Part shown: positions 1 to 64,000 of the stretch, piece after piece
Layout: each line of letters begins with the position of its first letter
How positions within the stretch are numbered: position 1 is the first letter of the stretch
Assembly (NCBI RefSeq): GCF_017641085.1
Contig: NZ_JAEPPI010000002.1
Location: 1-64,000, forward strand
Reading direction: 5' to 3'
Origin: Gracilimonas sp.
GTDB lineage: Bacteria > Bacteroidota > Rhodothermia > Balneolales > Balneolaceae
DNA length: 64,000 nt
Notes under the pieces: generated by a model
Databases searched by the model: none
What the model was told of the DNA's origin: nothing
What the model saw: only the letters and a program-made list of their open reading frames with translations
Translations under genes and position numbers: made by a program

Positions 1-74
1 TTACCATGATCTACGTGTCCAATTGTTCCCACGTTCACATGGGGCTTATTCCGTTCAAAGGTCTCTTTTGCCAT
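1..74 (-). CDS. tuf: Elongation factor Tu, N-terminal fragment
   Basis: Only the first 24 codons lie in the window; the gene runs off the left edge. The translation reads MAKETFERNKPHVNVGTIGH and continues to the start of the P-loop (VDHGK), the near-invariant EF-Tu N-terminus. EF-Tu delivers aminoacyl-tRNA to the ribosome as a GTPase. It lies directly downstream of four tRNA genes on the same strand, so it is probably co-transcribed with them, as tufB is in E. coli. Identification is secure from the short sequence; nothing can be said about the rest of the gene. Confidence 0.95.
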   Translation of the reverse strand, partial: MAKETFERNKPHVNVGTIGHVDHG

Positions 75-131
75 GATTAAGCTGTTTTGTTAAGTATTGT
101 TTAAAAATTCATCAAAAAAAATTTCGACCTG

Positions 132-203
<72 letters not shown>

Positions 204-210
204 GTCGTTG

Positions 211-283
211 AGCGAGCGACCGGAATCGAACCGGCAACATTCACCTTGGAAGGGTGACGCTCTACCAATTGAGCTACGCTCGC
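211..283 (-). tRNA. tRNA-Gly(TCC)
   Basis: Minus-strand cloverleaf with acceptor arm GCGAGCG/CGCTCGC, anticodon stem TCACC/GGTGA around loop CTTCCAA (anticodon TCC), and T-loop GGTTCGATTCC. It is separated from the neighbouring tRNAs by only 7 bases on each side, consistent with processing from one transcript. Same position as glyT in the E. coli thrU-tufB operon. Confidence 0.96.
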
Positions 284-290
284 TTACGCG

Positions 291-373
291 TGGGGAGAGT
301 AGGATTCGAACCTACGAAGTCTCACGACAACAGATTTACAGTCTGCCCCAGTTGGCCGCTTTGGTATCTCCCC
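291..373 (-). tRNA. tRNA-Tyr(GTA)
   Basis: Minus-strand class II tRNA of 83 nt with acceptor arm GGGGAGA/TCTCCCC, anticodon loop CTGTAAA (anticodon GTA), a long variable arm typical of bacterial tRNA-Tyr, and T-loop GGTTCGAATCC. It lies second in the four-tRNA array. The G at the wobble position with a GUN anticodon is the type modified to queuosine, whose biosynthesis gene queA lies about 2 kb away in this window. Confidence 0.95.
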
Positions 374-402
374 AGATAAAATCAATAAATTAAAGATCGC
401 TG

Positions 403-475
403 AGCCAGTGACCGGATTCGAACCGATGACCGACGGTTTACAAAACCGTTGCTCTACCAACTGAGCTACACTGGC
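403..475 (-). tRNA. tRNA-Thr(TGT)
   Basis: Minus-strand cloverleaf with acceptor arm GCCAGTG/CACTGGC, anticodon stem ACGGT/ACCGT around loop TTTGTAA (anticodon TGT), and T-loop GGTTCGAATCC. It is the promoter-proximal member of the array, 17 bases after the -10-like box. Same position and anticodon as E. coli thrU. Confidence 0.96.
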
Positions 476-491
476 TTTTCGCGAAAGACTT

Positions 492-522
492 CAAAATTAA
501 GTATGATAGCTTTGATTGTCAA
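492..522 (-). promoter_or_regulatory. Promoter of the tRNA-tuf operon
   Basis: On the minus strand TTGACA (522-517) is followed after 17 bases by TAATTTTG (499-492), about 17 bases before the first tRNA. The downstream box fits the Bacteroidota sigma-A consensus TAnnTTTG while the upstream box is also a perfect housekeeping -35. Placement immediately upstream of a stable-RNA operon makes this the most convincing promoter in the window. Assignment is by motif and position only. Confidence 0.75.
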
Positions 523-542
523 TAATGTTTTGTGAAAAAATT

Positions 543-1190
543 TCACTCTTTTTCATCTTTTACGACTTGCTTCCTTCTGCGATAGAAAAAGTAGGCTTTA
601 AGCCCTACAAACAGCGCTATCAACGCTAAAATGACCTTTCCATAGTTGGATAGATACTCCCCGATAATTTGCCAGTTATCCCGAATGACCCAGCCCATCG
701 CCAATAGCAGGGTATTCCATAAAACCGAACTCACCAATGAACTCAGAATTGTGGGTGTAATTTTGAGATGAGACATCCCGGCTGTGAGCGAGATCACTGA
801 TCGGGTTCCGGCCAAAAAACGATTCGCAACAACCACTCCCTGCCCCCATCGGCTCATCCATTTTTTACCCCTGGCAAAATACTTGTAATCGATAAAGCGG
901 AGTAAAAAATGACTATCTCTGTTTTCTTCTATTTGAGCACCCCACCGATGGCCCAACCAATACATCGTCATAAATCCTGCCACGGAAGCAACAACGGTGA
1001 GACTCCATACGGGAAACAATCCAATCAAACCTTCCGCAGCTAAATATCCGCCGAAAGCCACAATCACATCTCCGGGCATGGGCGGGATAAGGTTCTCGAT
1101 ATAGGCTATTCCAAAAAAGATGAGATACACACCAATAGGCGGCACTACACTTATCCAATCGACAATACTTTGTACAATCTGATCAGCCAT
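543..1190 (-). CDS. DedA family (VTT/SNARE-associated) membrane protein
   Basis: A 215-aa integral membrane protein. The segment IENLIPPMPGDVIVAFGGYL carries the conserved ENxxPPxPG/D signature of DedA proteins, followed by further hydrophobic helices and the family-typical ANRFLAGTRSVISLTAG. DedA/VTT proteins move lipid carriers such as undecaprenyl phosphate, or phospholipids, across the cytoplasmic membrane; the substrate here cannot be told. The ATG at 1190 overlaps the ispF stop codon, so it is probably translationally coupled as the last gene of queA-ispD-ispF-dedA. A GTG one codon upstream is an alternative start. Confidence 0.9.
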   Translation of the reverse strand: MADQIVQSIVDWISVVPPIGVYLIFFGIAYIENLIPPMPGDVIVAFGGYLAAEGLIGLFPVWSLTVVASVAGFMTMYWLGHRWGAQIEENRDSHFLLRFIDYKYFARGKKWMSRWGQGVVVANRFLAGTRSVISLTAGMSHLKITPTILSSLVSSVLWNTLLLAMGWVIRDNWQIIGEYLSNYGKVILALIALFVGLKAYFFYRRRKQVVKDEKE

Positions 1191-1675
1191 CACCCGGAAA
1201 CCTGAATAAGAACTACAGCCTGTGCGATTATACCTTCCTCACGACCGGCAAATCCCATTTTCTCGGAAGTTGTTGCCTTAACGGATATATCGTCGATGGA
1301 ACAACCAAGGTCTTCAGCTATGGTTTTACGAATGTCATCTATATATGGACGGAGTTTTGGCTGCTCAGCTATTATCGTGGCATCCAGATTTCCTAACTGA
1401 TAGCCCTTCTTCTTTATCAGCTCATAACTTTTTCGGAGCAACACCCGGCTGTCGGCATTTTTGAATTCAGGATCTGTATCTGGAAAGTGTGCACCTATAT
1501 CCCCGAGAGCAAGTGACCCAAGCAGCGCATCGGTTATAGCGTGAAGCAATACATCTGCATCGGAGTGACCAAGAAGTCCTTTATCATGAGGTATTTCAAC
1601 CCCACCGAGCATGAGCTTACGCCCTTCGCTAAACCGATGCACATCGTATCCATATCCAATTCGCATACCTTTCAC
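1190..1675 (-). CDS. ispF: 2-C-methyl-D-erythritol 2,4-cyclodiphosphate synthase
   Basis: About 160 aa, full length for IspF. It converts CDP-ME-2-phosphate to ME-cyclodiphosphate in the non-mevalonate isoprenoid pathway. Metal-binding GYDVHRF (DxH) lies near the N-terminus; [33 protein letters not shown] and the C-terminal [19 protein letters not shown] are all family signatures. The GTG at 1675 overlaps the ispD stop (GTGA) and has GGAGAGG just upstream; an ATG three codons in (1666) would give the more usual MRIG start. It is encoded directly after ispD, whose product acts two steps earlier. Confidence 0.96.
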
Positions 1676-2361
1676 TTTTCCTCTCCAAGAATTAATTCTG
1701 CAACCTTAAGGTCAACAGGGTAGGTAATCTTCAAATTTTCGCGGTCTCCTTCAACCATTTGAATGGCTCCGCCAATTCTTTCTACTAAGGACGCGTCATC
1801 GGTACCGATGAAGTTCTCATCTAAAGCTGACTCATATGCCTTGACGAGCAATTCTTTTTGAAAAACCTGGGGGGTTTGAGCCTGCCACAAAACCGACCGA
1901 TCAGGGGTAGATTCGATCAACTTAACTGCATCCACTTTTTTGATGGTATCTTTGGCGGGCACCCCAAGAACAGCTCCACCTATATTTGAAGCAACCTCGC
2001 AACACTCTTCAATAAGTTGCTTGCGAACAAAGGGACGAACTGCGTCATGCACGGCAACCAGCTCACATTCAGCAAACACAAGTTTAAGTGCATTATATAT
2101 TGAGAACTGACGCTCAGTACCGCCTTCAACTACATCCAATTGTATGTCTGTCGAAAGCTGCTCAAACATGGACTTTATAGCCGGGATATAGCTTTTTGAT
2201 GTAGCGATAATGATTTGGGCTACATCCGGAACTTCCAGAAACCTGGAAATGGTATGTTCAAGAATGGCTTTATCCCCCACCTTTATAAAAGGCTTGGGGA
2301 TATCGGAACCCATTCTCTCCCCCGACCCTGCCGCCGGTATTATGACCGACAGTTTAGACAT
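1672..2361 (-). CDS. ispD: 2-C-methyl-D-erythritol 4-phosphate cytidylyltransferase
   Basis: A 229-aa protein of normal IspD length, joining CTP and MEP to give CDP-ME in the MEP pathway. The N-terminal nucleotide-binding loop [20 protein letters not shown] is the cytidylyltransferase signature, [11 protein letters not shown] is the second conserved motif, and the C-terminal part has [11 protein letters not shown] and the [14 protein letters not shown] region. It starts 2 bases after the queA stop and overlaps ispF by 4 bases, so the three are one transcription unit. Confidence 0.97.
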
Positions 2362-2363
2362 GT

Positions 2364-3419
2364 TTAAAGAATCAGCATTGCATCACCGAATGCAAACATA
2401 CGGTAATCGTTTTTCTTGGCTTCTTCGTAAGCCTCCATCAGGAAGTCGTAACCGGCAAAAGCGGCTGCCAGCATCAAGCGTGTTGATTCCGGCTGATGGA
2501 AGTTAATGACCAACCCTTCTGTAATTTTAAAATCGTAAGGAGGGTATATGAACTTATCGGTCCAACCTGTACCCGGTTTTGACATTCCACTCGCCATCAC
2601 GCTTGTTTCGATGGTACGGCAAGAACTTGAACCAATGGCAATCACCCGGTTCTTTTTCTTTTTCAGTGTTTCGTTGATTTTATCAGACGTGTCTTTAGAA
2701 ATGAAGTAATTGTCTGAGTCCATTCGATGCTTGGTCAAATCTTCAACTTCAACGTTGCGAAAAATTCCCCAACCAATATGAAGGGTGGTCGGCAAGAACT
2801 CGACTCCTTTCTTCTTAATCTTCTCAACCAGCTCTTCCGTAAAATGCATTCCGGCCGCCGGGGCAGCTACAGCTCCACGCTCGGTCGCAAAAATAGTTTG
2901 GTATCGCTCTTTGTCTTCTTCTACCGGCTCACGTTCGATGAATGGAGGTAAAGGCATTTTACCGAGTTCATCCAGCCTGTTGTACAGCTCCTGATTAGGT
3001 CCTTCATAAAGAAAACGAATAGTACGCCCGCGTGAAGTTGTGTTATCCACTACTTCAGCCATCAGCTCTTCGTCTTCCTCACCAAAATACAGTTTATTCC
3101 CGATTCGGATTTTACGCGCCGGCTCAACCAGCACATCCCAAAGCATGTTTTCCGGCATCAATTCTCTCAGCAGAAAAACCTCGATATCCGCTTCTGTTTT
3201 TTCCTTCTTACCGTTCAGACGGGCCGGGAATACTTTGGTGTTGTTGTAGATCATGACATCATCTTTATTGATGTACTCATGAATTTTATCAAAAGTGGTG
3301 TGCTCGATGGTTTTTTCAGCACGATTAAGAACCATCAACTTGGCTGAATCTCTTTTTTTCAGCGGTTCTTCAGGAATGTTTAAATCGTCAATCTCGAATT
3401 TAAAATCGGTAAGCTTCAT
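2364..3419 (-). CDS. queA: S-adenosylmethionine:tRNA ribosyltransferase-isomerase
   Basis: A 351-aa protein matching QueA length. It transfers and isomerises the ribosyl part of SAM onto preQ1 in tRNA wobble position 34, giving epoxyqueuosine. Recognisable blocks are the N-terminal FKFEIDDLNIPEEPLKKRDSAKLMV region, YNNTKVFPARLNGKK, ATERGAVAAPAAGMHFTEEL, TLHIGWGIFRNVEVEDLTKH, AIGSSSCRTIE and the C-terminal NFHQPESTRLML. It is the first gene of the minus-strand operon with ispD, ispF and dedA; the operon promoter must lie in 3420-3587. Confidence 0.97.
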   Translation of the reverse strand: MKLTDFKFEIDDLNIPEEPLKKRDSAKLMVLNRAEKTIEHTTFDKIHEYINKDDVMIYNNTKVFPARLNGKKEKTEADIEVFLLRELMPENMLWDVLVEPARKIRIGNKLYFGEEDEELMAEVVDNTTSRGRTIRFLYEGPNQELYNRLDELGKMPLPPFIEREPVEEDKERYQTIFATERGAVAAPAAGMHFTEELVEKIKKKGVEFLPTTLHIGWGIFRNVEVEDLTKHRMDSDNYFISKDTSDKINETLKKKKNRVIAIGSSSCRTIETSVMASGMSKPGTGWTDKFIYPPYDFKITEGLVINFHQPESTRLMLAAAFAGYDFLMEAYEEAKKNDYRMFAFGDAMLIL

Positions 3420-3587
3420 TTAGCTATTTATCAGGTTATTCAGTACTGTTAGAAAAGTTGAATAAGATAGAGTTTTTTTTATGGGATTTCAAAGCTTGTA
3501 CCCATTGTCTGTTGTTTATTATTAAAGGCCAATTCGTTATACTTAAGTATCTGCTCTTGCGTTCAACTGTAAACTTTGACGAGCATC

Positions 3588-4097
3588 ATGAAAAAATTAT
3601 TTACACTCACTTTTGCGTTCGCTATTATTTTTAGTGTTCAATTATCTGCCCAGCTGAGAGAGGATCTTCCCAGATACAACGACTTTTCAGGGCCCATTAT
3701 TAACTCCCAGACATCTACTGTCCAAACCTGGTTGAATGATTTCTTCCAGAACAACGTGACGATGAGCCACTCTTACTCAATGAGTTTTGGCGCTGTTGGC
3801 GGTTCCTATCAGAACGTTAACGCTTACACCAACACGCTCAACTTTATGTTTACCCCGGACCTTACCGGCCGCGTGGATGTTTCTTTCCTTCACTCTCCAT
3901 TCGGAGGTTCTGATTTTGTTAACACTAATAATAATTTAGGCGGACAGGTTTTAATCCGGAATGCCGAATTGAACTACAAAATCAGCGACAATGCGCGCAT
4001 TCAGTTGCAATATCAACAACTACCGGCAGGCTATGGGTACCACAACCCCTATGGATTCGGAGCCTATGGGTATAACCGGTTCAACCCCTGGTATTAG
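3588..4097 (+). CDS. Exported protein of unknown function
   Basis: A 169-aa protein with a clear signal peptide (MKKLFTLTFAFAIIF..., cleavage after LSAQ). I do not recognise a family. The mature part is polar with alternating pattern stretches such as GRVDVSFLHSPF and ARIQLQYQQLP that could be beta strands, and the C-terminus is rich in Gly, Tyr and Asn. I chose the ATG at 3588 over an in-frame TTG at 3576 because the signal peptide begins there. It is the first gene of a run leading into the LytR_C protein and rsfS. A small envelope or outer-membrane-associated protein is likely. Confidence 0.75.
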   Translation: MKKLFTLTFAFAIIFSVQLSAQLREDLPRYNDFSGPIINSQTSTVQTWLNDFFQNNVTMSHSYSMSFGAVGGSYQNVNAYTNTLNFMFTPDLTGRVDVSFLHSPFGGSDFVNTNNNLGGQVLIRNAELNYKISDNARIQLQYQQLPAGYGYHNPYGFGAYGYNRFNPWY

Positions 4098-4120
4098 AAA
4101 GGATTTTTAAAACGTAGTTG

Positions 4121-4585
4121 ATGGCAGAAACAAAAGGTAACAGCTCTTCCGGTACGAACGAACTTTTTTTAAACGCCGCTATTGGATTTCTAAGTGTTCT
4201 GCTGCTGGTTTTGGTAGCAGCACTATTTACCCGCATCATTTATCCCCGCATTTTTAATGAACGGGCAGAGCTTCAATCAGAACTTATAAGCGAAATCATT
4301 CAAATTGAGGTTTTGAATGGGTGCGGGATTTCAGGAATCGCCAACTCCTATACCGGATTGCTCCGGAAAAACGGGTTCGATGTGGTTGAAACCGGAAATT
4401 TTGAAACGTTTGACCTCCAGGAAACCCTTATAATATCACGAAGCGGAGTGATGGATAATGCATATCGTGTGGCTAACGCATTAGGCGTTCCTGAACGGAA
4501 CGTAATTCGGGAATCGTCTCCTGATTTTTATCTCGACGTGAGCGTAATTATTGGCCACGACTTTGAAAAACTAAACACTGATTAA
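4121..4585 (+). CDS. LytR C-terminal domain (LytR_C) membrane protein
   Basis: A 154-aa protein with one N-terminal transmembrane helix (about residues 18-42, rich in Leu/Val) and a single periplasmic LytR_C domain beginning IEVLNGCGISGIANSYTGLL and ending in VSVIIGHDF. LytR_C domains are found at the C-terminus of LytR-CpsA-Psr cell-wall ligases, but here the catalytic LCP domain is absent, so enzymatic activity is not implied. The ATG at 4121 is preferred over the adjacent TTG. It lies 4 bases before rsfS. Confidence 0.82.
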   Translation: MAETKGNSSSGTNELFLNAAIGFLSVLLLVLVAALFTRIIYPRIFNERAELQSELISEIIQIEVLNGCGISGIANSYTGLLRKNGFDVVETGNFETFDLQETLIISRSGVMDNAYRVANALGVPERNVIRESSPDFYLDVSVIIGHDFEKLNTD

Positions 4586-4589
4586 CTTT

Positions 4590-5009
4590 ATGACCGACAT
4601 TAAACAACCAGCAAAAAAACAATTTGAAAATGCCTTCTCGGATGACACCCCTGATTCTCAGGAAATGGTGGAAGTAATTACGGAGGCTCTGCTTAGCCGA
4701 AAAGGCAAAGAAATAACCGTGCTGGATGTTTCCGAACTGACCACCCTTACTGACTATTTCGTTGTTTGCCATGGTAACTCCGACGTTCAAATTAAAGCTC
4801 TCGCCGACGTTGTGGAAGAAGATGTACGCGAAAAAATGGGCGAGAAAGCCTGGAAGAAAGAGGGTTTGCAGAGACGCTCCTGGGTAATCCTGGATTTTGT
4901 AAACATTGTTGTACACGTAATGAGTAAAGAAAAGCGGGACTTCTACGGACTTGAGCGCATGTGGAATGATGCCAAGGTTACCTACATTGAAGATGCTTCT
5001 GAAGAATGA
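4590..5009 (+). CDS. rsfS: Ribosomal silencing factor RsfS
   Basis: A 139-aa RsfS/YbeB/Iojap-family protein. It binds ribosomal protein uL14 and blocks subunit joining when nutrients are short. Family motifs seen: VSELTTLTDYFVVCHGNSDVQ, EGLQRRSWVILDFVNIVVHVM and the terminal RDFYGLERMWND. An N-terminal extension of about 20 residues precedes the domain. Its last codons overlap the next lipoprotein gene (ATGA), indicating coupled translation. Confidence 0.95.
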   Translation: MTDIKQPAKKQFENAFSDDTPDSQEMVEVITEALLSRKGKEITVLDVSELTTLTDYFVVCHGNSDVQIKALADVVEEDVREKMGEKAWKKEGLQRRSWVILDFVNIVVHVMSKEKRDFYGLERMWNDAKVTYIEDASEE

Positions 5010-5446
5010 AAGTTTATAATCTCCTCATTTATTTGATCGCTGTGATTATTCTGGGAGTTGGATGTGCTTCAAATCAACCATCCCCGGAGGAACGTTACCC
5101 GGATTTAGTTGATGAAAATCCACCGCACCGTATTCCATATGTAGAGAAAGAGATCGCTATCGACAGTATCGCCTTTATCAGAGTGCAGAAAGAAAAAGCA
5201 TTAGTAGTAAAAGGAACTTTCCCGAATCCCTGCACCCAAATACTTCGTGTGGATGAGCGCATCGTCCCCGAAATGCTGACACTGAATATTATCGGCTGGC
5301 AAAAATATCAGCAGATGTGTGCCCAAACTATCACTCCATTCACCTATATCCATAAAGGCATCAGTTCGGAGCAGTGGGAACAAAAAAAGCTGATTGTGAT
5401 TAATGAAAAGGAATTTGAACTGCCGCTTGGCTCTTCAACAGAATAA
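5006..5446 (+). CDS. Lipoprotein of unknown function
   Basis: A 146-aa protein with a lipoprotein signal: hydrophobic helix then lipobox LGVGC at about residues 17-21, followed by Ser/Pro-rich linker. The mature domain contains a conserved-looking segment KGTFPNPCTQILRVDERI with one Cys and a second Cys in QMCAQTITPFTY, so a disulfide is possible. No family recognised. It sits between rsfS (4-base overlap) and a 2-hydroxyacid dehydrogenase (6-base gap). Confidence 0.75.
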   Translation: MKVYNLLIYLIAVIILGVGCASNQPSPEERYPDLVDENPPHRIPYVEKEIAIDSIAFIRVQKEKALVVKGTFPNPCTQILRVDERIVPEMLTLNIIGWQKYQQMCAQTITPFTYIHKGISSEQWEQKKLIVINEKEFELPLGSSTE

Positions 5447-5452
5447 CCTGAC

Positions 5453-6424
5453 ATGCCTAAGATCCTGATCACAGAACCTATACCTGATGATGTAATTGAT
5501 TATTTGAAGAACTTCGCATCGGTCACTGTTGGGGATAAAGGCACCTACCAATCTGAGGAAGCGCTCATTCGGGATATCCCGGAATACGACGGACTTCTAT
5601 GCATGCTCTCCACCCCGGTTTCTGAGACGGTACTAAAAGCCGGGCAAAACCTGAAGGTAGTAGCCAACTTCGCCGTTGGGTATGATAACATTGATGTAGA
5701 AGCCGCTCATGACCTTGGCATTAAAGTAGCCAACACCCCGGATGTGCTTACCGAAGCTTGTGGAGATTACGCAATGGGCCTGCTGCTCGCACTTTCCAGA
5801 AAATTCAAAGAAGCCGAACAATATCTGCGTGACGGAAATTTTGCCGGCTGGGAACCCCTTGGCTTTTTAGGAATGGAACTGAGAGACCGAACCCTTGGCA
5901 TCATAGGGATGGGGAGAATTGGGCAGGCCTTTGCAGACCGGGCCCGTGCATTTGGCATGAAGATTATCTACCACAACCGCACAAGAGTGGATGAAGAAAC
6001 AGAACAGGAACTTGAAGCCGAATTTATTGCCGATCATAAAGAGCTTGCCCAACGCGCTGATGTACTGAGTCTGAACTGCCCTCTCACTGAAGAAACCCAT
6101 CACCTGGTGGATAAAGAGCTTTTAGATTCGATGCCTGAGCACGCATTATTGATCAATATTTCGAGAGGAGCGGTTATTGATGAGGCCGCCTTAGCCCAGG
6201 CATTGCACCAAAACCAAATTGCCGGAGCCGCACTCGATGTTTTTGAAGAAGAGCCCAAAGTACATCCCGATCTATTAACGGCCCCAAATACCCTGCTGCT
6301 TCCGCATATCGCCAGTGCTACCCATCGCACCAGAAAAGACATCGGCATGCTTGCCGCCGAAGCGATCACATCAGTCCTTGAAGGTAAAGCAGACAGCGAA
6401 ATACCAAACTTGATTAGCCGTTAA
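5453..6424 (+). CDS. D-2-hydroxyacid dehydrogenase, glyoxylate/hydroxypyruvate reductase-like
   Basis: A 323-aa NAD(P)-dependent D-isomer-specific 2-hydroxyacid dehydrogenase. It has the substrate-domain segment VVANFAVGYDNIDVEAA, the Rossmann loop LGIIGMGRIGQAFADRARAF, catalytic Arg in NISRGAVIDEAAL, Glu in LDVFEEEP and His in LLLPHIASAT, so the catalytic triad is complete. Family members reduce glyoxylate, hydroxypyruvate or related 2-oxoacids; the exact substrate cannot be read from sequence. It is part of the compact plus-strand run between the upstream lipoprotein and the large kinase. Confidence 0.9.
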   Translation: MPKILITEPIPDDVIDYLKNFASVTVGDKGTYQSEEALIRDIPEYDGLLCMLSTPVSETVLKAGQNLKVVANFAVGYDNIDVEAAHDLGIKVANTPDVLTEACGDYAMGLLLALSRKFKEAEQYLRDGNFAGWEPLGFLGMELRDRTLGIIGMGRIGQAFADRARAFGMKIIYHNRTRVDEETEQELEAEFIADHKELAQRADVLSLNCPLTEETHHLVDKELLDSMPEHALLINISRGAVIDEAALAQALHQNQIAGAALDVFEEEPKVHPDLLTAPNTLLLPHIASATHRTRKDIGMLAAEAITSVLEGKADSEIPNLISR

Positions 6425-6451
6425 TTTACGCTCATATTCGTTCTCACCTTT

Positions 6452-9400
6452 ATGAGTAGCGCTATATTGAAATCACCCATAGAAAATAAAACCTGGGCTC
6501 TTGCCTTTTTGCTGACTCTGATCGCCCTTGCTTACGGGATATTTGAAATATGGACCGAACAAGGGCAGCTTTCTGAGATTGAACAGGTTCAATTAGCCAA
6601 TCAATCGGTTTATAAAGCACTGCAAAACTACAGCGATTTTGAGCAGGACTTCATTAATGAAAGTGAAAAGTATGCGGCTACCGCAAAACAATTTCAAGAA
6701 AACAATGTCCCGACAGATGCTCTGGCCGAAGAAGCAGTAGCAGGTTTCGACTTCTGGGGGTTGTCACTTTTTAGAGATCAGGACCAGTTGCTTTGGACCG
6801 GCTTTGCCGCAAAGACTCTCCCCACCATTTCGGATAGCAGCGAAGCCGTTTTAAGCATTGAACAGAATAACAACGTCACTTTTCTGCAATACCGAACCTC
6901 CTTCACCGTCAATGAGGCGGATTCTTCCGTACCGTTTATCCTCATTACCCGGAAGAAAATTAAGCAGGAAAATATTCTCCCCATTGGCACCAATGCCGAG
7001 ATAAGTCCTTCAACTCTTTTTCAGACAGAATCGGAGTACCCGGTTCACTTTAGTTTTTTTGAAAACCCACCGGCTAACATTCAGTTCCAAACAAAAATAT
7101 CTACCGCGAATATAGATTCAGCCGGAGTCGTTTACACCCTTTCGGAAGACTATGCCACCTATCGGTCAAACCAACAGAACCGTTACTTTTTATACCGGGC
7201 TATTTTCTACGCTGTTTTCATATGTCTAATTACCCTGTTTTTGATTTCTATTTCCCGGGAATTGAGCACCTGGAAATCCTTGCTGTTGAAATTGTTTGCC
7301 ATCACTTTGGCATGGGCTTTCTTTTCGAATATTGATTACGGGGTGGGATGGATTGAAATATTCTATGCTTTGGGTCAACAAGATTTTTTGACGCTCAAAC
7401 CCCTGGTAAAATATGGAGTACATGCGTTATTTGTTCTGCTGCTCACCATCGTCTGCTTCCGCCCGTTAATTTCTTCAGAGATTGAGCTGCAAAAACAACC
7501 TAAAATCACCCTGACGTTAACCCTGGTTTTCTTTGGGTTTTTATGCGCCTTCCTGCTTCACTTTTATATCATTGAAACTTACTCTCTTTTTACCCAGACT
7601 TCTATCCCGGTGTTAGATCTTGAAGTATTCCCCAACTGGGACACCCTCGTTTTTTATGTGATGTCCGGGGTTTTCGCCATTTCGTGCATCACGCTGTTAA
7701 CCTTGCTGGGCTGGTTTATCATTAAGCTCACCGTCACCCCTCCCATTATTCCCTTTTTATTCATCCTTTCAGGATATATCCTTGGGATGTTTATCATCTT
7801 TGAGCTGAGTGCCAATGCCCATATTGCGGGATGGATTTCCCTTACCACCGGCATTTTCTTTGGAACCATCCTTAGCTTCGTTTTCCTGGCCAATCGAGAT
7901 CCTGATTTATTTACCTATGCCTCCCGTTTACGATTACTGCTTTTATTCAGCTTTATCTCTGTAGGCTTATCGTATATAGCTGTGTACAAAGGCTATTCTG
8001 AACGATTGAATGGGCAGATGCAGCGGGCAGCCGAGTTATTCGTTGATGAAGAAGCCACCCAGGCCGAACGTATTGCCAGAAGTTTACTTACCGGGCTTGA
8101 GCGCTCAGTCTCTAATCTTACCGAAGAAGATTTAAATCAGCGCCCCGCTTTTGTTGAGAATTATTTCACCCAGCAAACCCAACAACTTATTACCGAAGAA
8201 TGGGAGCGTTTCTCCATCTCAACCCAGCTTGTAAATAATAATGGGGATATCATTGGGGAGTACTCTTCTGATTTAGATTCCCCGGCATGGACCCGCGCTT
8301 TCAATATAATGTCGCTGGTGATTCCATTTGAGGAGGAACAAATCCGGCTGGAAAACCTTCGGCCTATTGTCCGGGAACGGCCTTTAAATGAAGCCAACTC
8401 AAATTATTCCTCTTTCCGCCGGGCTTGGATTCCCCTTTATGAAAATGGTTCGTCTCCGCAGCGTATTGGATGGATTCTTTGCTCCGTGTACCGCGAGCGC
8501 CCTCAGTTTGAGAAACCACTGCGTGCTGTAATTGCTTCAGAGGGCAGTGAAAACTGGAACGCGTCAATCAGTATCACGGAATATGTGAACGGTCTTGCTT
8601 CCCGCAGAAACATTGTGGGTATACCCCTGGAAATGCCCGGTTACCTGCGACTTCCCGGAGAGCTTATTGAAGATATTGTGGTTGAAGATGATTCCACCAT
8701 GTTCAGAACAGCGGGTCTTGGAGATCAGCAAATCAGGGAGTTTTTCATTGCCACCTCAAGTGAGAAAATAATACGGGCTGCTACAAATCACCCCGGCCTT
8801 GATAATCACCTGTTTTCGCTGCTCCGGTTTTTCTTTTGTGTGTTGATTACCGGTCTCCTCGTGCTTGGCTCCCTGTTCTGGAAAAAAGATCTCAACATTC
8901 TGGGGCATAACCGTCGATTTAGAGACCGGCTTATCGACCGTTTTGTATTTGCCTCCCTGCTTTGCCTGATGGCCTTGATCGCAACCACATATTATGCCAT
9001 CAAAAGCCAAAACCAAAAAAGCGTACAAGACCAACTGTTGGATAAACTGGGCAATCTGACTGACGCCATCTCATTGCAGGAGAAACAATCCCCAAACGCA
9101 TCCCCAATTCCCTTAAGTGAACTTACTTCAACACTGGATGCTGATGCTGCTCTTTATAAAGACAAAACCATCAACACCTCTACCACCAGCCAGATTTATA
9201 ATCAGCACCTGCTTCCGAGAATTTTGCCCTGGGATGTGTACGATTCCATTTATAACCGGGGAAACAGCCAGGTTACCCGAAAAGCCATCCTTGGTAATCA
9301 GGAACTGTTGATTGGATATCAGCCCTGGCTTAACACAGAAGGGTCGATTGCCGGTATTGTTGCCATTCCTACCTTTCTGGAAGCCCCGAAATTCAATGAA

Positions 9401-10345
9401 CAGCTACTTTCAACAACTAGCTATTTGCTCGGATTTTATGTCATCATATTCGGGCTGTTCATTATTGCCGCTTCATTGATTTCAACCCAATTAACCTCAC
9501 CACTCGAAGCACTTAGGGAAGGGCTTAAAAAAATATCAGGGGGCGATCTGGAAACTACTCTCCCGGTAAAAAGTAAAGATGAAATCGGCTCGCTGACCAA
9601 TGCTTATAACGTTATGGTGTACCGGCTGAAAGACTTACAGAAAGACCTGGCCCGCGCCGAAAGGGAAGCTGCCTGGAAAGAAATGGCCCAGCAGGTTGCC
9701 CACGAAATCAAGAATCCGCTTACGCCCATGAAACTAAACCTCCAACACCTGGAGCGACAGCTGAATGTTTCGGAAGATGAGTTCAAACTCATGAAGCCAA
9801 AAATTGAGAAGATCGCGGCAAATATGATTGAACAGATTGAATCACTCAGCCAAATTGCATCCGATTTCTCCAAGTTTGCCCGCCCTACCGATCAGGAGTT
9901 TAAACCGGTTGAAATGAATGAACTGATTGCATCGGTGGCAGAGCTGTATGAGCCGGAAGAGAACCTCACCATAAAAACTGAACTTCACCAAGGAAAACTC
10001 CGGGTTCTTGGCGTTAAAGACGAACTGCGGAGGACACTTATCAACCTCGTTAAGAATGCGCATGAGGCCATGCCCGAAGGCGGCAAAGTCACCTTGACAA
10101 CTGCTCTGAGCAGGGCAAAAGACAAGGCGGTCATATCTGTGAAAGACAATGGCGAAGGTATTCCGAAAGAAACTCAGGGTCAGATTTTTGTGCCAAACTT
10201 TTCCACTAAATCGAGCGGAACCGGACTGGGGCTGGCCATCACTAAAAAAGTCATTGAAGCACACGATGGCGAGATTTCTTTTGCCTCCGAAAAAGGAAAG
10301 GGAACTACCTTCATCATTCATCTTCCCTTAGACAAAACCGAATAG
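6452..10345 (+). CDS. Very large membrane histidine kinase, NtrY-like
   Basis: A 1297-aa sensor kinase. One helix at about 15-35 is followed by a roughly 200-residue extracytoplasmic region; a bundle of about eight helices spans 244-513, then a second large soluble region to about 790. Further helices lie at about 790-810, 831-850 and 991-1010, separated by another loop. A HAMP domain (about 1011-1063) leads to HisKA with AHEIKNPLTPMKLNL (phospho-acceptor His1084) and a complete ATPase domain (N box NLVKNAHEAMPEGG, G1 DNGEGI, G2 GTGLGLAI). The HEIKNPLTP core is of NtrY type. No response regulator gene is adjacent, so it is an orphan. The input architecture is unusually elaborate and I do not recognise it. 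Confidence 0.9.
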   Translation: MSSAILKSPIENKTWALAFLLTLIALAYGIFEIWTEQGQLSEIEQVQLANQSVYKALQNYSDFEQDFINESEKYAATAKQFQENNVPTDALAEEAVAGFDFWGLSLFRDQDQLLWTGFAAKTLPTISDSSEAVLSIEQNNNVTFLQYRTSFTVNEADSSVPFILITRKKIKQENILPIGTNAEISPSTLFQTESEYPVHFSFFENPPANIQFQTKISTANIDSAGVVYTLSEDYATYRSNQQNRYFLYRAIFYAVFICLITLFLISISRELSTWKSLLLKLFAITLAWAFFSNIDYGVGWIEIFYALGQQDFLTLKPLVKYGVHALFVLLLTIVCFRPLISSEIELQKQPKITLTLTLVFFGFLCAFLLHFYIIETYSLFTQTSIPVLDLEVFPNWDTLVFYVMSGVFAISCITLLTLLGWFIIKLTVTPPIIPFLFILSGYILGMFIIFELSANAHIAGWISLTTGIFFGTILSFVFLANRDPDLFTYASRLRLLLLFSFISVGLSYIAVYKGYSERLNGQMQRAAELFVDEEATQAERIARSLLTGLERSVSNLTEEDLNQRPAFVENYFTQQTQQLITEEWERFSISTQLVNNNGDIIGEYSSDLDSPAWTRAFNIMSLVIPFEEEQIRLENLRPIVRERPLNEANSNYSSFRRAWIPLYENGSSPQRIGWILCSVYRERPQFEKPLRAVIASEGSENWNASISITEYVNGLASRRNIVGIPLEMPGYLRLPGELIEDIVVEDDSTMFRTAGLGDQQIREFFIATSSEKIIRAATNHPGLDNHLFSLLRFFFCVLITGLLVLGSLFWKKDLNILGHNRRFRDRLIDRFVFASLLCLMALIATTYYAIKSQNQKSVQDQLLDKLGNLTDAISLQEKQSPNASPIPLSELTSTLDADAALYKDKTINTSTTSQIYNQHLLPRILPWDVYDSIYNRGNSQVTRKAILGNQELLIGYQPWLNTEGSIAGIVAIPTFLEAPKFNEQLLSTTSYLLGFYVIIFGLFIIAASLISTQLTSPLEALREGLKKISGGDLETTLPVKSKDEIGSLTNAYNVMVYRLKDLQKDLARAEREAAWKEMAQQVAHEIKNPLTPMKLNLQHLERQLNVSEDEFKLMKPKIEKIAANMIEQIESLSQIASDFSKFARPTDQEFKPVEMNELIASVAELYEPEENLTIKTELHQGKLRVLGVKDELRRTLINLVKNAHEAMPEGGKVTLTTALSRAKDKAVISVKDNGEGIPKETQGQIFVPNFSTKSSGTGLGLAITKKVIEAHDGEISFASEKGKGTTFIIHLPLDKTE

Positions 10346-10388
10346 ACCCAATAGCCAATCTTTATCGCTATTGGAGAAAATTTGTCCG

Positions 10389-10396
10389 TACCTTTG
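10389..10396 (+). promoter_or_regulatory. TAnnTTTG promoter box ahead of the MATE gene
   Basis: TACCTTTG matches the Bacteroidota -7 consensus exactly and ends 10 bases before the ATG at 10407, so the mRNA would have almost no leader. There is no Shine-Dalgarno sequence before that ATG. The box lies inside what would be coding sequence if an upstream TTG at 10371 were used, which argues against that start. Confidence 0.5.
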
Positions 10397-10406
10397 CGCT
10401 CCTCCT

Positions 10407-11750
10407 ATGAAAAATCCGCGCAAAGATATAAAGAAAGAAGGGCTGAAGTTAGTAGCTATTGGTAGCCCCATCATTGCCACTCAGCTTTTACGAATGGGGC
10501 TCAATTTTACCGATACGGTAATGGCCGGAAACCTGTCTGCCCTCGATCTTGCGGCCGTCGCCATCGGTAATGCCATTTATATGCCCATTGGAATTTTTTG
10601 TATGGCCACGTTGATCGCCATCAATCCGGTGGTTTCTCAATTTCTGGGTGCCCGAAAGTTTGAAGAGATTGGCAAAAGCGCCCGGCAGATGTTCTGGCTC
10701 ATCATCTTACTAACCATTCCCGCTTTTTTCCTGATCCGAAACCTGGACCTGGTGATGCACCTGGTGGGCGTAACCGCGGAAATCATCCCCCTCGCCGATG
10801 GATACCTCAAAGCCATCTCCTGGGGCGTATTACCGCTGCTTGCCTACGCCGGTGTACGATACTTCAGTGAAGGGTTATCGGTTACCAAGCCGGCTATGTA
10901 CATTGCCGCGGCAAGCCTGGTTTTAAACGTCGGCGCCAACTACGTGCTGATGTACGGCAAATTAGGATTCCCGGCTTTGGGAGCGGTTGGCACCGGCTAT
11001 GCAACCTCCATCATTAATCTGTTCGGGGCCATTGTATTCATCGCCTTTACCGCATCTTTTAAGCCATTCAAACGATTTAATATTTTCGATCGGACAACCG
11101 GTCCGGAGTGGAAGTACATTGGTGAACTCATTAAAGTAGGTGTACCAAACGGGGTGAGTTCATCTATGGAAATCCTTCTTTTTGCTACCGTCAGCTTGCT
11201 GATGGGAACACTGAGCGTTAAAGCTGCCGCTGCTCACCAAATTGCGATTAATGTGGCAGCTACCATGTTTATGATTCCTTTCGGGCTTTCCATGGCTATT
11301 TCCCAACGGGTCGGCTTTTCCCTGGGACAAGGTTCTATGGCCAATGCCCGCTTTCGGGGTTTTGTGGGAATTGTCATTTGTGCCGGCGTGATGACGCTCA
11401 CCGCCTTGCTGTTATTCCTGGCACCGGAATTCATCATCAGCATTTACACCGATGATATGGAAGTAGCTTCTGTTGCCATTTCCTTACTGTTTATGGCCGC
11501 TATTTTCCAGATTTCAGACGGACTGCAAGTCGGTGCTTTTGGCGCACTTCGTGGATTAAAGGACACTCGCATTCCCATGATCGTGAACTTCATTTCGTAC
11601 TGGCTTGTGGGGTTTCCGACCGGATACCTGTTAGGGATTTATCTCGGATATGGCCCGGAAGGATTATGGATTGGGCTGATCGGTGGACTGACTGTAGCAG
11701 CTGTATTACATAACTACCGGTTTAATAGGCTCACGAAAGCCAGAACTTAA
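10407..11750 (+). CDS. MATE family multidrug/toxin efflux transporter
   Basis: A 447-aa, twelve-helix inner-membrane protein of the MATE/NorM family that exports cationic or drug-like compounds using a Na+ or H+ gradient. Typical features are GSPIIATQLLRMGLNFTDTVMAGNLSALDLAAVAIGNAIY in the first repeat, NYVLMYGKLGFPALGAVGTGYAT at the repeat junction and QVGAFGALRGLKDTRIPM in the second repeat. It lies 60 bases upstream of the type III polyketide synthase operon on the same strand, so it could export that product; this is inference from position. Confidence 0.92.
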   Translation: MKNPRKDIKKEGLKLVAIGSPIIATQLLRMGLNFTDTVMAGNLSALDLAAVAIGNAIYMPIGIFCMATLIAINPVVSQFLGARKFEEIGKSARQMFWLIILLTIPAFFLIRNLDLVMHLVGVTAEIIPLADGYLKAISWGVLPLLAYAGVRYFSEGLSVTKPAMYIAAASLVLNVGANYVLMYGKLGFPALGAVGTGYATSIINLFGAIVFIAFTASFKPFKRFNIFDRTTGPEWKYIGELIKVGVPNGVSSSMEILLFATVSLLMGTLSVKAAAAHQIAINVAATMFMIPFGLSMAISQRVGFSLGQGSMANARFRGFVGIVICAGVMTLTALLLFLAPEFIISIYTDDMEVASVAISLLFMAAIFQISDGLQVGAFGALRGLKDTRIPMIVNFISYWLVGFPTGYLLGIYLGYGPEGLWIGLIGGLTVAAVLHNYRFNRLTKART

Positions 11751-11809
11751 CTGAATGAAGACCCGGCCCAAAAGGTTTGGATAACATCCCCAAATTGTTA
11801 TCCTACCAT

Positions 11810-12916
11810 ATGCCCGTATTCATTCATGACATAGCCACTTCAGTTCCGCCTTTTTCGAGCGATCAGCAGCATATCCGCGAGGTAATGAAAAAGCATGTGG
11901 GCACAGATCGAAAAACCGAAGCTATTATTCACCGCATTTATACGCAGTCGGGCATTGAGAAACGGCATTCTGTGGTACAGGATTTTGAACCCAACGAACA
12001 CGGGAGACTATTTTTTAACGGTCAGGTTAAATCTGAGCCCGGTACGGCCGCCCGGAACAAGGTGTATGAAGATGAATCAAGAAAGCTTTTTGTGGATGTC
12101 GGGCGGAAACTGCTTGCTGACAATCCTCATATCTCTTCCGAAGAAATCACCCATGTAGTCACTGTATCCTGTACCGGTTTTTTTGCTCCCGGGCCCGATT
12201 ATGAACTGGTGAAAGCTCTCCGGTTGAAACCTTCTACCGAACGTTTTCATGTGGGGTTTATGGGATGCTATGCCGCCTTCCCGGCTATGAAAATGGCCCA
12301 ATCATTTTGCAAAGCCGATCCGAATGCCGTGGTGATGGTGGTTGCAGCTGAGCTATGCACGCTTCACTTTCAATTCAGAAATGACATCGACAATTTGCTA
12401 TCCGGGTCTGTGTTTGCAGATGGGGCAGCAGGAATGATCATCTCTTCAAAACCACCCAAAAAGCAAGGTTTTGAAATCCGGAAGTTTGCTTCTTCCCTGG
12501 CTCCAAAAGGGGAAAAAGATATGGCCTGGACCATTGGTGATTCCGGCTTTAATATGATCCTTTCCACTTATGTGCCGGACATCATCAAAGAGAACCTGGA
12601 ATCTGTTGTTCAGCCACTTTATGAGGCTTATCAGCTTTCCAGAGCGGATATCGATTACTGGGCTTTGCATCCGGGTGGGCGTGCAATCCTTGACAAAATT
12701 GAGGACAGCCTGAATCTGAAACCCCATCAAATATCAGCATCCCGGGCTGTGCTTTCCGAGTTTGGGAATATGAGCAGCGCCACGGTTCTGTTTGTACTCA
12801 AGAAGCTGCTGGATTCTGATTTAACAGCCGGACAGTACGTTCTTCCCATGGCTTTTGGTCCGGGTTTGACCATCGAAAGCGGCCTCTTTGAAGTTCACCA
12901 TCCGGACGAGGATTGA
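11810..12916 (+). CDS. Type III polyketide synthase (chalcone/stilbene synthase family)
   Basis: A 368-aa thiolase-fold homodimeric enzyme that condenses malonyl-CoA units on an acyl-CoA starter. The full catalytic triad is visible: Cys153 (in VGFMGCYAAFPA), His287 (YWALHPGG) and Asn320 (FGNMSSATVLFVL), spaced as in chalcone synthase, plus the C-terminal AFGPGLTIESGLFE loop. I place the start at the ATG 11810 (MPVFIHDIATSVPP); a TTG at 11777 would add 11 residues of no family character. It is followed after 3 bases by a methyltransferase and then a flavin monooxygenase, so the product is probably an alkylresorcinol, alkylpyrone or related phenolic lipid that is methylated and oxidised. Starter and chain length cannot be read. 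Confidence 0.94.
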   Translation: MPVFIHDIATSVPPFSSDQQHIREVMKKHVGTDRKTEAIIHRIYTQSGIEKRHSVVQDFEPNEHGRLFFNGQVKSEPGTAARNKVYEDESRKLFVDVGRKLLADNPHISSEEITHVVTVSCTGFFAPGPDYELVKALRLKPSTERFHVGFMGCYAAFPAMKMAQSFCKADPNAVVMVVAAELCTLHFQFRNDIDNLLSGSVFADGAAGMIISSKPPKKQGFEIRKFASSLAPKGEKDMAWTIGDSGFNMILSTYVPDIIKENLESVVQPLYEAYQLSRADIDYWALHPGGRAILDKIEDSLNLKPHQISASRAVLSEFGNMSSATVLFVLKKLLDSDLTAGQYVLPMAFGPGLTIESGLFEVHHPDED

Positions 12917-12919
12917 TCC

Positions 12920-13615
12920 ATGCCTGTTTTTCTGTCAAAGCGCCGGCCGGATTTAATTGAATATATGGATCGGGATGATTGTGATCCTCACCTGCTGGAA
13001 AATACCTATCGGCAGTTTGCGACTATTAACTTGCTGCTGTCACAATGGAAACGGATTTATAAAAACGAACTTCGGCCACTGATGGAGAAAGGTAAAACTT
13101 ATTCTCTCCTCGACATCGGCTTTGGAGGCGGAGATGTAGCTCTCAAACTTTCTGAATGGGCAAAAAGGGATGGGCTCGATTTGCAAATCACAGCTATAGA
13201 AACTGATCAACGAGCCTTTGAATTTGCCCGGCAGCAGAAGGCTCCTGATCAGGTTACATTCAGGCATTGTTCTTCCACGGATCTGAAATCCCAATCCCGT
13301 GCGTACGATTTCGTGATTTCCAATCATGTGCTTCATCACCTGTCAAAAAATCAAACGCTACAGATATTAGACGAAGCGAAGTCGCTTGCCCTTCAAAAAG
13401 TCATTTTCAATGATATTGAACGGAGTGATATTGGCTTTGGCCTCTTTGCCACTTTTGCCCGGCTGATTTTTCGTAATTCCTTCATTGTTCCCGATGGATT
13501 GATTTCCATAAAACGAAGTTACACCAAGGCGGAATTGGCTGAAGTCGCCCCTGCCGGATGGCAGGTTCAACGCTTATTTCCCTTTCGTTTATTATTGAAG
13601 TATGACAAAAACTAA
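12920..13615 (+). CDS. Class I SAM-dependent methyltransferase (polyketide tailoring)
   Basis: A 231-aa methyltransferase with the SAM-binding motif I LLDIGFGGGDVALKLSEWA, an acidic residue at the end of strand 2 (ITAIETDQRA), and motif YDFVISNHVLHHLSKNQ corresponding to the post-II region of UbiE/UbiG-type enzymes. It begins 3 bases after the polyketide synthase stop and overlaps the following monooxygenase by 14 bases, so all three are one operon. It probably methylates the polyketide-derived phenol on O or C. It is not of the ICMT-like membrane type found next to some other bacterial type III synthases. Confidence 0.88.
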   Translation: MPVFLSKRRPDLIEYMDRDDCDPHLLENTYRQFATINLLLSQWKRIYKNELRPLMEKGKTYSLLDIGFGGGDVALKLSEWAKRDGLDLQITAIETDQRAFEFARQQKAPDQVTFRHCSSTDLKSQSRAYDFVISNHVLHHLSKNQTLQILDEAKSLALQKVIFNDIERSDIGFGLFATFARLIFRNSFIVPDGLISIKRSYTKAELAEVAPAGWQVQRLFPFRLLLKYDKN

Positions 13616-14774
13616 GCCCGACATACCGGTGATAATTGTAGGTGGAGGGCCCGTTGGATTATTTTTGGCCATCTGCCTTATTAAAGAAGGAATTGCATGC
13701 CGTGTACTTGAAAAGCGAAAAGAACCCGTACCAGATTCACGCTCATTGGGCATTCACCCTGTATCGCTGGAGCTGTTTGATGAAGTGGGGATCACGGAGC
13801 CATTCTTAAGTGCCGGTTTGAAAATCAGGAAAGGAATTGCGCTTACCAAAGACCAGAAGCTGGGTGAAATCTCCTTCGAAAATTGCCCGACACCTCATAA
13901 TTATATTCTCGCTAGTCCGCAATTCACCACAGAAAAAATTCTGCGTAATGAACTGAGCAAACTTGATGAAGATGCTTTGATAACCGGAGCAACCGTAAAA
14001 CACTTCGATGAGTATGGGCAGTTTGTGGAAATCACCTATTCCATTGATCAGCAAGCGAATCAGCGAATAACGACTGACTACATCATCGGTTGTGATGGGA
14101 AAAACAGTGCTATCCGCCAAAAAGCCTCAATCCACTATTCCGGGAAAAGATATAACGACACCTACATTATGGGCGATTTTGAAGATACCACCGATTTCGG
14201 TCCCGATGCGGCTGTATTTTTGCTAAAAGAAGGCCTGATTGAATGTTTCCCGCTACCGAATGGCATGAGACGCTGGGTGGTAAAGACCGATGATTATATA
14301 CCGGAACCAAGTCAGCTAAAACTCGCTACTTTGGTGCAGGACAGGCTGGGTTATGACTTATTTGGCATAAAAAGCACAATGCTCAGCAGTTTTGGAGTGC
14401 AGCATTTTATGGCTGAAACCTTTGCAAAAGGCAGGGTATTATTGGCCGGTGATGCCGCTCATGTTGTAAGCCCCATCGGAGGACAGGGGATGAACCTCGG
14501 CTGGCTGGACGGCCGGGTGCTCGCTGATTCTTTTGCTCTAATTAAAAACAAAGATTCTGGTATCGCTGAACAGGAGTTTCGAAGGTATTCCGAACATCAA
14601 AAGTCTATTGCAAAAAAAGTGGCCCGAAGAGCGGAAATCAATATGGCACTGGGACGAAAACAAAGGATGCCTGTATTCAGAAACCTGTTTGTAAAGGGCA
14701 TGCTGCATTCACCCCTCAAGAATAAAGTAGCGGAGATTTTTACAATGCGGGGGCTCGGCAGCTGGTGGATTTAA
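13602..14774 (+). CDS. FAD-dependent aromatic monooxygenase (PHBH family)
   Basis: A 390-aa class A flavoprotein hydroxylase. The FAD dinucleotide fold VIIVGGGPVGLFLAICLI starts near residue 9, the DG motif is YIIGCDGKNSAIRQKA, and the GD motif with flavin contact is LLAGDAAHVVSPIGGQGMNL. Such enzymes hydroxylate phenols using NAD(P)H and O2, which fits oxidation of a type III polyketide phenol to a hydroquinone or quinone. The start overlaps the methyltransferase by 14 bases. It ends convergent with the GAF kinase gene, overlapping 4 bases. Confidence 0.9.
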   Translation: MTKTKPDIPVIIVGGGPVGLFLAICLIKEGIACRVLEKRKEPVPDSRSLGIHPVSLELFDEVGITEPFLSAGLKIRKGIALTKDQKLGEISFENCPTPHNYILASPQFTTEKILRNELSKLDEDALITGATVKHFDEYGQFVEITYSIDQQANQRITTDYIIGCDGKNSAIRQKASIHYSGKRYNDTYIMGDFEDTTDFGPDAAVFLLKEGLIECFPLPNGMRRWVVKTDDYIPEPSQLKLATLVQDRLGYDLFGIKSTMLSSFGVQHFMAETFAKGRVLLAGDAAHVVSPIGGQGMNLGWLDGRVLADSFALIKNKDSGIAEQEFRRYSEHQKSIAKKVARRAEINMALGRKQRMPVFRNLFVKGMLHSPLKNKVAEIFTMRGLGSWWI

Positions 14775-15871
14775 ATATGAAATGAAAGAATGGAGGTTGA
14801 ACCGATTTCAGGGTTTTGTGTGTAGGTAAGGTCTGCCTCCAGCTTTTCCGCCAGGTTTCGAATGATGGCTTTTGGACTTTTCATTCCTTCAACATCCTTT
14901 TGAATATCCTCTGTTCCACGGCCATTATCCGTCACAATAACCACAACTTTTTCCTTCCCGGTCTGCTTCAGACTTACGATTACCTCTCCTATTTCTTTAC
15001 TGGAAGATGCTTTTTTATATGCAGCGGTCATCAATTCATTCAAAATTAAACCACAAAGCATGCTTCTTCTGCCATCCAGCTGTGCGTCTTCAAAACGTAA
15101 AGTAAATCTCACATCCACATCTGAATCTTCGAATGATTGTTCTACCTGACCGGCTATCAGTCCCAGGTATTTTGATAAGTTGATGGTTCCGGATTCCGAC
15201 TTCTCAGACAAGAGAGGCTGCACGTTCATCATGGATTTAATGCGTGTATTCGTAGCCTTCAGTATTTTTCGGGAGTCAAGATCTCTGATTTCTTCCAGGT
15301 CAAACTCAAGGAGGTCAGAAATTGCAGACAAGTTATCATTCAGCCGAGTGTGGATGTCCAGGATTTCCTCCTCCCGTTCAGCCAGTTTTCTCTCCACCTC
15401 GTCAAACTTTTTGGAACGCTCGATGGCGGAAGCAACATGAAGGGCCAGCGATTCAAAAACAGGCACATCTTCGTTCACAAACATTTGCCCGTCCTTTTTG
15501 TTGATGGCCTGAAGTACGCCGAATGCCTGCCCCTCATTATCCTGCAAAGGCACACAAATGATATTCCGGGTTGTGAAGCCTGTGGACAGGTCTTTCCAGA
15601 AAATATCGCTTTCCACCACATCATTAGAGATGAAGGGTTGGTTATACGATATTACCCATCCGCCAATACCCTTGCTTTTCGGAACGGCCATCCCCATAAT
15701 CTCATCTTTCACGGGGCCGGTTGGAATGCTGACGTTCAAATCACCGGTGAGTTCATCCAAAAGCATAAGAGAACTCGCTTCCGAGTTCATCACTACCTTG
15801 GCAGCCTCCATACATTTGCGAAGTACTTCCTTTAGTTGCAGTGTTCGGTTTATACCATCTACCACATGCAA
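14771..15871 (-). CDS. GAF-domain sensor kinase (HisKA_2-like)
   Basis: A soluble protein of at least 366 aa. An N-terminal GAF domain (about 1-150, SEASSLMLLDELTGDLNVSI...) is followed by a coiled linker, a DIHTRLNDNLSAISDLLEF segment like the HxRxxNNL phospho-acceptor box of HisKA_2 kinases, and a Bergerat ATPase domain (LILNELMTAAYKKA, VTDNGRGTEDI). No transmembrane segment is seen. The start is uncertain: the annotated start is a TTG at 15871 without a visible ribosome site, and the frame stays open upstream for about 190 bases to the aconitase terminator with no ATG, GTG or TTG. No partner regulator is adjacent. Confidence 0.8.
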   Translation of the reverse strand: MHVVDGINRTLQLKEVLRKCMEAAKVVMNSEASSLMLLDELTGDLNVSIPTGPVKDEIMGMAVPKSKGIGGWVISYNQPFISNDVVESDIFWKDLSTGFTTRNIICVPLQDNEGQAFGVLQAINKKDGQMFVNEDVPVFESLALHVASAIERSKKFDEVERKLAEREEEILDIHTRLNDNLSAISDLLEFDLEEIRDLDSRKILKATNTRIKSMMNVQPLLSEKSESGTINLSKYLGLIAGQVEQSFEDSDVDVRFTLRFEDAQLDGRRSMLCGLILNELMTAAYKKASSSKEIGEVIVSLKQTGKEKVVVIVTDNGRGTEDIQKDVEGMKSPKAIIRNLAEKLEADLTYTQNPEIGSTSILSFHI

Positions 15872-16027
15872 AAGGAGTGCTTCATGGCCTGGAGTCTGAG
15901 GTCCTTCCCTGACTATATTTTTGTCCTGATTTTTAATAACGATACCCGAAAAATTATACTTATCAGAGGCTGAGAAAAGACAGGTAATCAGCTCTGCATT
16001 TCTGCTCCAATAATAAACAATCTCGAA

Positions 16028-16062
16028 AATAAAAAAAGCACAGAATAAAATTCTGTGCTTTT
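16028..16062 (-). terminator. Rho-independent terminator after acnA
   Basis: Perfect 12-bp stem AAAAGCACAGAA/TTCTGTGCTTTT (16034-16045 with 16051-16062) and a 5-base loop. Read on the minus strand it is followed by a T run, and it lies 22 bases after the aconitase stop codon. A T run on the other side means it could also work for plus-strand transcripts. Confidence 0.85.
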
Positions 16063-16083
16063 AGAATGATTAAATCGCCTTGA

Positions 16084-18795
16084 TTAGCTCTCTGCTTTAC
16101 TTTTCTTGAGGTAATCAAGCAATACCGTATGCAGGATTCCACCATTGCGGTAGTAATCTACCTCAACCGGAGTATCGATTCTGCAATCGGTCATAAATTC
16201 AACAACTTCACCATTGGTTTTGGTTGCCGTTACTTTAATCTCGTCACGGGCTTTCACATTGTCATCCACGTGAATGTCGAATGTTTCCGAACCGTCTAAA
16301 CCAAGAGTGTCAGCACTTTCGCCTTCTTTAAACTGAAGGGGAAGTACACCCATTTGAATCAGGTTTGATCGGTGAATACGCTCGTACGAAGTCGCTATTA
16401 CCGTTTTGATTCCAAGCAGCGCAGTTCCTTTTGCAGCCCAGTCGCGGGATGAACCGGTTCCGTACTGCTTACCGGCTAAGGCAACCAGCGGTGTGTTTGT
16501 CTCCTTGTATTTCAGGGATGCATCATAAATCGTAGTGATTTCATCATCAGGGAAATACTTGGTAAACCCACCTTCTTTACCGGGAGCCAGCTGATTCTTA
16601 AACCGAACGTTGGCAAAGGTACCGCGCGTCATCACACGGTCATTACCTCGGCGTGAACCGTAAGAGTTGAAGTCTTTTTTCTCCACTCCATGTTCTTTCA
16701 GGTAAATACCTGCGGGAGCGTCTTCTTTAATATTACCGGCCGGAGAAATGTGATCAGTGGTAATAGAATCGCCAACTTTCACCAGGGCTCTCGCGCCTTT
16801 AATAGGCTTGATAGGCTCCGGCTCTTCATTCATATCCATAAAGAATGGAGGCTCCTGAATGTAGGTTGATTCTTCACTCCAGTTGAACAAATCGCCACCG
16901 GATACCGGGATTTCTTCCCAGGTTGGGGATTCAAAAATATCGCCGTACATCTTCTCGAAAAGCTCCGGACGAATAGCTGCATCCAAGTGTTCAGCTATCT
17001 CTGCCGTTGTTGGCCAGATGTCTTTCAGATACACATCATTGCCGTCTTTGTCTTTACCTAAAGGCTCGGTAGCAAGATCGATGTCCACACTTCCGGCCAG
17101 TGCATAAGCTACTACCAATGGAGGTGAAGCCAGGTAATTCGCTTTCACCCAAGGGTGAATTCGGCCTTCAAAGTTACGATTTCCGGAAAGCACGCCGGCT
17201 GCAATCAGGTCGCCTTCTTTGATGGCTTTTTCAACCGGCTCGGGCAGCGGACCTGAGTTACCGATGCAGGTAGTACATCCGTATCCTACCAGGTTAAAGC
17301 CAAGCTTATCCATATACTCGGTTAAGCCGGCTTCTTTCAGATATTCTGTTACCACACGAGAACCGGGCGCGAGTGAGGTCTTCACGTAAGCAGGCACTTT
17401 AAGTCCTTTTTCGTAGGCTTTCTTCGCTACAATTCCGGCACCCAGCATTACGCTTGGGTTGGAAGTGTTGGTACAGGAAGTAATAGCGGCAATAACCACA
17501 TCACCGTGCTTCATCTCAATTTCCTGCCCGTTTTTGTACAAGCCTTTGTTGGCCAGCTTCTCCTGAGCCAGATTGAAACCCATGGTTGGGTTATCGCTGG
17601 TCAGTGAGTTTTCAAATGCCTTCTTCATATTACCGAGGGTAATTCGGTCGTGAGGAAGTTTTGGTCCGGCAAGTGAAGTCTCAACAGTGCTCAAATCAAG
17701 TTCGAGGGTTGAAGAGAATTCAGGGTCCGGAGTATCATCCGTTCTGAATAAGCCCTGTGCCTTGGTATAATTTTCAACCAGTTGTACCAGCTCTTCGGAA
17801 CGTCCGGTTCTTCTCATATAACGCAACGACTCTTTGTCGATTGGGAAGAAACCCATGGTTGCTCCGTATTCAGGAGCCATGTTTGCGATGGTAGCTCGGT
17901 CGGGCAGACTCATATTGCTGAGTCCATCACCATAAAATTCTACAAACTTACCTACTACGCCGTGCTCACGAAGCATTTGAGTTACCGTCAGCGTTAAGTC
18001 GGTAGCGGTAACTCCTTCACGAAGTTTTCCGGTCAGTTTCATTCCGGTTACTTCAGGAACCAGCATGGAAATAGGCTGACCAAGCATAGCGGCTTCCGCT
18101 TCAATTCCGCCAACACCCCAGCCGAGAATACCGAGTCCGTTAATCATGGTTGTGTGAGAATCGGTTCCCACCAGCGTATCCGGGTAAGCCGTTGTTGTTC
18201 CGTCTTCTTCTTTTCGGGTGAAAACACCACGGCCTAAATACTCAAGGTTTACCTGGTGCACAATTCCACGCCCCGGAGGTACCACACGGAAATTATCAAA
18301 AGCTTCTTTACCCCATTTCAGGAATTCGTAGCGTTCGTTGTTACGCTCCATCTCTTTTTCCACGTTGAACATCAGCGCGGCATCTTGCCCAAACATATCA
18401 ACCTGCACAGAGTGGTCAATCACCAAATCTACAGGTACTTGCGGGTTGATGTCAGTGGCTTTACCACCCATTCGTTTCATAGCGGATCTTAAAGCTGCTA
18501 AATCAACTACAGCCGGGACACCGGTAAAATCCTGCAGCACTACGCGGGATGGTTTGAAAGGAATTTCACCCTGCGGATCTTTGGCATTATAATTCGCCAG
18601 TGCTTCAATGTCTTTTTCAGTAACAGCGTATCCGTCAAATTCGCGGAGTACGGCTTCCAATAATATTTTTACAGAGAAGGGGAGCTTGTCAATACTCTTA
18701 TAACCCAGTTCTTTCAGCTTTGGGAGGCTGTGCAGGTAGGCTTTGCCCGAACCGGTTTCAAATTCAACTCTGGTTTGCTTCAGTTTGTCGCTCAT
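16084..18795 (-). CDS. acnA: Aconitate hydratase (AcnA/IRP type)
   Basis: A 903-aa TCA-cycle enzyme interconverting citrate and isocitrate, monomeric with a 4Fe-4S cluster. Cluster ligands are visible: Cys in [16 protein letters not shown] and the pair in [17 protein letters not shown]. Also present are the substrate-binding [34 protein letters not shown] and, in the swivelling C-terminal domain, [17 protein letters not shown]. Length equals that of AcnA/IRP1-type proteins rather than AcnB. AGGAGA precedes the ATG. A TAnnTTTG box lies 37 bases upstream and a strong hairpin terminator follows, so it is transcribed alone. Confidence 0.97.
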
Positions 18796-18831
18796 TTTTT
18801 ACTCGATTTAGATTTTCTTTCTCCTAATGCC

Positions 18832-18839
18832 CAAAGGTA
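18832..18839 (-). promoter_or_regulatory. TAnnTTTG promoter box of acnA
   Basis: Minus-strand TACCTTTG, an exact match to the Bacteroidota -7 consensus, lies 36 bases before the acnA ATG. The implied leader holds AGGAGA as ribosome-binding site. Assigned on motif and distance. Confidence 0.5.
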
Positions 18840-18925
18840 CAAATCTTTTTGGGCTTTGTCTTTATCAAGTATCTATGAGATTTATTGAATGCAGTGATAG
18901 ATTCAACTTTACAATTTAGACTGGT

Positions 18926-19060
18926 TTCGCCGCTCCGCTGCGGAACCTCATTGTGAGGCTCCGCCTCATGTTAGTTAAAGGGGTAATAGTGTAAAGATAT
19001 GAATGCAGTATTTGAGGCAGAGCCTCGGGTGGGCATTGCGGAGCAAAGCGCCGCAATGAG
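18926..19060. repeat. Pair of inverted GAGGC-NGA-GCCTC palindromic units
   Basis: Two related, oppositely oriented units about 45 bases apart. Each contains a small hairpin (GAGGCTCCGCCTC at 18955-18967; GAGGCAGAGCCTC at 19014-19026) next to a GC-rich hairpin (CCGC...GCGG at about 18929-18942; CATTGCGG/CCGCAATG at 19034-19058). The arrangement resembles REP/BIME-type elements. It lies between the TonB receptor gene and acnA, both on the minus strand. Confidence 0.7.
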
Positions 19061-19085
19061 AAAAAACTCGCTAAGGAGATAAAGC

Positions 19086-21338
19086 TTATTTCGACTCCAC
19101 CTTCAGGGCCACATAAGGTACAATAGGCAACTGATTTATTCCTCTTTGGGAGAACACATCGTAATAGAACAGGTTTTGTTGATCGTACAGGTTAATGGCT
19201 CCAAGCTGCACATTCAGGTTAGCCGAGGGAAGCTGAAATTTCTGCTGGAGTGATACATCAAACCGGTGGAAATCGGGCATATTTCCCTGGAAAGGTTTCT
19301 CCAGTAAAACCCTGGGTGTTCCGTATTCATCTCTCACCTCCGGAACTCCTTCATCTAAATTAAAAAAGCTGTCAAATCCTTTGGGCTGAGTGTAGGGTAA
19401 GCCCGAGCCGTAGATCCAGTTCAGATTGGCTGAAAAATTGCCCCAGTCAAAACCAAGCTGTGCATTTATTTGGTGGCGGCGATCGTGTGGAGGGTTATAT
19501 CTCTGTGTCTCTTTGCCAAACCATTGCACAAAGTGATCCTGAGAAGTTTCATATTCTGTGATTGAATAGCCATAGCCAACCGCTGCATAGAATGCTTTGT
19601 GGTTGAAGTTCAACCGCGCATCAATCCCGCGCACCGTACCATCTGCATAGGCCAGCTCCGTTGTAAATTGCGCCACGGGATTCCACACCGAAATCGGGGT
19701 ATCCTCAATGGTTTTGAAGTAGCCTTCTACGGTGAAGTCGAAACTGGAAGTCACCGTTTGTCTCCACCCAAGCAAGTAATGGGTGGTTCTGATCGTGGTT
19801 TTATAACCGGGCGGCAACATCCAGGCTGTAAAAGCGGTGCCGGCATCACGTAAGTCGGCCAAGCCAATTAACGGCTGAAGATACACGCCTGCTGCTCCAT
19901 GAAATTCCCCGTTAAAAACATCCGTGAAGTCTAAAGAAAACCTAAACCGAGGCTCCAGGGTACCGTCAAGCCGAATCATATATGAATTGGCAACAAGTCC
20001 GGGTTTCAGGGATAAGTATTTCCCTACCGGAACCTCACTCTCCAAATATAATCCGGTTGTTAAAAATGATTCTTCGTTCGCATCCAAAGAGTTGAACCTA
20101 TTCAGAATGTCGAAGTTCACCGTTCGGTAGTTGGCAAAGAAACCATACTCAATTTTGATATCGCTCACATAGTTAACGAAACTGAGATCCAGGTTTGACT
20201 TGAAAATATTGGACGTTCTACGCCCTCCTCCACCACCGCCCGCTTCGTTGTTAAAATTGGAAAGGCCAAAATTCAGCTCCATAAATGAAAGGGAAGATTC
20301 CTGGGCAGTTCCAAAGCAGCGGGTTCCGGCAACTGCATTGCTCCATTTAAAATATTGATCCGAATCAAAATTGAGCTTGCCCCGGTCGTAGGTTCGCATT
20401 AAAAGAGCAGAACAGCCAAGGCCTTCGTTGTTGGTGCTATTAAATTTCATCAGCTGACTGTTAAACTTCAGCGGCTGTTGCTCCTGTAAATACGCATCGC
20501 TCGTCTCCTCAATTAAAGATCCCCGCATGGAAAAAAGCAGAGAGCTCTTTCCCTTTTTAACCGGCGTTTCCACAAATAAATCAGAAATAAAAGGACTCAC
20601 AGATGCCGACCACCCGGGCTCGTACAAATTCCCGTTCTTCAGCCTCACATCCATAACCGATGAAGACCGTCCACTGTATTTGGGGCCAAATCCACCGGCA
20701 TAAAAATCGGCTGAAGAAACCACATCCTCCGGAAATACCGAGAAAAACCCGACAATATGAAAAGGTTGATAAATCAGGGTACCGTCCATCAGCACCATAT
20801 TCTCAGAAGGAGTACCTCCCCGAACAAAAAGCTGACCGCCTCTGTCTCCGGTAGCTAAAACGCCGGGCTGAGTTTGAATATAGCTCACCAAATCGGCACT
20901 GCCTGCCGGTGTTGGTGCCCGGCCAATGGTTTCGGGCTGAATCCGGGTTTGCCCTACATTATCGCCCCGGCTTCGGTCAGAGACGGTAACTTCTCCAAGC
21001 TCCTCACTGGAAGGACTCAGTGTTATGTTTTTAAGAATGGCTCCTCCGTAATTAATTACCCGAATGGTATCGGTGTAGGATTGGTAACCCACATAACTCG
21101 CCTTGAAAATATAATCTCCCCGGTCAATGTTATTTATCTGGTAATGCCCGTTGTTATCCGTTACCGTACCCTTCACTATCTCCCCGGAGAAGGTCTGGAT
21201 TGAAACGGTGGCACTTATCAGAGCCTCCCCGGTTCCCTGGTCTGAAATAATACCCCTGACCGCATTATTCTGGGCATATACTTCTTTCAGGGGTAATAAC
21301 AAAAGTAGTAGGAAAATACTTTTTTTTAGTTCCGACAT
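19086..21338 (-). CDS. TonB-dependent receptor with carboxypeptidase-regulatory-like domain
   Basis: A 750-aa outer-membrane protein. A signal peptide (LLLLLPLKEVYAQ) is followed by a CarboxypepD_reg-like Ig domain (GIISDQGTGEALISATVSI, about 28-110), a plug domain (LVSYIQTQPGVLATGDRGGQLFVRGGTPSENMVLMDG) and a C-terminal beta barrel. These receptors import ligands too large for porins, driven by TonB. It is the second gene after a DUF4249 lipoprotein, a pairing common in Bacteroidota; ligand unknown. No SusD gene is adjacent, so it is not a standard glycan-uptake pair. Confidence 0.92.
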   Translation of the reverse strand: MSELKKSIFLLLLLLPLKEVYAQNNAVRGIISDQGTGEALISATVSIQTFSGEIVKGTVTDNNGHYQINNIDRGDYIFKASYVGYQSYTDTIRVINYGGAILKNITLSPSSEELGEVTVSDRSRGDNVGQTRIQPETIGRAPTPAGSADLVSYIQTQPGVLATGDRGGQLFVRGGTPSENMVLMDGTLIYQPFHIVGFFSVFPEDVVSSADFYAGGFGPKYSGRSSSVMDVRLKNGNLYEPGWSASVSPFISDLFVETPVKKGKSSLLFSMRGSLIEETSDAYLQEQQPLKFNSQLMKFNSTNNEGLGCSALLMRTYDRGKLNFDSDQYFKWSNAVAGTRCFGTAQESSLSFMELNFGLSNFNNEAGGGGGGRRTSNIFKSNLDLSFVNYVSDIKIEYGFFANYRTVNFDILNRFNSLDANEESFLTTGLYLESEVPVGKYLSLKPGLVANSYMIRLDGTLEPRFRFSLDFTDVFNGEFHGAAGVYLQPLIGLADLRDAGTAFTAWMLPPGYKTTIRTTHYLLGWRQTVTSSFDFTVEGYFKTIEDTPISVWNPVAQFTTELAYADGTVRGIDARLNFNHKAFYAAVGYGYSITEYETSQDHFVQWFGKETQRYNPPHDRRHQINAQLGFDWGNFSANLNWIYGSGLPYTQPKGFDSFFNLDEGVPEVRDEYGTPRVLLEKPFQGNMPDFHRFDVSLQQKFQLPSANLNVQLGAINLYDQQNLFYYDVFSQRGINQLPIVPYVALKVESK

Positions 21339-21388
21339 TATCTATTGAGATGATTAGTTATCCCGCTAACTGATAAATTCATTGAAAG

Positions 21389-22219
21389 TTAATTTGTACA
21401 TGGCGGCTTCCGGGGAGTTAAAATTACTTCACGCCGTGCAACACCGGCCAACACTCCCGTTCCGTTTTCAACATTTGATACCACTTCCGGCAAGGCCACT
21501 TCGATATCCTCCAGGCTTGTCGCGTCCGGCCAGCTATCGGTGGCAGTCACCACTTCTACCGCTGACCTGTTTACAATATAATTGCTTGTCCCTAACTCAT
21601 CCCGAATAGCATTACTCCCCCGAACAATGAAGAAATACCCTCCGTCAGGATTTAATAAGGTATGATCCAGCTGTGACACTGAGATTTCAACCTCTTGTCC
21701 ACATCCCATATCTGTAATCGGCTGAACCAGGTAATTCGCAGAAGCTACCACCAATGAGTCATTTGCCAAACCTGAAACCCGGATTTCTCCGTTTCTTTCT
21801 TCAATTTCCGGAGGTTCTAAATAGGAGGGGGTTTCCAGGGTAACCCTGCTTTGCTCGCCGTCCTCGTTTTCTGCTACAAGAGTATATACTTCATTGGTAA
21901 AGACGGAATCGGGCAGCCAGTAATTCCATACGTAGGTGTCCCCGCTAAACTTAAAGAGCGAGTCGTTAAGGGTTACCGTCTCTCCGGTCGCTTCGCGGGT
22001 AAGGTGCACCTCACTTGACCTGATCGAAGGATCCTGAGGAAGATAACTTTCACCGATGGGCATCACCCGCACCCACTGCGTGTCGCTGTGCACATCAAGC
22101 ACTCCGTAAATGGTAAACACATCGTCCGTTTTATCCAGCGGTTGGAAGGATTGCTCACAGCCCGTACAAAAAAGGAAGAGGCAAACGGCGGCAAAAAGAA
22201 CCGATGAGACTTTATTCAT
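21389..22219 (-). CDS. DUF4249 family lipoprotein
   Basis: A 276-aa lipoprotein starting MNKVSSVLFAAVCLFLFCTGC, with the lipobox Cys at residue 21. The mature part has the DUF4249 pattern: FTIYGVLDVHSDTQWVRVMPIGESY near the start, followed by paired strands with PDSVFTNEVYTLVAENEDG and a late conserved-looking Cys pair region. The start at 22219 is chosen so the signal peptide is of normal length; two further in-frame starts lie upstream. It lies 50 bases ahead of the TonB receptor gene on the same strand and is presumably its surface partner. Function of the family is unknown. Confidence 0.85.
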   Translation of the reverse strand: MNKVSSVLFAAVCLFLFCTGCEQSFQPLDKTDDVFTIYGVLDVHSDTQWVRVMPIGESYLPQDPSIRSSEVHLTREATGETVTLNDSLFKFSGDTYVWNYWLPDSVFTNEVYTLVAENEDGEQSRVTLETPSYLEPPEIEERNGEIRVSGLANDSLVVASANYLVQPITDMGCGQEVEISVSQLDHTLLNPDGGYFFIVRGSNAIRDELGTSNYIVNRSAVEVVTATDSWPDATSLEDIEVALPEVVSNVENGTGVLAGVARREVILTPRKPPCTN

Positions 22220-22588
22220 ATGTATGTTTTTTGGACGCTTAAACTTCATAATCAATCGTACTGCCGTGATAGTATTTAATTGTAATCAGAGATACAATAA
22301 TTTAGCATGAATATGCGGGTATAGGCACTATTCATTTTGATGTGCTGCCGGGAAAATGGTTATTTTTGGATTTCACTCAAAGAAGTGAACATTTCTGCTT
22401 TTCCCAGTGTATCTCTGCTTCATACAGGAACTCAAGCTTGGTGCGTACATATTTGCCGGGTTCCAACCTCATCTCTTACCCGCTGCGCAACAAAACTCAT
22501 AAGCAATTGTTATAATTAAAGTAATTTTGTAACAAATGCCGGTGTATGTACTCTTATTAATATCCGCCGGTAAAACCAGAGAGATCTT
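22220..22588. other. Intergenic stretch, AT-rich, no gene seen
   Basis: Divergent region between the DUF4249 gene and the lipoprotein genes to the right. A plus-strand TATTTTTG box at 22361-22368 matches the TAnnTTTG consensus but is over 200 bases from the next start. A 60-codon frame at 22337-22519 has no family character, signal peptide or ribosome site and I leave it out. Confidence 0.4.
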
Positions 22589-22672
22589 ATGCTAAAACTA
22601 ACGGCACAACAGGGGCTTATTTTACTCCTTGCTTATCTTTTGAATGGGTGTGGGTTAGCTGAAAAGCTATGA
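22589..22672 (+). CDS. Possible 27-aa lipopeptide
   Basis: A short frame coding 27 residues: MLKLTAQQG, a hydrophobic stretch LILLLAYLL, then NGC as a lipobox-like site and a six-residue tail. The ATG is preceded by AGAGAGATC as a weak ribosome site. It may be a genuine very small lipoprotein (as entericidins are) or the remnant of a longer lipoprotein gene. It ends 21 bases before the next lipoprotein start. Support is limited to the signal-like pattern. Confidence 0.3.
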   Translation: MLKLTAQQGLILLLAYLLNGCGLAEKL

Positions 22673-22693
22673 ACCAAAATAAAGGATGCAATT

Positions 22694-23449
22694 ATGAAAA
22701 GTGTTTCTTCATTTATATTGATAAGTTGTTTCACCAGCCTCTTTATCTTTAGTTGCAAAAATGAAATTGTGGCCCCAAAAGATCCTGTTATTGCAAAATC
22801 TTATTCTCACTTCCTTTGGCCCAATGCAGTGGGAAACCAATGGATTTATGACCGTTATGTAACATCAAATTTTGTAAATAGCGATACTAGTTGGGAGTAT
22901 GAAAGTTTTGATTCCTTCCATATTAAATTTGATTCAATTGATTTCACCCAAAGCAAGTTTATTGTAGAAATTGAGGAAAAAAAAGACATCCTTTTAAAGG
23001 ATACCTTATATAATGCTCAAATTATAAACAATGGATTTCGTTATCCTTACTATTTCGGTAAAGAGGATATTTACAACTTAGGTATATATGATAATAAAGG
23101 AGATAGCCTATTAAAAAAAGGCCTTTATTTACCTAATCCTTTACCTGATACACCTTGGGATGGTCAATTTAGTTTAAGAATTGACGGGATATTAAAAGTA
23201 GTGGATGTTTATGACCGAAGAGTGGTATCAAAAGATGAGGTAATTACTACTCCCGCAGGTACCTTCGAGTGCTATGTCATTAGAACCATGGTAGATGAAC
23301 CGATAGATGTGGCTGGATATTTGACCTTGTTCGAATATTATGCACCAGAAGTAGGCTTAGTTGCCAAAGTCCGTCTGCTTTTGGTTCCCAATCTTTATTG
23401 GTATTTGGATTATGTGGATTTGCTTAAAAGGTATGAACTGAAACAATAA
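22694..23449 (+). CDS. Lipoprotein of unknown function
   Basis: A 251-aa protein with lipoprotein signal (SSFILISCFTSLFIFSC, lipobox IFSC). The mature part begins with a HFLWPNAVGNQWIYDRYV segment; NxWxY blocks of this type occur in many Bacteroidota exported proteins of unknown function. A later TTPAGTFECYVIRT motif recurs in the same group. The gene is visibly more AT-rich than its neighbours. AAAGGA precedes the ATG. It lies 16 bases upstream of the metalloprotease gene, so the two are probably co-transcribed. Confidence 0.75.
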   Translation: MKSVSSFILISCFTSLFIFSCKNEIVAPKDPVIAKSYSHFLWPNAVGNQWIYDRYVTSNFVNSDTSWEYESFDSFHIKFDSIDFTQSKFIVEIEEKKDILLKDTLYNAQIINNGFRYPYYFGKEDIYNLGIYDNKGDSLLKKGLYLPNPLPDTPWDGQFSLRIDGILKVVDVYDRRVVSKDEVITTPAGTFECYVIRTMVDEPIDVAGYLTLFEYYAPEVGLVAKVRLLLVPNLYWYLDYVDLLKRYELKQ

Positions 23450-23465
23450 TATCAAGGAGTACACC

Positions 23466-26318
23466 ATGAAAACAAATGCGATACTATTCACTTTCCTGTG
23501 GATTCTGGCCGTGCCACAGCATGTATTGTCTCAAGCATCAACCATTTTTGATGAGGTCGAGAGGAGTTCGATTACCAACCTGGAGCAGATTAAACAGTTG
23601 GATACTGTAACAGAAAACGAGAGCTATCACCAACTAAAGCTGGTAAAATTCACCAAGTCCAATTTGTCCGGGTTAAAAAGAATCAGTTTCACTCCTTTTG
23701 ATGGGAGTACCCATGAATTTGAAGTTCAAACCAATGAAACAAAACGCAGTGGAAGCCATCGGATAAAAGGGGTATCGGGGAATGATTCGTTTGCTATCAC
23801 CATAAGAGGCGATAAGGTGACCGGCAGAATTCATATTGATAAGAAGTTGTATGCTATTATTCCTTTAGGCGGTTCTTTTCATGCCATTATAGAGGTAGAT
23901 CGTTCATCCTACGAACCGGAGGCCCCTCCCATAGAAATAGATTCCAACTCTGCTGAAGGGGCATTCAAGCAATCGAAGTCCCTTATGTCGGGTACCGCCA
24001 TTATAGATGTGTTAGTGGCCTATACTCCGGCTGCTGGAAATATAACGGGAATCGAAGGCATTATAGAGGATGCCATTTTGGATGCCAATGATTCCTTTGA
24101 TGCGGACGATCTGGATATGGAATACAATCTGGTTCATATGTTTGAGTTAAGTGGGTTTTCTGAAGGGAATGATTCAATGAATCAAATACTAAGTAATTTT
24201 AGAAATAATACAACGGTTGGTGATTTACGGGATCAATACCAAGCTGATCTATGTTTTCTGATTACTAATAGGTCTGATATTTCAGGAATTGCATATGTGA
24301 TAGAAAATCCAAATTCTGGAACTTCAAGTTTTGGGTTTGGTATTGGTAATTATGATCGTGTAAGAGATACCCGTACCTTTGCCCATGAAACCGGGCACAA
24401 TTTAGGAGGAAGACATAATATAGAAGAAGATTCTACTGGTACATATAATCACGGCTTTTTATACGATCCGGGAGATTGGGCAACTATCATGTCTTATTAT
24501 GATTTACAGACTCAGGAACGAGAGAATTTCTGGTCCAATCCAGATAAAACCCACAATGGTGTAGTGAGGGGAGATGTAACTTATGCAGACAATGCTCGGA
24601 AAATTAGTGAAACCAATACTACTACTTCAGAATATAGGGAGCCTCAGCTCTCTGGTACATTATCAGATGATCAAACATTGAATGGCAGGGAATATGTGAT
24701 TTCTGGGACGTTGACAGTGCCAAGTGGGGTTACGTTTGAGGCTGGACCTTATGGCACTATATTTAATGGAGTATCAAATGCACAAATCCAAGTAAATGGC
24801 GACTTTATTATTGGAGAGAACTCAATCTTAAATGATATTCACATTGACGTAGCCACAGGTGGAGAATTAATCATTCATGAAGGTGCTACCCTATCATTTG
24901 ATAGCGGTCAAGGAATAGAGGGAGATGGAGTAATCATAATGGATGGCACAAACCCTAACCGAATTACACTGGAAGCTTCCGGGGGCTCCAACTGGGATGG
25001 TTTGGAAATCAATGAAGATAATTCTTCTATTGCCTATGTTGATATTGAAGACGCCGTCAATGGAATTACGTCTTATAATGTATCCGGGCTGGAAGTACAA
25101 AACGTAGAAGTCTTTAACAGCACCTGGGACGGGTTCCGGTTCATCAATACCTCCACTTCTTCCCCCACCGGTGGGTTTGGATATTTACGTGCAGATGGAA
25201 ATGGCACCTATGGAGTGTATTATGATGGAGGTTCGAACGATGAGCTCACAAACAGCATCATGGTCGATAATCCCTCAGCCGGACTTTTCCTGACGGGCGG
25301 AGCGAGTCTGGAAGGAGTCGTAAATTCCCGCATCTATGACGGAGGGACCAATGGCATACAGGCCAATGGTAGTTCCTACCTTGAAATCAACTCCTCCAGC
25401 ATACACGATAATAGCTACCGGGATGGGTATGCCTATAGCTCTACCATCGACGCTACCGGAAATTGGTGGGGGTCTTCGTTTCCATCTCCCAGCCAGTTTG
25501 AGGAAGTTTCGGGCGGATCTATTGATTATTCCAATCACCTGTTCTTTGATCCCTTACCTGCCGGTTTTCAGAAACGAGGTAATTCTAGCGGTAATGAACC
25601 AAAAGCAAAAACGGCCGGGCATGCTGTTGGTGAAATCAACAGCGTGGCTACCCTCCGAAAAGCCCTGAGCGGATTTAAAGGAGAAGAAGCCCTTACGGAG
25701 TTAAACCGGATATCAGGCCCTGAGCTACCCCCGGCATTACAACAATGGGCAAAAGTTATACAGGTAGAGCTGCATCAACGACTGGACAATCACCAGCAGG
25801 CCATTGAAACAGCCAATACCCTTTTGGCCTCGCAAGTAACACCGGCGGACATTCGCACCACCATGGGGCGACGCCTGTTCTACAGTTACCTACTGGGCAC
25901 CCAAGACATGCAGGCTGCCCAGGCAACACTGGCCAACCTGGAGCAATGGGGAGAAACCGAAGCCGAACTCAAACAATTAAGCTGGTTGTTAGAGCGCCGC
26001 AAGGAAGATGTACAATCCGGAAGTACTGCGGAGCGCCCACAACGTATAGCCCAAGAAACCAATGTACAGCTCAGTAATTATCCGAACCCGTTTAATCCCT
26101 CAACGGTTATCAAATACGAATTGCCCCAAAACAGTACCGTACGGTTACAAGTATTTGACATGTTAGGCCGGGAAGTAGTGACCTTGGTGGACCAGCAGCA
26201 GTCACCCGGGCAATACTCCTATACTTTTGATGCAAGCACGCTTTCATCGGGTATTTACATTTACCGGTTGCAGGCTGTAAACTCGGTCATCACCAAACAA
26301 ATGACACTGATTAAATAA
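23466..26318 (+). CDS. Secreted reprolysin-like zinc metalloprotease with T9SS sorting domain
   Basis: A 950-aa exported protein. Signal peptide (cleavage near VLSQA), propeptide-like region to about 175, then a metzincin domain (about 175-395) with the zinc motif HETGHNLGGRH at residues 307-317 and a Met-turn TIMSYY near 340. A right-handed beta-helix-like region (about 400-690) and a helical Gln/Ala-rich segment follow. The end is a PNPFNPSTVIKYELP sorting domain, the type recognised by the type IX secretion system. Base composition changes inside the gene: bases 24181-24240 have 17 G/C of 60 while 25861-25920 have 37 of 60, suggesting a mosaic origin. Substrate unknown. Confidence 0.88.
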   Translation: MKTNAILFTFLWILAVPQHVLSQASTIFDEVERSSITNLEQIKQLDTVTENESYHQLKLVKFTKSNLSGLKRISFTPFDGSTHEFEVQTNETKRSGSHRIKGVSGNDSFAITIRGDKVTGRIHIDKKLYAIIPLGGSFHAIIEVDRSSYEPEAPPIEIDSNSAEGAFKQSKSLMSGTAIIDVLVAYTPAAGNITGIEGIIEDAILDANDSFDADDLDMEYNLVHMFELSGFSEGNDSMNQILSNFRNNTTVGDLRDQYQADLCFLITNRSDISGIAYVIENPNSGTSSFGFGIGNYDRVRDTRTFAHETGHNLGGRHNIEEDSTGTYNHGFLYDPGDWATIMSYYDLQTQERENFWSNPDKTHNGVVRGDVTYADNARKISETNTTTSEYREPQLSGTLSDDQTLNGREYVISGTLTVPSGVTFEAGPYGTIFNGVSNAQIQVNGDFIIGENSILNDIHIDVATGGELIIHEGATLSFDSGQGIEGDGVIIMDGTNPNRITLEASGGSNWDGLEINEDNSSIAYVDIEDAVNGITSYNVSGLEVQNVEVFNSTWDGFRFINTSTSSPTGGFGYLRADGNGTYGVYYDGGSNDELTNSIMVDNPSAGLFLTGGASLEGVVNSRIYDGGTNGIQANGSSYLEINSSSIHDNSYRDGYAYSSTIDATGNWWGSSFPSPSQFEEVSGGSIDYSNHLFFDPLPAGFQKRGNSSGNEPKAKTAGHAVGEINSVATLRKALSGFKGEEALTELNRISGPELPPALQQWAKVIQVELHQRLDNHQQAIETANTLLASQVTPADIRTTMGRRLFYSYLLGTQDMQAAQATLANLEQWGETEAELKQLSWLLERRKEDVQSGSTAERPQRIAQETNVQLSNYPNPFNPSTVIKYELPQNSTVRLQVFDMLGREVVTLVDQQQSPGQYSYTFDASTLSSGIYIYRLQAVNSVITKQMTLIK

Positions 26319-26348
26319 TTCACACTTAACTTAACTTACTTCAAAGCT

Positions 26349-26382
26349 AAAGCCTTCCTGTAATTTTGGGAAGGCTTTTCTA
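26349..26382 (+). terminator. Terminator after the metalloprotease gene
   Basis: Ten-bp stem AAAGCCTTCC/GGAAGGCTTT (26349-26358 with 26369-26378) with a ten-base loop, followed by TTTTC. It lies 30 bases after the stop codon. Confidence 0.8.
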
Positions 26383-26466
26383 TTTCCCGCCTTCTTTCTT
26401 GAAAAGATTAATTTAAATAGTTGATAGGCACCCTGTTCATTTGATATTTTTCGGGAGGCAACTTTT

Positions 26467-26535
26467 ATGCATTCTAATATTGATATCTACAAGAATTACT
26501 TCTATCTTATTCGACTTTCCAATTTGACGAAATAA
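26467..26535 (+). CDS. Possible 22-codon leader peptide ahead of rplM
   Basis: An ATG preceded by GGGAGG at 8 bases' spacing, one of the best ribosome-binding sites in the window, opens a 22-residue frame (MHSNIDIYKNYFYLIRL..., stop TAA at 26533). It ends 12 bases before the GTG start of rplM, so it could couple or modulate translation of L13. The peptide has no known homologue that I recognise. A partial promoter-like TATTTTTC just upstream could instead place the transcript start at the ribosome site, which would rule it out. Confidence 0.35.
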   Translation: MHSNIDIYKNYFYLIRLSNLTK

Positions 26536-26547
26536 AAGAGTTTAATC

Positions 26548-26991
26548 GTGGACACATTAAGTTTTAAAACATACTCGGCCAAACCCAGCGATATTGAAAA
26601 GAACTGGGTACTCATTGATGCTGAAGATCAGCCATTGGGGCGCCTGAGTAGCGAAGTAGCAAAAATTTTGAGAGGTAAAACCAAGCCTACCTTCACCCCA
26701 CATATGGATACAGGTGATAACGTCATCGTTATCAATGCTGAGAAGGTGAAGCTGACTGGTAAGAAAATGACGGACAAAACATACTTCCGTCACACATTTT
26801 ACCCGGGCGGAGAGCGATTTGAAACAGCAGCCGAGATGTTGGAGAAAGATCCAACCTCTTTGGTAACTACTGCTGTGAAGGGCATGCTTCCTAAAACCAA
26901 GTTGGGCAATAAAATTGCCACTAACTTGAGAGTTTATGCAGGCCCCGTACATCCGCATACTGCACAAGAACCAGAAATCATTGAGCTTTAA
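26548..26991 (+). CDS. rplM: 50S ribosomal protein L13
   Basis: A 147-aa uL13 protein with GTG start. Signatures are NWVLIDAEDQPLGRLSSEVA, LRGKTKPTFTPHMDTGDNVI, KTYFRHTFYPGGERF and GMLPKTKLGNKIATNLRVYAG. It is 6 bases upstream of rpsI, the conserved rplM-rpsI pair, and opens the rplM-rpsI-rpsB-tsf-pyrH group. Confidence 0.98.
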   Translation: MDTLSFKTYSAKPSDIEKNWVLIDAEDQPLGRLSSEVAKILRGKTKPTFTPHMDTGDNVIVINAEKVKLTGKKMTDKTYFRHTFYPGGERFETAAEMLEKDPTSLVTTAVKGMLPKTKLGNKIATNLRVYAGPVHPHTAQEPEIIEL

Positions 26992-26997
26992 TCAATA

Positions 26998-27384
26998 ATG
27001 GCACAAGCGAATTACATAGGACGACGAAAAACTGCAACGGCCCGTTTGTACATCAAACCGGGTAAAGGCGACATTCTCGTCAACCACAAACCCATTGAAG
27101 AATATTTTCCGGTAAAAGCACGCCGTAACATTGCGCTTTTTCCAATGAGCGTTACTGAAACGGAAGGCAAGTATGACATCAAAATCACCGTTCGCGGTGG
27201 TGGAAGTACCGGACAAGCCGGTGCTATTTCTCATGCTCTTGCACGTGCTCTGGACGGAGAGAATGAAGATCTTCACGATGTTCTTAAGGGACACGGACTT
27301 CTTACCCGAGACGACAGAATGGTAGAGCGTAAGAAATACGGTCAGCCTAAAGCTCGTAAGAAATTCCAGTTCTCCAAGCGTTAA
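26998..27384 (+). CDS. rpsI: 30S ribosomal protein S9
   Basis: A 128-aa uS9 protein of normal length. It has the N-terminal GRRKTATARLYIKPGKGDI, GGGSTGQAGAISHALARAL and the C-terminal RDDRMVERKKYGQPKARKKFQFSKR whose terminal KR tail contacts tRNA in the P site. Directly follows rplM and precedes the structured leader of rpsB. Confidence 0.98.
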   Translation: MAQANYIGRRKTATARLYIKPGKGDILVNHKPIEEYFPVKARRNIALFPMSVTETEGKYDIKITVRGGGSTGQAGAISHALARALDGENEDLHDVLKGHGLLTRDDRMVERKKYGQPKARKKFQFSKR

Positions 27385-27422
27385 TATTTACGCGACCAAT
27401 TTTTTTCAAACACAATCACACA

Positions 27423-27494
27423 TGTGTGGCGACCCTGCGTTTGGTGTCCTGAGCTTAATTGACTCAGGATTAACGTTCGGGAATGACCCACACA
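27423..27494 (+). ncRNA. Structured leader RNA of rpsB
   Basis: Between rpsI and rpsB lies a compact fold. A closing stem TGTGTGG/CCACACA (27423-27429 with 27488-27494) encloses a CCC-GCGT/ACGT-GGG helix interrupted by small bulges and an apical hairpin TCCTGAG/CTCAGGA (27447-27453 with 27463-27469). It ends 32 bases before the rpsB ATG. Autoregulatory leaders bound by S2 are known for rpsB in other bacteria, so feedback control by S2 is likely. I cannot assign it to a named RNA family. Confidence 0.55.
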
Positions 27495-27526
27495 GAGGAT
27501 TAACCTAAACTTACATACTTATTACA

Positions 27527-28420
27527 ATGCCAAAAGCTGCATCAATACAAGACCTGCTTAAGTCAGGCGCACACTTCGGTCACTTAACCCGTCGATGGAA
27601 TCCAAAAATGAAGGATTTCATCTTCATGCAAAGAAACGGGATTCACATCATTGACCTGAAGAAAACTCAGAAATATTTACAGGAAGCCCTCGACGAAGTT
27701 CAAAAACTTTCTCGTGCCGGTAAAACCATTCTTTTTGTAGGTACCAAGAAGCAATCTACCGAAATCATCAAAACTGAAGCGTTACGCTGTGGAATGCCAC
27801 ACATTACGCATCGCTGGTTAGGTGGTATGCTTACCAACTTCAGTACCGTTCGCAAAAGTATTTCCCGAATGGAGGAAATTGAGCGCATGAAGACTGACGG
27901 TACGTTTGAAGAACTCACCAAGAAAGAGGGTTTGATGCTGCAACGCGAGCAGGACAAACTGAATGACACTCTTGGCGGTATCAAAAACATGGGTCGCCTT
28001 CCCGGTGCCATTTTTGTGGTAGATATTATTAAAGAGCACCTTGCCGTTAGCGAAGCAATTAAACTCCACATCCCAATCATTGCAATGGTTGATACCAACA
28101 GTGATCCGGATATTCCTGACTACATAGTTCCTTGTAATGATGACTCAGCCCGTACCATCCAGCTGGTAGCAACTCAGGTTGCCGATGCAATTATTGAAGG
28201 TACAGCCGAGCGTGAAGCACAGCAGGAAGAAGACGTGATGGAACAAGCTGCTGCTGAAGCCAAAGGCGACGACAAAGGTGATGACGTTGACGTTAAAGAC
28301 GCTGCTAAAGGAACCAAGTTACGTTCCCGCCGCAAGAAAAAGTCTTCCAAAAAAGACGACAACAAAGCTGACAAAGCCGAAGCGAAAGCCGATGCTGACA
28401 GCAAAGATGAAGAAGAATAA
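27527..28420 (+). CDS. rpsB: 30S ribosomal protein S2
   Basis: A 297-aa uS2 protein. Signatures are LLKSGAHFGHLTRRWNPKM, ILFVGTKKQSTEIIK, HRWLGGMLTNFSTVRKSI and AMVDTNSDPDIPDYIVPCNDD. The core is of usual length but about 60 extra residues at the C-terminus are almost entirely charged (Asp, Glu, Lys), longer than in E. coli S2. The leader upstream is structured. It is 33 bases before tsf, the usual pairing. Confidence 0.98.
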   Translation: MPKAASIQDLLKSGAHFGHLTRRWNPKMKDFIFMQRNGIHIIDLKKTQKYLQEALDEVQKLSRAGKTILFVGTKKQSTEIIKTEALRCGMPHITHRWLGGMLTNFSTVRKSISRMEEIERMKTDGTFEELTKKEGLMLQREQDKLNDTLGGIKNMGRLPGAIFVVDIIKEHLAVSEAIKLHIPIIAMVDTNSDPDIPDYIVPCNDDSARTIQLVATQVADAIIEGTAEREAQQEEDVMEQAAAEAKGDDKGDDVDVKDAAKGTKLRSRRKKKSSKKDDNKADKAEAKADADSKDEEE

Positions 28421-28453
28421 AAATTTCCAACTCCAAAAATACTATTCAGAATA

Positions 28454-29287
28454 ATGAGCATTTCTGCTGCTGACGTAAAAAAACTTCGTGACATGACCGG
28501 AGCGGGTATGATGGACTGTAAGAAAGCCCTCTCCGAAGCAGATGGTGATTTTGACCGTGCTGTTGAAATCCTTCGTAAAAAAGGACAAAAAGTATCTGAG
28601 AAGAGATCTGATCGTGAAGCTAACCAGGGATTGATCCTGAGCCGTATCAACGATGATAAAACCAAAGCTTCTCTGCTTGAAATCAACTGTGAAACTGACT
28701 TCGTAGCCCGAAATCAGGAATTCCAGGATGATGCCGAGTCGTTCCTGAACGCTGCTTTCGAAAATGACATCGATAATGCTGACGATCTTCTGAAGATTGA
28801 GCTTGATGGACTGACCATTGAAAAGCACCTGGAAGAGATGGTGGGTAAAATCGGTGAGAAAATTGAAATCAACAATGTGATATTGGCCACAACTGAAGGC
28901 ACACTGATTTCTTACATCCACCCCGGAAACCAGTTAGGCGTATTGGCTGAATTTGATGGCGACCTTACCGACGAAGAAATCGGTAAAGATGTAGCCATGC
29001 AGGTTGCAGCTATGAAACCTCTTTCTGTTACCCGAGACGGCGTTGATTCTTCTTTGGTTGAGAAAGAGCTTGAAATCGCCAAAGAACAACTTCTGAACGA
29101 AGGCAAGCCTGAGCACATCGCTGAGCAAGCTGCCAAAGGTAAACTTCGCCGTTTCTACGAAGAACGCGTTCTTCTGGAGCAGAAGTTTGTTAAAGATAAC
29201 AGCGTTTCCGTACAGCAGTACCTGGAGCAGAATGATGCTCCCCTGGTGAAATCATTTCACCGGCTGCAACTGGGCGAAAACGACTAA
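28454..29287 (+). CDS. tsf: Elongation factor Ts
   Basis: A 277-aa guanine-nucleotide exchange factor for EF-Tu. The N-terminal UBA-like module (KKLRDMTGAGMMDCKKALSEADGDFDRAVEIL) and the EF-Tu-contacting CETDFVARNQEF are clear; further family segments are YIHPGNQLGVLAEF, VAMQVAAMKPL and EQKFVKDNSVSVQQYL. Its partner tuf begins at the left edge of this window. A terminator hairpin follows immediately. Confidence 0.98.
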   Translation: MSISAADVKKLRDMTGAGMMDCKKALSEADGDFDRAVEILRKKGQKVSEKRSDREANQGLILSRINDDKTKASLLEINCETDFVARNQEFQDDAESFLNAAFENDIDNADDLLKIELDGLTIEKHLEEMVGKIGEKIEINNVILATTEGTLISYIHPGNQLGVLAEFDGDLTDEEIGKDVAMQVAAMKPLSVTRDGVDSSLVEKELEIAKEQLLNEGKPEHIAEQAAKGKLRRFYEERVLLEQKFVKDNSVSVQQYLEQNDAPLVKSFHRLQLGEND

Positions 29288-29304
29288 TAAATTTTCTTTA
29301 CATT

Positions 29305-29335
29305 AAGGCTGTCAAAATTGACAGCCTTTTTTTTG
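29305..29335 (+). terminator. Terminator between tsf and pyrH
   Basis: Hairpin AAGGCTGTCAA/TTGACAGCCTT (29305-29315 with 29318-29328) followed by eight T. It separates the ribosomal genes from pyrH, so pyrH expression must rely on read-through or its own promoter. Confidence 0.88.
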
Positions 29336-29343
29336 TCTTATAA

Positions 29344-30081
<738 letters not shown>

Positions 30082-30089
30082 TTTTTATG

Positions 30090-30176
30090 GAACGCGGATG
30101 ACACTGATACTGCAGATGTTCGCTGTACTATAATCATTACCTGTGAAAATCCGCAGTATCTGTGTTATCCGTGTTC
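30090..30176. repeat. Imperfect 28-bp inverted repeat downstream of pyrH
   Basis: Arm 30090-30117 (GAACGCGGATGACACTGATA...) and the reverse complement of 30149-30176 (GAACACGGATAACACAGATA...) agree at 24 of 28 positions, with a 31-base spacer. The ACGGAT/GCGGAT-containing arms look like a dispersed intergenic element rather than a simple terminator, and there is no T run. Confidence 0.65.
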
Positions 30177-30270
30177 TATTCAATTAGGTCAATCTTGCCT
30201 TAGTCATTCTGAGAGATGAGATGAAATAGATTGATCATTTAGCAGTATAATTAATTGCGAGCCTGATAAG

Positions 30271-31170
30271 TCAGCCATTCCAAAGTGCTTCTTGTTCCCA
30301 GTATTCAGGAAAACCCATTTTTTTCAAATCAATCATTTCATAACGATTAAAAAGATCTTTCAATCGTTGTTTAAAGTGATGATCAGGATTAATTACATCC
30401 ATTAAATATGCCATACAACAAAGCAAGGCATATAATTTGTGCTCGTCAATATCTTTATTTCTGATGAAAGGAAGGGATGTCAGTTTTGGGAGTTTTGGAG
30501 CCACAGCCAACTTCCTGTTCCACAATCGGCCATGATGGGCACAAATATTTCGAACATTACTAATGGCATGCATCCAGCTCTCTAAAATAAATGGATGTCC
30601 CAAATTGAATTTACCTGAAATAGTCTTCTTTGTTTTCCCCAATTCTAAATTGTGGTATAGTTTTGAAAGAGTTCCTAAAGATATTACCTCTAAAGTCATC
30701 CATGCCGGCGGACGTTCAGGGTTTGAATATTTGTTGTAATAATGTTCTATAAAAACCTCTGCCGAGCGCCTCAGCTCATCATCAATTGCTTTTAAGTCTG
30801 ACTCAAAGTGTCGCAAATTACGAAATAGAGATTCATCTTCATACCATTAACTTTGATGAGCCATACAACACTGGTAAATTATTTGAGTACGAAAAGCAAT
30901 TTCTATTCTCTCAATTGCATCAAAAACAATCAATCGTAATTCACGATCAAAAATGTAATAATCCAAGACCTCATCAAACGTAATCTCTTTGATAAAAGGG
31001 TGATCTGAATCTTCATTATCCTGGAAAGGGTAGGTATATGCCCTTAAACGATAAAAGCTGATGTATGACAAATAATGTTCAGCTCTTTCTTCATCCTTTA
31101 TCGTCAAGCCCCGACCTTTTAATAGCTCAACTTGTTGCGTTATGCTAAGAGGAGATTTATCAAATTGCAT
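30271..31170 (-). pseudogene. Abi_2 (AbiD/AbiF-like) abortive-infection protein, in-frame stop
   Basis: Reading from 31170, an Abi_2-family N-terminus (SPLSITQQVELLKGRGLTI, then HYLSYISFYRLRAYTYPF and FDRELRLIVFDAIERIEIAFRTQI) stops at TAA 30847-30849. The same frame continues without interruption as WYEDESLFRNLRHFESDL and the family C-terminal half. That half includes the HEPN ribonuclease-type motif RNICAHHGRLWN. The full product would be about 299 residues, a normal Abi_2 length. So a single nonsense change, not a frameshift, splits the gene. Abi proteins stop phage spread by disabling the infected cell. It lies in a gap after pyrH with no mobile-element genes next to it. Confidence 0.85.
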
Positions 31171-31386
31171 AACCTAAGTTGTATAATAAAAAAACCCGCC
31201 CGGGTGCGCGTCACTATGGAGAGGCGTGGCAGGTCTTATTTTCTTCGATTCTATGATACTAACATTCGGGTTCATAAAAAAGTTTATTTTTTTTCTCACA
31301 TCCAAGAATTAGTGACAAATAATGAAAATTATATACCCCAAACAACTTATTACGTTCGTCTTATCTAAGAATCCTAATTTTAACAA

Positions 31387-32373
31387 TTATCCAAATATAA
31401 ACTTATAAACAAACTGCGCAGCTAACTTCACCGTACGGTTGTCAATATCATACTTCGGATTGACTTCCGTGATTTCAAACACCTTCAGGTTTTCTTTTTG
31501 TCGGGCCTGATGAATACATTCCAGCACTTCCCTTCCTGAAAATCCAACCGGTGAAGATGCGCTTACCCCCGGGGCATCCGAAGCCTGAATGGAATCCACA
31601 TCCAAGCCAAGGAAGAAAGGCCGCTCCCCGATTTGCCCCAGAATATGCTGAAAGGCCGGGCTTACTCCTTCCTGCAGAATATCAGCCAACAGATGGACAT
31701 TCACTCCAAGTTTACCGGCATTCTCGAGGTAAAAAGCTCCATTAGATTCCGGCCTTATACCAAACTCATAAAATTGATGAGGGCTCAAATAATGATCGTC
31801 AATGAGTCTTCGATAAGGTGTGCCGCTGGTCATTTCATCGGCCTCACGCATATCCAGGTGGGCATCGATATTGATGGCGGAAATTTCCCTGCTCGTTTCG
31901 GCCAGTGCTCTTACGTCCGCATAAGAAATGTCATTCCCCCCGCCCAGCACAATCACCTTCTTGCCGTCCCGCAAAAATTCAATCACAGCCGTGCTTAACC
32001 TGTTGTGAATTTCTTCCAATACATCCGGATTTTGATCAAGGTCGGGAAAGTCGGTGACTTCTGAGGAGTCAAATAAATCGGTACTCACATTGCCGGCGTC
32101 AAATAACCGGATGGGGGTTTCCTTTTTCACCTGTAATTTAAACAGCTGCTCACGGATTTTATTGGGAGCTTCGGCGGCTCCGGTTCTTCCACTGTTTCTC
32201 AACACTCCTTCATGCTGCGGGCAGCCAATCAACACGTGGGTTGATTGGTCGTAATCGTTCGCATCAAACAACATCTCCTGAACCAGCCAGTGGTCGTTTG
32301 GGTCATGAGAGCGCATCGACTTAAGCGAATTGGAAACCGGTTTTAGAATAGCTTTCAGCCTTTCGATTCCCAT
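31387..32373 (-). CDS. hutG: Arginase-family hydrolase, probable formimidoylglutamase
   Basis: A 328-aa ureohydrolase-fold protein. The metal-site blocks are INIDAHLDMR (DAHxD, residues 170-174) and LGLDVDSIQASDAPGVSAS. The first metal ligand is unusual: GGGNDISY has Asn147 where arginase-family enzymes normally have His (GGGH). It overlaps hutI by 19 bases, and its place after hutU and hutI supports hydrolysis of N-formimino-L-glutamate to glutamate and formamide as the last step of histidine breakdown. The Asn substitution leaves some doubt about catalytic mechanism. Confidence 0.85.
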   Translation of the reverse strand: MGIERLKAILKPVSNSLKSMRSHDPNDHWLVQEMLFDANDYDQSTHVLIGCPQHEGVLRNSGRTGAAEAPNKIREQLFKLQVKKETPIRLFDAGNVSTDLFDSSEVTDFPDLDQNPDVLEEIHNRLSTAVIEFLRDGKKVIVLGGGNDISYADVRALAETSREISAINIDAHLDMREADEMTSGTPYRRLIDDHYLSPHQFYEFGIRPESNGAFYLENAGKLGVNVHLLADILQEGVSPAFQHILGQIGERPFFLGLDVDSIQASDAPGVSASSPVGFSGREVLECIHQARQKENLKVFEITEVNPKYDIDNRTVKLAAQFVYKFIFG

Positions 32374-33584
32374 ACTTTCTCTCCTTTTTTGATGACCGTA
32401 TGCACGTGATTTTCCCCAAAGAAATAAGCCAGGTCTTTGTAATTATCCGTATCGAGCAACAGGATATCGGCCTGGAAACCGGGAGCAATACAGCCCAGTT
32501 TCTTCCTTTCCAGGGCTTTGGCCCCGTTTTGGGTGGCGCAACTTAGCGCTTCCTCTACTGACATCCCCATTTTCGTACAAGCCATGCTCATCAACAGCTG
32601 CATGGAGATAGTCATAGATGAACCGGGGTTGAAATCCGTAGCCAGCGCTACCAGCGCCCCCCTGTCAATTAGCTTACGCGCCGGGGAATAGGGGATGTTG
32701 AGGAAGTAGGAAACTCCGGGCAGAATGGTGGCTACCGTATCGGACCCGGCGATGCGATCTACATCTTCGTCAGACAGCACTTCCAGGTGATCTACCGAGA
32801 CAGCATCTAAGTCCAGTGCCATTTCAACCCCGCCGATATCATTGAACTGATTGGTGTGAATCTTGGGTTTGAGTCCATGCTCCATTCCTTTGTCAAGTAT
32901 GCTTCTTGACTCCTCAGTTGTGAAATATCCGTCTTCACAAAACACATCGCAGTAATCGGCCAGTTCGGCAATTTCCGGTATCATATTCAGCACCTCTTCC
33001 ACATACTCTTCTTTGGTAGAATTTTTGGGAACCGCATGAGCTCCCAAAAAGGTGGCCTTCAGTTCAACAGGCTGTTCTTCCTTCAGCTCGTTGATTACTT
33101 CCAGCATCTTCCGCTCGTTATCGAGGTTCAGCCCGTAACCACTCTTAATTTCCATGGTGGTGATGCCTTGCTTCAACGCTTTCTGTAAATGAATGCGGGC
33201 AACATTCTTTAACTCTTCTTTGGTTGCCAGTTGGGTGGCCTCTACCGTCGATACAATGCCACCGCCTTGTTCGGCAATTTCTTCGTAACTCATACCCGCC
33301 GAACGCATGGCAAATTCATCGGCCCTATTTCCCCCAAACACCAAATGGGAATGGGAGTCCACAAAGCCCGGCACGGCTGCTTTGCCTTCCGCATCTAAAA
33401 TAGTGGGATGCCCTTCTACCTGCTCCAGCACTTCTGACAAAGATCCCACGGACTTAATAACTCCATCCGAAATATAGATCGCTCCGTTTTGAATAACATT
33501 CAGACTCCGAAGCTCTGAGCCACGAAGCACGCCCGGTTTCGGCGTGGCTATTTGTGATATGTTTTGGATTAATAAATCAGGCAT
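32355..33584 (-). CDS. hutI: Imidazolonepropionase
   Basis: A 409-aa amidohydrolase, normal HutI length. It opens imidazolone-5-propionate to N-formimino-L-glutamate. Metal-binding VDSHSHLVFGGNRADEFAMR, the conserved MEIKSGYGLNLDNERKML, TFLGAHAVP, HTNQFNDIGG and the late ALATDFNPGSSMTISMQ are all HutI signatures. It lies between hutU and hutG on the minus strand; a perfect 34-base palindrome separates it from hutU. Confidence 0.97.
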   Translation of the reverse strand: MPDLLIQNISQIATPKPGVLRGSELRSLNVIQNGAIYISDGVIKSVGSLSEVLEQVEGHPTILDAEGKAAVPGFVDSHSHLVFGGNRADEFAMRSAGMSYEEIAEQGGGIVSTVEATQLATKEELKNVARIHLQKALKQGITTMEIKSGYGLNLDNERKMLEVINELKEEQPVELKATFLGAHAVPKNSTKEEYVEEVLNMIPEIAELADYCDVFCEDGYFTTEESRSILDKGMEHGLKPKIHTNQFNDIGGVEMALDLDAVSVDHLEVLSDEDVDRIAGSDTVATILPGVSYFLNIPYSPARKLIDRGALVALATDFNPGSSMTISMQLLMSMACTKMGMSVEEALSCATQNGAKALERKKLGCIAPGFQADILLLDTDNYKDLAYFFGENHVHTVIKKGEKVWESKG

Positions 33585-33612
33585 GGATGTTAGATTAAAA
33601 TATGATCATCAA

Positions 33613-33646
33613 TCCGTGGGGACGTATCATGATACGTCCCCACGGA
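33613..33646. repeat. Perfect 34-base palindrome in the hut operon
   Basis: Two 17-base arms with no spacer (TCCGTGGGGACGTATCA and its exact reverse complement) lie between hutU and hutI. It has no T run. Its GTGGGGAC...GTCCCCAC core is the same pattern as the palindromes at 42076-42119 and 61952-61989, with base pairs exchanged but pairing kept. Confidence 0.8.
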
Positions 33647-33661
33647 TGATATTTCTGCCGA

Positions 33662-35317
33662 TTATTCCAAAAACGGCAATTTCAATTGATATTCTTTGGC
33701 GCAATCGATGGCAATTTCATAACCGGCATCGGCATGACGCATAACGCCACTGGCCGGGTCATTCCATAACACGCGGTTTAGTCGTGCCGCGGCATCATCG
33801 GTACCATCGGCAACAATGACCAGTCCGGCGTGCTGAGAGAAACCCATTCCCACGCCCCCGCCATGATGGAAGGAAACCCAGGTGGCTCCGGATGAGGTAT
33901 TCAACAAAGCGTTCAGCAACGGCCAGTCGGATACGGCATCTGAACCGTCTTTCATGCCTTCGGTTTCCCGGTTTGGACTTGCAACGGAACCGGAATCCAG
34001 ATGATCCCTGCCAATAACGACCGGGGCTTTCAGTTCCCCGTTTTTCACCATTTCGTTGAAGGCTAGTCCCAGTTTATGACGCTGACCTAGTCCCACCCAA
34101 CAAATACGGGAGGGCAATCCCTGGAAGTGAATTTGTTCTCTGGCCATATCCAGCCAGTTGTGAAGGTGAGGATCATCAGGAATGAGTTCTTTTACTTTTT
34201 GGTCGGTTTTATAGATATCCTCGGGATCACCGGACAGAGCCGCCCACCGGAAAGGACCAATTCCCTTACAAAACAATGGACGAATATACTCAGGCACAAA
34301 TCCCGGAATATTAAATGCATCTTCCACACCCTGATCATAAGCTTCCTGCCGGATGTTATTGCCATAATCAAAAACGGGAATACCCTGCTGCTGAAAGCCC
34401 AACATGGCCTGAACCTGTACTGAAATAGATTCTTTGGCCCGTTGCTCTACTTCTTTGGGATTGGATTTCTGTTTGCTTTCCCATTCGGCGACCGTCATAC
34501 CAAGCGGAAGATACCCGTTCAGTGGATCGTGGGCGCTGGTTTGATCGGTCACCGCATCCGGCATAATTTTTCTGTCTAGCAGTTTGGGATAAATATCTGC
34601 TGCGTTTCCATGAAGACCAACGGTAACCGGCTTTTTGTCCTGAACAGACTGTTCAATAATCTCCAGAGCCTCGTTCAAAGAAGTAGCTTTCTGATCTACA
34701 TACCCTGTTCGGATGCGCATATCAATCCGGTCTTCCCGGCATTCCACAGCCAGCATGCTTGCGCCGGCCATTTTGGCTGCCAGCGGCTGAGCGCCACCCA
34801 TGCCACCGAGACCGCCTGTAAGAACCCACTTGCCGGATAAATCCCCGTCAAAATGCTTTTTCCCCATAGCTACAAAGGTTTCATAGGTTCCCTGTACGAT
34901 GCCTTGGCTTCCGATATAAATCCATGAGCCTGCCGTCATCTGTCCGTACATCATCAGGCCTTTTTTGTCGAGTTCGTTGAAGTGGTCCCAGTTGGCCCAT
35001 TTTGGAACGAGGTTGGAGTTGGCGATTAAAACACGCGGGGCATCCTTATGGGTTTGAAAAATTCCGACCGGCTTACCGGATTGAACAAGCAGGGTTTCTT
35101 CGTCGCTCATGGATTTCAGCGAATCCAGGATTTTATCGAAGCTCTCCCAATTGCGGGCAGCACGACCAATACCGCCATAAACCACCAGTTCTTCCGGTTT
35201 TTCGGCAACCTCCGGGTCAAGGTTATTCTGGATCATTCGGAAAGGAGCTTCCGTCAGCCAGCTTTTGCAATTCAGATCGGTTCCCGTTGGTGCTTTAATA
35301 GTTCTTCCCATCTCCAT
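33662..35317 (-). CDS. hutU: Urocanate hydratase
   Basis: A 551-aa NAD+-dependent urocanase converting urocanate to imidazolone propionate. Strongly conserved blocks are [90 protein letters not shown] and [19 protein letters not shown]. It is first in hutU-hutI-hutG. The preceding enzyme of the pathway, histidine ammonia-lyase (hutH), is not in this window, so it must be elsewhere or urocanate is taken up. Confidence 0.98.
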
Positions 35318-35386
35318 CAGTTTTTATTCCTGTAAACAATTCCACGGCAGGAATGTACAGGATTTTGAGGGAAGACTCACGCCATT

Positions 35387-35887
35387 CTAATTCTCCGCCT
35401 CTATCCCCGCAAACTCCCCGAAGCTCTGATCGAGGTAGGCATCGCTTCCCACAAATTCGAGGATTTGCAGATACATTTTTTCCGGGATAAATCCGGGCTG
35501 ACCGGCTATAATCTCTCCTTCTGAATCAAAGAAAATGAAGGTGGGGGTTCCGGTGATTCGCATGGCCCGGCTGAATTGAATCTGGGTCATTTCCTGATCG
35601 CGAAAAGTCAGTTTCTCATCCGATTCAATGTCCATCCACACGGAATAGAAATGCTCTTTGGTTTTTTGTTGCACCGCTTCCTGCGTAAACACTTCCTTCT
35701 CCATCTTCTTGCAATACGTGCACCACACGGCATTGGCATACACCAGCACTTTTTTATCGTTTTGCTCAGCCAGCTCCATCGCTTCTGAAAGTGGCTTCCA
35801 GTCAAACATATCCGGCCGGTTTTGAGCCTGCGCCATGGAAATAGCAGTGATAGAAATCAGAAATACAGAAATAATCTTATTGATCAT
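35387..35887 (-). CDS. Periplasmic thioredoxin-like protein
   Basis: A 166-aa protein with a signal peptide (ISVFLISITAISMAQAQ) and a thioredoxin fold with active site WCTYCKKM, of the Thioredoxin_7/DsbD-gamma-like group (VYANAVWCTYCKKMEKEVF). The cis-proline loop is ITGTPTFIFFDSEGE. It is predicted to handle disulfides in the periplasm. This one keeps both active-site cysteines, unlike the redox-fold proteins at 44460-48400. It stands alone between hutU and a trans-sulfuration enzyme. Confidence 0.88.
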   Translation of the reverse strand: MINKIISVFLISITAISMAQAQNRPDMFDWKPLSEAMELAEQNDKKVLVYANAVWCTYCKKMEKEVFTQEAVQQKTKEHFYSVWMDIESDEKLTFRDQEMTQIQFSRAMRITGTPTFIFFDSEGEIIAGQPGFIPEKMYLQILEFVGSDAYLDQSFGEFAGIEAEN

Positions 35888-35949
35888 GAATATGGTTTTA
35901 AATGGTACACTCTTTTGATGAACCCAACGGGCTTTCTATTACTTTGTTT

Positions 35950-37077
35950 TTAAGATAAGGCTAATTCCAGATCTGAAATAATATCATCGGGATGTTCCAG
36001 CCCCACGCTCAGACGAATCAGGTTATCCGGGGTTGGCGACTCTTCCCCTTCACTGCTTTTACGGTGTTCCCAGATGCTTTCAATGCCTCCGAGACTGGTA
36101 GCGGCTTTGATCATTTTTGCTCCGGCAACAACCTTTATGGCATCTTCAGCCGTTCCGTCGATCAGAAATGAGATCATCCCTCCAAAGTCATCCATCTGCG
36201 CTTTGGCTATGTCGTGTCCGGGGTGAGAGGATAAACCGGGATAGAATACCTTTTCAACTTTTGGGTGATCATTCAGAAAATCAGCTACTTTTCGGCCATT
36301 CTCGTTATGAGCACGCATTCGATACGGAAACGAACGGATACTCCGGCTCAGCAGCCAGCAATCCTGCGGAGAGGGAACGGCGCCCTGCACCACCTGAACT
36401 TTTCTGATTAGCTCAAACAACTCTTCATTCCCTTTGGTGATAACGGCACCGCCTAAAATATCACTGTGACCGCCAAGGTATTTCGTTGTAGAATGAATCA
36501 CCACATCGGCCCCAAGCTCCAGTGGGCGCATATTGAATGGTGTGGGCCAGGTGTTATCGATGGCTGCTATGGCTCCGTGTTTTTGGGCGATTTTACTTAC
36601 TTCCACCACATCGGTAATGAGGAGTCGTGGGTTTGAAGGGGTTTCCATCCAAACCAGTTTGGTGTTCTCTTTCAGGGATGATGAAACGGTATTCAAATCC
36701 GTCATGTCAATGAAATCAACCTCCAGGTTCCAGCGTTCGGCAAACTCCCAGATCAGCTTTCGGGTACCAAAATACACATCCTCGGGAACCAGCACGTGTG
36801 CCCCGGATGCTATAGTTTGAAATACCGAGGAGATAGCCGCAATCCCTGATGAAAATGCCGCGCAATGATCTCCGCCTTCCAGATCTCTTATCACATTTTC
36901 CAGCTGTACACGGTTGGGGTTTGAATGTCGGGTGTATTTCCAGTCGTCATCCTTCCTGCCCGACTTCCGGTGCTCGTAAATGGTGGACATTTCTATTCCC
37001 GGAACAATGGGCTCATTCTCTCCAACCTGTTCCTTCATGCTGCCATGGATGGCTATCGTCTCAATGTGTTTTTTCAT
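35950..37077 (-). CDS. Trans-sulfuration PLP enzyme (cystathionine gamma-synthase/lyase family)
   Basis: A 375-aa Cys/Met-metabolism PLP-dependent enzyme. The PLP lysine lies in HSTTKYLGGHSDILGGAV. Also seen: EGGDHCAAFSSGIAAISSVF, WMETPSNPRLLITDV, AIDNTWPTPF and near the end SLGGIESIWEHR and RLSVGLEHPDDII. The family includes cystathionine gamma-synthase, beta- and gamma-lyases and methionine gamma-lyase, which sequence motifs alone do not separate. I start at MKKHIETIAIHG (37077); an upstream in-frame start adds 19 residues with no family match. Confidence 0.9.
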   Translation of the reverse strand: MKKHIETIAIHGSMKEQVGENEPIVPGIEMSTIYEHRKSGRKDDDWKYTRHSNPNRVQLENVIRDLEGGDHCAAFSSGIAAISSVFQTIASGAHVLVPEDVYFGTRKLIWEFAERWNLEVDFIDMTDLNTVSSSLKENTKLVWMETPSNPRLLITDVVEVSKIAQKHGAIAAIDNTWPTPFNMRPLELGADVVIHSTTKYLGGHSDILGGAVITKGNEELFELIRKVQVVQGAVPSPQDCWLLSRSIRSFPYRMRAHNENGRKVADFLNDHPKVEKVFYPGLSSHPGHDIAKAQMDDFGGMISFLIDGTAEDAIKVVAGAKMIKAATSLGGIESIWEHRKSSEGEESPTPDNLIRLSVGLEHPDDIISDLELALS

Positions 37078-37334
37078 GGGTAATCGGTGCGTATTTGATT
37101 CACCCCAAAATAAACAAAATCTATGGATACTCACTCGCTGAATAGCTACCTAAGTTTCAGTCTGAGTAAATTTCTAATGCTAACACCGAATTTGCCGATA
37201 AGGAAAACATCACTGAATTTTAGGTTAGGTTGATTTTGGTTTGTGGTTTCATTGTATTATCAACTGATATTATTTTAGCCGGAACAGTAAAATAACTGTT
37301 GGCAGTACTTATCATTTCTACAGAATAGAATTTA

Positions 37335-38630
37335 ATGGCTAAGCTTTGGGAAAATTATAAACTTAGGGTTCGCGAGAACTGTATGGGCAGTTTGACCCGT
37401 TCTGATGGATTGGAATATTGGAGAAACAAGCTCTTTACCACCATCATTATATACCTCTTCCCCCTTGGAATCATTGTTTTACTTCCCTCTGCATTAGTTG
37501 TGTTTGCGCTCGACATTCTTTCATTAACCGTCGCTTATATCTTTTTTGGGCTGTCTATTACAGTCATTTCTCTCTATAGCGGGTTGCAGATCAATTATCG
37601 CAAATATCTTTTCCTTACCCTTATTTATTCGGTAGCTGCCATCCTTATTTTCTTTATGGGTGAACTCGGGGCAGGTCTTACTTATTTATTTGGAGCCACG
37701 GTTTTTTCCCTGCTGATTCTGCCTACCCGCGCCGGGGTGCTTACCATTTTCGTCAATATCCTCATTTGTGTGATACAGGCATTATTAATTCACAACCGCC
37801 TTGTTGATTACCCATTGCGCGAAAGCTACGAGGTAGCTTCATGGATTGCCATTTCGGCTAATTCTATTCTCTTGAGTATAGTCGCCGTGGTATTTATGCC
37901 CATGCTGTTTAGCGGACTTCAGGAAACTATTGAATCCCAGAAAGAACTCAAGCTAAACCTGTTGAGCTATCAGGGGGAACTGGAGAATTCGCTGGGCGAG
38001 AAAAACACCCTTCTTGCTGAAATCCACCATCGGGTAAAAAACAACCTGGCAGTAATATCGGGAATGCTTCAGATGCAGTCGTTCAAAGAAACGGATGAAC
38101 GTATTCAGAAAAAGCTGATGGACAGTACTCTTCGCATTAAATCGATGGCCAATATTCACGAGCAGCTTTACCAATCCAACAGCTTTTCGAATATGGATTT
38201 TGATGCCGGTTTAAAAAACCTGGTTCATGCCATTCTCGATACCATGGATGATCATTCTAAAATTGAGACTGAATTCAACCTTGAGCCCATCAACCTGAAC
38301 ATTAACCAAGCGGTGCCCTGCTGCTTGATTGTAAATGAAGTGCTGACCAATTCCATTAAGCACGCATTTTCGGATATGCAGAAAGGACTGATTTCCGTTC
38401 AGCTTCAAAAGAATGATCAGCAGATCACCCTGCAGATAACAGACAACGGGGTTGGCTTTCCTGATGATGATCAGCCGGAAACAAAGGATTCACTCGGCAT
38501 GGTACTGATTCAAACGCTGGCAGATCAGCTGGAAGCAGACTATGAATATAAATCCCGGGAAACAGAACCCGGCGTACTCTTTCGGTTGTCATTCAGACTC
38601 TCGGATGTAAACGAAAGTCACCTTTCCTGA
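37335..38630 (+). CDS. Membrane sensor histidine kinase (HisKA_2 type)
   Basis: A 431-aa kinase. About six hydrophobic helices fill residues 30-200, without an obvious ligand-binding domain. Then comes EIHHRVKNNLAVISGMLQMQ (His231/His232 region), the phospho-acceptor box of HisKA_2/EnvZ-unlike kinases, and an ATPase domain (CCLIVNEVLTNSIKHAF, ITDNGVGFPDDD, LGMVLIQTLADQLEADYEY). HisKA_2 kinases commonly act in general stress or light responses. No response regulator is next to it. Its last 13 bases overlap the convergent M48 protease gene. Confidence 0.9.
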   Translation: MAKLWENYKLRVRENCMGSLTRSDGLEYWRNKLFTTIIIYLFPLGIIVLLPSALVVFALDILSLTVAYIFFGLSITVISLYSGLQINYRKYLFLTLIYSVAAILIFFMGELGAGLTYLFGATVFSLLILPTRAGVLTIFVNILICVIQALLIHNRLVDYPLRESYEVASWIAISANSILLSIVAVVFMPMLFSGLQETIESQKELKLNLLSYQGELENSLGEKNTLLAEIHHRVKNNLAVISGMLQMQSFKETDERIQKKLMDSTLRIKSMANIHEQLYQSNSFSNMDFDAGLKNLVHAILDTMDDHSKIETEFNLEPINLNINQAVPCCLIVNEVLTNSIKHAFSDMQKGLISVQLQKNDQQITLQITDNGVGFPDDDQPETKDSLGMVLIQTLADQLEADYEYKSRETEPGVLFRLSFRLSDVNESHLS

Positions 38631-39862
38631 TTACCATTTCTGATTGCCCGGATACGCTCCAGTACCGGCGGATGAGAATAATTCAGAAATACATAGAACG
38701 AGTGAGGGGTTAAGTTACTCAGGTTATCCTTTGAAAGTTGCTTAAGCGTTGAAATCATATCTTCAGGTTCACCGGTTGTTTCTGCTGCAAAAGCATCAGC
38801 TTCAAATTCGTGCCGGCGGGAAATCATTTGCATGAATACAGACAAAATCATATCGATGGGAGCATACAGCATTCCAAAAAAGATGAGACCGGCATAAACC
38901 GACATCTGTTCCATATAAAACGCATCGAATAATCCCCCGGCGTTCAGAAATACCGATAGCAAGTAGAACAACACTCCTGTTTGCGCTACGCTGGTTATCA
39001 TCCCTTTTATGATGTGCTTTTTCTTGTAATGACCGATTTCATGAGCCAAGACCGCCACTAATTCTTGTACGGTGTGATTCTCGACCAGCGTATCATAAAG
39101 TCCTACTCTTTTATTCTTCCCGAAGCCGGTAAAAAAGGCATTCGATTTACTGGATCGCCGGGAGCCGTCAATCACAAACAAACCCTGCAGAGGGAAATTC
39201 ACCTTCTCAGTATATTCTTCAATAGCGGTTCTAAGTTCCCCTTCTTCAAGTGGGGTGAATTTATTGAACAGCGGCATGATCCAGGTCGGGGCCACATATT
39301 GCATAATCAACGTAAAGGCAGTGACCGCCCCCCAGGCATACAGCCAGGCCAAATCTCCGGCATACATAAAGAACCAGAGAATTCCGGCAAGCAGAGGCAT
39401 CCCGATTAATAATCCAAGCCCCAGTCCTTTCACCATATCCAACACAAAAGTTTTCGGGGTGGTTTTGTTGAAGCCGAATCGCTCTTCAATCACAAAAGTA
39501 GAATAAATACTGAATGGAAGGTTCAGAATGGTTTTAGCCAGCAGTAAAATCCCTATATAGATCAAACCCGTTACCAGCTCTCCAAACCCCCAGGCCCGAA
39601 CAATCTGATCCAGCCAGTTGAATCCGCCCGAGAACCAGAATCCCAACACCAGCGCCAGGTCAAATCCGCCGGTCAGAAAGCCAAACTTGGTTCTTACTTT
39701 GGTGTATTCCTGAGATTTGGCGTAGGTATCTTCATCATATACTCCTTCAAATTCTTCAGGAAGTTCTTTTGATAGAGATTTCAGGTTCAGGTAGTTGGAG
39801 GTGATATCAAGAATAAAATCGATGGCAATGGTTGCCAGAATAATGATGGCGTAAATATTCAC
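38618..39862 (-). CDS. M48 family zinc metallopeptidase (Ste24/CAAX protease 1-like)
   Basis: A 414-aa integral membrane protease. The zinc site LVAVLAHEIGHYKKKHI (HExxH) and the downstream Glu in SRRHEFEADAFAAET are present, along with the Ste24 N-terminal segment YTKVRTKFGFLTGGFDLALVL, YSTFVIEERFGFNKTTP and DGSRRSSKSNAFFTGFGKNKR. Several helices flank the catalytic domain. Bacterial members probably degrade damaged membrane proteins. A TAnnTTTG box lies 40 bases upstream. Confidence 0.95.
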   Translation of the reverse strand: MNIYAIIILATIAIDFILDITSNYLNLKSLSKELPEEFEGVYDEDTYAKSQEYTKVRTKFGFLTGGFDLALVLGFWFSGGFNWLDQIVRAWGFGELVTGLIYIGILLLAKTILNLPFSIYSTFVIEERFGFNKTTPKTFVLDMVKGLGLGLLIGMPLLAGILWFFMYAGDLAWLYAWGAVTAFTLIMQYVAPTWIMPLFNKFTPLEEGELRTAIEEYTEKVNFPLQGLFVIDGSRRSSKSNAFFTGFGKNKRVGLYDTLVENHTVQELVAVLAHEIGHYKKKHIIKGMITSVAQTGVLFYLLSVFLNAGGLFDAFYMEQMSVYAGLIFFGMLYAPIDMILSVFMQMISRRHEFEADAFAAETTGEPEDMISTLKQLSKDNLSNLTPHSFYVFLNYSHPPVLERIRAIRNGNQER

Positions 39863-39901
39863 GTAAAGAAACTTTTTGGTTCAGGCTGATTAAAATCTGA
39901 C

Positions 39902-39909
39902 CAAAGATA
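39902..39909 (-). promoter_or_regulatory. TAnnTTTG promoter box of the M48 protease gene
   Basis: Minus-strand TATCTTTG, exact to the consensus, with TTGTTT about 20 bases further upstream at a distance suited to the -33 element. It lies 39 bases before the start codon. Confidence 0.5.
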
Positions 39910-39938
39910 CTGATGTTTTTACTGAGTTAAACAACCGC

Positions 39939-40388
39939 CTATTCTTCTCTTTCAGCCAACAGAATCGCTTTGTATTCTTTTTTAGGGATCCCTTTTTCTG
40001 CCGATTCCGGATATGGATTTAATTCCAATAGCTTCAGGGTAATTCCATTAACCCGTTCACTCTTTTTATAATTGGAATGGGTGTTGAGTTTAACTTCCAG
40101 TTCATCATCGTCAATGGTTGTCACCAGCTTAACCTCACCATTACCCTCCCAAACACACGTTACATTTGCAGGACAACGACTGTCTTCCACCTTTGTAAAC
40201 TCAATGCGAATGGATTCATTGGTATTGGTTGCCGTTCCTCCATATGAAAGCTCAAATGGCTGCCCAATTTCAAAATCAGTTTGAATTGCTTTTATGTTTC
40301 CGCCTTCATCACTAAAAAGCATATTCTCACAGGAATAAAGCAACATGCCGCATATCAATAGCAACGTAAAGACTGTTATTTTTTTCAT
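39939..40388 (-). CDS. Small lipoprotein with DSRCP...CxWxG motif
   Basis: A 149-aa lipoprotein (lipobox LLYSC). The mature domain contains DSRCPANVTCVWEGNGEVKL, a two-cysteine DSRCPxxxxCxWxG block that recurs in many uncharacterised Bacteroidota exported proteins, and ends in a strand-rich region KLLELNPYPES. The two Cys could form a disulfide. Function unknown. AGGAGAGAACC precedes the ATG. It is 64 bases downstream of the mgtC-like gene on the same strand. Confidence 0.82.
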   Translation of the reverse strand: MKKITVFTLLLICGMLLYSCENMLFSDEGGNIKAIQTDFEIGQPFELSYGGTATNTNESIRIEFTKVEDSRCPANVTCVWEGNGEVKLVTTIDDDELEVKLNTHSNYKKSERVNGITLKLLELNPYPESAEKGIPKKEYKAILLAEREE

Positions 40389-40448
40389 GGTTCTCTCCTA
40401 AAATTTCGGAACTCAATAATGATAACGTTTCCGCCATTCATTTCATAT

Positions 40449-40934
40449 CTACTTCGAATACGGGCTCTCATAATCTGAAATTTTATACACCCATTTGTTC
40501 AGTCGGGTGAACAGGAAGTTAACCGTCACCAGAATAACAGTAGCCCCTGCTCCCAGCATATATTGTTTTAAGGCAATACTGATTCCAATACCTGCTGCCA
40601 TCAAAATAGTTGCGGAGGTAGTCAGGTACCGCACCATGGTTTTTGAGGTGCTTTTCAGGATGGTGCCGGCTCCTATAAAACTAACGCCCACAATCACCGC
40701 GTGAAGCATACGAATGGGATCAACGCCAAAGCTTTCGGTAGCGGCCAGCGTGCCAAAATCCTGAACCACGACCCTTCCCAAAGAAACCAGCAACGCCGCT
40801 GATCCCGCTATAATCATGTTCGTTCTTAATCCTGCCGGCTTTTGCTTCCATTCTCGCTCCAGCCCTAAAACACCGCCCAAGATCAAAGCGATGCTTACAT
40901 CCATCAATATGTACGATTGCGCTAATAAATCCAT
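40449..40934 (-). CDS. MgtC/SapB family membrane protein
   Basis: A 161-aa protein with about four or five transmembrane helices. The family signature LGGVLGLEREWKQKPAGLRTNMIIAGSAALL occupies residues 18-48, followed by DPIRMLHAVIVGVSFIGAGTI and the YLTTSATILMAAGIGISI helix. The extra C-terminal cytoplasmic domain of Salmonella MgtC is missing, so it is the short SapB-like form. MgtC-type proteins affect the F1Fo ATP synthase or Mg2+ homeostasis; the role here is unknown. I start at ATG 40934; an in-frame GTG lies four codons upstream. Confidence 0.92.
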   Translation of the reverse strand: MDLLAQSYILMDVSIALILGGVLGLEREWKQKPAGLRTNMIIAGSAALLVSLGRVVVQDFGTLAATESFGVDPIRMLHAVIVGVSFIGAGTILKSTSKTMVRYLTTSATILMAAGIGISIALKQYMLGAGATVILVTVNFLFTRLNKWVYKISDYESPYSK

Positions 40935-41123
40935 AATTCTAATCACTTAAGCTTGCTGATTCGGTTCCTTACTGATATAAAAGAAACAAGCCCCGCTTTG
41001 TTCCCTGCCAACCTGCGTATCTATACAGATGATAGAAAATAACAAATTAGTTTAATGTTAAACTATTGAATGATTCGTTGTATCTTGTGGTTGGTTTAAT
41101 AAATGCCAAATAAACGAGAAGCA

Positions 41124-42071
41124 ATGAAACATCAGAAAGGAATACATCACATTACAGCATTGGCCGGAGATGCTCAGCGCAATGCCGAATTTTACACGCA
41201 GGTTTTGGGCATGCGGCTGGTGAAGAAATCGGTGAATCAGGATGACCCTGGTACCTATCATTTGTTTTATGGAAATCAGTCTGCCAATCCGGGTTCAAGT
41301 TTAACCTTCTTCCCATGGCCGAATGCTGTTCAGGGCAAACCCGGAACTGGTGAAGTTGTGAATGTGGCACTTCAGGTTCCTGAAGGAACACAAGGTTACT
41401 GGGAATCTCGCCTCACTGATCACGATGTTGATTATACAGTGGAAGATGTTTTCGGAAGAACCGCACTTCGTTTCAGCGATCCCGACGGCATGGAACTGGA
41501 TCTGGTGTTTGAAGGGCAGGCAAAAGAAAAAGTGGAGAATGTGGATTACATCGTTCCCTTCGACAAAACCATTCAGGGATTCTGGGGAGCGCGCATGTAC
41601 CTGACCGAGCGTGAGCACACCGAGAAGCTACTTAACGAGTTATTCGAGTTCGAGCAAGTGGCGAATAAAGACAACCTATACTTATATCAAACCGATGCTG
41701 AAATTGGGCATTCGGTGATTATCGAAGTCGCTGATGCTCCCATTCACGGACAGAATGGTCGGGGTATAGTGCATCACATCGCTTTCCGGACTGAGAATAA
41801 GGAAGAACTGGACCAACTTCGCGAACAAGTAAGTAAGCGCGGACTTCACCCAACTCAAATTATCGACCGCCACTGGTTTAACTCTGTGTACTACAGGATA
41901 CCTGCCGGCGTGCTTTTTGAGATGGCTTCTGATGACCCCGGTTACACCGTAGATGAAGAATTTGAACACCTGGGAGAACACCTGATTCTTCCCCCATGGT
42001 TAGAAAACAAACGGGACCGGATTGAAGAAATCCTGCCGGAGATTAAGGTAACCTCAAAGGCAACATCCTAG
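41124..42071 (+). CDS. Ring-cleaving dioxygenase, MhqO-like (VOC superfamily)
   Basis: A 315-aa protein made of two vicinal-oxygen-chelate modules. The metal ligands are visible: His in KGIHHITALAGDAQ, His in GIVHHIAFRTEN and Glu in GVLFEMASDDPGYTVDE. The middle of the first module has FYTQVLGMRLVKKSVNQDDPGTYHLFYG, as in MhqO/LinE-type proteins that open hydroquinone rings. I start at ATG 41124, which has GAGAAG upstream; an ATG at 41103 has none. The next gene is an MhqD-like esterase, the pairing seen in Bacillus quinone-resistance operons. Role in quinone detoxification is inference from family and context. Confidence 0.88.
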   Translation: MKHQKGIHHITALAGDAQRNAEFYTQVLGMRLVKKSVNQDDPGTYHLFYGNQSANPGSSLTFFPWPNAVQGKPGTGEVVNVALQVPEGTQGYWESRLTDHDVDYTVEDVFGRTALRFSDPDGMELDLVFEGQAKEKVENVDYIVPFDKTIQGFWGARMYLTEREHTEKLLNELFEFEQVANKDNLYLYQTDAEIGHSVIIEVADAPIHGQNGRGIVHHIAFRTENKEELDQLREQVSKRGLHPTQIIDRHWFNSVYYRIPAGVLFEMASDDPGYTVDEEFEHLGEHLILPPWLENKRDRIEEILPEIKVTSKATS

Positions 42072-42075
42072 CACA

Positions 42076-42119
42076 TTTCTAACGTAGAGACACAAAATCT
42101 TGTGTCTCTACGTTAGAAA
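42076..42119. repeat. 20-bp-arm palindrome between dioxygenase and esterase genes
   Basis: Perfect 20-base arms (TTTCTAACGTAGAGACACAA and reverse complement) around the loop AATC. It starts 4 bases after the dioxygenase stop and ends just before an in-frame ATG at 42120. The GTAGAGAC...GTCTCTAC core places it in the same family as 61952-61989 and 33613-33646. It could act as a transcript-end or mRNA-stability hairpin within the operon. Confidence 0.85.
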
Positions 42120-42155
42120 ATGATTACCAAGTCCAATCCAATTACAATTGCATTC

Positions 42156-42824
42156 ATGAGTTTATTCCGTGTAACAGACAACACAAATTTCGAAGGTCCC
42201 CATCAAAACACACCAGTAGCTAAAGCCGGAGTACCTGCTTCAGAGGCCGATTACGCCATGATTATGATTCACGGTCGCGGAGCCAGCGCTCCCAGCATAC
42301 TCGACCTGAGTTCCGCATTCGAAACCGATAAAAAAATCACCTATCGGGCACCTCAGGCAAATGGACACACCTGGTATCCCTATTCTTTTATGGCCCCAAC
42401 CGAAAGGAACGAGCCCGGCCTGTCTTCCGGTCTTCAGAAAATTCATGACATCATTGAGGAACTCGAGTCGGATGGCATCTCAAAAGACCGAATCTTTCTT
42501 CTGGGGTTTTCTCAGGGAGCGTGTCTTGCTTCTGAGTTTATAGCGCGTCACCCTGCAAAGTATGCCGGCTTGATTGCATTGAGTGGAGGTGTGATCGGCG
42601 AATCTGTGGATTTTGACCAATACACCGGCGACCTTCAAAAAACTCCGGCTTTTTTAGGCTGCAGTGATGTTGATCCACATATCCCCAAAGAACGCGTTAA
42701 TGAAACCGAAGAACTTCTGAAGCAGTTGGGCGCAGATGTCACCAAAAAACTATACACGGGCATGGGACACCTTGTGAATGAAGATGAGATCAAGCATATT
42801 AATGCCTTATTAAATTCAAAATGA
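42156..42824 (+). CDS. Alpha/beta hydrolase, MhqD-like carboxylesterase/phospholipase
   Basis: A 222-aa serine hydrolase. The oxyanion region MIMIHGRGASAPSIL, nucleophile elbow LLGFSQGACLASEF (GFSQG), Asp in GCSDVDPHIP and His in YTGMGHLVNEDEI give a complete triad. The family is carboxylesterase/phospholipase (Abhydrolase_2), like MhqD. ATG 42156 is preferred because an earlier in-frame ATG (42120) abuts a perfect hairpin. Its stop codon lies inside the start of an AT-rich palindromic repeat. Likely partner of the upstream dioxygenase. Confidence 0.87.
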   Translation: MSLFRVTDNTNFEGPHQNTPVAKAGVPASEADYAMIMIHGRGASAPSILDLSSAFETDKKITYRAPQANGHTWYPYSFMAPTERNEPGLSSGLQKIHDIIEELESDGISKDRIFLLGFSQGACLASEFIARHPAKYAGLIALSGGVIGESVDFDQYTGDLQKTPAFLGCSDVDPHIPKERVNETEELLKQLGADVTKKLYTGMGHLVNEDEIKHINALLNSK

Positions 42825-42893
42825 AAGATGAAAAATTAAAAATTGGTTGGACACCTATTTTTAATTTTTCATTTTGAATCTTTAATTCACAAA
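42815..42893. repeat. AT-rich palindromic repeat, copy 1
   Basis: Left arm AATTCAAAATGAAAGATG then AAAAATTAAAAATT, right arm ATTTTTAATTTTTCATTTTG. The arms are complementary with a short middle (GGTTGGACACC). The element overlaps the end of the esterase gene and supplies its stop codon. A second copy lies at 46638-46730. The cation antiporter starts 2 bases after it. Confidence 0.7.
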
Positions 42894-42894
42894 C

Positions 42895-44463
42895 ATGGAA
42901 ATTCTTTGGCTGGCAGCAGCCTATGTTCTGGGGATGGCTGTATCGCGACTTAAGTTGCCGCCACTGGTCGGTTTTCTCGGTGCCGGTATTATTCTCTCTC
43001 TTTTGGGATTTGAAACCACCGACACCCTTCACGAGATCGGGCATCTCGGGGTTTTATTTCTACTGTTTACGGTAGGTCTTCACCTGCGCCTTAAAAGTAT
43101 TCTGCGACCGGAAGTTTTGGGCGCGGGTGGTATCCATCTCGCCTTAACTGCCGGAGTATTCGGACTGATTGCCTCCTTTTTCGGATACGAGCTTGTTGAA
43201 GCTGTCATAATTGGTATCCTTCTGGGCTTTTCAAGTACGGTGCTGGCCGCCAAATCCCTGGAAGACCGCGGCGAACTCGGCGCTTTCCACGCCCGTGTCT
43301 CTATCGGTATTTTGATTTTGCAGGATATTGTTGCCATCGCTTTGCTGGCTTTAACCGGTGGCGGCGTGCCTTCCATATGGGGCTTGGCTTTACTGGCTCT
43401 GCCCCTTTTCCGCCCGCTGTTAATTAAAGCCCTAATTGCTAGCGGACATGATGAACTTCAGCTTTTATTCGCCTTAATTTTAGCTATCGGCGGCGGAGCT
43501 CTTTTTGAAGTATTGGGACTATCATCCGAACTGGGTGCTTTAGTAGCAGGTGCTCTGCTTTCCGGCCATAAACTTGCTGATGAACTCACCCACAAACTTT
43601 GGGGACTCAAAGAGGCCTTTCTGGTTGGATTCTTTCTGGAAGTGGGCCTTGCAGGATTACCGGGTTACAACGAACTGATATTCTGCGTGGTCATTTTAGC
43701 CTTACTCCCCATCAAATCCATACTCTACTTCTTTTTGCTGGTGGGATTCAAACTGCGATCCAGAAACTCCTTTCTGGTTACTACCACGCTCACTTCTTAC
43801 AGTGAATTTACCCTCATTGCCGGAATTGTAGCCGTTTCAGGTGGCTTCATCCCGGAAACCGTTGTTACCAGTTTCGCCTTGCTTGTGGCAGTATCTTATG
43901 CCATCAACGCTCCGCTTTCTGCAAATGTAAATGCCCTTTGGAGTCGGTTTGAGCTTTCCCTGCTCAAGTACGAACGGGATGTCAAACATCCGGGTCAGCA
44001 GGTGGTCTCGCTTGGCAGTGCAAATTACCTGGTGGTTGGAATGGGGCAGGCCGGTTCATCCGCTTATGAGTACATGAAATATTACGGCCACAAAGTAATT
44101 GGTATGGATGCAGATCCGGCCAAGCTGGAAGAAAATATTCAAAGCAAAAGACGGGTAGTGTACGGTGATGCCCGCGATCCCGAATTATGGGAGAACATCA
44201 ATCTTGAAAATATTAAAGCCATCATGCTGGCTATCCCAAATCCCGGCACTAAAGTGGAAGCCACAAAATTGCTCCGTCAATATGGTTATAATGGAGATGT
44301 AGTGGCCCTGACCATGCGAAGCGACGAACATAAAGCTCTTAGAGAAGCGGGAGCTACGGCGGTTTGTCTGCCGATGTCTCAGGCTGGGAAAAAGTTAGCT
44401 GAACTCAGCCTCGAAGAAGGCCCGTCAGAGAGCACTTCGCTTAACCTGACTTTTGACCGATGA
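42895..44463 (+). CDS. CPA2 cation:proton antiporter with RCK (TrkA-N) domain
   Basis: A 522-aa KefB/KefC/YbaL-like protein. About twelve helices (residues 1-370) start MEILWLAAAYVLGMAVSRLKLP and include the CPA2 segment GHLGVLFLLFTVGLHLRLKS and ELGALVAGALLSGHKLADEL. The C-terminal cytoplasmic RCK_N Rossmann domain begins NYLVVGMGQAGSSAYEYMK with acidic DADPAKLEEN to bind NAD(H) or AMP. Kef proteins release K+ in exchange for H+ when electrophiles attack the cell. The start of a DsbA-like gene overlaps the stop (ATGA). Ion specificity cannot be read. Confidence 0.92.
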   Translation: MEILWLAAAYVLGMAVSRLKLPPLVGFLGAGIILSLLGFETTDTLHEIGHLGVLFLLFTVGLHLRLKSILRPEVLGAGGIHLALTAGVFGLIASFFGYELVEAVIIGILLGFSSTVLAAKSLEDRGELGAFHARVSIGILILQDIVAIALLALTGGGVPSIWGLALLALPLFRPLLIKALIASGHDELQLLFALILAIGGGALFEVLGLSSELGALVAGALLSGHKLADELTHKLWGLKEAFLVGFFLEVGLAGLPGYNELIFCVVILALLPIKSILYFFLLVGFKLRSRNSFLVTTTLTSYSEFTLIAGIVAVSGGFIPETVVTSFALLVAVSYAINAPLSANVNALWSRFELSLLKYERDVKHPGQQVVSLGSANYLVVGMGQAGSSAYEYMKYYGHKVIGMDADPAKLEENIQSKRRVVYGDARDPELWENINLENIKAIMLAIPNPGTKVEATKLLRQYGYNGDVVALTMRSDEHKALREAGATAVCLPMSQAGKKLAELSLEEGPSESTSLNLTFDR

Positions 44464-44984
44464 GCGATTTATATGCTGAAATATCAGATGATGACTATAT
44501 GCTGGGTAACCCTGATGCACCAGTCACATTGCTCGAATATGGTGACTATGAGTGCCCATACAGCCGGCTGGGATATCGTTTTTCGCAGATGTTGCTGAAG
44601 AAGTATAAGCAGAAGCTGAAGTTTGTATTCCGAAATTTCCCGCTTCGCAAAAAACACCCGAACGCTCAGTTAGCAGCTGAGGCGGCTTTGTGCGCCGGTG
44701 CTCAGGATCGGTTCTGGGAGATGCACAACCTGCTTTTTAAACACAACCGAAGGCTGAGTGAAAACAGAATTCTTGAATTTGCTGAAGATATCGGGCTCGA
44801 TTTATATCGCTTTAAGGTAAACCTGACAACCAATGAATTTGCCGGTCGGGTTACCGCTGATTTCCGGGGTGGTGTTAAAAGCGGCGTAGACGACACTCCT
44901 ACTTTTTTTGTGAACGGAAAGCGATATTCCGGTGAATTGGATTATAATCAATTGAAGGCTTTTGTTGATACTTTCCTGAACTAA
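44460..44984 (+). CDS. DsbA-family thioredoxin-fold protein with CPYS active site
   Basis: A 174-aa protein without signal peptide, so probably cytoplasmic. It begins with PVTLLEYGDYECPYSRLGYR: the usual CxxC is C32-P-Y-S35, so the second cysteine is lost. The cis-Pro loop VDDTPTFFVNGKRY and the helical insert are normal. The only other Cys is in ALCAGAQ, not close in sequence. Similar domains are fused to the C-terminus of some NhaA antiporters. Here the gene overlaps the antiporter by 4 bases, so it may be a redox-responsive or chaperone-like partner of it. A monothiol mechanism is inferred. Confidence 0.88.
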   Translation: MSDLYAEISDDDYMLGNPDAPVTLLEYGDYECPYSRLGYRFSQMLLKKYKQKLKFVFRNFPLRKKHPNAQLAAEAALCAGAQDRFWEMHNLLFKHNRRLSENRILEFAEDIGLDLYRFKVNLTTNEFAGRVTADFRGGVKSGVDDTPTFFVNGKRYSGELDYNQLKAFVDTFLN

Positions 44985-44994
44985 ATAAACGCTT

Positions 44995-45252
44995 ATGGCT
45001 TGCTCGCACAAAGATATGATCAAGGTTGTAAATACTGCCGAAGATGTTTGCCCGGATTGTGTGGAGCAGGACAGTTCTTGGGTTCACCTGCGCATGTGTA
45101 TGACTTGTGGTTATGTGGGTTGCTGCGATTCATCCCCAAACAAACACGCCCGCGCTCATTTCGAGGAATCTCATCATCCCATCATCCGCTCTGTCGAACC
45201 CGGTGAAGAATGGCGCTGGTGTTATATCGATGAACTATACATGAGGCCCTGA
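44995..45252 (+). CDS. UBP-type zinc-finger protein
   Basis: An 85-aa single-domain protein of the ubiquitin-hydrolase zinc-finger (ZnF_UBP) type. Metal-binding residues follow the family order: Cys3/His5, Cys19/Cys22 (DVCPDCVEQ), Cys35/Cys38 (RMCMTCGYVGCCDSS), Cys43 and His51/His55/His61 in the KHARAHFEESHHP block, with conserved WVHLRMC and the terminal WCYIDE. In eukaryotes this fold binds the free ubiquitin C-terminus; bacteria have no canonical ubiquitin, so the ligand is unknown. The gene is 10 bases after the DsbA-like gene and its stop overlaps the kinase start (TGATG). Confidence 0.93.
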   Translation: MACSHKDMIKVVNTAEDVCPDCVEQDSSWVHLRMCMTCGYVGCCDSSPNKHARAHFEESHHPIIRSVEPGEEWRWCYIDELYMRP

Positions 45253-46637
45253 TGGACGACTATATCGTAAAAGGGATTCAATCGTTTCCTCAGTTTTCCG
45301 AGGTTCCGGAAGATCAAATTCGGGAGTATGTTCGGTTGTCGGAAGTGTGCACTTACCAACCGGATGAGGTGATTGTAAAGCCCGGTGACGAAATCAACAA
45401 GATGTACCTGCTGCTTGAAGGAAACATTCGGCTGCAACTTAAGCGGGGAGACCAATTTACCGTTATCGATACTTTTGAAGCCGGCGACCTCACCGGAAAG
45501 CTTCCCTTTTCAAGACTTCAATCGTCTCTGGCTTATGTAACTGTAATAGAGGAATCGACTGTTTTAATCACCCATGAGGATAAATTCCCCGAAATTGCTG
45601 CTCATTATCAGCTAATCGAATCTTTTGTGCATGCCCTCTCCGATCGTATTCGTCATTTCACTACCCAGCAGCAACAAAACGAGAAATTACTGGCCCTGGG
45701 TAAACTATCTGCCGGTTTAGCCCATGAGCTGAATAATCCCGCTTCGGCTATGGTCAGAAGCGCTACTTCCCTGAAAGCAAACCTTCACGCCAAACCCGAA
45801 AAGTTTAAAGGCATGATGGAGCTCAAACTTTCAGAAGAACAAGTGGATGCCATAAACAAGGTGATTTTCAATAAGCTGAATGCTGAGATTCCCTCCCTTT
45901 CTTTGATAGAAAGAACATCGCTTGAAGATGACCTGGCTGATTGGATGGAAGGTCACGGTATTGAAGAAGCTTATGAACTGGCAGAAACATTTGCTGAACA
46001 CGGATTCGATGTAGAGTCTCTTGAACAAATCAAAGATATCGGTGATGAAGCCTTGCTCCCCCCGGTTTTTAAATGGATTGAAGATGTGTTTGTTACCGAA
46101 AAGATGATTGCTGAGGTTGAGGATGCATCTCGTCGTATTTCTGACCTGGTTTCGTCGGTGAAAACCTATTCGCATATGGATCAGGCAAATGAGAAGCAGC
46201 CGGTTGAACTGGAAAAGTTGTTGAAAAGCACGCTCAGTATTTTAAATCATCAAATAAAAGAAAAACAGGTATCGGTAGAAGTAAACATCCCCGATGATTT
46301 ACCAGAGTTTTGTGGGTTTGTGAGTGAATTGAATCAGGTATGGATGAACCTGCTCGACAATGCCGTTGATGCGATTGAGAAAGAGGGCCGTATCGAGGTT
46401 TCTGCCGAGGCCAAAAACGGAGACCTTAGAATTTATTTTAAAGACAATGGAACAGGCATCCCGGAGGACATTCAAACCAAAATTTTCGATCCTTTTTTTA
46501 CAACCAAAGGTATAGGAGAAGGAACCGGCCTCGGTCTCGATTTTGTCCGTAAAATTGTAAATAAGCACAATGGCACCATCTCCGTACAATCCAAACCCGG
46601 CGAAACCATCTTCGAACTCTGTTTTCCACTTAACTAA
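45252..46637 (+). CDS. Cyclic-nucleotide-binding-domain histidine kinase
   Basis: A 461-aa soluble kinase. Residues about 12-125 form a CRP-type cNMP-binding fold (YLLLEGNIRLQLKRGDQF, TFEAGDLTGKLPF) but without a clear Arg-containing phosphate-binding cassette, so the ligand may not be cAMP. Then HisKA with KLSAGLAHELNNPASAMVRS (His158), a long helical insert (about 180-310), and an ATPase domain (WMNLLDNAVDAIEKEG, FKDNGTGIPEDI, GTGLGLDFVRKIV). No membrane segment. GAGG lies just before the ATG. The likely phosphorylation target is the response regulator 95 bases downstream. Confidence 0.92.
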   Translation: MDDYIVKGIQSFPQFSEVPEDQIREYVRLSEVCTYQPDEVIVKPGDEINKMYLLLEGNIRLQLKRGDQFTVIDTFEAGDLTGKLPFSRLQSSLAYVTVIEESTVLITHEDKFPEIAAHYQLIESFVHALSDRIRHFTTQQQQNEKLLALGKLSAGLAHELNNPASAMVRSATSLKANLHAKPEKFKGMMELKLSEEQVDAINKVIFNKLNAEIPSLSLIERTSLEDDLADWMEGHGIEEAYELAETFAEHGFDVESLEQIKDIGDEALLPPVFKWIEDVFVTEKMIAEVEDASRRISDLVSSVKTYSHMDQANEKQPVELEKLLKSTLSILNHQIKEKQVSVEVNIPDDLPEFCGFVSELNQVWMNLLDNAVDAIEKEGRIEVSAEAKNGDLRIYFKDNGTGIPEDIQTKIFDPFFTTKGIGEGTGLGLDFVRKIVNKHNGTISVQSKPGETIFELCFPLN

Positions 46638-46730
46638 TTCAAAATTAAAGATGAAAAATTTAAAATTATCCTCAGCATTTAATTATAGCCTCGTCCTTAA
46701 TTTTAAATTTTAAATTTTTAATTCCTTCAG
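46638..46730. repeat. AT-rich palindromic repeat, copy 2
   Basis: Begins AATTCAAAATTAAAGATG then AAAAATTTAAAATTA, very close to the left arm at 42815-42893, and ends in TTAATTTTAAATTTTAAA and TTTTTAATT. The middle differs. It separates the kinase from the response-regulator gene and stops 2 bases before the latter's ATG. Confidence 0.7.
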
Positions 46731-46732
46731 GA

Positions 46733-48400
46733 ATGAGTAAACCGATCATTTTTGTAATTGATGATGATGCCCAGGTCCTTCGTGCGGTAACGAGAGATTT
46801 GCGCAACAAATACCGCAGTGAGTATCGGATTATGAGTACCGATTCTTGCAGAGAAGCCCTGGAGTCGTTGCCTGAGCTGAAGAAAAAGGGTGAAACAGTA
46901 GCACTCTTTCTCAGCGATCAGCGCATGCCGGAGATGATGGGAGTCGAGTTTCTGGAAAAGGCCAGGCAAACCTACCCCGATGCCAAGCGCGTGTTACTGA
47001 CTGCTTATTCCGATATGGAAGCCGCTATCAAAGCCATCAACGATGTGCAGCTGGATTATTATTTATTGAAACCCTGGGATCCTCCCGAAGAAAAACTTTA
47101 TCCTGTTCTGGATGACCAACTGGATGAATGGCTCGCTGATTTCAAACCGGAATTTCATGGAATACGACTGGTAGGCTATCAGTACTCGCCAAAGTCTCAT
47201 GCGGTCAAAGACTACCTTTCCGGAAATCTGATTCCCTACCGCTGGCTTGATATTGAAGCTAATGATAAAGCCCGGGAGCTTCTGGATGATTACGAAATCA
47301 ATACCAACGACCTACCAGCTATCTTTTTTGAAGATGGAAGTCATTTTACCGAACCCTCCCCTAAAACCATTGCTGAGAAGCTGGGAAGAAATCCCACCGC
47401 AAATGAAACCATTTATGACGTAGCTATCATTGGTGCCGGTCCTGCCGGACTTGCCGCAGCCGTTTACGGAGGTTCGGAAGGACTGAAAACACTGCTTATC
47501 GAAAAGCGGGCGCCGGGCGGCCAGGCGGGAACAAGCTCGCGGATCGAAAATTATCTCGGATTCCCCAAAGGATTGAGTGGGTCTGATTTAGCCCGCCGTG
47601 CCATCACACAGGCGAAACGTTTTGGCGTGGAGTTTTTATCTCCGCAGGAAGTGGTTGACATCTCACTCACCGATCAATACAAAACCGTAAAAATGGCGGA
47701 CGGTTCTGAGATTAATGCCAAGGCGGTGGTGGTTACCACCGGGGTTAATTACCGGAAGCTGGAAAGCAAAGGGATTTCCGATTTTACGGGCGCCGGGATT
47801 TACTATGGTGCAGCCATGACGGAAGCCCATGCTTTCAAGGATAAGCAGGTGTACATCGTTGGGGGTGGGAACTCAGCAGGACAAGCCGCTATGTATTTAT
47901 CCACTTTTGCAAAAGACGTGAAGATTTTGATTCGCGGAAAATCGTTGGTTTCAAGCATGTCTTCGTACCTGATACATCAGCTTAATGATACAGAAAACAT
48001 CGAAGTGATAGCCCACACCGAAGTGGAAGAAGCCTGTGGTGATGGAAAGCTTGAGAAGTTGGTTTTGTTCAATAATCAGAAAGACGACCGGCAAGATGTG
48101 GAGGCAGATGGACTCTTCATTTTTATCGGTGCCCGGCCCTATACCGACTGGATCAAAGCGGATGTTATTAAAAGTGAACGCGGATTTATTGAAACCGGGA
48201 GAGATCTGCAGCGATACGATAATTTTAAAAAAACTTGGAAGCTGGACCGACAGCCATTTCTGTTAGAAACTTGCTCACCCGGTATTTTTGCGGCCGGCGA
48301 TGTGCGTGCCGGAGCCATGAATCGTGTGGCCTCTGCTGTGGGGGAAGGGTCCATGGCCATCAAATATGTTCATGAATACCTGGCAGATTCAAATACCTGA
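46733..48400 (+). CDS. Response regulator fused to glutaredoxin-like and thioredoxin-reductase-like domains
   Basis: A 555-aa three-part protein. Residues 1-125 are a receiver domain (IDDDAQ acidic pocket, phospho-acceptor Asp62 in LFLSDQRMP, Lys in YLLKPW). Residues about 140-215 are a glutaredoxin-like fold (RLVGYQYSPKSHAVKDYL) with SPKS in place of CxxC. Residues 225-555 are a low-molecular-weight thioredoxin-reductase-like flavoprotein with FAD loop IIGAGPAGLAAAVYGG (near 234), NADPH loop IVGGGNSAGQAA (near 376) and GIFAAGDVRAGAMNRVASAVGEG. The reductase CxxC is replaced by GAGIYYGAAMTEA (about 353-365). It cannot be an ordinary thioredoxin reductase; I infer a phosphorylation-controlled NADPH:flavin enzyme acting on an unknown acceptor. 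Confidence 0.9.
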   Translation: MSKPIIFVIDDDAQVLRAVTRDLRNKYRSEYRIMSTDSCREALESLPELKKKGETVALFLSDQRMPEMMGVEFLEKARQTYPDAKRVLLTAYSDMEAAIKAINDVQLDYYLLKPWDPPEEKLYPVLDDQLDEWLADFKPEFHGIRLVGYQYSPKSHAVKDYLSGNLIPYRWLDIEANDKARELLDDYEINTNDLPAIFFEDGSHFTEPSPKTIAEKLGRNPTANETIYDVAIIGAGPAGLAAAVYGGSEGLKTLLIEKRAPGGQAGTSSRIENYLGFPKGLSGSDLARRAITQAKRFGVEFLSPQEVVDISLTDQYKTVKMADGSEINAKAVVVTTGVNYRKLESKGISDFTGAGIYYGAAMTEAHAFKDKQVYIVGGGNSAGQAAMYLSTFAKDVKILIRGKSLVSSMSSYLIHQLNDTENIEVIAHTEVEEACGDGKLEKLVLFNNQKDDRQDVEADGLFIFIGARPYTDWIKADVIKSERGFIETGRDLQRYDNFKKTWKLDRQPFLLETCSPGIFAAGDVRAGAMNRVASAVGEGSMAIKYVHEYLADSNT

Positions 48401-48463
48401 TGGTTCCTTACAAAAGATTTATCCCACTCCCGCTTAGAAATCTTATATTATGGCCGATGTGTA

Positions 48464-48518
48464 ATTCCCGGTAATAAGGACAGGGAAGCTTCCACCGGCA
48501 CAACCGTAAATCGTGCCG
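48464..48518 (+). promoter_or_regulatory. Possible structured leader of the endonuclease gene
   Basis: Two hairpins upstream of the endonuclease gene: ATTCCC with GGGAA(T-like) (48464-48469/48483-48487), whose right arm also sits in the alternative stem GGAAG/CTTCC, and CGGCAC/GTGCCG (48496-48501/48513-48518). The mutually exclusive pairing could be regulatory. I do not recognise a riboswitch class and the pairing may be chance. Confidence 0.25.
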
Positions 48519-48564
48519 TCACCACTTCTTTTTTAAAAACGATCATCTAATCCAACCGGAAGGC

Positions 48565-50562
48565 ATGGCATACCCAAATTCCATCACCCAAAAAGCAGCG
48601 GCTTTAATCTTTGTGTTTTCACTGCTTTTCTCCACCTCCGCATTTTCTCAAAGTTGTCCGACACAAGGCACCCAGATTTTTCCAGAACTCTCCGGGCAGG
48701 AACTGCTGGATGCATTGGTACAGGAATACGGAACCACAGATAACATCAGCTATGATAACGCCCGGGATATTCTCTATTCTGAAATTGATAATAAAAATGA
48801 TTCTTTGACCACAATTTATACCGGCTATAGAATCTATCTCGATCCCAATAACGATCCAAGTACGGATGCTTTTGAAAAAGACGTAAACGCAGAACACAGC
48901 TGGCCGCAAAGTAAGGGAGCTTCAACGGAGCCTGCTCGTTCCGATATGCATCATCTTTTTCCGGCCTATTCCCGCGCCAACAGTGCCCGCGGAAATCACC
49001 CTTTTTATGAAATTCCGGACCAGGAAACCGATACCTGGTGGCGTCTTGATCAGGATGTTTCCAATCCTGATGGCAATGTAGTTGATGAATACAGCGAGTA
49101 CAGGGATTCACACCCCAACAGTTCTTATTCGGCCAGCTGGGAACCCCGCGAAAGCGTAAAAGGTGATATTGCCCGTGCCGTTTTCTACTTCTACACCATG
49201 TACAAAACACAGGCCGACAATGCCGACCCTATTTTCTTTGAAATTCAGAAAGATTTTCTCCGCAACTGGAATTCTGTGGACGCGGTTTCAACCACGGAAT
49301 ACGAGAGGACGTGTGCCATCGCGGATATACAAGGGAATGAAGTGAACCCATTTGTGATTGACCCATCCCTGGTAGAGCGCGCTTATTTTGAAGGTGAAAT
49401 CAGCCAGACTAACGTAGAATTTTCAGCTTCTGTTTTGAACTTCAGTGAAGGAGACGGAGCCATAGAAATCGAGCTTTCCATCACCAACCCAAATGCAGAT
49501 ACAGCCACTACGGTGGATGTGATTTACTCGGGTGGAACCGCTACTTCCGGCGATGACTTCCAGGTCTTTACCAGCCAAAGCGTAACCTTCCCGGCCGGAT
49601 CCTTAGATCGACAATCGGTGACTCTCACCTTAATTGATGATGACCTGGAAGAAGGAGACGAAACCATTTTATTGGGATTAGAAAACGTTTCCGGGCCACA
49701 GCAAGCGGTGATTGGGTCTGCGAACTCCACTGAGATTACCATTCGGGATAATGATGGGGAAACACCCTCAGCTGCCTGGATAAATGAAATGCATTATGAT
49801 AATGACGGCGGTGATCAGGGGGAATTTGTAGAAATTGCGGTAAATTCGGAATTCGCTGACCTCACCGATGTCACCCTAAGCCTGTACAACGGAAATGGCG
49901 GCTCCGTTTATGCCACCTACTCCGGCAACGATTTTACCGCCGGCGATACCGAAAACGGTATTTCCATTTTCTATGTGGATCTTCCGGTAAACGGATTACA
50001 AAACGGTAGCCCGGATGGCATGAGCCTGGATATTGGCGGCGAACTCATTCAGTTTCTTTCTTATGAAGGTGCTTTTACTGCGGTTGACGGCCCTGCCCAG
50101 GATGTTGAAAGTACGGACATTGGAGTGGAACAGCCCGGCAACAGTTCTGTGGGCAGTTCACTTTCTCTTGAAGGAACCGGTTCAGCATACAAGGACTTTA
50201 GCTGGGCATTCACCGAATCTAACACTAAAGGCTCGGTGAACACCAATCAGACCTTTGAAACTCCTACTTCCAATGAAGACGAAAACCCAACCATCGCCGA
50301 CGATTTCAACCTTCACCAAAACTACCCAAATCCGTTTAACCCAACTACCAACATTAGTTATGAGTTAAAAAATGCGGTTGATGTTACCCTGTCCGTTTAT
50401 AATGTACTTGGACAAAAAGTTGTGACTTTGGTGGATGGAATGAAAAGTGCCGGTTCACATATGGCCACGTTTGATGCTTCCGGTTTATCCAGCGGAGTGT
50501 ATTTCTATCAGCTGAGAGCCGGTGAAGTTACCTTCACACAGAAGATGTTGCTATCTAAATAA
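48565..50562 (+). CDS. Secreted endonuclease I with Calx-beta and T9SS sorting domain
   Basis: A 665-aa exported nuclease. Signal peptide ends near SAFSQ. Residues about 40-275 are the Endonuclease_1 (EndA-like) domain with catalytic and metal-binding blocks NAEHSWPQSKG and SDMHHLFPAYSRANSARGNHPF. A Calx-beta domain follows (about 282-395: FSEGDGAIEIELSITN, IDDDLEEGDETILLGL), then a LTD-like segment (INEMHYDNDGGDQGEFVEIA) and a C-terminal PNPFNPTTNISYELK sorting domain. It probably degrades extracellular DNA for nutrients or in biofilms. GGAAGG precedes the ATG. It lies alone after the redox locus. Confidence 0.92.
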   Translation: MAYPNSITQKAAALIFVFSLLFSTSAFSQSCPTQGTQIFPELSGQELLDALVQEYGTTDNISYDNARDILYSEIDNKNDSLTTIYTGYRIYLDPNNDPSTDAFEKDVNAEHSWPQSKGASTEPARSDMHHLFPAYSRANSARGNHPFYEIPDQETDTWWRLDQDVSNPDGNVVDEYSEYRDSHPNSSYSASWEPRESVKGDIARAVFYFYTMYKTQADNADPIFFEIQKDFLRNWNSVDAVSTTEYERTCAIADIQGNEVNPFVIDPSLVERAYFEGEISQTNVEFSASVLNFSEGDGAIEIELSITNPNADTATTVDVIYSGGTATSGDDFQVFTSQSVTFPAGSLDRQSVTLTLIDDDLEEGDETILLGLENVSGPQQAVIGSANSTEITIRDNDGETPSAAWINEMHYDNDGGDQGEFVEIAVNSEFADLTDVTLSLYNGNGGSVYATYSGNDFTAGDTENGISIFYVDLPVNGLQNGSPDGMSLDIGGELIQFLSYEGAFTAVDGPAQDVESTDIGVEQPGNSSVGSSLSLEGTGSAYKDFSWAFTESNTKGSVNTNQTFETPTSNEDENPTIADDFNLHQNYPNPFNPTTNISYELKNAVDVTLSVYNVLGQKVVTLVDGMKSAGSHMATFDASGLSSGVYFYQLRAGEVTFTQKMLLSK

Positions 50563-50603
50563 TCTCTTTTATATTTGAAGAAACGGTAACTCAGGTGATT
50601 GAG

Positions 50604-51209
50604 ATGAAGCACTTAACCATAATCCTGTTCTTTTTGATTCCGGGGCAAGTACTCGCCCAGTCTTTTTCTCCGGAGATAAATTTAAAAACAGGCATACAAA
50701 GAATTAGCGGCCATTCTTTTAATCCTGACTATGAACAAGATCACACAGTGATGTATGAGATTGAGGCCTTCTACCCTTTTCTCAATTTTGAAAAATCGGA
50801 GCTAAGTGTCGGGCTAAACGGTTCATTACGAAGAGAAACTGACCGACTTAACACCTATGCCTGTCTGGATTGCCCCCAATATAATTTTAAAGGACATGCT
50901 ATTGGGTCAACCATAAAACTGCAAACCGTTGACACTCCGGTGGTTTTAGGTGTGTATTCAGGGCTGAATATCAATCAAACAGTAATTGAACAAACCCGCT
51001 CTGGAATGTTACCAGCTAACATACAGGCAGAACCTCTGATTACAATCAAAGAAACCTACTTAAATCTTGCTACGGGTTTTAGAGCAGACATTCCGATTTA
51101 TAAAAACTTCTTTTTCAGCGGCGACTTTCGCCTTTATTTTCCACTCGATGATTCTGATTTCAATCAGAGGCGATCGGCACTTTCAGCCGGACTTAGCCTG
51201 AGGTTTTAG
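50604..51209 (+). CDS. Exported protein, possible outer-membrane beta barrel
   Basis: A 201-aa protein with signal peptide MKHLTIILFFLIPGQVLAQ. The mature part has alternating-residue strands (SELSVGLNGSLRRET, FRADIPIYKNFFFSGDFRLYF) and ends SAGLSLRF, with a terminal aromatic residue as in outer-membrane barrels. The family is unknown. ATG 50604 is preferred to an in-frame GTG at 50595 since the signal peptide starts there. Two Cys lie close together (CLDCPQ). Its 3' end overlaps the convergent TIGR03545 gene by 4 bases. Confidence 0.7.
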   Translation: MKHLTIILFFLIPGQVLAQSFSPEINLKTGIQRISGHSFNPDYEQDHTVMYEIEAFYPFLNFEKSELSVGLNGSLRRETDRLNTYACLDCPQYNFKGHAIGSTIKLQTVDTPVVLGVYSGLNINQTVIEQTRSGMLPANIQAEPLITIKETYLNLATGFRADIPIYKNFFFSGDFRLYFPLDDSDFNQRRSALSAGLSLRF

Positions 51210-53050
51210 AAATCAATCCCAATCTTGTCTTTGATCTTGTCCTTCAGCGAGTCTTCTAATTCTTTCTTGCGCTCTTCCAGCTCTTTCTTTTTTTCTTCTA
51301 CAACTTGCAGCTGCTCATCTACTTTGGCCTGAAGTTCTTCGTAGCGTTTGCGCAGCTCGGCCTCTTTTTCGGCTTTAAGCTTTTCCAGCTGCTGCTTTTT
51401 ACCGGCAACCTCCTTCTGCACTTCCGCCCTGATTTTACGCTTCGCGTTTTCCACTTCCTGGCTTACGGTTTGCTTCAGCGCATTCATAAATAAATCATCC
51501 ACGTTGGATCGCACACGTACCCGTAACGGACCGTCCACATTATCCACCAGTGCCGTAACATCAACCTGATCGGTACTTCCAATGGCATTTCGGATCAGGG
51601 ATTCCACCCGGTTCTTGGGTTTTCCAGCAGCAGCAAAATCAAAGCTGATATTTTTGGCGAGATAATCGATGCGGCTGTCAATCCGCTTGTCAATGATGCT
51701 CATCTCAACATTCAGTTCACCCGTTCCGGTTTTCAGTTCATACGGTAACAAATCAGAGCCAGACAACCTCGCTTTGGATAGGGTAAAGCCGGAATAATTC
51801 ACCCTAAAGCTTTCGCGCGGTTCTTCTTCCAGGTAATTAAACTCGCCGTTTACCGTCAATGCAACCTCATTCTCATCCTGCCCCTGCACATTAAACTTTA
51901 CCGGCTGACCGGTCTTTTTCTGGCTGCTGCTGATATCGGTTACCGTTCCTGAAATAGAGATATCCGATTTTGTTTTACCGGACAGTTCAATGTTTTTAAA
52001 CCAGAATCCCGGATAATCATATTTATCCGAAAACTCGTAATCCAGCCCCTCATATCTTGGGATTTCCTGCACCGAATCCTCTTCCCCAACCAACCGGCTT
52101 CCATACTCCCGGGCAATAGCTACGTATTCAAGATAAGCGGCATAGTCACCTAACAAATTTTGACCAAATAAGGCTTTCCCAATATTCTGAACGTCCAAAT
52201 CCGGTAGTTTGGCAACGCTGAGAGCCCGCTGATAATCATCCCTGATCCAGTTATCCACCTGGTCAATATCATTTCGGGTAGTTCCATAATCCTGTTCAAA
52301 GTCTTTCTTCAGTTTTTCGGCACGGGTTTTCAGTGAATCTACCTGTTTTCGAAGTTTCTGCACATTTTCAATGGCCTCCACCACCTGCTTCGGGTTTTTA
52401 ATTTCTTTTGGGTTGATGGATTCCACCGTACTCCGAACTTTGGCAACCTCTTCATTCACCTTTGTATTCTTAAAGGTACTGTCCCATTTGGCATACTTCT
52501 GCTGAATTCCCTGCCTTAGCGAATCAATTTTATCAACGGATTGAATATTCACCTTTGCCATCAGGCTGTCCACATTCAGGTCGTCCCGAACATCCGTAAA
52601 TTTAACTTCGGCATTCTTTTTTGCCTCGCTGGTCACCTGACTAACCACGCTATACACAAATCCGGGTTCTTCATTCTTAACTTCTTCCGGTATTTCAAAC
52701 GAACCATCCGTTTCGCGTTCCGTGTCCATCTGAAAGCCTGTCAGCCTCACATTATCTACAATCACTTTGTTACGGAGAATAAGGGGCCAGAACTCCATGC
52801 TGAACTCGGTTTCCCCGGTTTCGAAAGTGTTTTGCATGGTGTTGTTGGAATTAGCCACCTGCAAACGGCTCCATTTTATGTGGAGGTCCCATAAGCTGAA
52901 ATCAAAACCATCCAGCTCTACTTTGGCTTCATTCAATATGCTACCCTGGTATTCAATTTGCCCTTCCACCCACTCCTCGGTAATGAAATAAGTTGCGGCA
53001 AATCCAATGCCCGCCAGTACTAAAACCGTAATTATTCCGCCTATTCTCAT
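51206..53050 (-). CDS. TIGR03545-family protein, AsmA-like, unknown function
   Basis: A 614-aa protein with one N-terminal helix (GGIITVLVLAGIGFAATYFI), a domain resembling AsmA-type repeats (LHIKWSRLQVANSNNTMQN, FSMEFWPLILRNKVIVDNVRLTG), a long helical middle and a highly charged C-terminal coiled coil (AELRKRYEELQAKVDEQL). This matches the TIGR03545 family, reported in a small share of diderm genomes and usually next to a TIGR03546 gene. That partner is exactly the upstream gene here, 4 bases away. A role in the envelope or lipid trafficking is inference from the fold. Confidence 0.82.
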   Translation of the reverse strand: MRIGGIITVLVLAGIGFAATYFITEEWVEGQIEYQGSILNEAKVELDGFDFSLWDLHIKWSRLQVANSNNTMQNTFETGETEFSMEFWPLILRNKVIVDNVRLTGFQMDTERETDGSFEIPEEVKNEEPGFVYSVVSQVTSEAKKNAEVKFTDVRDDLNVDSLMAKVNIQSVDKIDSLRQGIQQKYAKWDSTFKNTKVNEEVAKVRSTVESINPKEIKNPKQVVEAIENVQKLRKQVDSLKTRAEKLKKDFEQDYGTTRNDIDQVDNWIRDDYQRALSVAKLPDLDVQNIGKALFGQNLLGDYAAYLEYVAIAREYGSRLVGEEDSVQEIPRYEGLDYEFSDKYDYPGFWFKNIELSGKTKSDISISGTVTDISSSQKKTGQPVKFNVQGQDENEVALTVNGEFNYLEEEPRESFRVNYSGFTLSKARLSGSDLLPYELKTGTGELNVEMSIIDKRIDSRIDYLAKNISFDFAAAGKPKNRVESLIRNAIGSTDQVDVTALVDNVDGPLRVRVRSNVDDLFMNALKQTVSQEVENAKRKIRAEVQKEVAGKKQQLEKLKAEKEAELRKRYEELQAKVDEQLQVVEEKKKELEERKKELEDSLKDKIKDKIGIDF

Positions 53051-53054
53051 CGCC

Positions 53055-53579
53055 TTATCCTCTCACCCTGTTTACTGTTTGATAAATGCTGTAGAATTTA
53101 GTGCCCTTAAAAGCCTGCACAATCTTCCATTTTTGGATTTTGGCATGAATGTGCTCCCGATACTGCAAAACCCCATACCGGACCAATGAAAAAACAGGGA
53201 AGCATAGTAAAATGGCGATCACAAAACTTCCGATAACTACGGTGTTATAGAATTCGGTAAGAGCAACCCATTCGTTGTTATACATTGCCGTCCAGGTTTC
53301 CTGCATACTTTCCAGCTCCAGCAACCAAACTCCGAAGCTGTGAAATAGCGGGTCTGCGAGATAAGCTATTCCGCTGAAGATGGTAAATGAGAGAATGGCC
53401 ATCCCGATATTGACTTTAAGTACCAGAATCAGCACAACAATTAACAGATTATGCAACGACGACAGGGGAGTAAGCCCGATTATCATTCCAAGGATGATAC
53501 CACCTGCTATCTGCCCAGGCGAGGCTTCAGAAGCCAGTGCTTTTAGCAGCTTGGCGATGTAACGCATTAACAAGAACAT
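53055..53579 (-). CDS. TIGR03546-family membrane protein
   Basis: A 174-aa protein with about four transmembrane helices. The N-terminal ASEASPGQIAGGIILGMIIGLTPL segment is of DUF2062-like character. It ends with an amphipathic basic tail (QKWKIVQAFKGTKFYSIYQTV). AAGGAG lies before the start. It belongs to the TIGR03546 family, the known partner of TIGR03545, and the two are adjacent here (gap 4 bases). Function unknown. A TAnnTTTG box lies 30 bases upstream. Confidence 0.82.
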   Translation of the reverse strand: MFLLMRYIAKLLKALASEASPGQIAGGIILGMIIGLTPLSSLHNLLIVVLILVLKVNIGMAILSFTIFSGIAYLADPLFHSFGVWLLELESMQETWTAMYNNEWVALTEFYNTVVIGSFVIAILLCFPVFSLVRYGVLQYREHIHAKIQKWKIVQAFKGTKFYSIYQTVNRVRG

Positions 53580-53609
53580 ATTTGCTCCTTACCTTAATTT
53601 ATTCAAGAT

Positions 53610-53617
53610 CAAAAGTA
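53610..53617 (-). promoter_or_regulatory. TAnnTTTG promoter box of the TIGR03546-TIGR03545 operon
   Basis: Minus-strand TACTTTTG matches the consensus exactly and lies 30 bases before the first gene of the pair, with AAGGAG between it and the ATG. Confidence 0.5.
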
Positions 53618-53777
53618 ACTGAAATAACGTTTAAAATCTTATTTGGTCCTTAGTCAGAATAATATATTCGGACCAGAGTTTATCATTAAAGTACTCATAC
53701 CTGCTTACATTGAATATGTTTTCTGAGTATTTATCGTTTATATTTCTGAACATTCTAAGAGATTAATCAACCGCCTT

Positions 53778-55136
53778 ATGTTTAACCGTTCCCCTTTACC
53801 TGTCGCCATCACCGTTTTGGCCCTGTTTTTTTCAAGCTGTGACCTTTCCGAAACAAAAGAAAAAAGTGACGCCCCTTTTCCTTGCAAAGATGGCACCGCC
53901 ATGGATTATGCTTGTGACAATGTGGATTTATTCGCCCATGTTTCCATATTTGAGCTTACCGGACAGTCATCCGGGGTGTATTTAAATGATATTTGGGGCT
54001 GGACCGATCCACAAACCGAAAAAGAATATGCATTGGTTGGCCTGACGAACGGAATGTCTTTTGTGGATATTTCTGATCCCGAGAACCCGGTAGTGGTTGG
54101 CCGGATGCCGGAATCGAACCTTAATGCAAAGTATAAAGCGCTTCCGCTTGATCAATATCCGGCTTGTAATCTCGGGCTTGGAACCACAGCACGATCCAAA
54201 TCAATCAATCAGGGCTCTTCCTGGCGCGATGTGAAAGTGTATGACAATCATGCATTCGTGGTTAGTGATGCTCAGCCCCATGGAATGCAGGTGCTGGACC
54301 TCACCAAACTTCGCGACTACGACGGCTCACCCATATTGCTCGAGCATGATGCTTTATACGACCAGTTCGGGCCATCCCACAACATTGTTATAAACGAGCA
54401 AACCGGTTTTGCTTATGCCGCCGGCGTAACGCAATCCATGATGTGCGGTAGCCGGGACAGCACCGGCTTACACATGATTGATATTCGTGATCCCAAAAAC
54501 CCAACGTATTCCGGTTGCTACATCGATACCGAACCGGGCTTTTATCGTGTGGCTCCTGGTTATATTCACGATGCCCAGTGCGTAATTTACAGCGGACCTG
54601 ATTCTGAGCACCAGGGTAAAGAAGTGTGCTTTAACTCTGCCGAAGGTAATGTGGTTATCGCCGATGTTTCAGACAAAGAAAACCCAACCACCATCGGCTT
54701 TGAGCGCCAGGCTGATATGCAGTACTCGCACCAGGGTTGGTTGACTGAAGATCAGTCTTACTTTTTAATGAATGATGAACTTGATGAGCGAAACCTCGGT
54801 CGCGGTACCAAAACGTATGTTTGGGATGTTCGCGATCTGGAGAATCCGGAATTTGTAGGATATTACGAACACAGCACCTTTTCCATTGATCACAACCTGT
54901 ATGTGAAAGGAAATTATGCTTACGAAACGAATTATAATTCCGGACTGCAGATTCTTGACCTGTCGGATGTAGAAAATGCCAATCTTGAGCGCGTTGCCTA
55001 TTTCGACACTCAGCCTGCCACCGATGCCTCCTCTTTTAAGGGAACCTGGAGTAACTATCCCTATTTTGAAAGCGGAATGGTTATTCTAAGTGATATCGAA
55101 ACCGGCTTATTTATCGTTCGCCCTAATTTGGATTAA
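53778..55136 (+). CDS. Choice-of-anchor B family lipoprotein (LVIVD repeats)
   Basis: A 452-aa lipoprotein (lipobox LFFSSC) with a beta-propeller-like series of repeats: DIWGWTDPQTEKEYALVGLTNGMSFVDISDPENPVVVG, then VLDLTKLRD, MIDIRDPKNPTYSG, IADVSDKENPTTIG and VWDVRDLENPEFVG. The repeated D(I/V)xDPxNPxxxG is the LVIVD pattern. This matches the choice-of-anchor B family, where the same surface domain carries different anchors; here the anchor is a lipid. Function unknown, probably extracellular. A terminator follows. Confidence 0.88.
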   Translation: MFNRSPLPVAITVLALFFSSCDLSETKEKSDAPFPCKDGTAMDYACDNVDLFAHVSIFELTGQSSGVYLNDIWGWTDPQTEKEYALVGLTNGMSFVDISDPENPVVVGRMPESNLNAKYKALPLDQYPACNLGLGTTARSKSINQGSSWRDVKVYDNHAFVVSDAQPHGMQVLDLTKLRDYDGSPILLEHDALYDQFGPSHNIVINEQTGFAYAAGVTQSMMCGSRDSTGLHMIDIRDPKNPTYSGCYIDTEPGFYRVAPGYIHDAQCVIYSGPDSEHQGKEVCFNSAEGNVVIADVSDKENPTTIGFERQADMQYSHQGWLTEDQSYFLMNDELDERNLGRGTKTYVWDVRDLENPEFVGYYEHSTFSIDHNLYVKGNYAYETNYNSGLQILDLSDVENANLERVAYFDTQPATDASSFKGTWSNYPYFESGMVILSDIETGLFIVRPNLD

Positions 55137-55160
55137 CCTTCAGCCAAATTCCTGAAATTT

Positions 55161-55190
55161 AAAGCCCGAATTCACCTTCGGGCTTTTCTG
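55161..55190 (+). terminator. Terminator after the choice-of-anchor B gene
   Basis: Stem AAAGCCCGAA/TTCGGGCTTT (55161-55170 with 55177-55186) and a 6-base loop followed by TTCTG. It lies 24 bases after the stop codon. Confidence 0.85.
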
Positions 55191-55375
55191 TATCTGTAAG
55201 GGGCAGTTTCGGTTGCATTCATTCTGGCGTCCGGATTACAGCTATGTTAACTGCATGTTACCGAAATGTCGGTTCTTTTGAGATAAGGGGATATTTACGT
55301 ACATTTAGCACGCTTTTAACATGGCCGGAAAGGCCACTCTAATCACAATTACAGCGAAAATCTCAGCGCATATTT

Positions 55376-56602
55376 ATGGATTTATTTGATAAGCTTGAGG
55401 GCCGACCAAGTCCGCTTGGCCCATTCACTTCTGAAGGTTACGGGTACTACACTTTTCCTAAACTGGAAGGACCTTTGGGACCGGAAATGCAATTCAACGG
55501 CAAGGATATGGTCGTTTGGAGTATTAACGACTACCTCGGCATTGGAAGCAACGAGGAAATTAAAAAAGTGGACACTGAAGCCACCGCAAAATACAGCCTG
55601 AGTGCACCAATGGGTGCCCGGCTGATGACCGGTAACACTACCGAGCACGAAAAACTGGAAGAAGAACTGGCAGCTTTTGTACACAAAGAATCTGCTCAGC
55701 TTCTCAACTATGGTTATCAGGGCATTATGAGTACCATCCACTCCCTGGTAGATCGCAATGACTTCCTTATTTACGATGAGCTGAGCCACGCTTGTATTGT
55801 AGATGGAAAGCAGCTTTCCATGGCCGACAAGTCTGTGTTTAAGCATAACGACATCGAAAGCTTTAAAAAGCAACTGTACCGTGCCGACAAAAAACGCAAA
55901 GACAATTCTTCCATCCTTGTTGTAACGGAAGGTGTTTTTGGCATGACCGGAGACCTCGGTATTCTTAAAGAAATTATTGAGCTCAAAAAAGAAGTGCCTT
56001 TCCGCTTGTTGGTAGATGATGCCCACGGTATTGGAACAATGGGTGAAGACGGTTCCGGTACAGGAACACACCTTGGCATTCAGGATGGAATTGATGTGTA
56101 CTTCGGTACTTTCGCAAAATCATTTGCCTTGATCGGAGCTTTTATTGCTTCCGAGCCGCGTGTTATTGAATTCCTGAAAGCCAACTCACGCAGTCAGGTA
56201 TTTGCTAAATCACTACCTCTGCCTATGGCTGTTACTGCACGCAAACGCCTGCAGATGATTAAAGATCATCCTGAGTGGCGAGAACAACTGTGGAGTAATA
56301 CACTCAAACTTCGCGAAGGACTTCGTGATCTGGGATATACGGTTCTTCCATCAGAAAGCCCGGTAACTCCGGTTCTGACTAAAGGAAGCACGGATCTATG
56401 CCAGGATATTATGCGCAAGCTTCGTGAAGAACACGGCGTATTTGTAAGTGGTGTTGCCTATCCGGTAGTTCCTAAAGGAACAGTACTGATTCGCCTCATC
56501 CCTACCGCAGCTCATAACGATGCACACATCGAAAAAACTCTTAAAGCTTTTGGGGCAATCAAAGAGTTTGTATTCGAAGCTGCTGAAAAGCTTAGTGCTT
56601 AA
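55376..56602 (+). CDS. Alpha-oxoamine synthase (serine palmitoyltransferase/KBL/cysteate acyltransferase-like)
   Basis: A 408-aa fold-type I PLP enzyme that condenses an acyl thioester with an amino acid and releases CO2. Key blocks are GARLMTGNTTEHEKLEEELA, DELSHACIVDG, LLVDDAHGIGTMGEDGSGTG and the PLP lysine in YFGTFAKSFALIGAFIAS. The N-terminal YGYYTFPKLEGPLGPEMQFNGKDMVVWSINDYLG resembles the Bacteroidota group involved in sphingolipid or sulfonolipid base synthesis, rather than BioF or Kbl. The acyl and amino substrates cannot be read. It is a single gene with its own terminator, so no pathway neighbours help. Confidence 0.85.
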   Translation: MDLFDKLEGRPSPLGPFTSEGYGYYTFPKLEGPLGPEMQFNGKDMVVWSINDYLGIGSNEEIKKVDTEATAKYSLSAPMGARLMTGNTTEHEKLEEELAAFVHKESAQLLNYGYQGIMSTIHSLVDRNDFLIYDELSHACIVDGKQLSMADKSVFKHNDIESFKKQLYRADKKRKDNSSILVVTEGVFGMTGDLGILKEIIELKKEVPFRLLVDDAHGIGTMGEDGSGTGTHLGIQDGIDVYFGTFAKSFALIGAFIASEPRVIEFLKANSRSQVFAKSLPLPMAVTARKRLQMIKDHPEWREQLWSNTLKLREGLRDLGYTVLPSESPVTPVLTKGSTDLCQDIMRKLREEHGVFVSGVAYPVVPKGTVLIRLIPTAAHNDAHIEKTLKAFGAIKEFVFEAAEKLSA

Positions 56603-56630
56603 TTAAAGCCCTGCTTTTTTAATTTTATTG

Positions 56631-56667
56631 AAAAGCCTGCTTGTTCATTCAAGCAGGCTTTTTTTGT
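56631..56667 (+). terminator. Terminator after the oxoamine synthase gene
   Basis: Stem AAAAGCCTGCTTG/CAAGCAGGCTTTT (56631-56643 with 56650-56662) with a 6-base loop and a seven-T run. It is 29 bases after the stop. Confidence 0.92.
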
Positions 56668-56688
56668 TTTATGCATCCCATCCCAAAT

Positions 56689-56764
56689 AGCGCAAGCGTC
56701 CGCTTGTGCTTTATTTGAACAGGAAAACCAATTTAGAATTACCTTTCGTCCAAGCAGACGCTTG
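56689..56764. repeat. Paired CAAGCG palindromes
   Basis: AGCGCAAGCG-TC-CGCTTGTGCT (56689-56710) is a near-perfect palindrome, and CAAGCAGACGCTTG (56751-56764) is a related smaller one in the opposite sense. The shared CAAGCGTCCGCTTG/CAAGCAGACGCTTG core suggests a dispersed repeat. It lies between two convergent genes. Confidence 0.55.
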
Positions 56765-56815
56765 AGCCAGAATCAGCCTCATCAATACTTATATGCATTA
56801 ATATGCAAATGCATA

Positions 56816-57595
56816 TTATGCCTGGACGCGGACCTGTTCGTGAGAAAAGCTTCGGATGTCATAATCTTTATTGAGCGCAATGAGCGAACCCGATTCATCC
56901 ACTCCGAGAAACTTAAACTCGCCATCCAGCTGTTCGTCATTTACTTCCAGCCGGGTCCATTCTCCAAAACCAATCAGTGCCCGGTTTATCTGTTTCACCA
57001 GGTCGGCATCAAACTGATTCCATAACCGATAGCGGTATTCAATTTTTTGAAGGATATCGGCCAACACCTTTTCTCTTGAAAACTCTTTGCCGCATTCCTT
57101 CCTTAAAGAGGTAGCTTTTTCAGCCAACCCTCCCTGAAACTCAACTTGGTTTATATTTAAGCCGAGGCCAACTACCACACGTTCCAGCTTATTTCCGGAG
57201 AACTGAGTTTCGGTGAGAATACCGCAGAGTTTTTTGCCATTACACAGGATGTCGTTAGGCCATTTCAGTTTGGTATCAACTTCTGCGCAGGCATTCACAA
57301 TTTCTGAAACAGCCAGGGCACATGCTAAAGTAAGCAAGGTAAACCGTTCGGCTTTCTGAGGCTCAAAAACCAGGCTGAAGGTTAGATTCTTCCCCGGTTC
57401 AGCCTTCCATATACGATCGTATTGCCCCCGCCCCCCGGTTTGATCATCCGTTAAAACCAGCGCTCCATGTTGAGAATTCTCCCCATTAAGCTGCTTTGAA
57501 TAGGAGTTGGTTGAGGGCAATTCCTCAAAAAAATAAAAGCTACGCCCCAGCCAGGACGTAGCTAAATGATTCTCAAAAAGTTCTGAATCGAACAA
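56816..57595 (-). CDS. birA: Biotin--[acetyl-CoA-carboxylase] ligase
   Basis: A 259-aa single-domain biotin protein ligase lacking the N-terminal DNA-binding domain of E. coli BirA, so it attaches biotin but does not repress. It has FFEELPSTNSYSKQL, the biotin/ATP loop LTDDQTGGRGQYDRIWKAEPGKNLTFSL (GRGQ/GRGR motif), KWPNDILCNGKKLCGILTE and VVGLGLNINQ. The start is a TTG; the frame has a TGA two codons upstream and no other standard start in between. Confidence 0.93.
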   Translation of the reverse strand: MFDSELFENHLATSWLGRSFYFFEELPSTNSYSKQLNGENSQHGALVLTDDQTGGRGQYDRIWKAEPGKNLTFSLVFEPQKAERFTLLTLACALAVSEIVNACAEVDTKLKWPNDILCNGKKLCGILTETQFSGNKLERVVVGLGLNINQVEFQGGLAEKATSLRKECGKEFSREKVLADILQKIEYRYRLWNQFDADLVKQINRALIGFGEWTRLEVNDEQLDGEFKFLGVDESGSLIALNKDYDIRSFSHEQVRVQA

Positions 57596-57688
57596 AATTC
57601 AATCTCGCATTAGTTAGTGATAAACCCACCGAATCATACAAAGTAAAATAAACCCGGTAATGTTCCAGCAAAAAATTGGGATCTGTTA

Positions 57689-57988
57689 TCACTCCCCAAT
57701 CGAGACTACAGAATCTTCGGTACCAAATTCATTAGGCACGTATTTGTCCGCGGCATCGTCGTTTTCCCAGCGCTCGCCATCAATAAAGTATTTAAACTTA
57801 TACTCGTTCTCAGGCTTCAGGCGAAGCGTGGTGGTCCAGGCATCTTTTTTCTTTTCCAGTTTTTCAGAAGCGGTATCCCAGTCGTTAAAGTCGCCGGCAA
57901 CGGCCACTTCCTTTTCGGCCCATTCGGCGGGGATCGTAAGTGTTACTTTACATACTGTTCTTTTTGGAGTGAATTCTTTTGAAATCAT
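57689..57988 (-). CDS. Small glycogen-binding (CBM48/AMPK1-type) protein
   Basis: A 99-aa protein that is essentially one carbohydrate-binding module of the isoamylase N-terminal/AMPK glycogen-binding class. EVAVAGDFNDWDTASEKLEKK and the C-terminal NEYKFKYFIDGERWENDDAADKYVPNEFG are the hallmark blocks (GDFNxW, FKYxIDGxW). No catalytic domain is attached. Such stand-alone modules probably bind glycogen or a metabolic enzyme, but no partner gene is near. Single gene, not coupled to birA. Confidence 0.9.
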   Translation of the reverse strand: MISKEFTPKRTVCKVTLTIPAEWAEKEVAVAGDFNDWDTASEKLEKKKDAWTTTLRLKPENEYKFKYFIDGERWENDDAADKYVPNEFGTEDSVVSIGE

Positions 57989-58531
57989 GACAAGTGAGTT
58001 TTATGAAGGTTAAAGACACTTAAATCTATTTATAAAATTTAATCTATACAATACTAATGCAATATTTTTGAACGCTATTATTTTAATGAACATTAATTAT
58101 TTAGTCAGAATTATAAAATTGTATAAATAATAAAATATCGGAAGCGATTCTATAACTAAGCAATTGTCCATCATAAGGTGTTTGGATTAAGAAAATAAAA
58201 TCACCGGAATGGCTTTTTGTTAATCTTTTCCTCGTTACAAACTTCCGGTTCGTCATACATGACAGAACCTCTGGTTCCTTGTTTATGGCACTGTTTTACC
58301 TATAGCAACCCCTCTGAACCAGAGGTTCAACCAGGCATTCCCAACGGGGCGTTGGGAACGAGATCAAACTTACACCGAACAGATAGGCTGTTTTACCTGA
58401 ATAGTTCTGCCAAAATAAATTATGGCAGGATATTTGTAATCATTAACGTGTAAACAGTTGAACCGCCCTTTATATAAGGTTAACTTCAACCTTCACATTA
58501 AAAATTATTCGCAGAGTACGAGTACCCCATT
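57989..58531. other. Divergent intergenic region between CBM48 gene and secA
   Basis: About 540 bases without a gene. The left half is very AT-rich and shows nothing I can name. The middle holds the composite palindromic element at 58266-58358. The right part must carry the secA promoter; there is no strong Shine-Dalgarno sequence before the secA ATG, only GAGTACGAG. No tRNA or known riboswitch seen. Confidence 0.5.
58266..58358. repeat. Composite palindromic element upstream of secA
   Basis: A perfect 12-base inverted repeat AACCTCTGGTTC/GAACCAGAGGTT (58266-58277 with 58316-58327) is followed at once by a hairpin TTCCCAACG-GGG-CGTTGGGAA (58338-58358). Both have the look of dispersed intergenic repeats. 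Neither is followed by a T run, so termination is unlikely. Confidence 0.65.
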
Positions 58532-61500
58532 ATGGATATATTAGATAAAGTTGGTAAGGTGATTACCAAAGTCTTTGGTTCCAAGAGTGAGAAGGACATT
58601 AAAAAGATTCAGCCTATCGTAGATAAAATCAAGAGCTACGAAGAGCAAATGAAGCAGCTCAGCGATGATGAGCTTAAAGGCAAAACGGAAGAGTTTAAGC
58701 AAAAAATCAAAGATGCTACGGCCGAAACGGTTGCCGAGATAAAAGAGATAAAAAAACAGCTTGATGATATTGAGAACATCGGTCCCGGCGAACACCGTGA
58801 AATGGCCGAGCACCTGGAAGAGCTGGAACAGCAGGAGCTGGACATCATCGAAGAGGTTATGGATGACATTTTGCCCGAGGCCTTTGCCGTGCTTAAAGAT
58901 ACCTGCCGACGATTTGTCGGAAAGTCCTGGAAAGTAGGCGGCAATGAAATTACCTGGGAAATGGTGCCTTATGATGTACAGCTGATTGGCGCGATTGTAC
59001 TGCACCAGGGCCGCATCGCTGAGATGAAAACCGGTGAAGGTAAAACGCTGGTCGCCATATTCCCGGCTTACCTGAATGCACTTGCCGGAAAAGGCGTACA
59101 CGTTGTGACGGTGAACAACTACCTTGCCATGCGTGATGCCGAGTGGAATGAACCTATTTTTAATTTCCACGGCTTGCATGTGGATTGTGTGGACCGCTAT
59201 CAACCCAGCACCGAACAGCGACGAAAAGCCTACAAAGCGGATATCACCTACGGAACCAATAACGAATTTGGCTTCGACTACCTCCGCGATAACATGGTAG
59301 TTGAACAGGAGCAGTTGGTTCAGCGCGAACATCACTACACCATTATTGATGAGGTTGACTCCATCCTGATTGATGAGGCCCGTACTCCACTTATCATTTC
59401 AGGTCCGGTTCCGCAGGACAACAAGTCCGGGAAATACGTGGAAATGAAGCCTCGTGTGGAATCGCTGGTTAATGCTCAGAAGAAATTGGTTGCCAATCTT
59501 GTGAAAGAAGGAAAAGAGCTGCTGGATGAAGGCGATGAAGAAAAAGCCGGACTCGCTCTCTTTCGTGCCGTTCGCGGTTTCCCGAAAAACTCACAACTGC
59601 GAAAACTTCAGCAGGATCCTAAAATTCAGAAACTGATTCAGAGTACCGAATCTTTCTACCTGCAGGATAACGCCAAAAACATGCCTGTGGTGGATGAGTA
59701 TTTGTTCTATGCGGTTGACCCGAAGATGAACTCTATCGAGATGACGGAGAAAGGCCGGGAATTCATCACCAAAAAAGGAGAAGATGAAGACTTTTTCGTA
59801 ATCCCGGATTTAGGGGAAGAAACGGCCGTCATCGAAAAAGAAATTGAAGAGCTCGAAGAAGAGAAGCTGAATGAAATCAAGAATAATGACGATTTCAGTG
59901 AAGAGTATAAAGAGAAGAAAATAGCAGAGGCCAAGCAGGAAGTCCGGCAGGAACGAGAGCGCAAGTTCAACGATCTGCACCGGTTATTTGCCGAACGCGG
60001 AGATCGTATCCACACCGTAAATCAGCTGCTGAAGGCTTACACCAACTTTGAGCGGGAAGAGGAATACATTGTTCAGGATGGCAAGGTAAATATCGTGGAT
60101 GAGCACACCGGTCGTGTACTTTCCGGACGCCGATATTCCGATGGCCTGCACCAGGCGATTGAGGCTAAGGAGGAAGTAAAAGTTGAGGCTTCCACACAGA
60201 CCTATGCTACCATTACCCTTCAGAATTATTTCCGAATGTACAACAAACTTGCCGGTATGACCGGTACCGCGGAAACAGAAGAGGGTGAGTTTAACGAGAT
60301 TTATGAACTTGATGTGGTTGTCATCCCCACCAACAAGCCTATTGCCCGCGATGACAAAGAGGACCTTGTTTTTAAAACCAAGCGGGAGAAATTTAACGCA
60401 TCGGTTGAGAAAATCCGCGAATACCATGAAAAAGGTCAGCCGGTATTGGTGGGTACCACCAGTGTTGATGTATCTGAGAAACTGAGCCGTATGCTGCAAC
60501 GCGCCGGCATTCCGCATAATGTTTTGAACGCGAAACAGCACGCCAAGGAAAGTGAAATTGTAAAGCAAGCTGGTGAAATCGGAGCCGTAACCGTAGCTAC
60601 CAACATGGCTGGTCGTGGTACCGATATTAAGCTTGCCAAAGGGGTTAAGGAAAAAGGCGGACTGGCTATTTTGGGTACCGAGCGGCATGAATCGCGCCGT
60701 ATTGACTTACAGCTTCGCGGACGTGCCGGTCGTCAGGGTGATCCCGGCGAATCACAGTTTTATGTGTCGCTGGAAGATGACCTGATGGCCTTGTTTATGA
60801 GCGACCGGGTAGCCAATGTGATGGATAAACTCAGCTTTGAAGAAGGCGAGGTTATTACTCATCCATGGATTACCAAGTCGCTGGAGCGAGCTCAAAGTAA
60901 AGTAGAGCAAAATAACTTCAGCATCCGTAAGCGACAGCTGGAATATGATGACGTGTTGAACAATCAGCGTAACGTGATTTATGCCCGAAGAAAGCACGCT
61001 CTTTCCGGGGATCAGCTGCGAACAGACATCATGGACATGCTGGATGACCTGATCGAGTCGATGGTGGAAGAACATGTAGCTGCCGGCGATTATGACGGAC
61101 TTCATGAGTCGGTATTACGTCACCTTGCCGTAGATGTGGACTATGACCGAGAGAAATGGTTCAACATGAACGAGCGGGATCTCACCGACCACATTATCGA
61201 TAAAGCTATTGCTGCTTATCGTAAGAAAGAAGAACGAATGGCCAAACCGCTTTACGAGGTAATGAAGCGAATTACGGAAGCCAATCCGGAAAATCGCCCC
61301 GATAAAGTTCAGGTTATTTTCACCGATGGAATTCGTCGCATGCGCATTGTGGTGGATGTGGAATCAGCTCTTGAAAATGAAGGACGTGAAGTTGCACGAT
61401 CCCTGGAGAAAAGCGCCATCCTTTCCATTATCGATCAAAAATGGATGGAGCACTTGAGGGAACTGGACTCCGTTAAAGAAGGTATCGGATTGCGTTCGTT

Positions 61501-61927
61501 TGCGCAGAAAGATCCGCTGCTTGAATACAAGCGTGAAGCATTTGACATGTTTAAGATGTTGCTCGACGACATCAACCAGGAAGCTATTTCATTGATATGG
61601 AAGGCGGTACCAGAAGTGCAGGCCGAGGATTCCAAACTTGAGAAAGCCCAGAAGCAGAAGTCACGCTTCGACACTTCTTCGATGGAAACCCAGCACGCCG
61701 ATTCTACCGGTATGGGACTCAAGGCGCCGGCTCAGCCTCAACAAAATGGGGGGCAGAAACCACAGGGTGGCAATGCCAAACGTCAGCCGGTTGAAGTAGC
61801 CGATGAACCCGGACGAAATGATTATGTAACTGTCCAAAACATGAGCAGCGGCGAAACCAAAGAGATCAAATGGAAATACGCCAAACGGATGGTAGATGAA
61901 GAAGGCTGGGTAGTTGTAGAGAAATAA
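58532..61927 (+). CDS. secA: Preprotein translocase ATPase SecA, long form
   Basis: A 1131-aa SecA, longer than the 901 of E. coli. It drives secreted proteins through SecYEG with ATP. Walker A is MKTGEGKTLVA (about 165-172), Walker B IIDEVDSILIDEART (about 271), and TYGTNNEFGFDYLRDNM, MAGRGTDIKLA and LRGRAGRQGDPGESQFYVSLED are invariant SecA blocks. A charged insert of about 150 residues (about 300-500, IEKEIEELEEEKLNE) explains much of the extra length. The C-terminal zinc tail (GRNDPCPCGSG...) is missing: after GRND the protein runs on as YVTVQNMSSGETKEIKW to the stop. Confidence 0.98.
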   Translation: MDILDKVGKVITKVFGSKSEKDIKKIQPIVDKIKSYEEQMKQLSDDELKGKTEEFKQKIKDATAETVAEIKEIKKQLDDIENIGPGEHREMAEHLEELEQQELDIIEEVMDDILPEAFAVLKDTCRRFVGKSWKVGGNEITWEMVPYDVQLIGAIVLHQGRIAEMKTGEGKTLVAIFPAYLNALAGKGVHVVTVNNYLAMRDAEWNEPIFNFHGLHVDCVDRYQPSTEQRRKAYKADITYGTNNEFGFDYLRDNMVVEQEQLVQREHHYTIIDEVDSILIDEARTPLIISGPVPQDNKSGKYVEMKPRVESLVNAQKKLVANLVKEGKELLDEGDEEKAGLALFRAVRGFPKNSQLRKLQQDPKIQKLIQSTESFYLQDNAKNMPVVDEYLFYAVDPKMNSIEMTEKGREFITKKGEDEDFFVIPDLGEETAVIEKEIEELEEEKLNEIKNNDDFSEEYKEKKIAEAKQEVRQERERKFNDLHRLFAERGDRIHTVNQLLKAYTNFEREEEYIVQDGKVNIVDEHTGRVLSGRRYSDGLHQAIEAKEEVKVEASTQTYATITLQNYFRMYNKLAGMTGTAETEEGEFNEIYELDVVVIPTNKPIARDDKEDLVFKTKREKFNASVEKIREYHEKGQPVLVGTTSVDVSEKLSRMLQRAGIPHNVLNAKQHAKESEIVKQAGEIGAVTVATNMAGRGTDIKLAKGVKEKGGLAILGTERHESRRIDLQLRGRAGRQGDPGESQFYVSLEDDLMALFMSDRVANVMDKLSFEEGEVITHPWITKSLERAQSKVEQNNFSIRKRQLEYDDVLNNQRNVIYARRKHALSGDQLRTDIMDMLDDLIESMVEEHVAAGDYDGLHESVLRHLAVDVDYDREKWFNMNERDLTDHIIDKAIAAYRKKEERMAKPLYEVMKRITEANPENRPDKVQVIFTDGIRRMRIVVDVESALENEGREVARSLEKSAILSIIDQKWMEHLRELDSVKEGIGLRSFAQKDPLLEYKREAFDMFKMLLDDINQEAISLIWKAVPEVQAEDSKLEKAQKQKSRFDTSSMETQHADSTGMGLKAPAQPQQNGGQKPQGGNAKRQPVEVADEPGRNDYVTVQNMSSGETKEIKWKYAKRMVDEEGWVVVEK

Positions 61928-61951
61928 TTCCTTCAACCTTCATTGCAGATA

Positions 61952-61989
61952 ACATAGTAGAGTCACAAGATTTTGTGACTCTACTATGT
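61952..61989. repeat. 17-bp-arm palindrome after secA
   Basis: Perfect arms ACATAGTAGAGTCACAA and reverse complement around loop GATT, 24 bases after the secA stop. It has the GTAGAGTCACAA...TTGTGACTCTAC core that differs from 42076-42119 at one base pair of that core, changed on both arms. Confidence 0.85.
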
Positions 61990-62041
61990 ACCTAATCATT
62001 TTTTCGCTATGTTTGTCCCGAACTAATTAAACACCGGATTT

Positions 62042-62803
62042 GTGGAAGTTTTAGGGATCGATATTGGAAGTTACGGCATCAAAGGTGCCATCGTGGATAC
62101 AGACAAAGGAGAGATTGTATCCAAGAAACGTACAACTGATAAAATTGATGATACCCGCCCGCATAAGCTCATCTCAAAACTGCACAAGGTGGTTAAGAAG
62201 TTTGACTGGGATGGCCCGATCGGATGCGCCTTCCCGGCAGCAACCAGCAAAGGAATCGTACTCTCCACCACCCGGATGGACCAAGGCTGGGTGGATGCCG
62301 ATGCCGACCATCTGTTTACCGAAATCACCGGATGTAACGTAAGCGTGATTAACGACACGGATGCTGTAGGCTTGGCGGAAATGAAATTCGGCGTGGGCAA
62401 AGAACAGCGCGGAACCGTAATTGTATTAACGGTAGGTACCGGAATTGGCTCATCCATATTTGTGGATGGCACGTTGGTTCCCAACACTGAATTAGGCCAG
62501 GTTGAAATAAAGGGAATTAGCATTGAAGAAAGAGCCTCGAACCGGGTCCGAAAAGAAGAAGGAATCCGAAAGAAAACCTGGGGCAAACGGCTACAGCTGG
62601 TATTAGAGCAGTATGAGCGGCTTTTTCATCCCGATCTTTTCATCCTTGGCGGGCAGCTTTCCAAGAAAGCCGATAAAACCTTTCCCTACATCAAAATAAA
62701 GACCAAGTTTAAGGCTGCCAGCCTGCTTAATAATGCAAGTATTGTGGGCGCGGCTTATTACGCGGCCTCGGTTCAGCTTAAGAATAAAGAGTTCTACCGG
62801 TAG
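62042..62803 (+). CDS. ppgK: Polyphosphate glucokinase (ROK family)
   Basis: A 253-aa ROK-fold kinase of PpgK length, using polyphosphate (and often ATP) to phosphorylate glucose. It has the phosphate-1 loop LGIDIGSYGIKGAIVD, GCAFPAATSKGIV, the catalytic Asp in VINDTDAVGLAEMKFG, VLTVGTGIGSSIFVDG and FILGGQLSKKADK. The ROK zinc motif is absent, as usual in PpgK. The start is GTG at 62042. Flanked by a palindrome on the left and a convergent VOC gene on the right, so it is transcribed alone or with secA. Confidence 0.92.
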   Translation: MEVLGIDIGSYGIKGAIVDTDKGEIVSKKRTTDKIDDTRPHKLISKLHKVVKKFDWDGPIGCAFPAATSKGIVLSTTRMDQGWVDADADHLFTEITGCNVSVINDTDAVGLAEMKFGVGKEQRGTVIVLTVGTGIGSSIFVDGTLVPNTELGQVEIKGISIEERASNRVRKEEGIRKKTWGKRLQLVLEQYERLFHPDLFILGGQLSKKADKTFPYIKIKTKFKAASLLNNASIVGAAYYAASVQLKNKEFYR

Positions 62804-62806
62804 GTG

Positions 62807-63184
62807 TTATTCGTTGGAATGAAGCGCTATTCGGTTACCTTCGCTATCCAGTATCACGGCCATATAGCCATTGTCTTCGGTGATAAGTCTTTTGGGGATC
62901 ATGACTTTCCCCCCGGCCTCTTCCACCCGATCAAGTATGGATTGTAAATTGGGATTGGCGTTCAGGTATAAAAGAGGGCCGTGACTATCACTCGGAAAGT
63001 ACCATTCCTTATTCTCGATGATTGTGCCACCCACAGTTCCCGTAGTGGCAGGGAAAAGTGCCATACGTAAACCATCTCCTATATCAAGTTCCGGCATTTC
63101 AAACTCAAAGATAGTTTCGTAGAACTTTTTTGCCCGGTCAATATCGTTGGCCGGTATCTCGAACCAGTTTATCGCATTATTCAT
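62807..63184 (-). CDS. VOC (glyoxalase/bleomycin-resistance fold) protein
   Basis: A 125-aa single-module VOC protein: INWFEIPANDIDRAKKFYETIF at the N-terminus, then YLNANPNLQSILDRVEEAGGKVMIPK and a final YMAVILDSEGNRIALHS. VOC proteins bind a metal and can be lyases, dioxygenases or antibiotic-sequestering dimers; the reaction here is unknown. It is 65 bases downstream of the MarR regulator on the same strand, so it may be its regulated gene. Confidence 0.88.
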   Translation of the reverse strand: MNNAINWFEIPANDIDRAKKFYETIFEFEMPELDIGDGLRMALFPATTGTVGGTIIENKEWYFPSDSHGPLLYLNANPNLQSILDRVEEAGGKVMIPKRLITEDNGYMAVILDSEGNRIALHSNE

Positions 63185-63249
63185 CTAATACATTCCTCCG
63201 CCTGAATTTTAAAATAATTGACCGATAGTACAGGATGACGGGGTTAAAT

Positions 63250-63693
63250 TCAAGAACGCGCTTTTTCCAGTAACAAGTTCAGCTGCTCGGCTTCTTCTTC
63301 GGAAATCAGTGTGAACTTTTCATCGAGGGTATGAATACGATCTTCGATCTGTGCCAATAAACGAAGGCCTTCATATTTGATGAATACCTGAATCAAGCGA
63401 CCATCGTTGGGATCTTTACGCTTACGGACCAGGTCTTTTTTTATAAGCCTGTCCACAAGGCGGGAAGTATCCGAGCTTTTGTCCATCATTTCCTCCTGAA
63501 TCTGCTTGGTGGACATCGGTTCATTATTGGCTGCCTTCAATATTCTGAGTATAGAAAGCTGTTGCGGTGTTAAATCGAATTCATCCAGGAACTCCTTTAT
63601 GGCCGCCCGAAGCCAGACTTCCGTTTCAAAGATGTTCGTTCTCAGTTCGCGCCAGACGTTTTTTAGAGCCGTTGCAGTAGCGTTAGCACTCAT
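63250..63693 (-). CDS. MarR family transcriptional regulator
   Basis: A 147-aa winged-helix regulator. The DNA-binding part has LTPQQLSILRILKAANNEPMSTKQIQEEM (recognition region), DKSSDTSRLVDRLIKKDLVRKRKDPNDGRLIQV (helix plus wing with the conserved DxRxxxV-like DGRLIQV). The N- and C-terminal helices form the dimer. I start at ATG 63693; an in-frame TTG lies 13 codons upstream. A palindrome about 50 bases upstream may be its own operator. Ligand unknown. Confidence 0.92.
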   Translation of the reverse strand: MSANATATALKNVWRELRTNIFETEVWLRAAIKEFLDEFDLTPQQLSILRILKAANNEPMSTKQIQEEMMDKSSDTSRLVDRLIKKDLVRKRKDPNDGRLIQVFIKYEGLRLLAQIEDRIHTLDEKFTLISEEEAEQLNLLLEKARS

Positions 63694-63741
63694 ATAATCA
63701 GTTTTTATTGCAGATGATATAATTGCGCTCAATATAATGTC

Positions 63742-63757
63742 TGAACATCAATGTTCA
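63742..63757. promoter_or_regulatory. Operator-like palindrome upstream of the MarR gene
   Basis: TGAACAT-CA-ATGTTCA is a perfect 7-2-7 palindrome of the size bound by MarR dimers, about 50 bases before the regulator start and about 30 bases after the end of the EamA gene. Autoregulation is inferred from position. Confidence 0.5.
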
Positions 63758-63788
63758 AACAAATTTACACTGAAGGCTGTTCTGGCAG

Positions 63789-64000
63789 CTATATAGATTC
63801 AGAGGCAAGAGGCGCCTGCTTCGTTTTGCCGCGTTCCAGTACAATAAAGTTACCGGAGATAATGAAAGCCACCCCCACGATGCCTGTTATCGTCCAGCTA
63901 TAGTTTTCAAATATGGTGGATAATATGAGGGCGATGATAGGAACTACCAGCTGAACATATCCCGCCCGGCTGGCACCAATTCGACCTATCAAACTCAGAT
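63789..64000 (-). CDS. EamA/DMT family transporter, C-terminal fragment
   Basis: The last 70 codons of a drug/metabolite transporter; the rest lies beyond the right edge. Seen are LIGRIGASRAGYVQLVVPIIALILS (the start of an EamA repeat with the RxxAxxx...L.P pattern), then WTITGIVGVAFIISGNFIVLERG with the terminal GxxLIxxGxxL-like helix. The DMT family exports small metabolites. It precedes the MarR gene on the same strand. Substrate unknown. Confidence 0.85.
   Translation of the reverse strand, partial: LSLIGRIGASRAGYVQLVVPIIALILSTIFENYSWTITGIVGVAFIISGNFIVLERGKTKQAPLASESI

Follow-up and report, generated by a model that had tools for sequence, protein, structure and literature searches.

In terms of prior description, Burroughs, Iyer and Aravind reportedly predicted in 2011 a ZF-UBP "cyclic nucleotide-dependent redox signaling system". 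To our knowledge, the cassette, predicted in outline at that time, has had no experimental test since; likewise, we know of no tested function for the bacterial UBP zinc fingers, which are widely annotated (for example in Streptomyces, Burkholderia, and Rhizobium). A literature search for an experimentally tested bacterial UBP system found none. Among the described systems that resemble other parts of the locus are the glutathione-gated K+ efflux systems of Escherichia coli, KefC-KefF and KefB-KefG; KefF is a flavoprotein quinone reductase and the ancillary subunit of KefC (PMC10224563), and the glutathione site of KefC comprises R409, Q412, R416, R498, R516, and N551 (PMC11150392). A fusion of a receiver (REC) to thioredoxin reductase (TrxR) has been noted as a "Mycobacterium-like combination" (PMC5847659), and quinone resistance genes, MhqNOPED, have been described in Bacillus and Staphylococcus (PMC6798810).

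Gene content and module structure

The window, the whole 64,000-nucleotide stretch of Gracilimonas sp. DNA that was analyzed, contains a run of five open reading frames with spacings of -4, +10, -1, and +95 bp. ORF calls and Pfam matches indicate that the five genes of the original prediction are real and were described correctly; its extent was too short, as two genes at the start of the unit, MhqO-like and MhqD-like and syntenic in relatives, had been missed. The locus is two modules joined. Module A, the MhqO-like dioxygenase, the MhqD-like esterase, and the Kef-like RCK antiporter, is the older cluster within the order Balneolales and also occurs without module B, which is composed of the UBP zinc finger, the CNB-histidine kinase, and the REC-Grx-like-TrxR-like flavoprotein. 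When 40900-48700 was scanned for promoters and terminators, sites were no more numerous than in shuffled sequences.

Genes of the locus, with coordinates in the window
Feature	Position	Strand	Length (aa)	Basis
MhqO-like ring-cleaving dioxygenase, two VOC/glyoxalase domains, module A	41103..42071	+		3oaj match, Glyoxalase PF00903, synteny
MhqD-like phospholipase/carboxylesterase (alpha/beta hydrolase), module A	42120..42824	+		Abhydrolase_2 7e-24, synteny
Kef-like CPA2 K+(Na+)/H+ antiporter with RCK (TrkA_N) domain, QD motif Asp144	42895..44463	+	522	Pfam, KefC structure match
Monothiol DsbA-like thioredoxin-fold protein, no evident signal peptide	44460..44984	+	174	Pfam, Cys32-Pro-Tyr-Ser, cis-Pro147
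Stand-alone UBP-type zinc finger	44995..45252	+	85	zf-UBP 8e-14, 2ida match, kept Cys/His framework
Soluble histidine kinase with N-terminal CNB (cNMP-type) domain, His158	45252..46637	+	461	Pfam, alignments
Receiver (Asp62, Lys113) + cysteine-less Grx-like + cysteine-less TrxR-like FAD/NAD(P) flavoprotein	46733..48400	+	555	Pfam, alignments, AF2 model

The MhqO-like protein shows full-length homology to MhqO, including both VOC domains, and the match to the B. subtilis MhqO structure (E = 8.5e-69) covers its whole length. Its gene is syntenic in Balneolaceae. The MhqD-like protein, which scores 21 bits against NCBIfam MhqD (NF047577; cut-off 325), is assigned to the superfamily only, and a non-exhaustive search found no MarR-type MhqR adjoining the MhqO-like gene. 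The adjacency of MhqO and Kef is also seen in 16/40 Kef genomes without the module B cassette, which ties this Kef to quinone defense; the MhqO-family neighbor supports the electrophile and quinone stress context that had been supposed for the locus.

The antiporter has both a CPA2 transmembrane domain (Na_H_Exchanger, 4e-35) and an RCK domain (TrkA_N, 4e-20). Its closest solved structure is KefC (8bxg, E = 9e-29), and it scores 134 against NCBIfam KefC (cut-off 752). Alignment to KefC reveals that none of the six glutathione-site residues is conserved: the aligned positions are Q385, S388, E392, M474, and P492, and there is no C-terminal extension. A GSH-gated Kef is rejected on this basis. 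No gene for a KefF/KefG ancillary flavodoxin-fold subunit is present among the neighboring genes. The DsbA-like protein (Thioredoxin_4, 3e-25; DSBA, 8e-16) has the active site CP[YF]S in 12/12 aligned Balneolaceae copies, and CxxC in none of them.

Residues of the signaling cassette

The zinc finger has a bacterial relative of known NMR/crystal structure (2ida, E = 1e-26), and its Cys/His framework is kept in all full-length relatives. With the eukaryotic ubiquitin-tail binders HDAC6 and USP5 it shares the zinc-ligand framework and a Trp/Tyr at the C-terminal end; it differs from them in an extra Cys-Cys-Asp motif, which is near-invariant, and in having Ser46 aligned with the arginine, of the HDAC6 R1155 type, that binds the free C-terminal carboxylate of ubiquitin. 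Ubiquitin-tail binding is therefore disfavored, and the binding of C-terminal tails that the original prediction cites for eukaryotes is not supported here.

The kinase contains cNMP_binding (4e-11) and HATPase_c (9e-26) domains with a weak HisKA match (6e-4), and its dimerization domain has a helical insertion of about 85 residues; a Foldseek search with the kinase model returned matches to kinase cores only. His158 lies in the motif HELNNP, and the N/G-box residues are invariant in the kinase alignment (A2). In the CNB alignment, the window kinase and its close relatives have no equivalents of the cAMP-binding residues Glu72 and Arg82 of CRP and share a motif of their own, G-x-L-P-x-S-R, which makes the window kinase less likely to be a classical cAMP sensor. 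A few actinobacterial kinases retain the more canonical cassette, GEMALL...PR.

The flavoprotein matches Response_reg (6e-16) and Pyr_redox_2 (2e-38), consistent with the earlier assignment of the two-component output as a receiver fused to a flavoprotein. Asp62 and Lys113 are present in the window receiver and in all REC-bearing homologues; together with His158, the phospho-residues of both kinase and receiver are kept. Between the receiver and the TrxR-like part sits a glutaredoxin-fold domain (about residues 144-216) that has SPKS at the CPYC position and hence no active-site cysteine; one homologue (L097) retains a single Cys in this domain. The C-terminal part has the TrxR fold with FAD and NAD(P) domains: it matches 7jyp (E = 8e-48), with TrxR-fold ferredoxin/flavodoxin-NADP reductases ranking lower in the same match list, and Foldseek of the AF2 model (mean pLDDT 88) matches 5mh4 with a TM score (target) of 0.93. 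The score against TIGR01292 is 239, below the cut-off of 343. CxxC is found in 0/35 flavoprotein homologues, with YGAAxTEA in place of the redox center. A plain TrxR identity is rejected because the redox cysteines are missing, and proteins of this family that are automatically named "thioredoxin-disulfide reductase" are unlikely to reduce disulfides.

Distribution and gene fusions

Gene order is near-identical in many Balneolaceae genomes. Among about 111 Balneolales genomes, 18 have UBP and 18 have full-length REC-TrxR, with 16 common to both (hypergeometric p about 3e-15, uncorrected for shared ancestry), and all 18 REC-TrxR genomes carry the Kef gene. The conserved order and the co-occurrence of UBP and REC-TrxR argue that the locus is not a product of chance. 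REC-TrxR, antiporter-UBP, and kinase are also conserved in Rhodothermia (L104, L105, L108, L165, L166, L169, and L170); in L165 all parts form one run in the order REC-TrxR, MhqO, MhqD, antiporter-RCK-UBP, and kinase. Runs of REC-TrxR, kinase, and UBP are further found in Actinomycetota (9/40 loci; also Streptomyces fungicidicus), in cyanobacteria, and in Bacteroidota (L111), and the kinase-flavoprotein pair in Deinococcota. The conserved multi-gene signaling locus of the original prediction is thus borne out both across Balneolaceae and by the recurrence of module B in distant phyla, which passes the neighborhood test that the prediction had set. In Actinomycetota, cyanobacteria, and Bacteroidia the cassette also occurs with no antiporter nearby, so it must have targets besides the antiporter.

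UBP is adjacent to the antiporter gene in Balneolaceae. In 11 Rhodothermia loci, in 5 actinobacterial loci, and in Deinococcus it forms the C-terminal part of the antiporter protein itself. The association spans three antiporter lineages, and the actinobacterial fused antiporters lie far from the RCK antiporters in the tree; fusions in more than one lineage support the supposed coupling of zinc finger and antiporter. UBP is also fused to the kinase (L211). Two genomes (G016 and G030) keep Kef and UBP without kinase and REC-TrxR, and two others (G005 and G031) have lost UBP and keep kinase and REC-TrxR. Across Actinomycetota, Acidobacteria, Chloroflexi, and Alphaproteobacteria, the majority of UBP genes lack all of the neighbors described here, and no conserved partner lies within 5 kb of UBP in the neighborhoods of the last three groups.

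Proposed mechanism and relation to known systems

From the gene content, conservation, fusions, phospho-residues, and absent redox cysteines, we propose a defense cluster joined to a phospho-signaling cassette that would control the antiporter through a UBP adaptor; to this mechanism as a whole we give somewhat less than an even chance. The CNB domain would sense some small ligand other than classical cAMP and thereby drive phosphotransfer from His158 to Asp62. Phosphorylation would alter the flavoprotein, whose NAD(P)H- and FAD-binding folds without disulfide chemistry suggest either a quinone-type reductase or a regulator that responds to redox state or NAD(P)H. The zinc finger would be the adaptor that brings both flavoprotein and kinase to the antiporter on its RCK side; this docking would change K+ efflux and H+ entry, much as KefF, also a flavoprotein, acts on KefC. 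Fusions in separate lineages, the kinase-flavoprotein partner, and the quinone-defense neighbors would together give UBP a specific function: under electrophile stress, it would control the exchange of K+ and H+. Against the mechanism count the cassettes that have no antiporter nearby, the two genomes in which UBP is lost while kinase and REC-TrxR are kept, the missing GSH site of Kef, and the many UBP genes of other groups that lack these neighbors.

The cassette could instead be an independent unit, its flavoprotein a phosphorylation-switched NAD(P)H-dependent quinone or small-molecule reductase and the antiporter and MhqO/MhqD parallel effectors that are merely co-expressed. The occurrence of the cassette without the antiporter in several phyla and of Kef-MhqO without the cassette is consistent with this notion, as is a flavoprotein that lacks CxxC like the TrxR-fold ferredoxin/flavodoxin-NADP reductases; however, repeated UBP-antiporter fusions and the Kef-UBP pairs kept without kinase and REC-TrxR point to physical coupling, and we consider an independent unit rather doubtful. 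An inherited co-location of housekeeping stress genes with no joint function is very improbable: the Balneolaceae genomes are related and their counts are not independent, but distant phyla show these partners again, arranged and fused in other ways, and the recurrence of REC-TrxR/antiporter-UBP/kinase arrangements in other loci largely refutes it.

Cyclic-nucleotide redox signaling, in the wording of Burroughs et al. (2011), would have cAMP or cGMP on the CNB domain switch a TrxR-type redox output. In this locus the CNB domain is part of the kinase, whereas L112, L199, and Rhodococcus have it joined directly to the flavoprotein, and such signaling may hold for the few actinobacterial kinases with the canonical cassette; without the CRP-type residues in the window kinase and its close relatives, and with no CxxC in 35/35 flavoproteins, it is improbable. 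The original prediction implied a thiol-disulfide relay from the reductase through the DsbA-like protein to the antiporter. Thioredoxin-fold proteins and a TrxR-fold flavoprotein do share one operon, and a related antiporter (L169) has its own glutaredoxin domain, yet neither the flavoprotein, its Grx-like domain, nor the monothiol DsbA has a redox-active cysteine pair, and DsbA is missing from 7/17 UBP loci of the family. We reject this relay as having hardly any likelihood.

On the preferred reading of UBP-mediated antiporter control, poisoning by reactive chemicals may cause bacteria to switch their ion efflux through phosphorylation. A phosphorelay would then have a flavin regulator and an ion transporter as its targets, and Kef-type gating would have a route that needs no glutathione. 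That the two-component output is ion transport and not transcription, the cysteine-less TrxR-fold flavoprotein acting through UBP on the RCK domain of a Kef-type antiporter as a glutathione-independent, kinase-controlled counterpart of KefF-KefC, is possible, if on the unlikely side.

The claim that the locus is undescribed does not stand, as a ZF-UBP/cNMP redox signaling system had reportedly been predicted by 2011 and the REC-TrxR fusion is already on record. Like the 2011 system, the locus places ZF-UBP beside a CNB-domain protein and a TrxR-like protein in conserved neighborhoods; this lineage would seem to add the Kef-like RCK antiporter, the MhqO/MhqD-like enzymes, and the monothiol DsbA, and it lacks the redox cysteines and canonical cNMP residues. 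The domain fusion is identical to that of the REC-TrxR response regulators (PMC5847659), where the fusion only is named; the present analysis shows in addition that the middle domain is Grx-like and that every CxxC motif has been lost. As in MhqNOPED (PMC6798810), an MhqO homologue adjoins an alpha/beta hydrolase, the pair here being joined to a Kef antiporter. With KefC-KefF and KefB-KefG, the locus has in common a CPA2 antiporter with RCK domain and QD motif, an overlapping gene for a soluble partner, a flavoprotein in the operon, and an electrophile context. It differs in an antiporter without the GSH-site residues and the C-terminal helices that carry N551, in a zinc finger partner, and in a flavoprotein of the TrxR fold, putatively receiver-controlled, where KefF-type proteins are flavodoxin-fold quinone reductases. 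The locus is best read, by analogy with KefF-KefC, as a putative new variant of the 2011 system wired to electrophile-responsive K+ efflux.

Gene content and domain architecture of the locus

The five ORFs are found with the coordinates, strand and tight spacing of the original prediction, and a domain search upholds its assignments: a Kef-like RCK antiporter, a monothiol DsbA, a UBP-type zinc finger (UBP or ZF-UBP), a histidine kinase with a cNMP-type domain (CNB), and a receiver (REC) joined to a thioredoxin reductase (TrxR)-fold flavoprotein, which is indeed the two-component output. Kinase phospho-acceptor His158, receiver residues Asp62 and Lys113, and Asp144 of the antiporter QD motif are all in place in the window proteins. 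The AlphaFold2 model of the last protein (mean pLDDT 88) reveals a glutaredoxin (Grx)-fold middle domain of strands and helices at residues 144-216. Two genes immediately upstream, MhqO-like and MhqD-like, belong with the same unit.

The kinase carries a conserved helical insertion of ~85 residues within its dimerisation domain (residues ~180-265), a hallmark of its family and a possible docking site. The palindrome between the upstream genes occurs once in the window and resembles either an attenuator or a palindromic repeat of the dispersed type. AT-rich inverted repeats of a single family lie in the gaps 5' of the antiporter and of the receiver-flavoprotein, with 3 matches in the window vs 0.1 expected. 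The endonuclease I gene, which adjoins the locus in several same-genus genomes, is probably not related to it.

Features of the locus and of comparable gene arrangements elsewhere
Feature	Coordinates	Context	Remark
MhqO-family ring-cleaving dioxygenase	41103-42071	upstream of five genes	3oaj match, E 8.5e-69
Near-perfect 30-base palindrome	42083-42112	between MhqO- and MhqD-like genes	CGTAGAGACACAAAATCTTGTGTCTCTACG
MhqD-like carboxylesterase	42120-42824	upstream of five genes	match to MhqD itself weak
AT-rich inverted repeats	42819-42881; 46642-46720	intergenic	AAATTAAAGATGAAAAATT and complement
Five-gene locus	42895-48400	plus strand	
Kinase	45252-46637	fourth of five genes	
Endonuclease I	48565-50562	secreted	Calx-beta, type IX secretion tail
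Kef-like antiporter, locus L169	8216-10594	adjoins separate UBP gene, kinase, REC-TrxR	RCK, TrkA_C, own C-terminal Grx domain
Rhodococcus plasmid operon, locus L234	1-6960	UBP/flavoprotein pair within chaperone operon	dnaK-grpE-J domain-cbpM-clpB-trxA-UBP-CNB-TrxR
Rhodococcus pyridinivorans pA		the operon above; following dnaK-grpE-clpB	trxA, UBP, CNB-TrxR
Streptomyces fungicidicus p1		in tandem	FAD-dependent oxidoreductase, ATP-binding protein, UBP
Deinococcus aetherius			REC-flavoprotein and kinase
Burkholderia pyrrocinia		divergent	flavoprotein and UBP

Conservation, distribution and fusions

In Balneolaceae, the antiporter adjoins UBP in 17/17 UBP-bearing loci (one on a contig that ends within the neighbourhood), and UBP has the kinase nearby in 15, REC-TrxR in 14, MhqO in 13 and DsbA in 10. 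Across ~111 genomes of the order Balneolales, UBP and REC-TrxR occur in 18 each, 16 common to both (p = 3e-15, a rough guide only, as phylogeny is ignored), and all 18 REC-TrxR genomes have a Kef gene. MhqO lies <=6 kb from Kef in 15 of these 18 and in 16 of the 40 Kef-bearing genomes lacking REC-TrxR; several MhqO-MhqD-Kef runs stand without the UBP, kinase and REC-TrxR genes. Because this proximity is also seen in genomes without REC-TrxR, the locus is an older quinone/electrophile cluster with a signalling cassette added on. Two genomes (G016, G030) keep Kef and UBP with the kinase and REC-TrxR gone, and two (G005, G031) keep the latter pair with UBP gone. One same-genus genome (L036, G029 contig C6) has a second Kef-DsbA copy in which DsbA is shortened, accompanied by a fragment of UBP and, upstream, a REC-less Grx-TrxR; this copy looks like a decaying paralogue.

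A neighbourhood survey finds the UBP, kinase and REC-TrxR partners grouped in the original prediction recurring in Rhodothermia, Bacteroidota, cyanobacteria and Actinomycetota. Among 15 other Rhodothermia loci, 13 have the antiporter (UBP-fused in 11 of the 13) and 7 have REC-TrxR and the kinase; L165 is a single run of REC-TrxR, MhqO, MhqD, antiporter-RCK-UBP and kinase. Other Bacteroidota combine UBP with REC-TrxR and kinase (L111) or with CNB-Grx-TrxR or Grx-TrxR (L112, L114), and cyanobacterial L047/L048 hold REC-TrxR, two CNB-kinases and UBP, with a large protein bearing a CNB-like N-terminus directly downstream of UBP. In a set of 40 actinobacterial UBP loci, chosen as the better-scoring ones and not at random, REC-TrxR is nearby in 9 and a related kinase in 11. 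Many UBP genes of Acidobacteria, Chloroflexi and Alphaproteobacteria had no such partner nearby in the survey.

UBP is fused at the antiporter C-terminus in Rhodothermia (L104, L105, L106, L161), Actinomycetota (L052, L185, L208, L209, L213) and Deinococcus, and to the kinase in L211. In an antiporter-domain tree, the actinobacterial antiporters lie far from the RCK-bearing ones, and those of Balneolaceae are separate from the UBP-fused Rhodothermia/Deinococcus ones; since its root is arbitrary, the number of origins of the UBP-antiporter fusion is one that we infer.

Active-site residues

CxxC is absent throughout the flavoprotein in 35/35 homologues sampled across all UBP/REC-TrxR groups, with Y-G-A-A-x-T-E-A-like motifs at the TrxR centre and S-x-x-S in place of the Grx cysteine motif. 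The fold is still that of TrxR by sequence and structure comparison. With the fold kept and CxxC absent, the protein could plausibly work with NAD(P)H and FAD, but disulfide reduction is not plausible. The DsbA active site is CP[YF]S in 12/12 copies, and a thiol route through DsbA and the reductase, implied originally, is not supported given these substitutions. In HDAC6/USP fingers an Arg binds ubiquitin C-terminal tails; the alignment places Ser46 of the window finger at this position, which disfavours eukaryote-style tail binding. The kinase CNB domain, presumed to bind a ligand, carries a distinctive motif, GxLPxSR, and lacks any counterpart of CRP Glu72/Arg82 in an alignment for which the CRP reference sequence is a yardstick only.

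Proposed regulation and relation to known systems

In the KefF-KefC pair, the flavoprotein quinone reductase KefF serves as activator of KefC, and the two genes overlap (PMC10224563). Unlike KefC, the window antiporter lacks the glutathione residues, as aligned against the list in PMC11150392. By analogy with KefF-KefC, we propose that UBP and the receiver-flavoprotein could jointly regulate the Kef-like antiporter during quinone/electrophile stress, as an ancillary unit under the control of the kinase, signalling presumably running from the kinase. Gene content, conservation, fusions and the loss of residues are observed directly, and the ligand, the direction of signalling, the flavin chemistry and the docking are putative. 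In the main rival explanation, the flavoprotein would be a reductase of small molecules that is subject to switching, with the antiporter as an effector in parallel to it. As a whole, the original prediction was sound in its observation of the locus and partly right in its interpretation.

Burroughs, Iyer and Aravind in 2011 were reportedly first to propose bacterial ZF-UBP domains in "a novel cyclic nucleotide-dependent redox signaling system". Our literature search found no experimental study of such a UBP/kinase/flavoprotein system. PMC4506424 cites the 2011 paper (PMID 21547297), and PMC5847659 mentions the REC-TrxR fusion. Rather than the undescribed system first supposed, the locus is a variant form of one already predicted.
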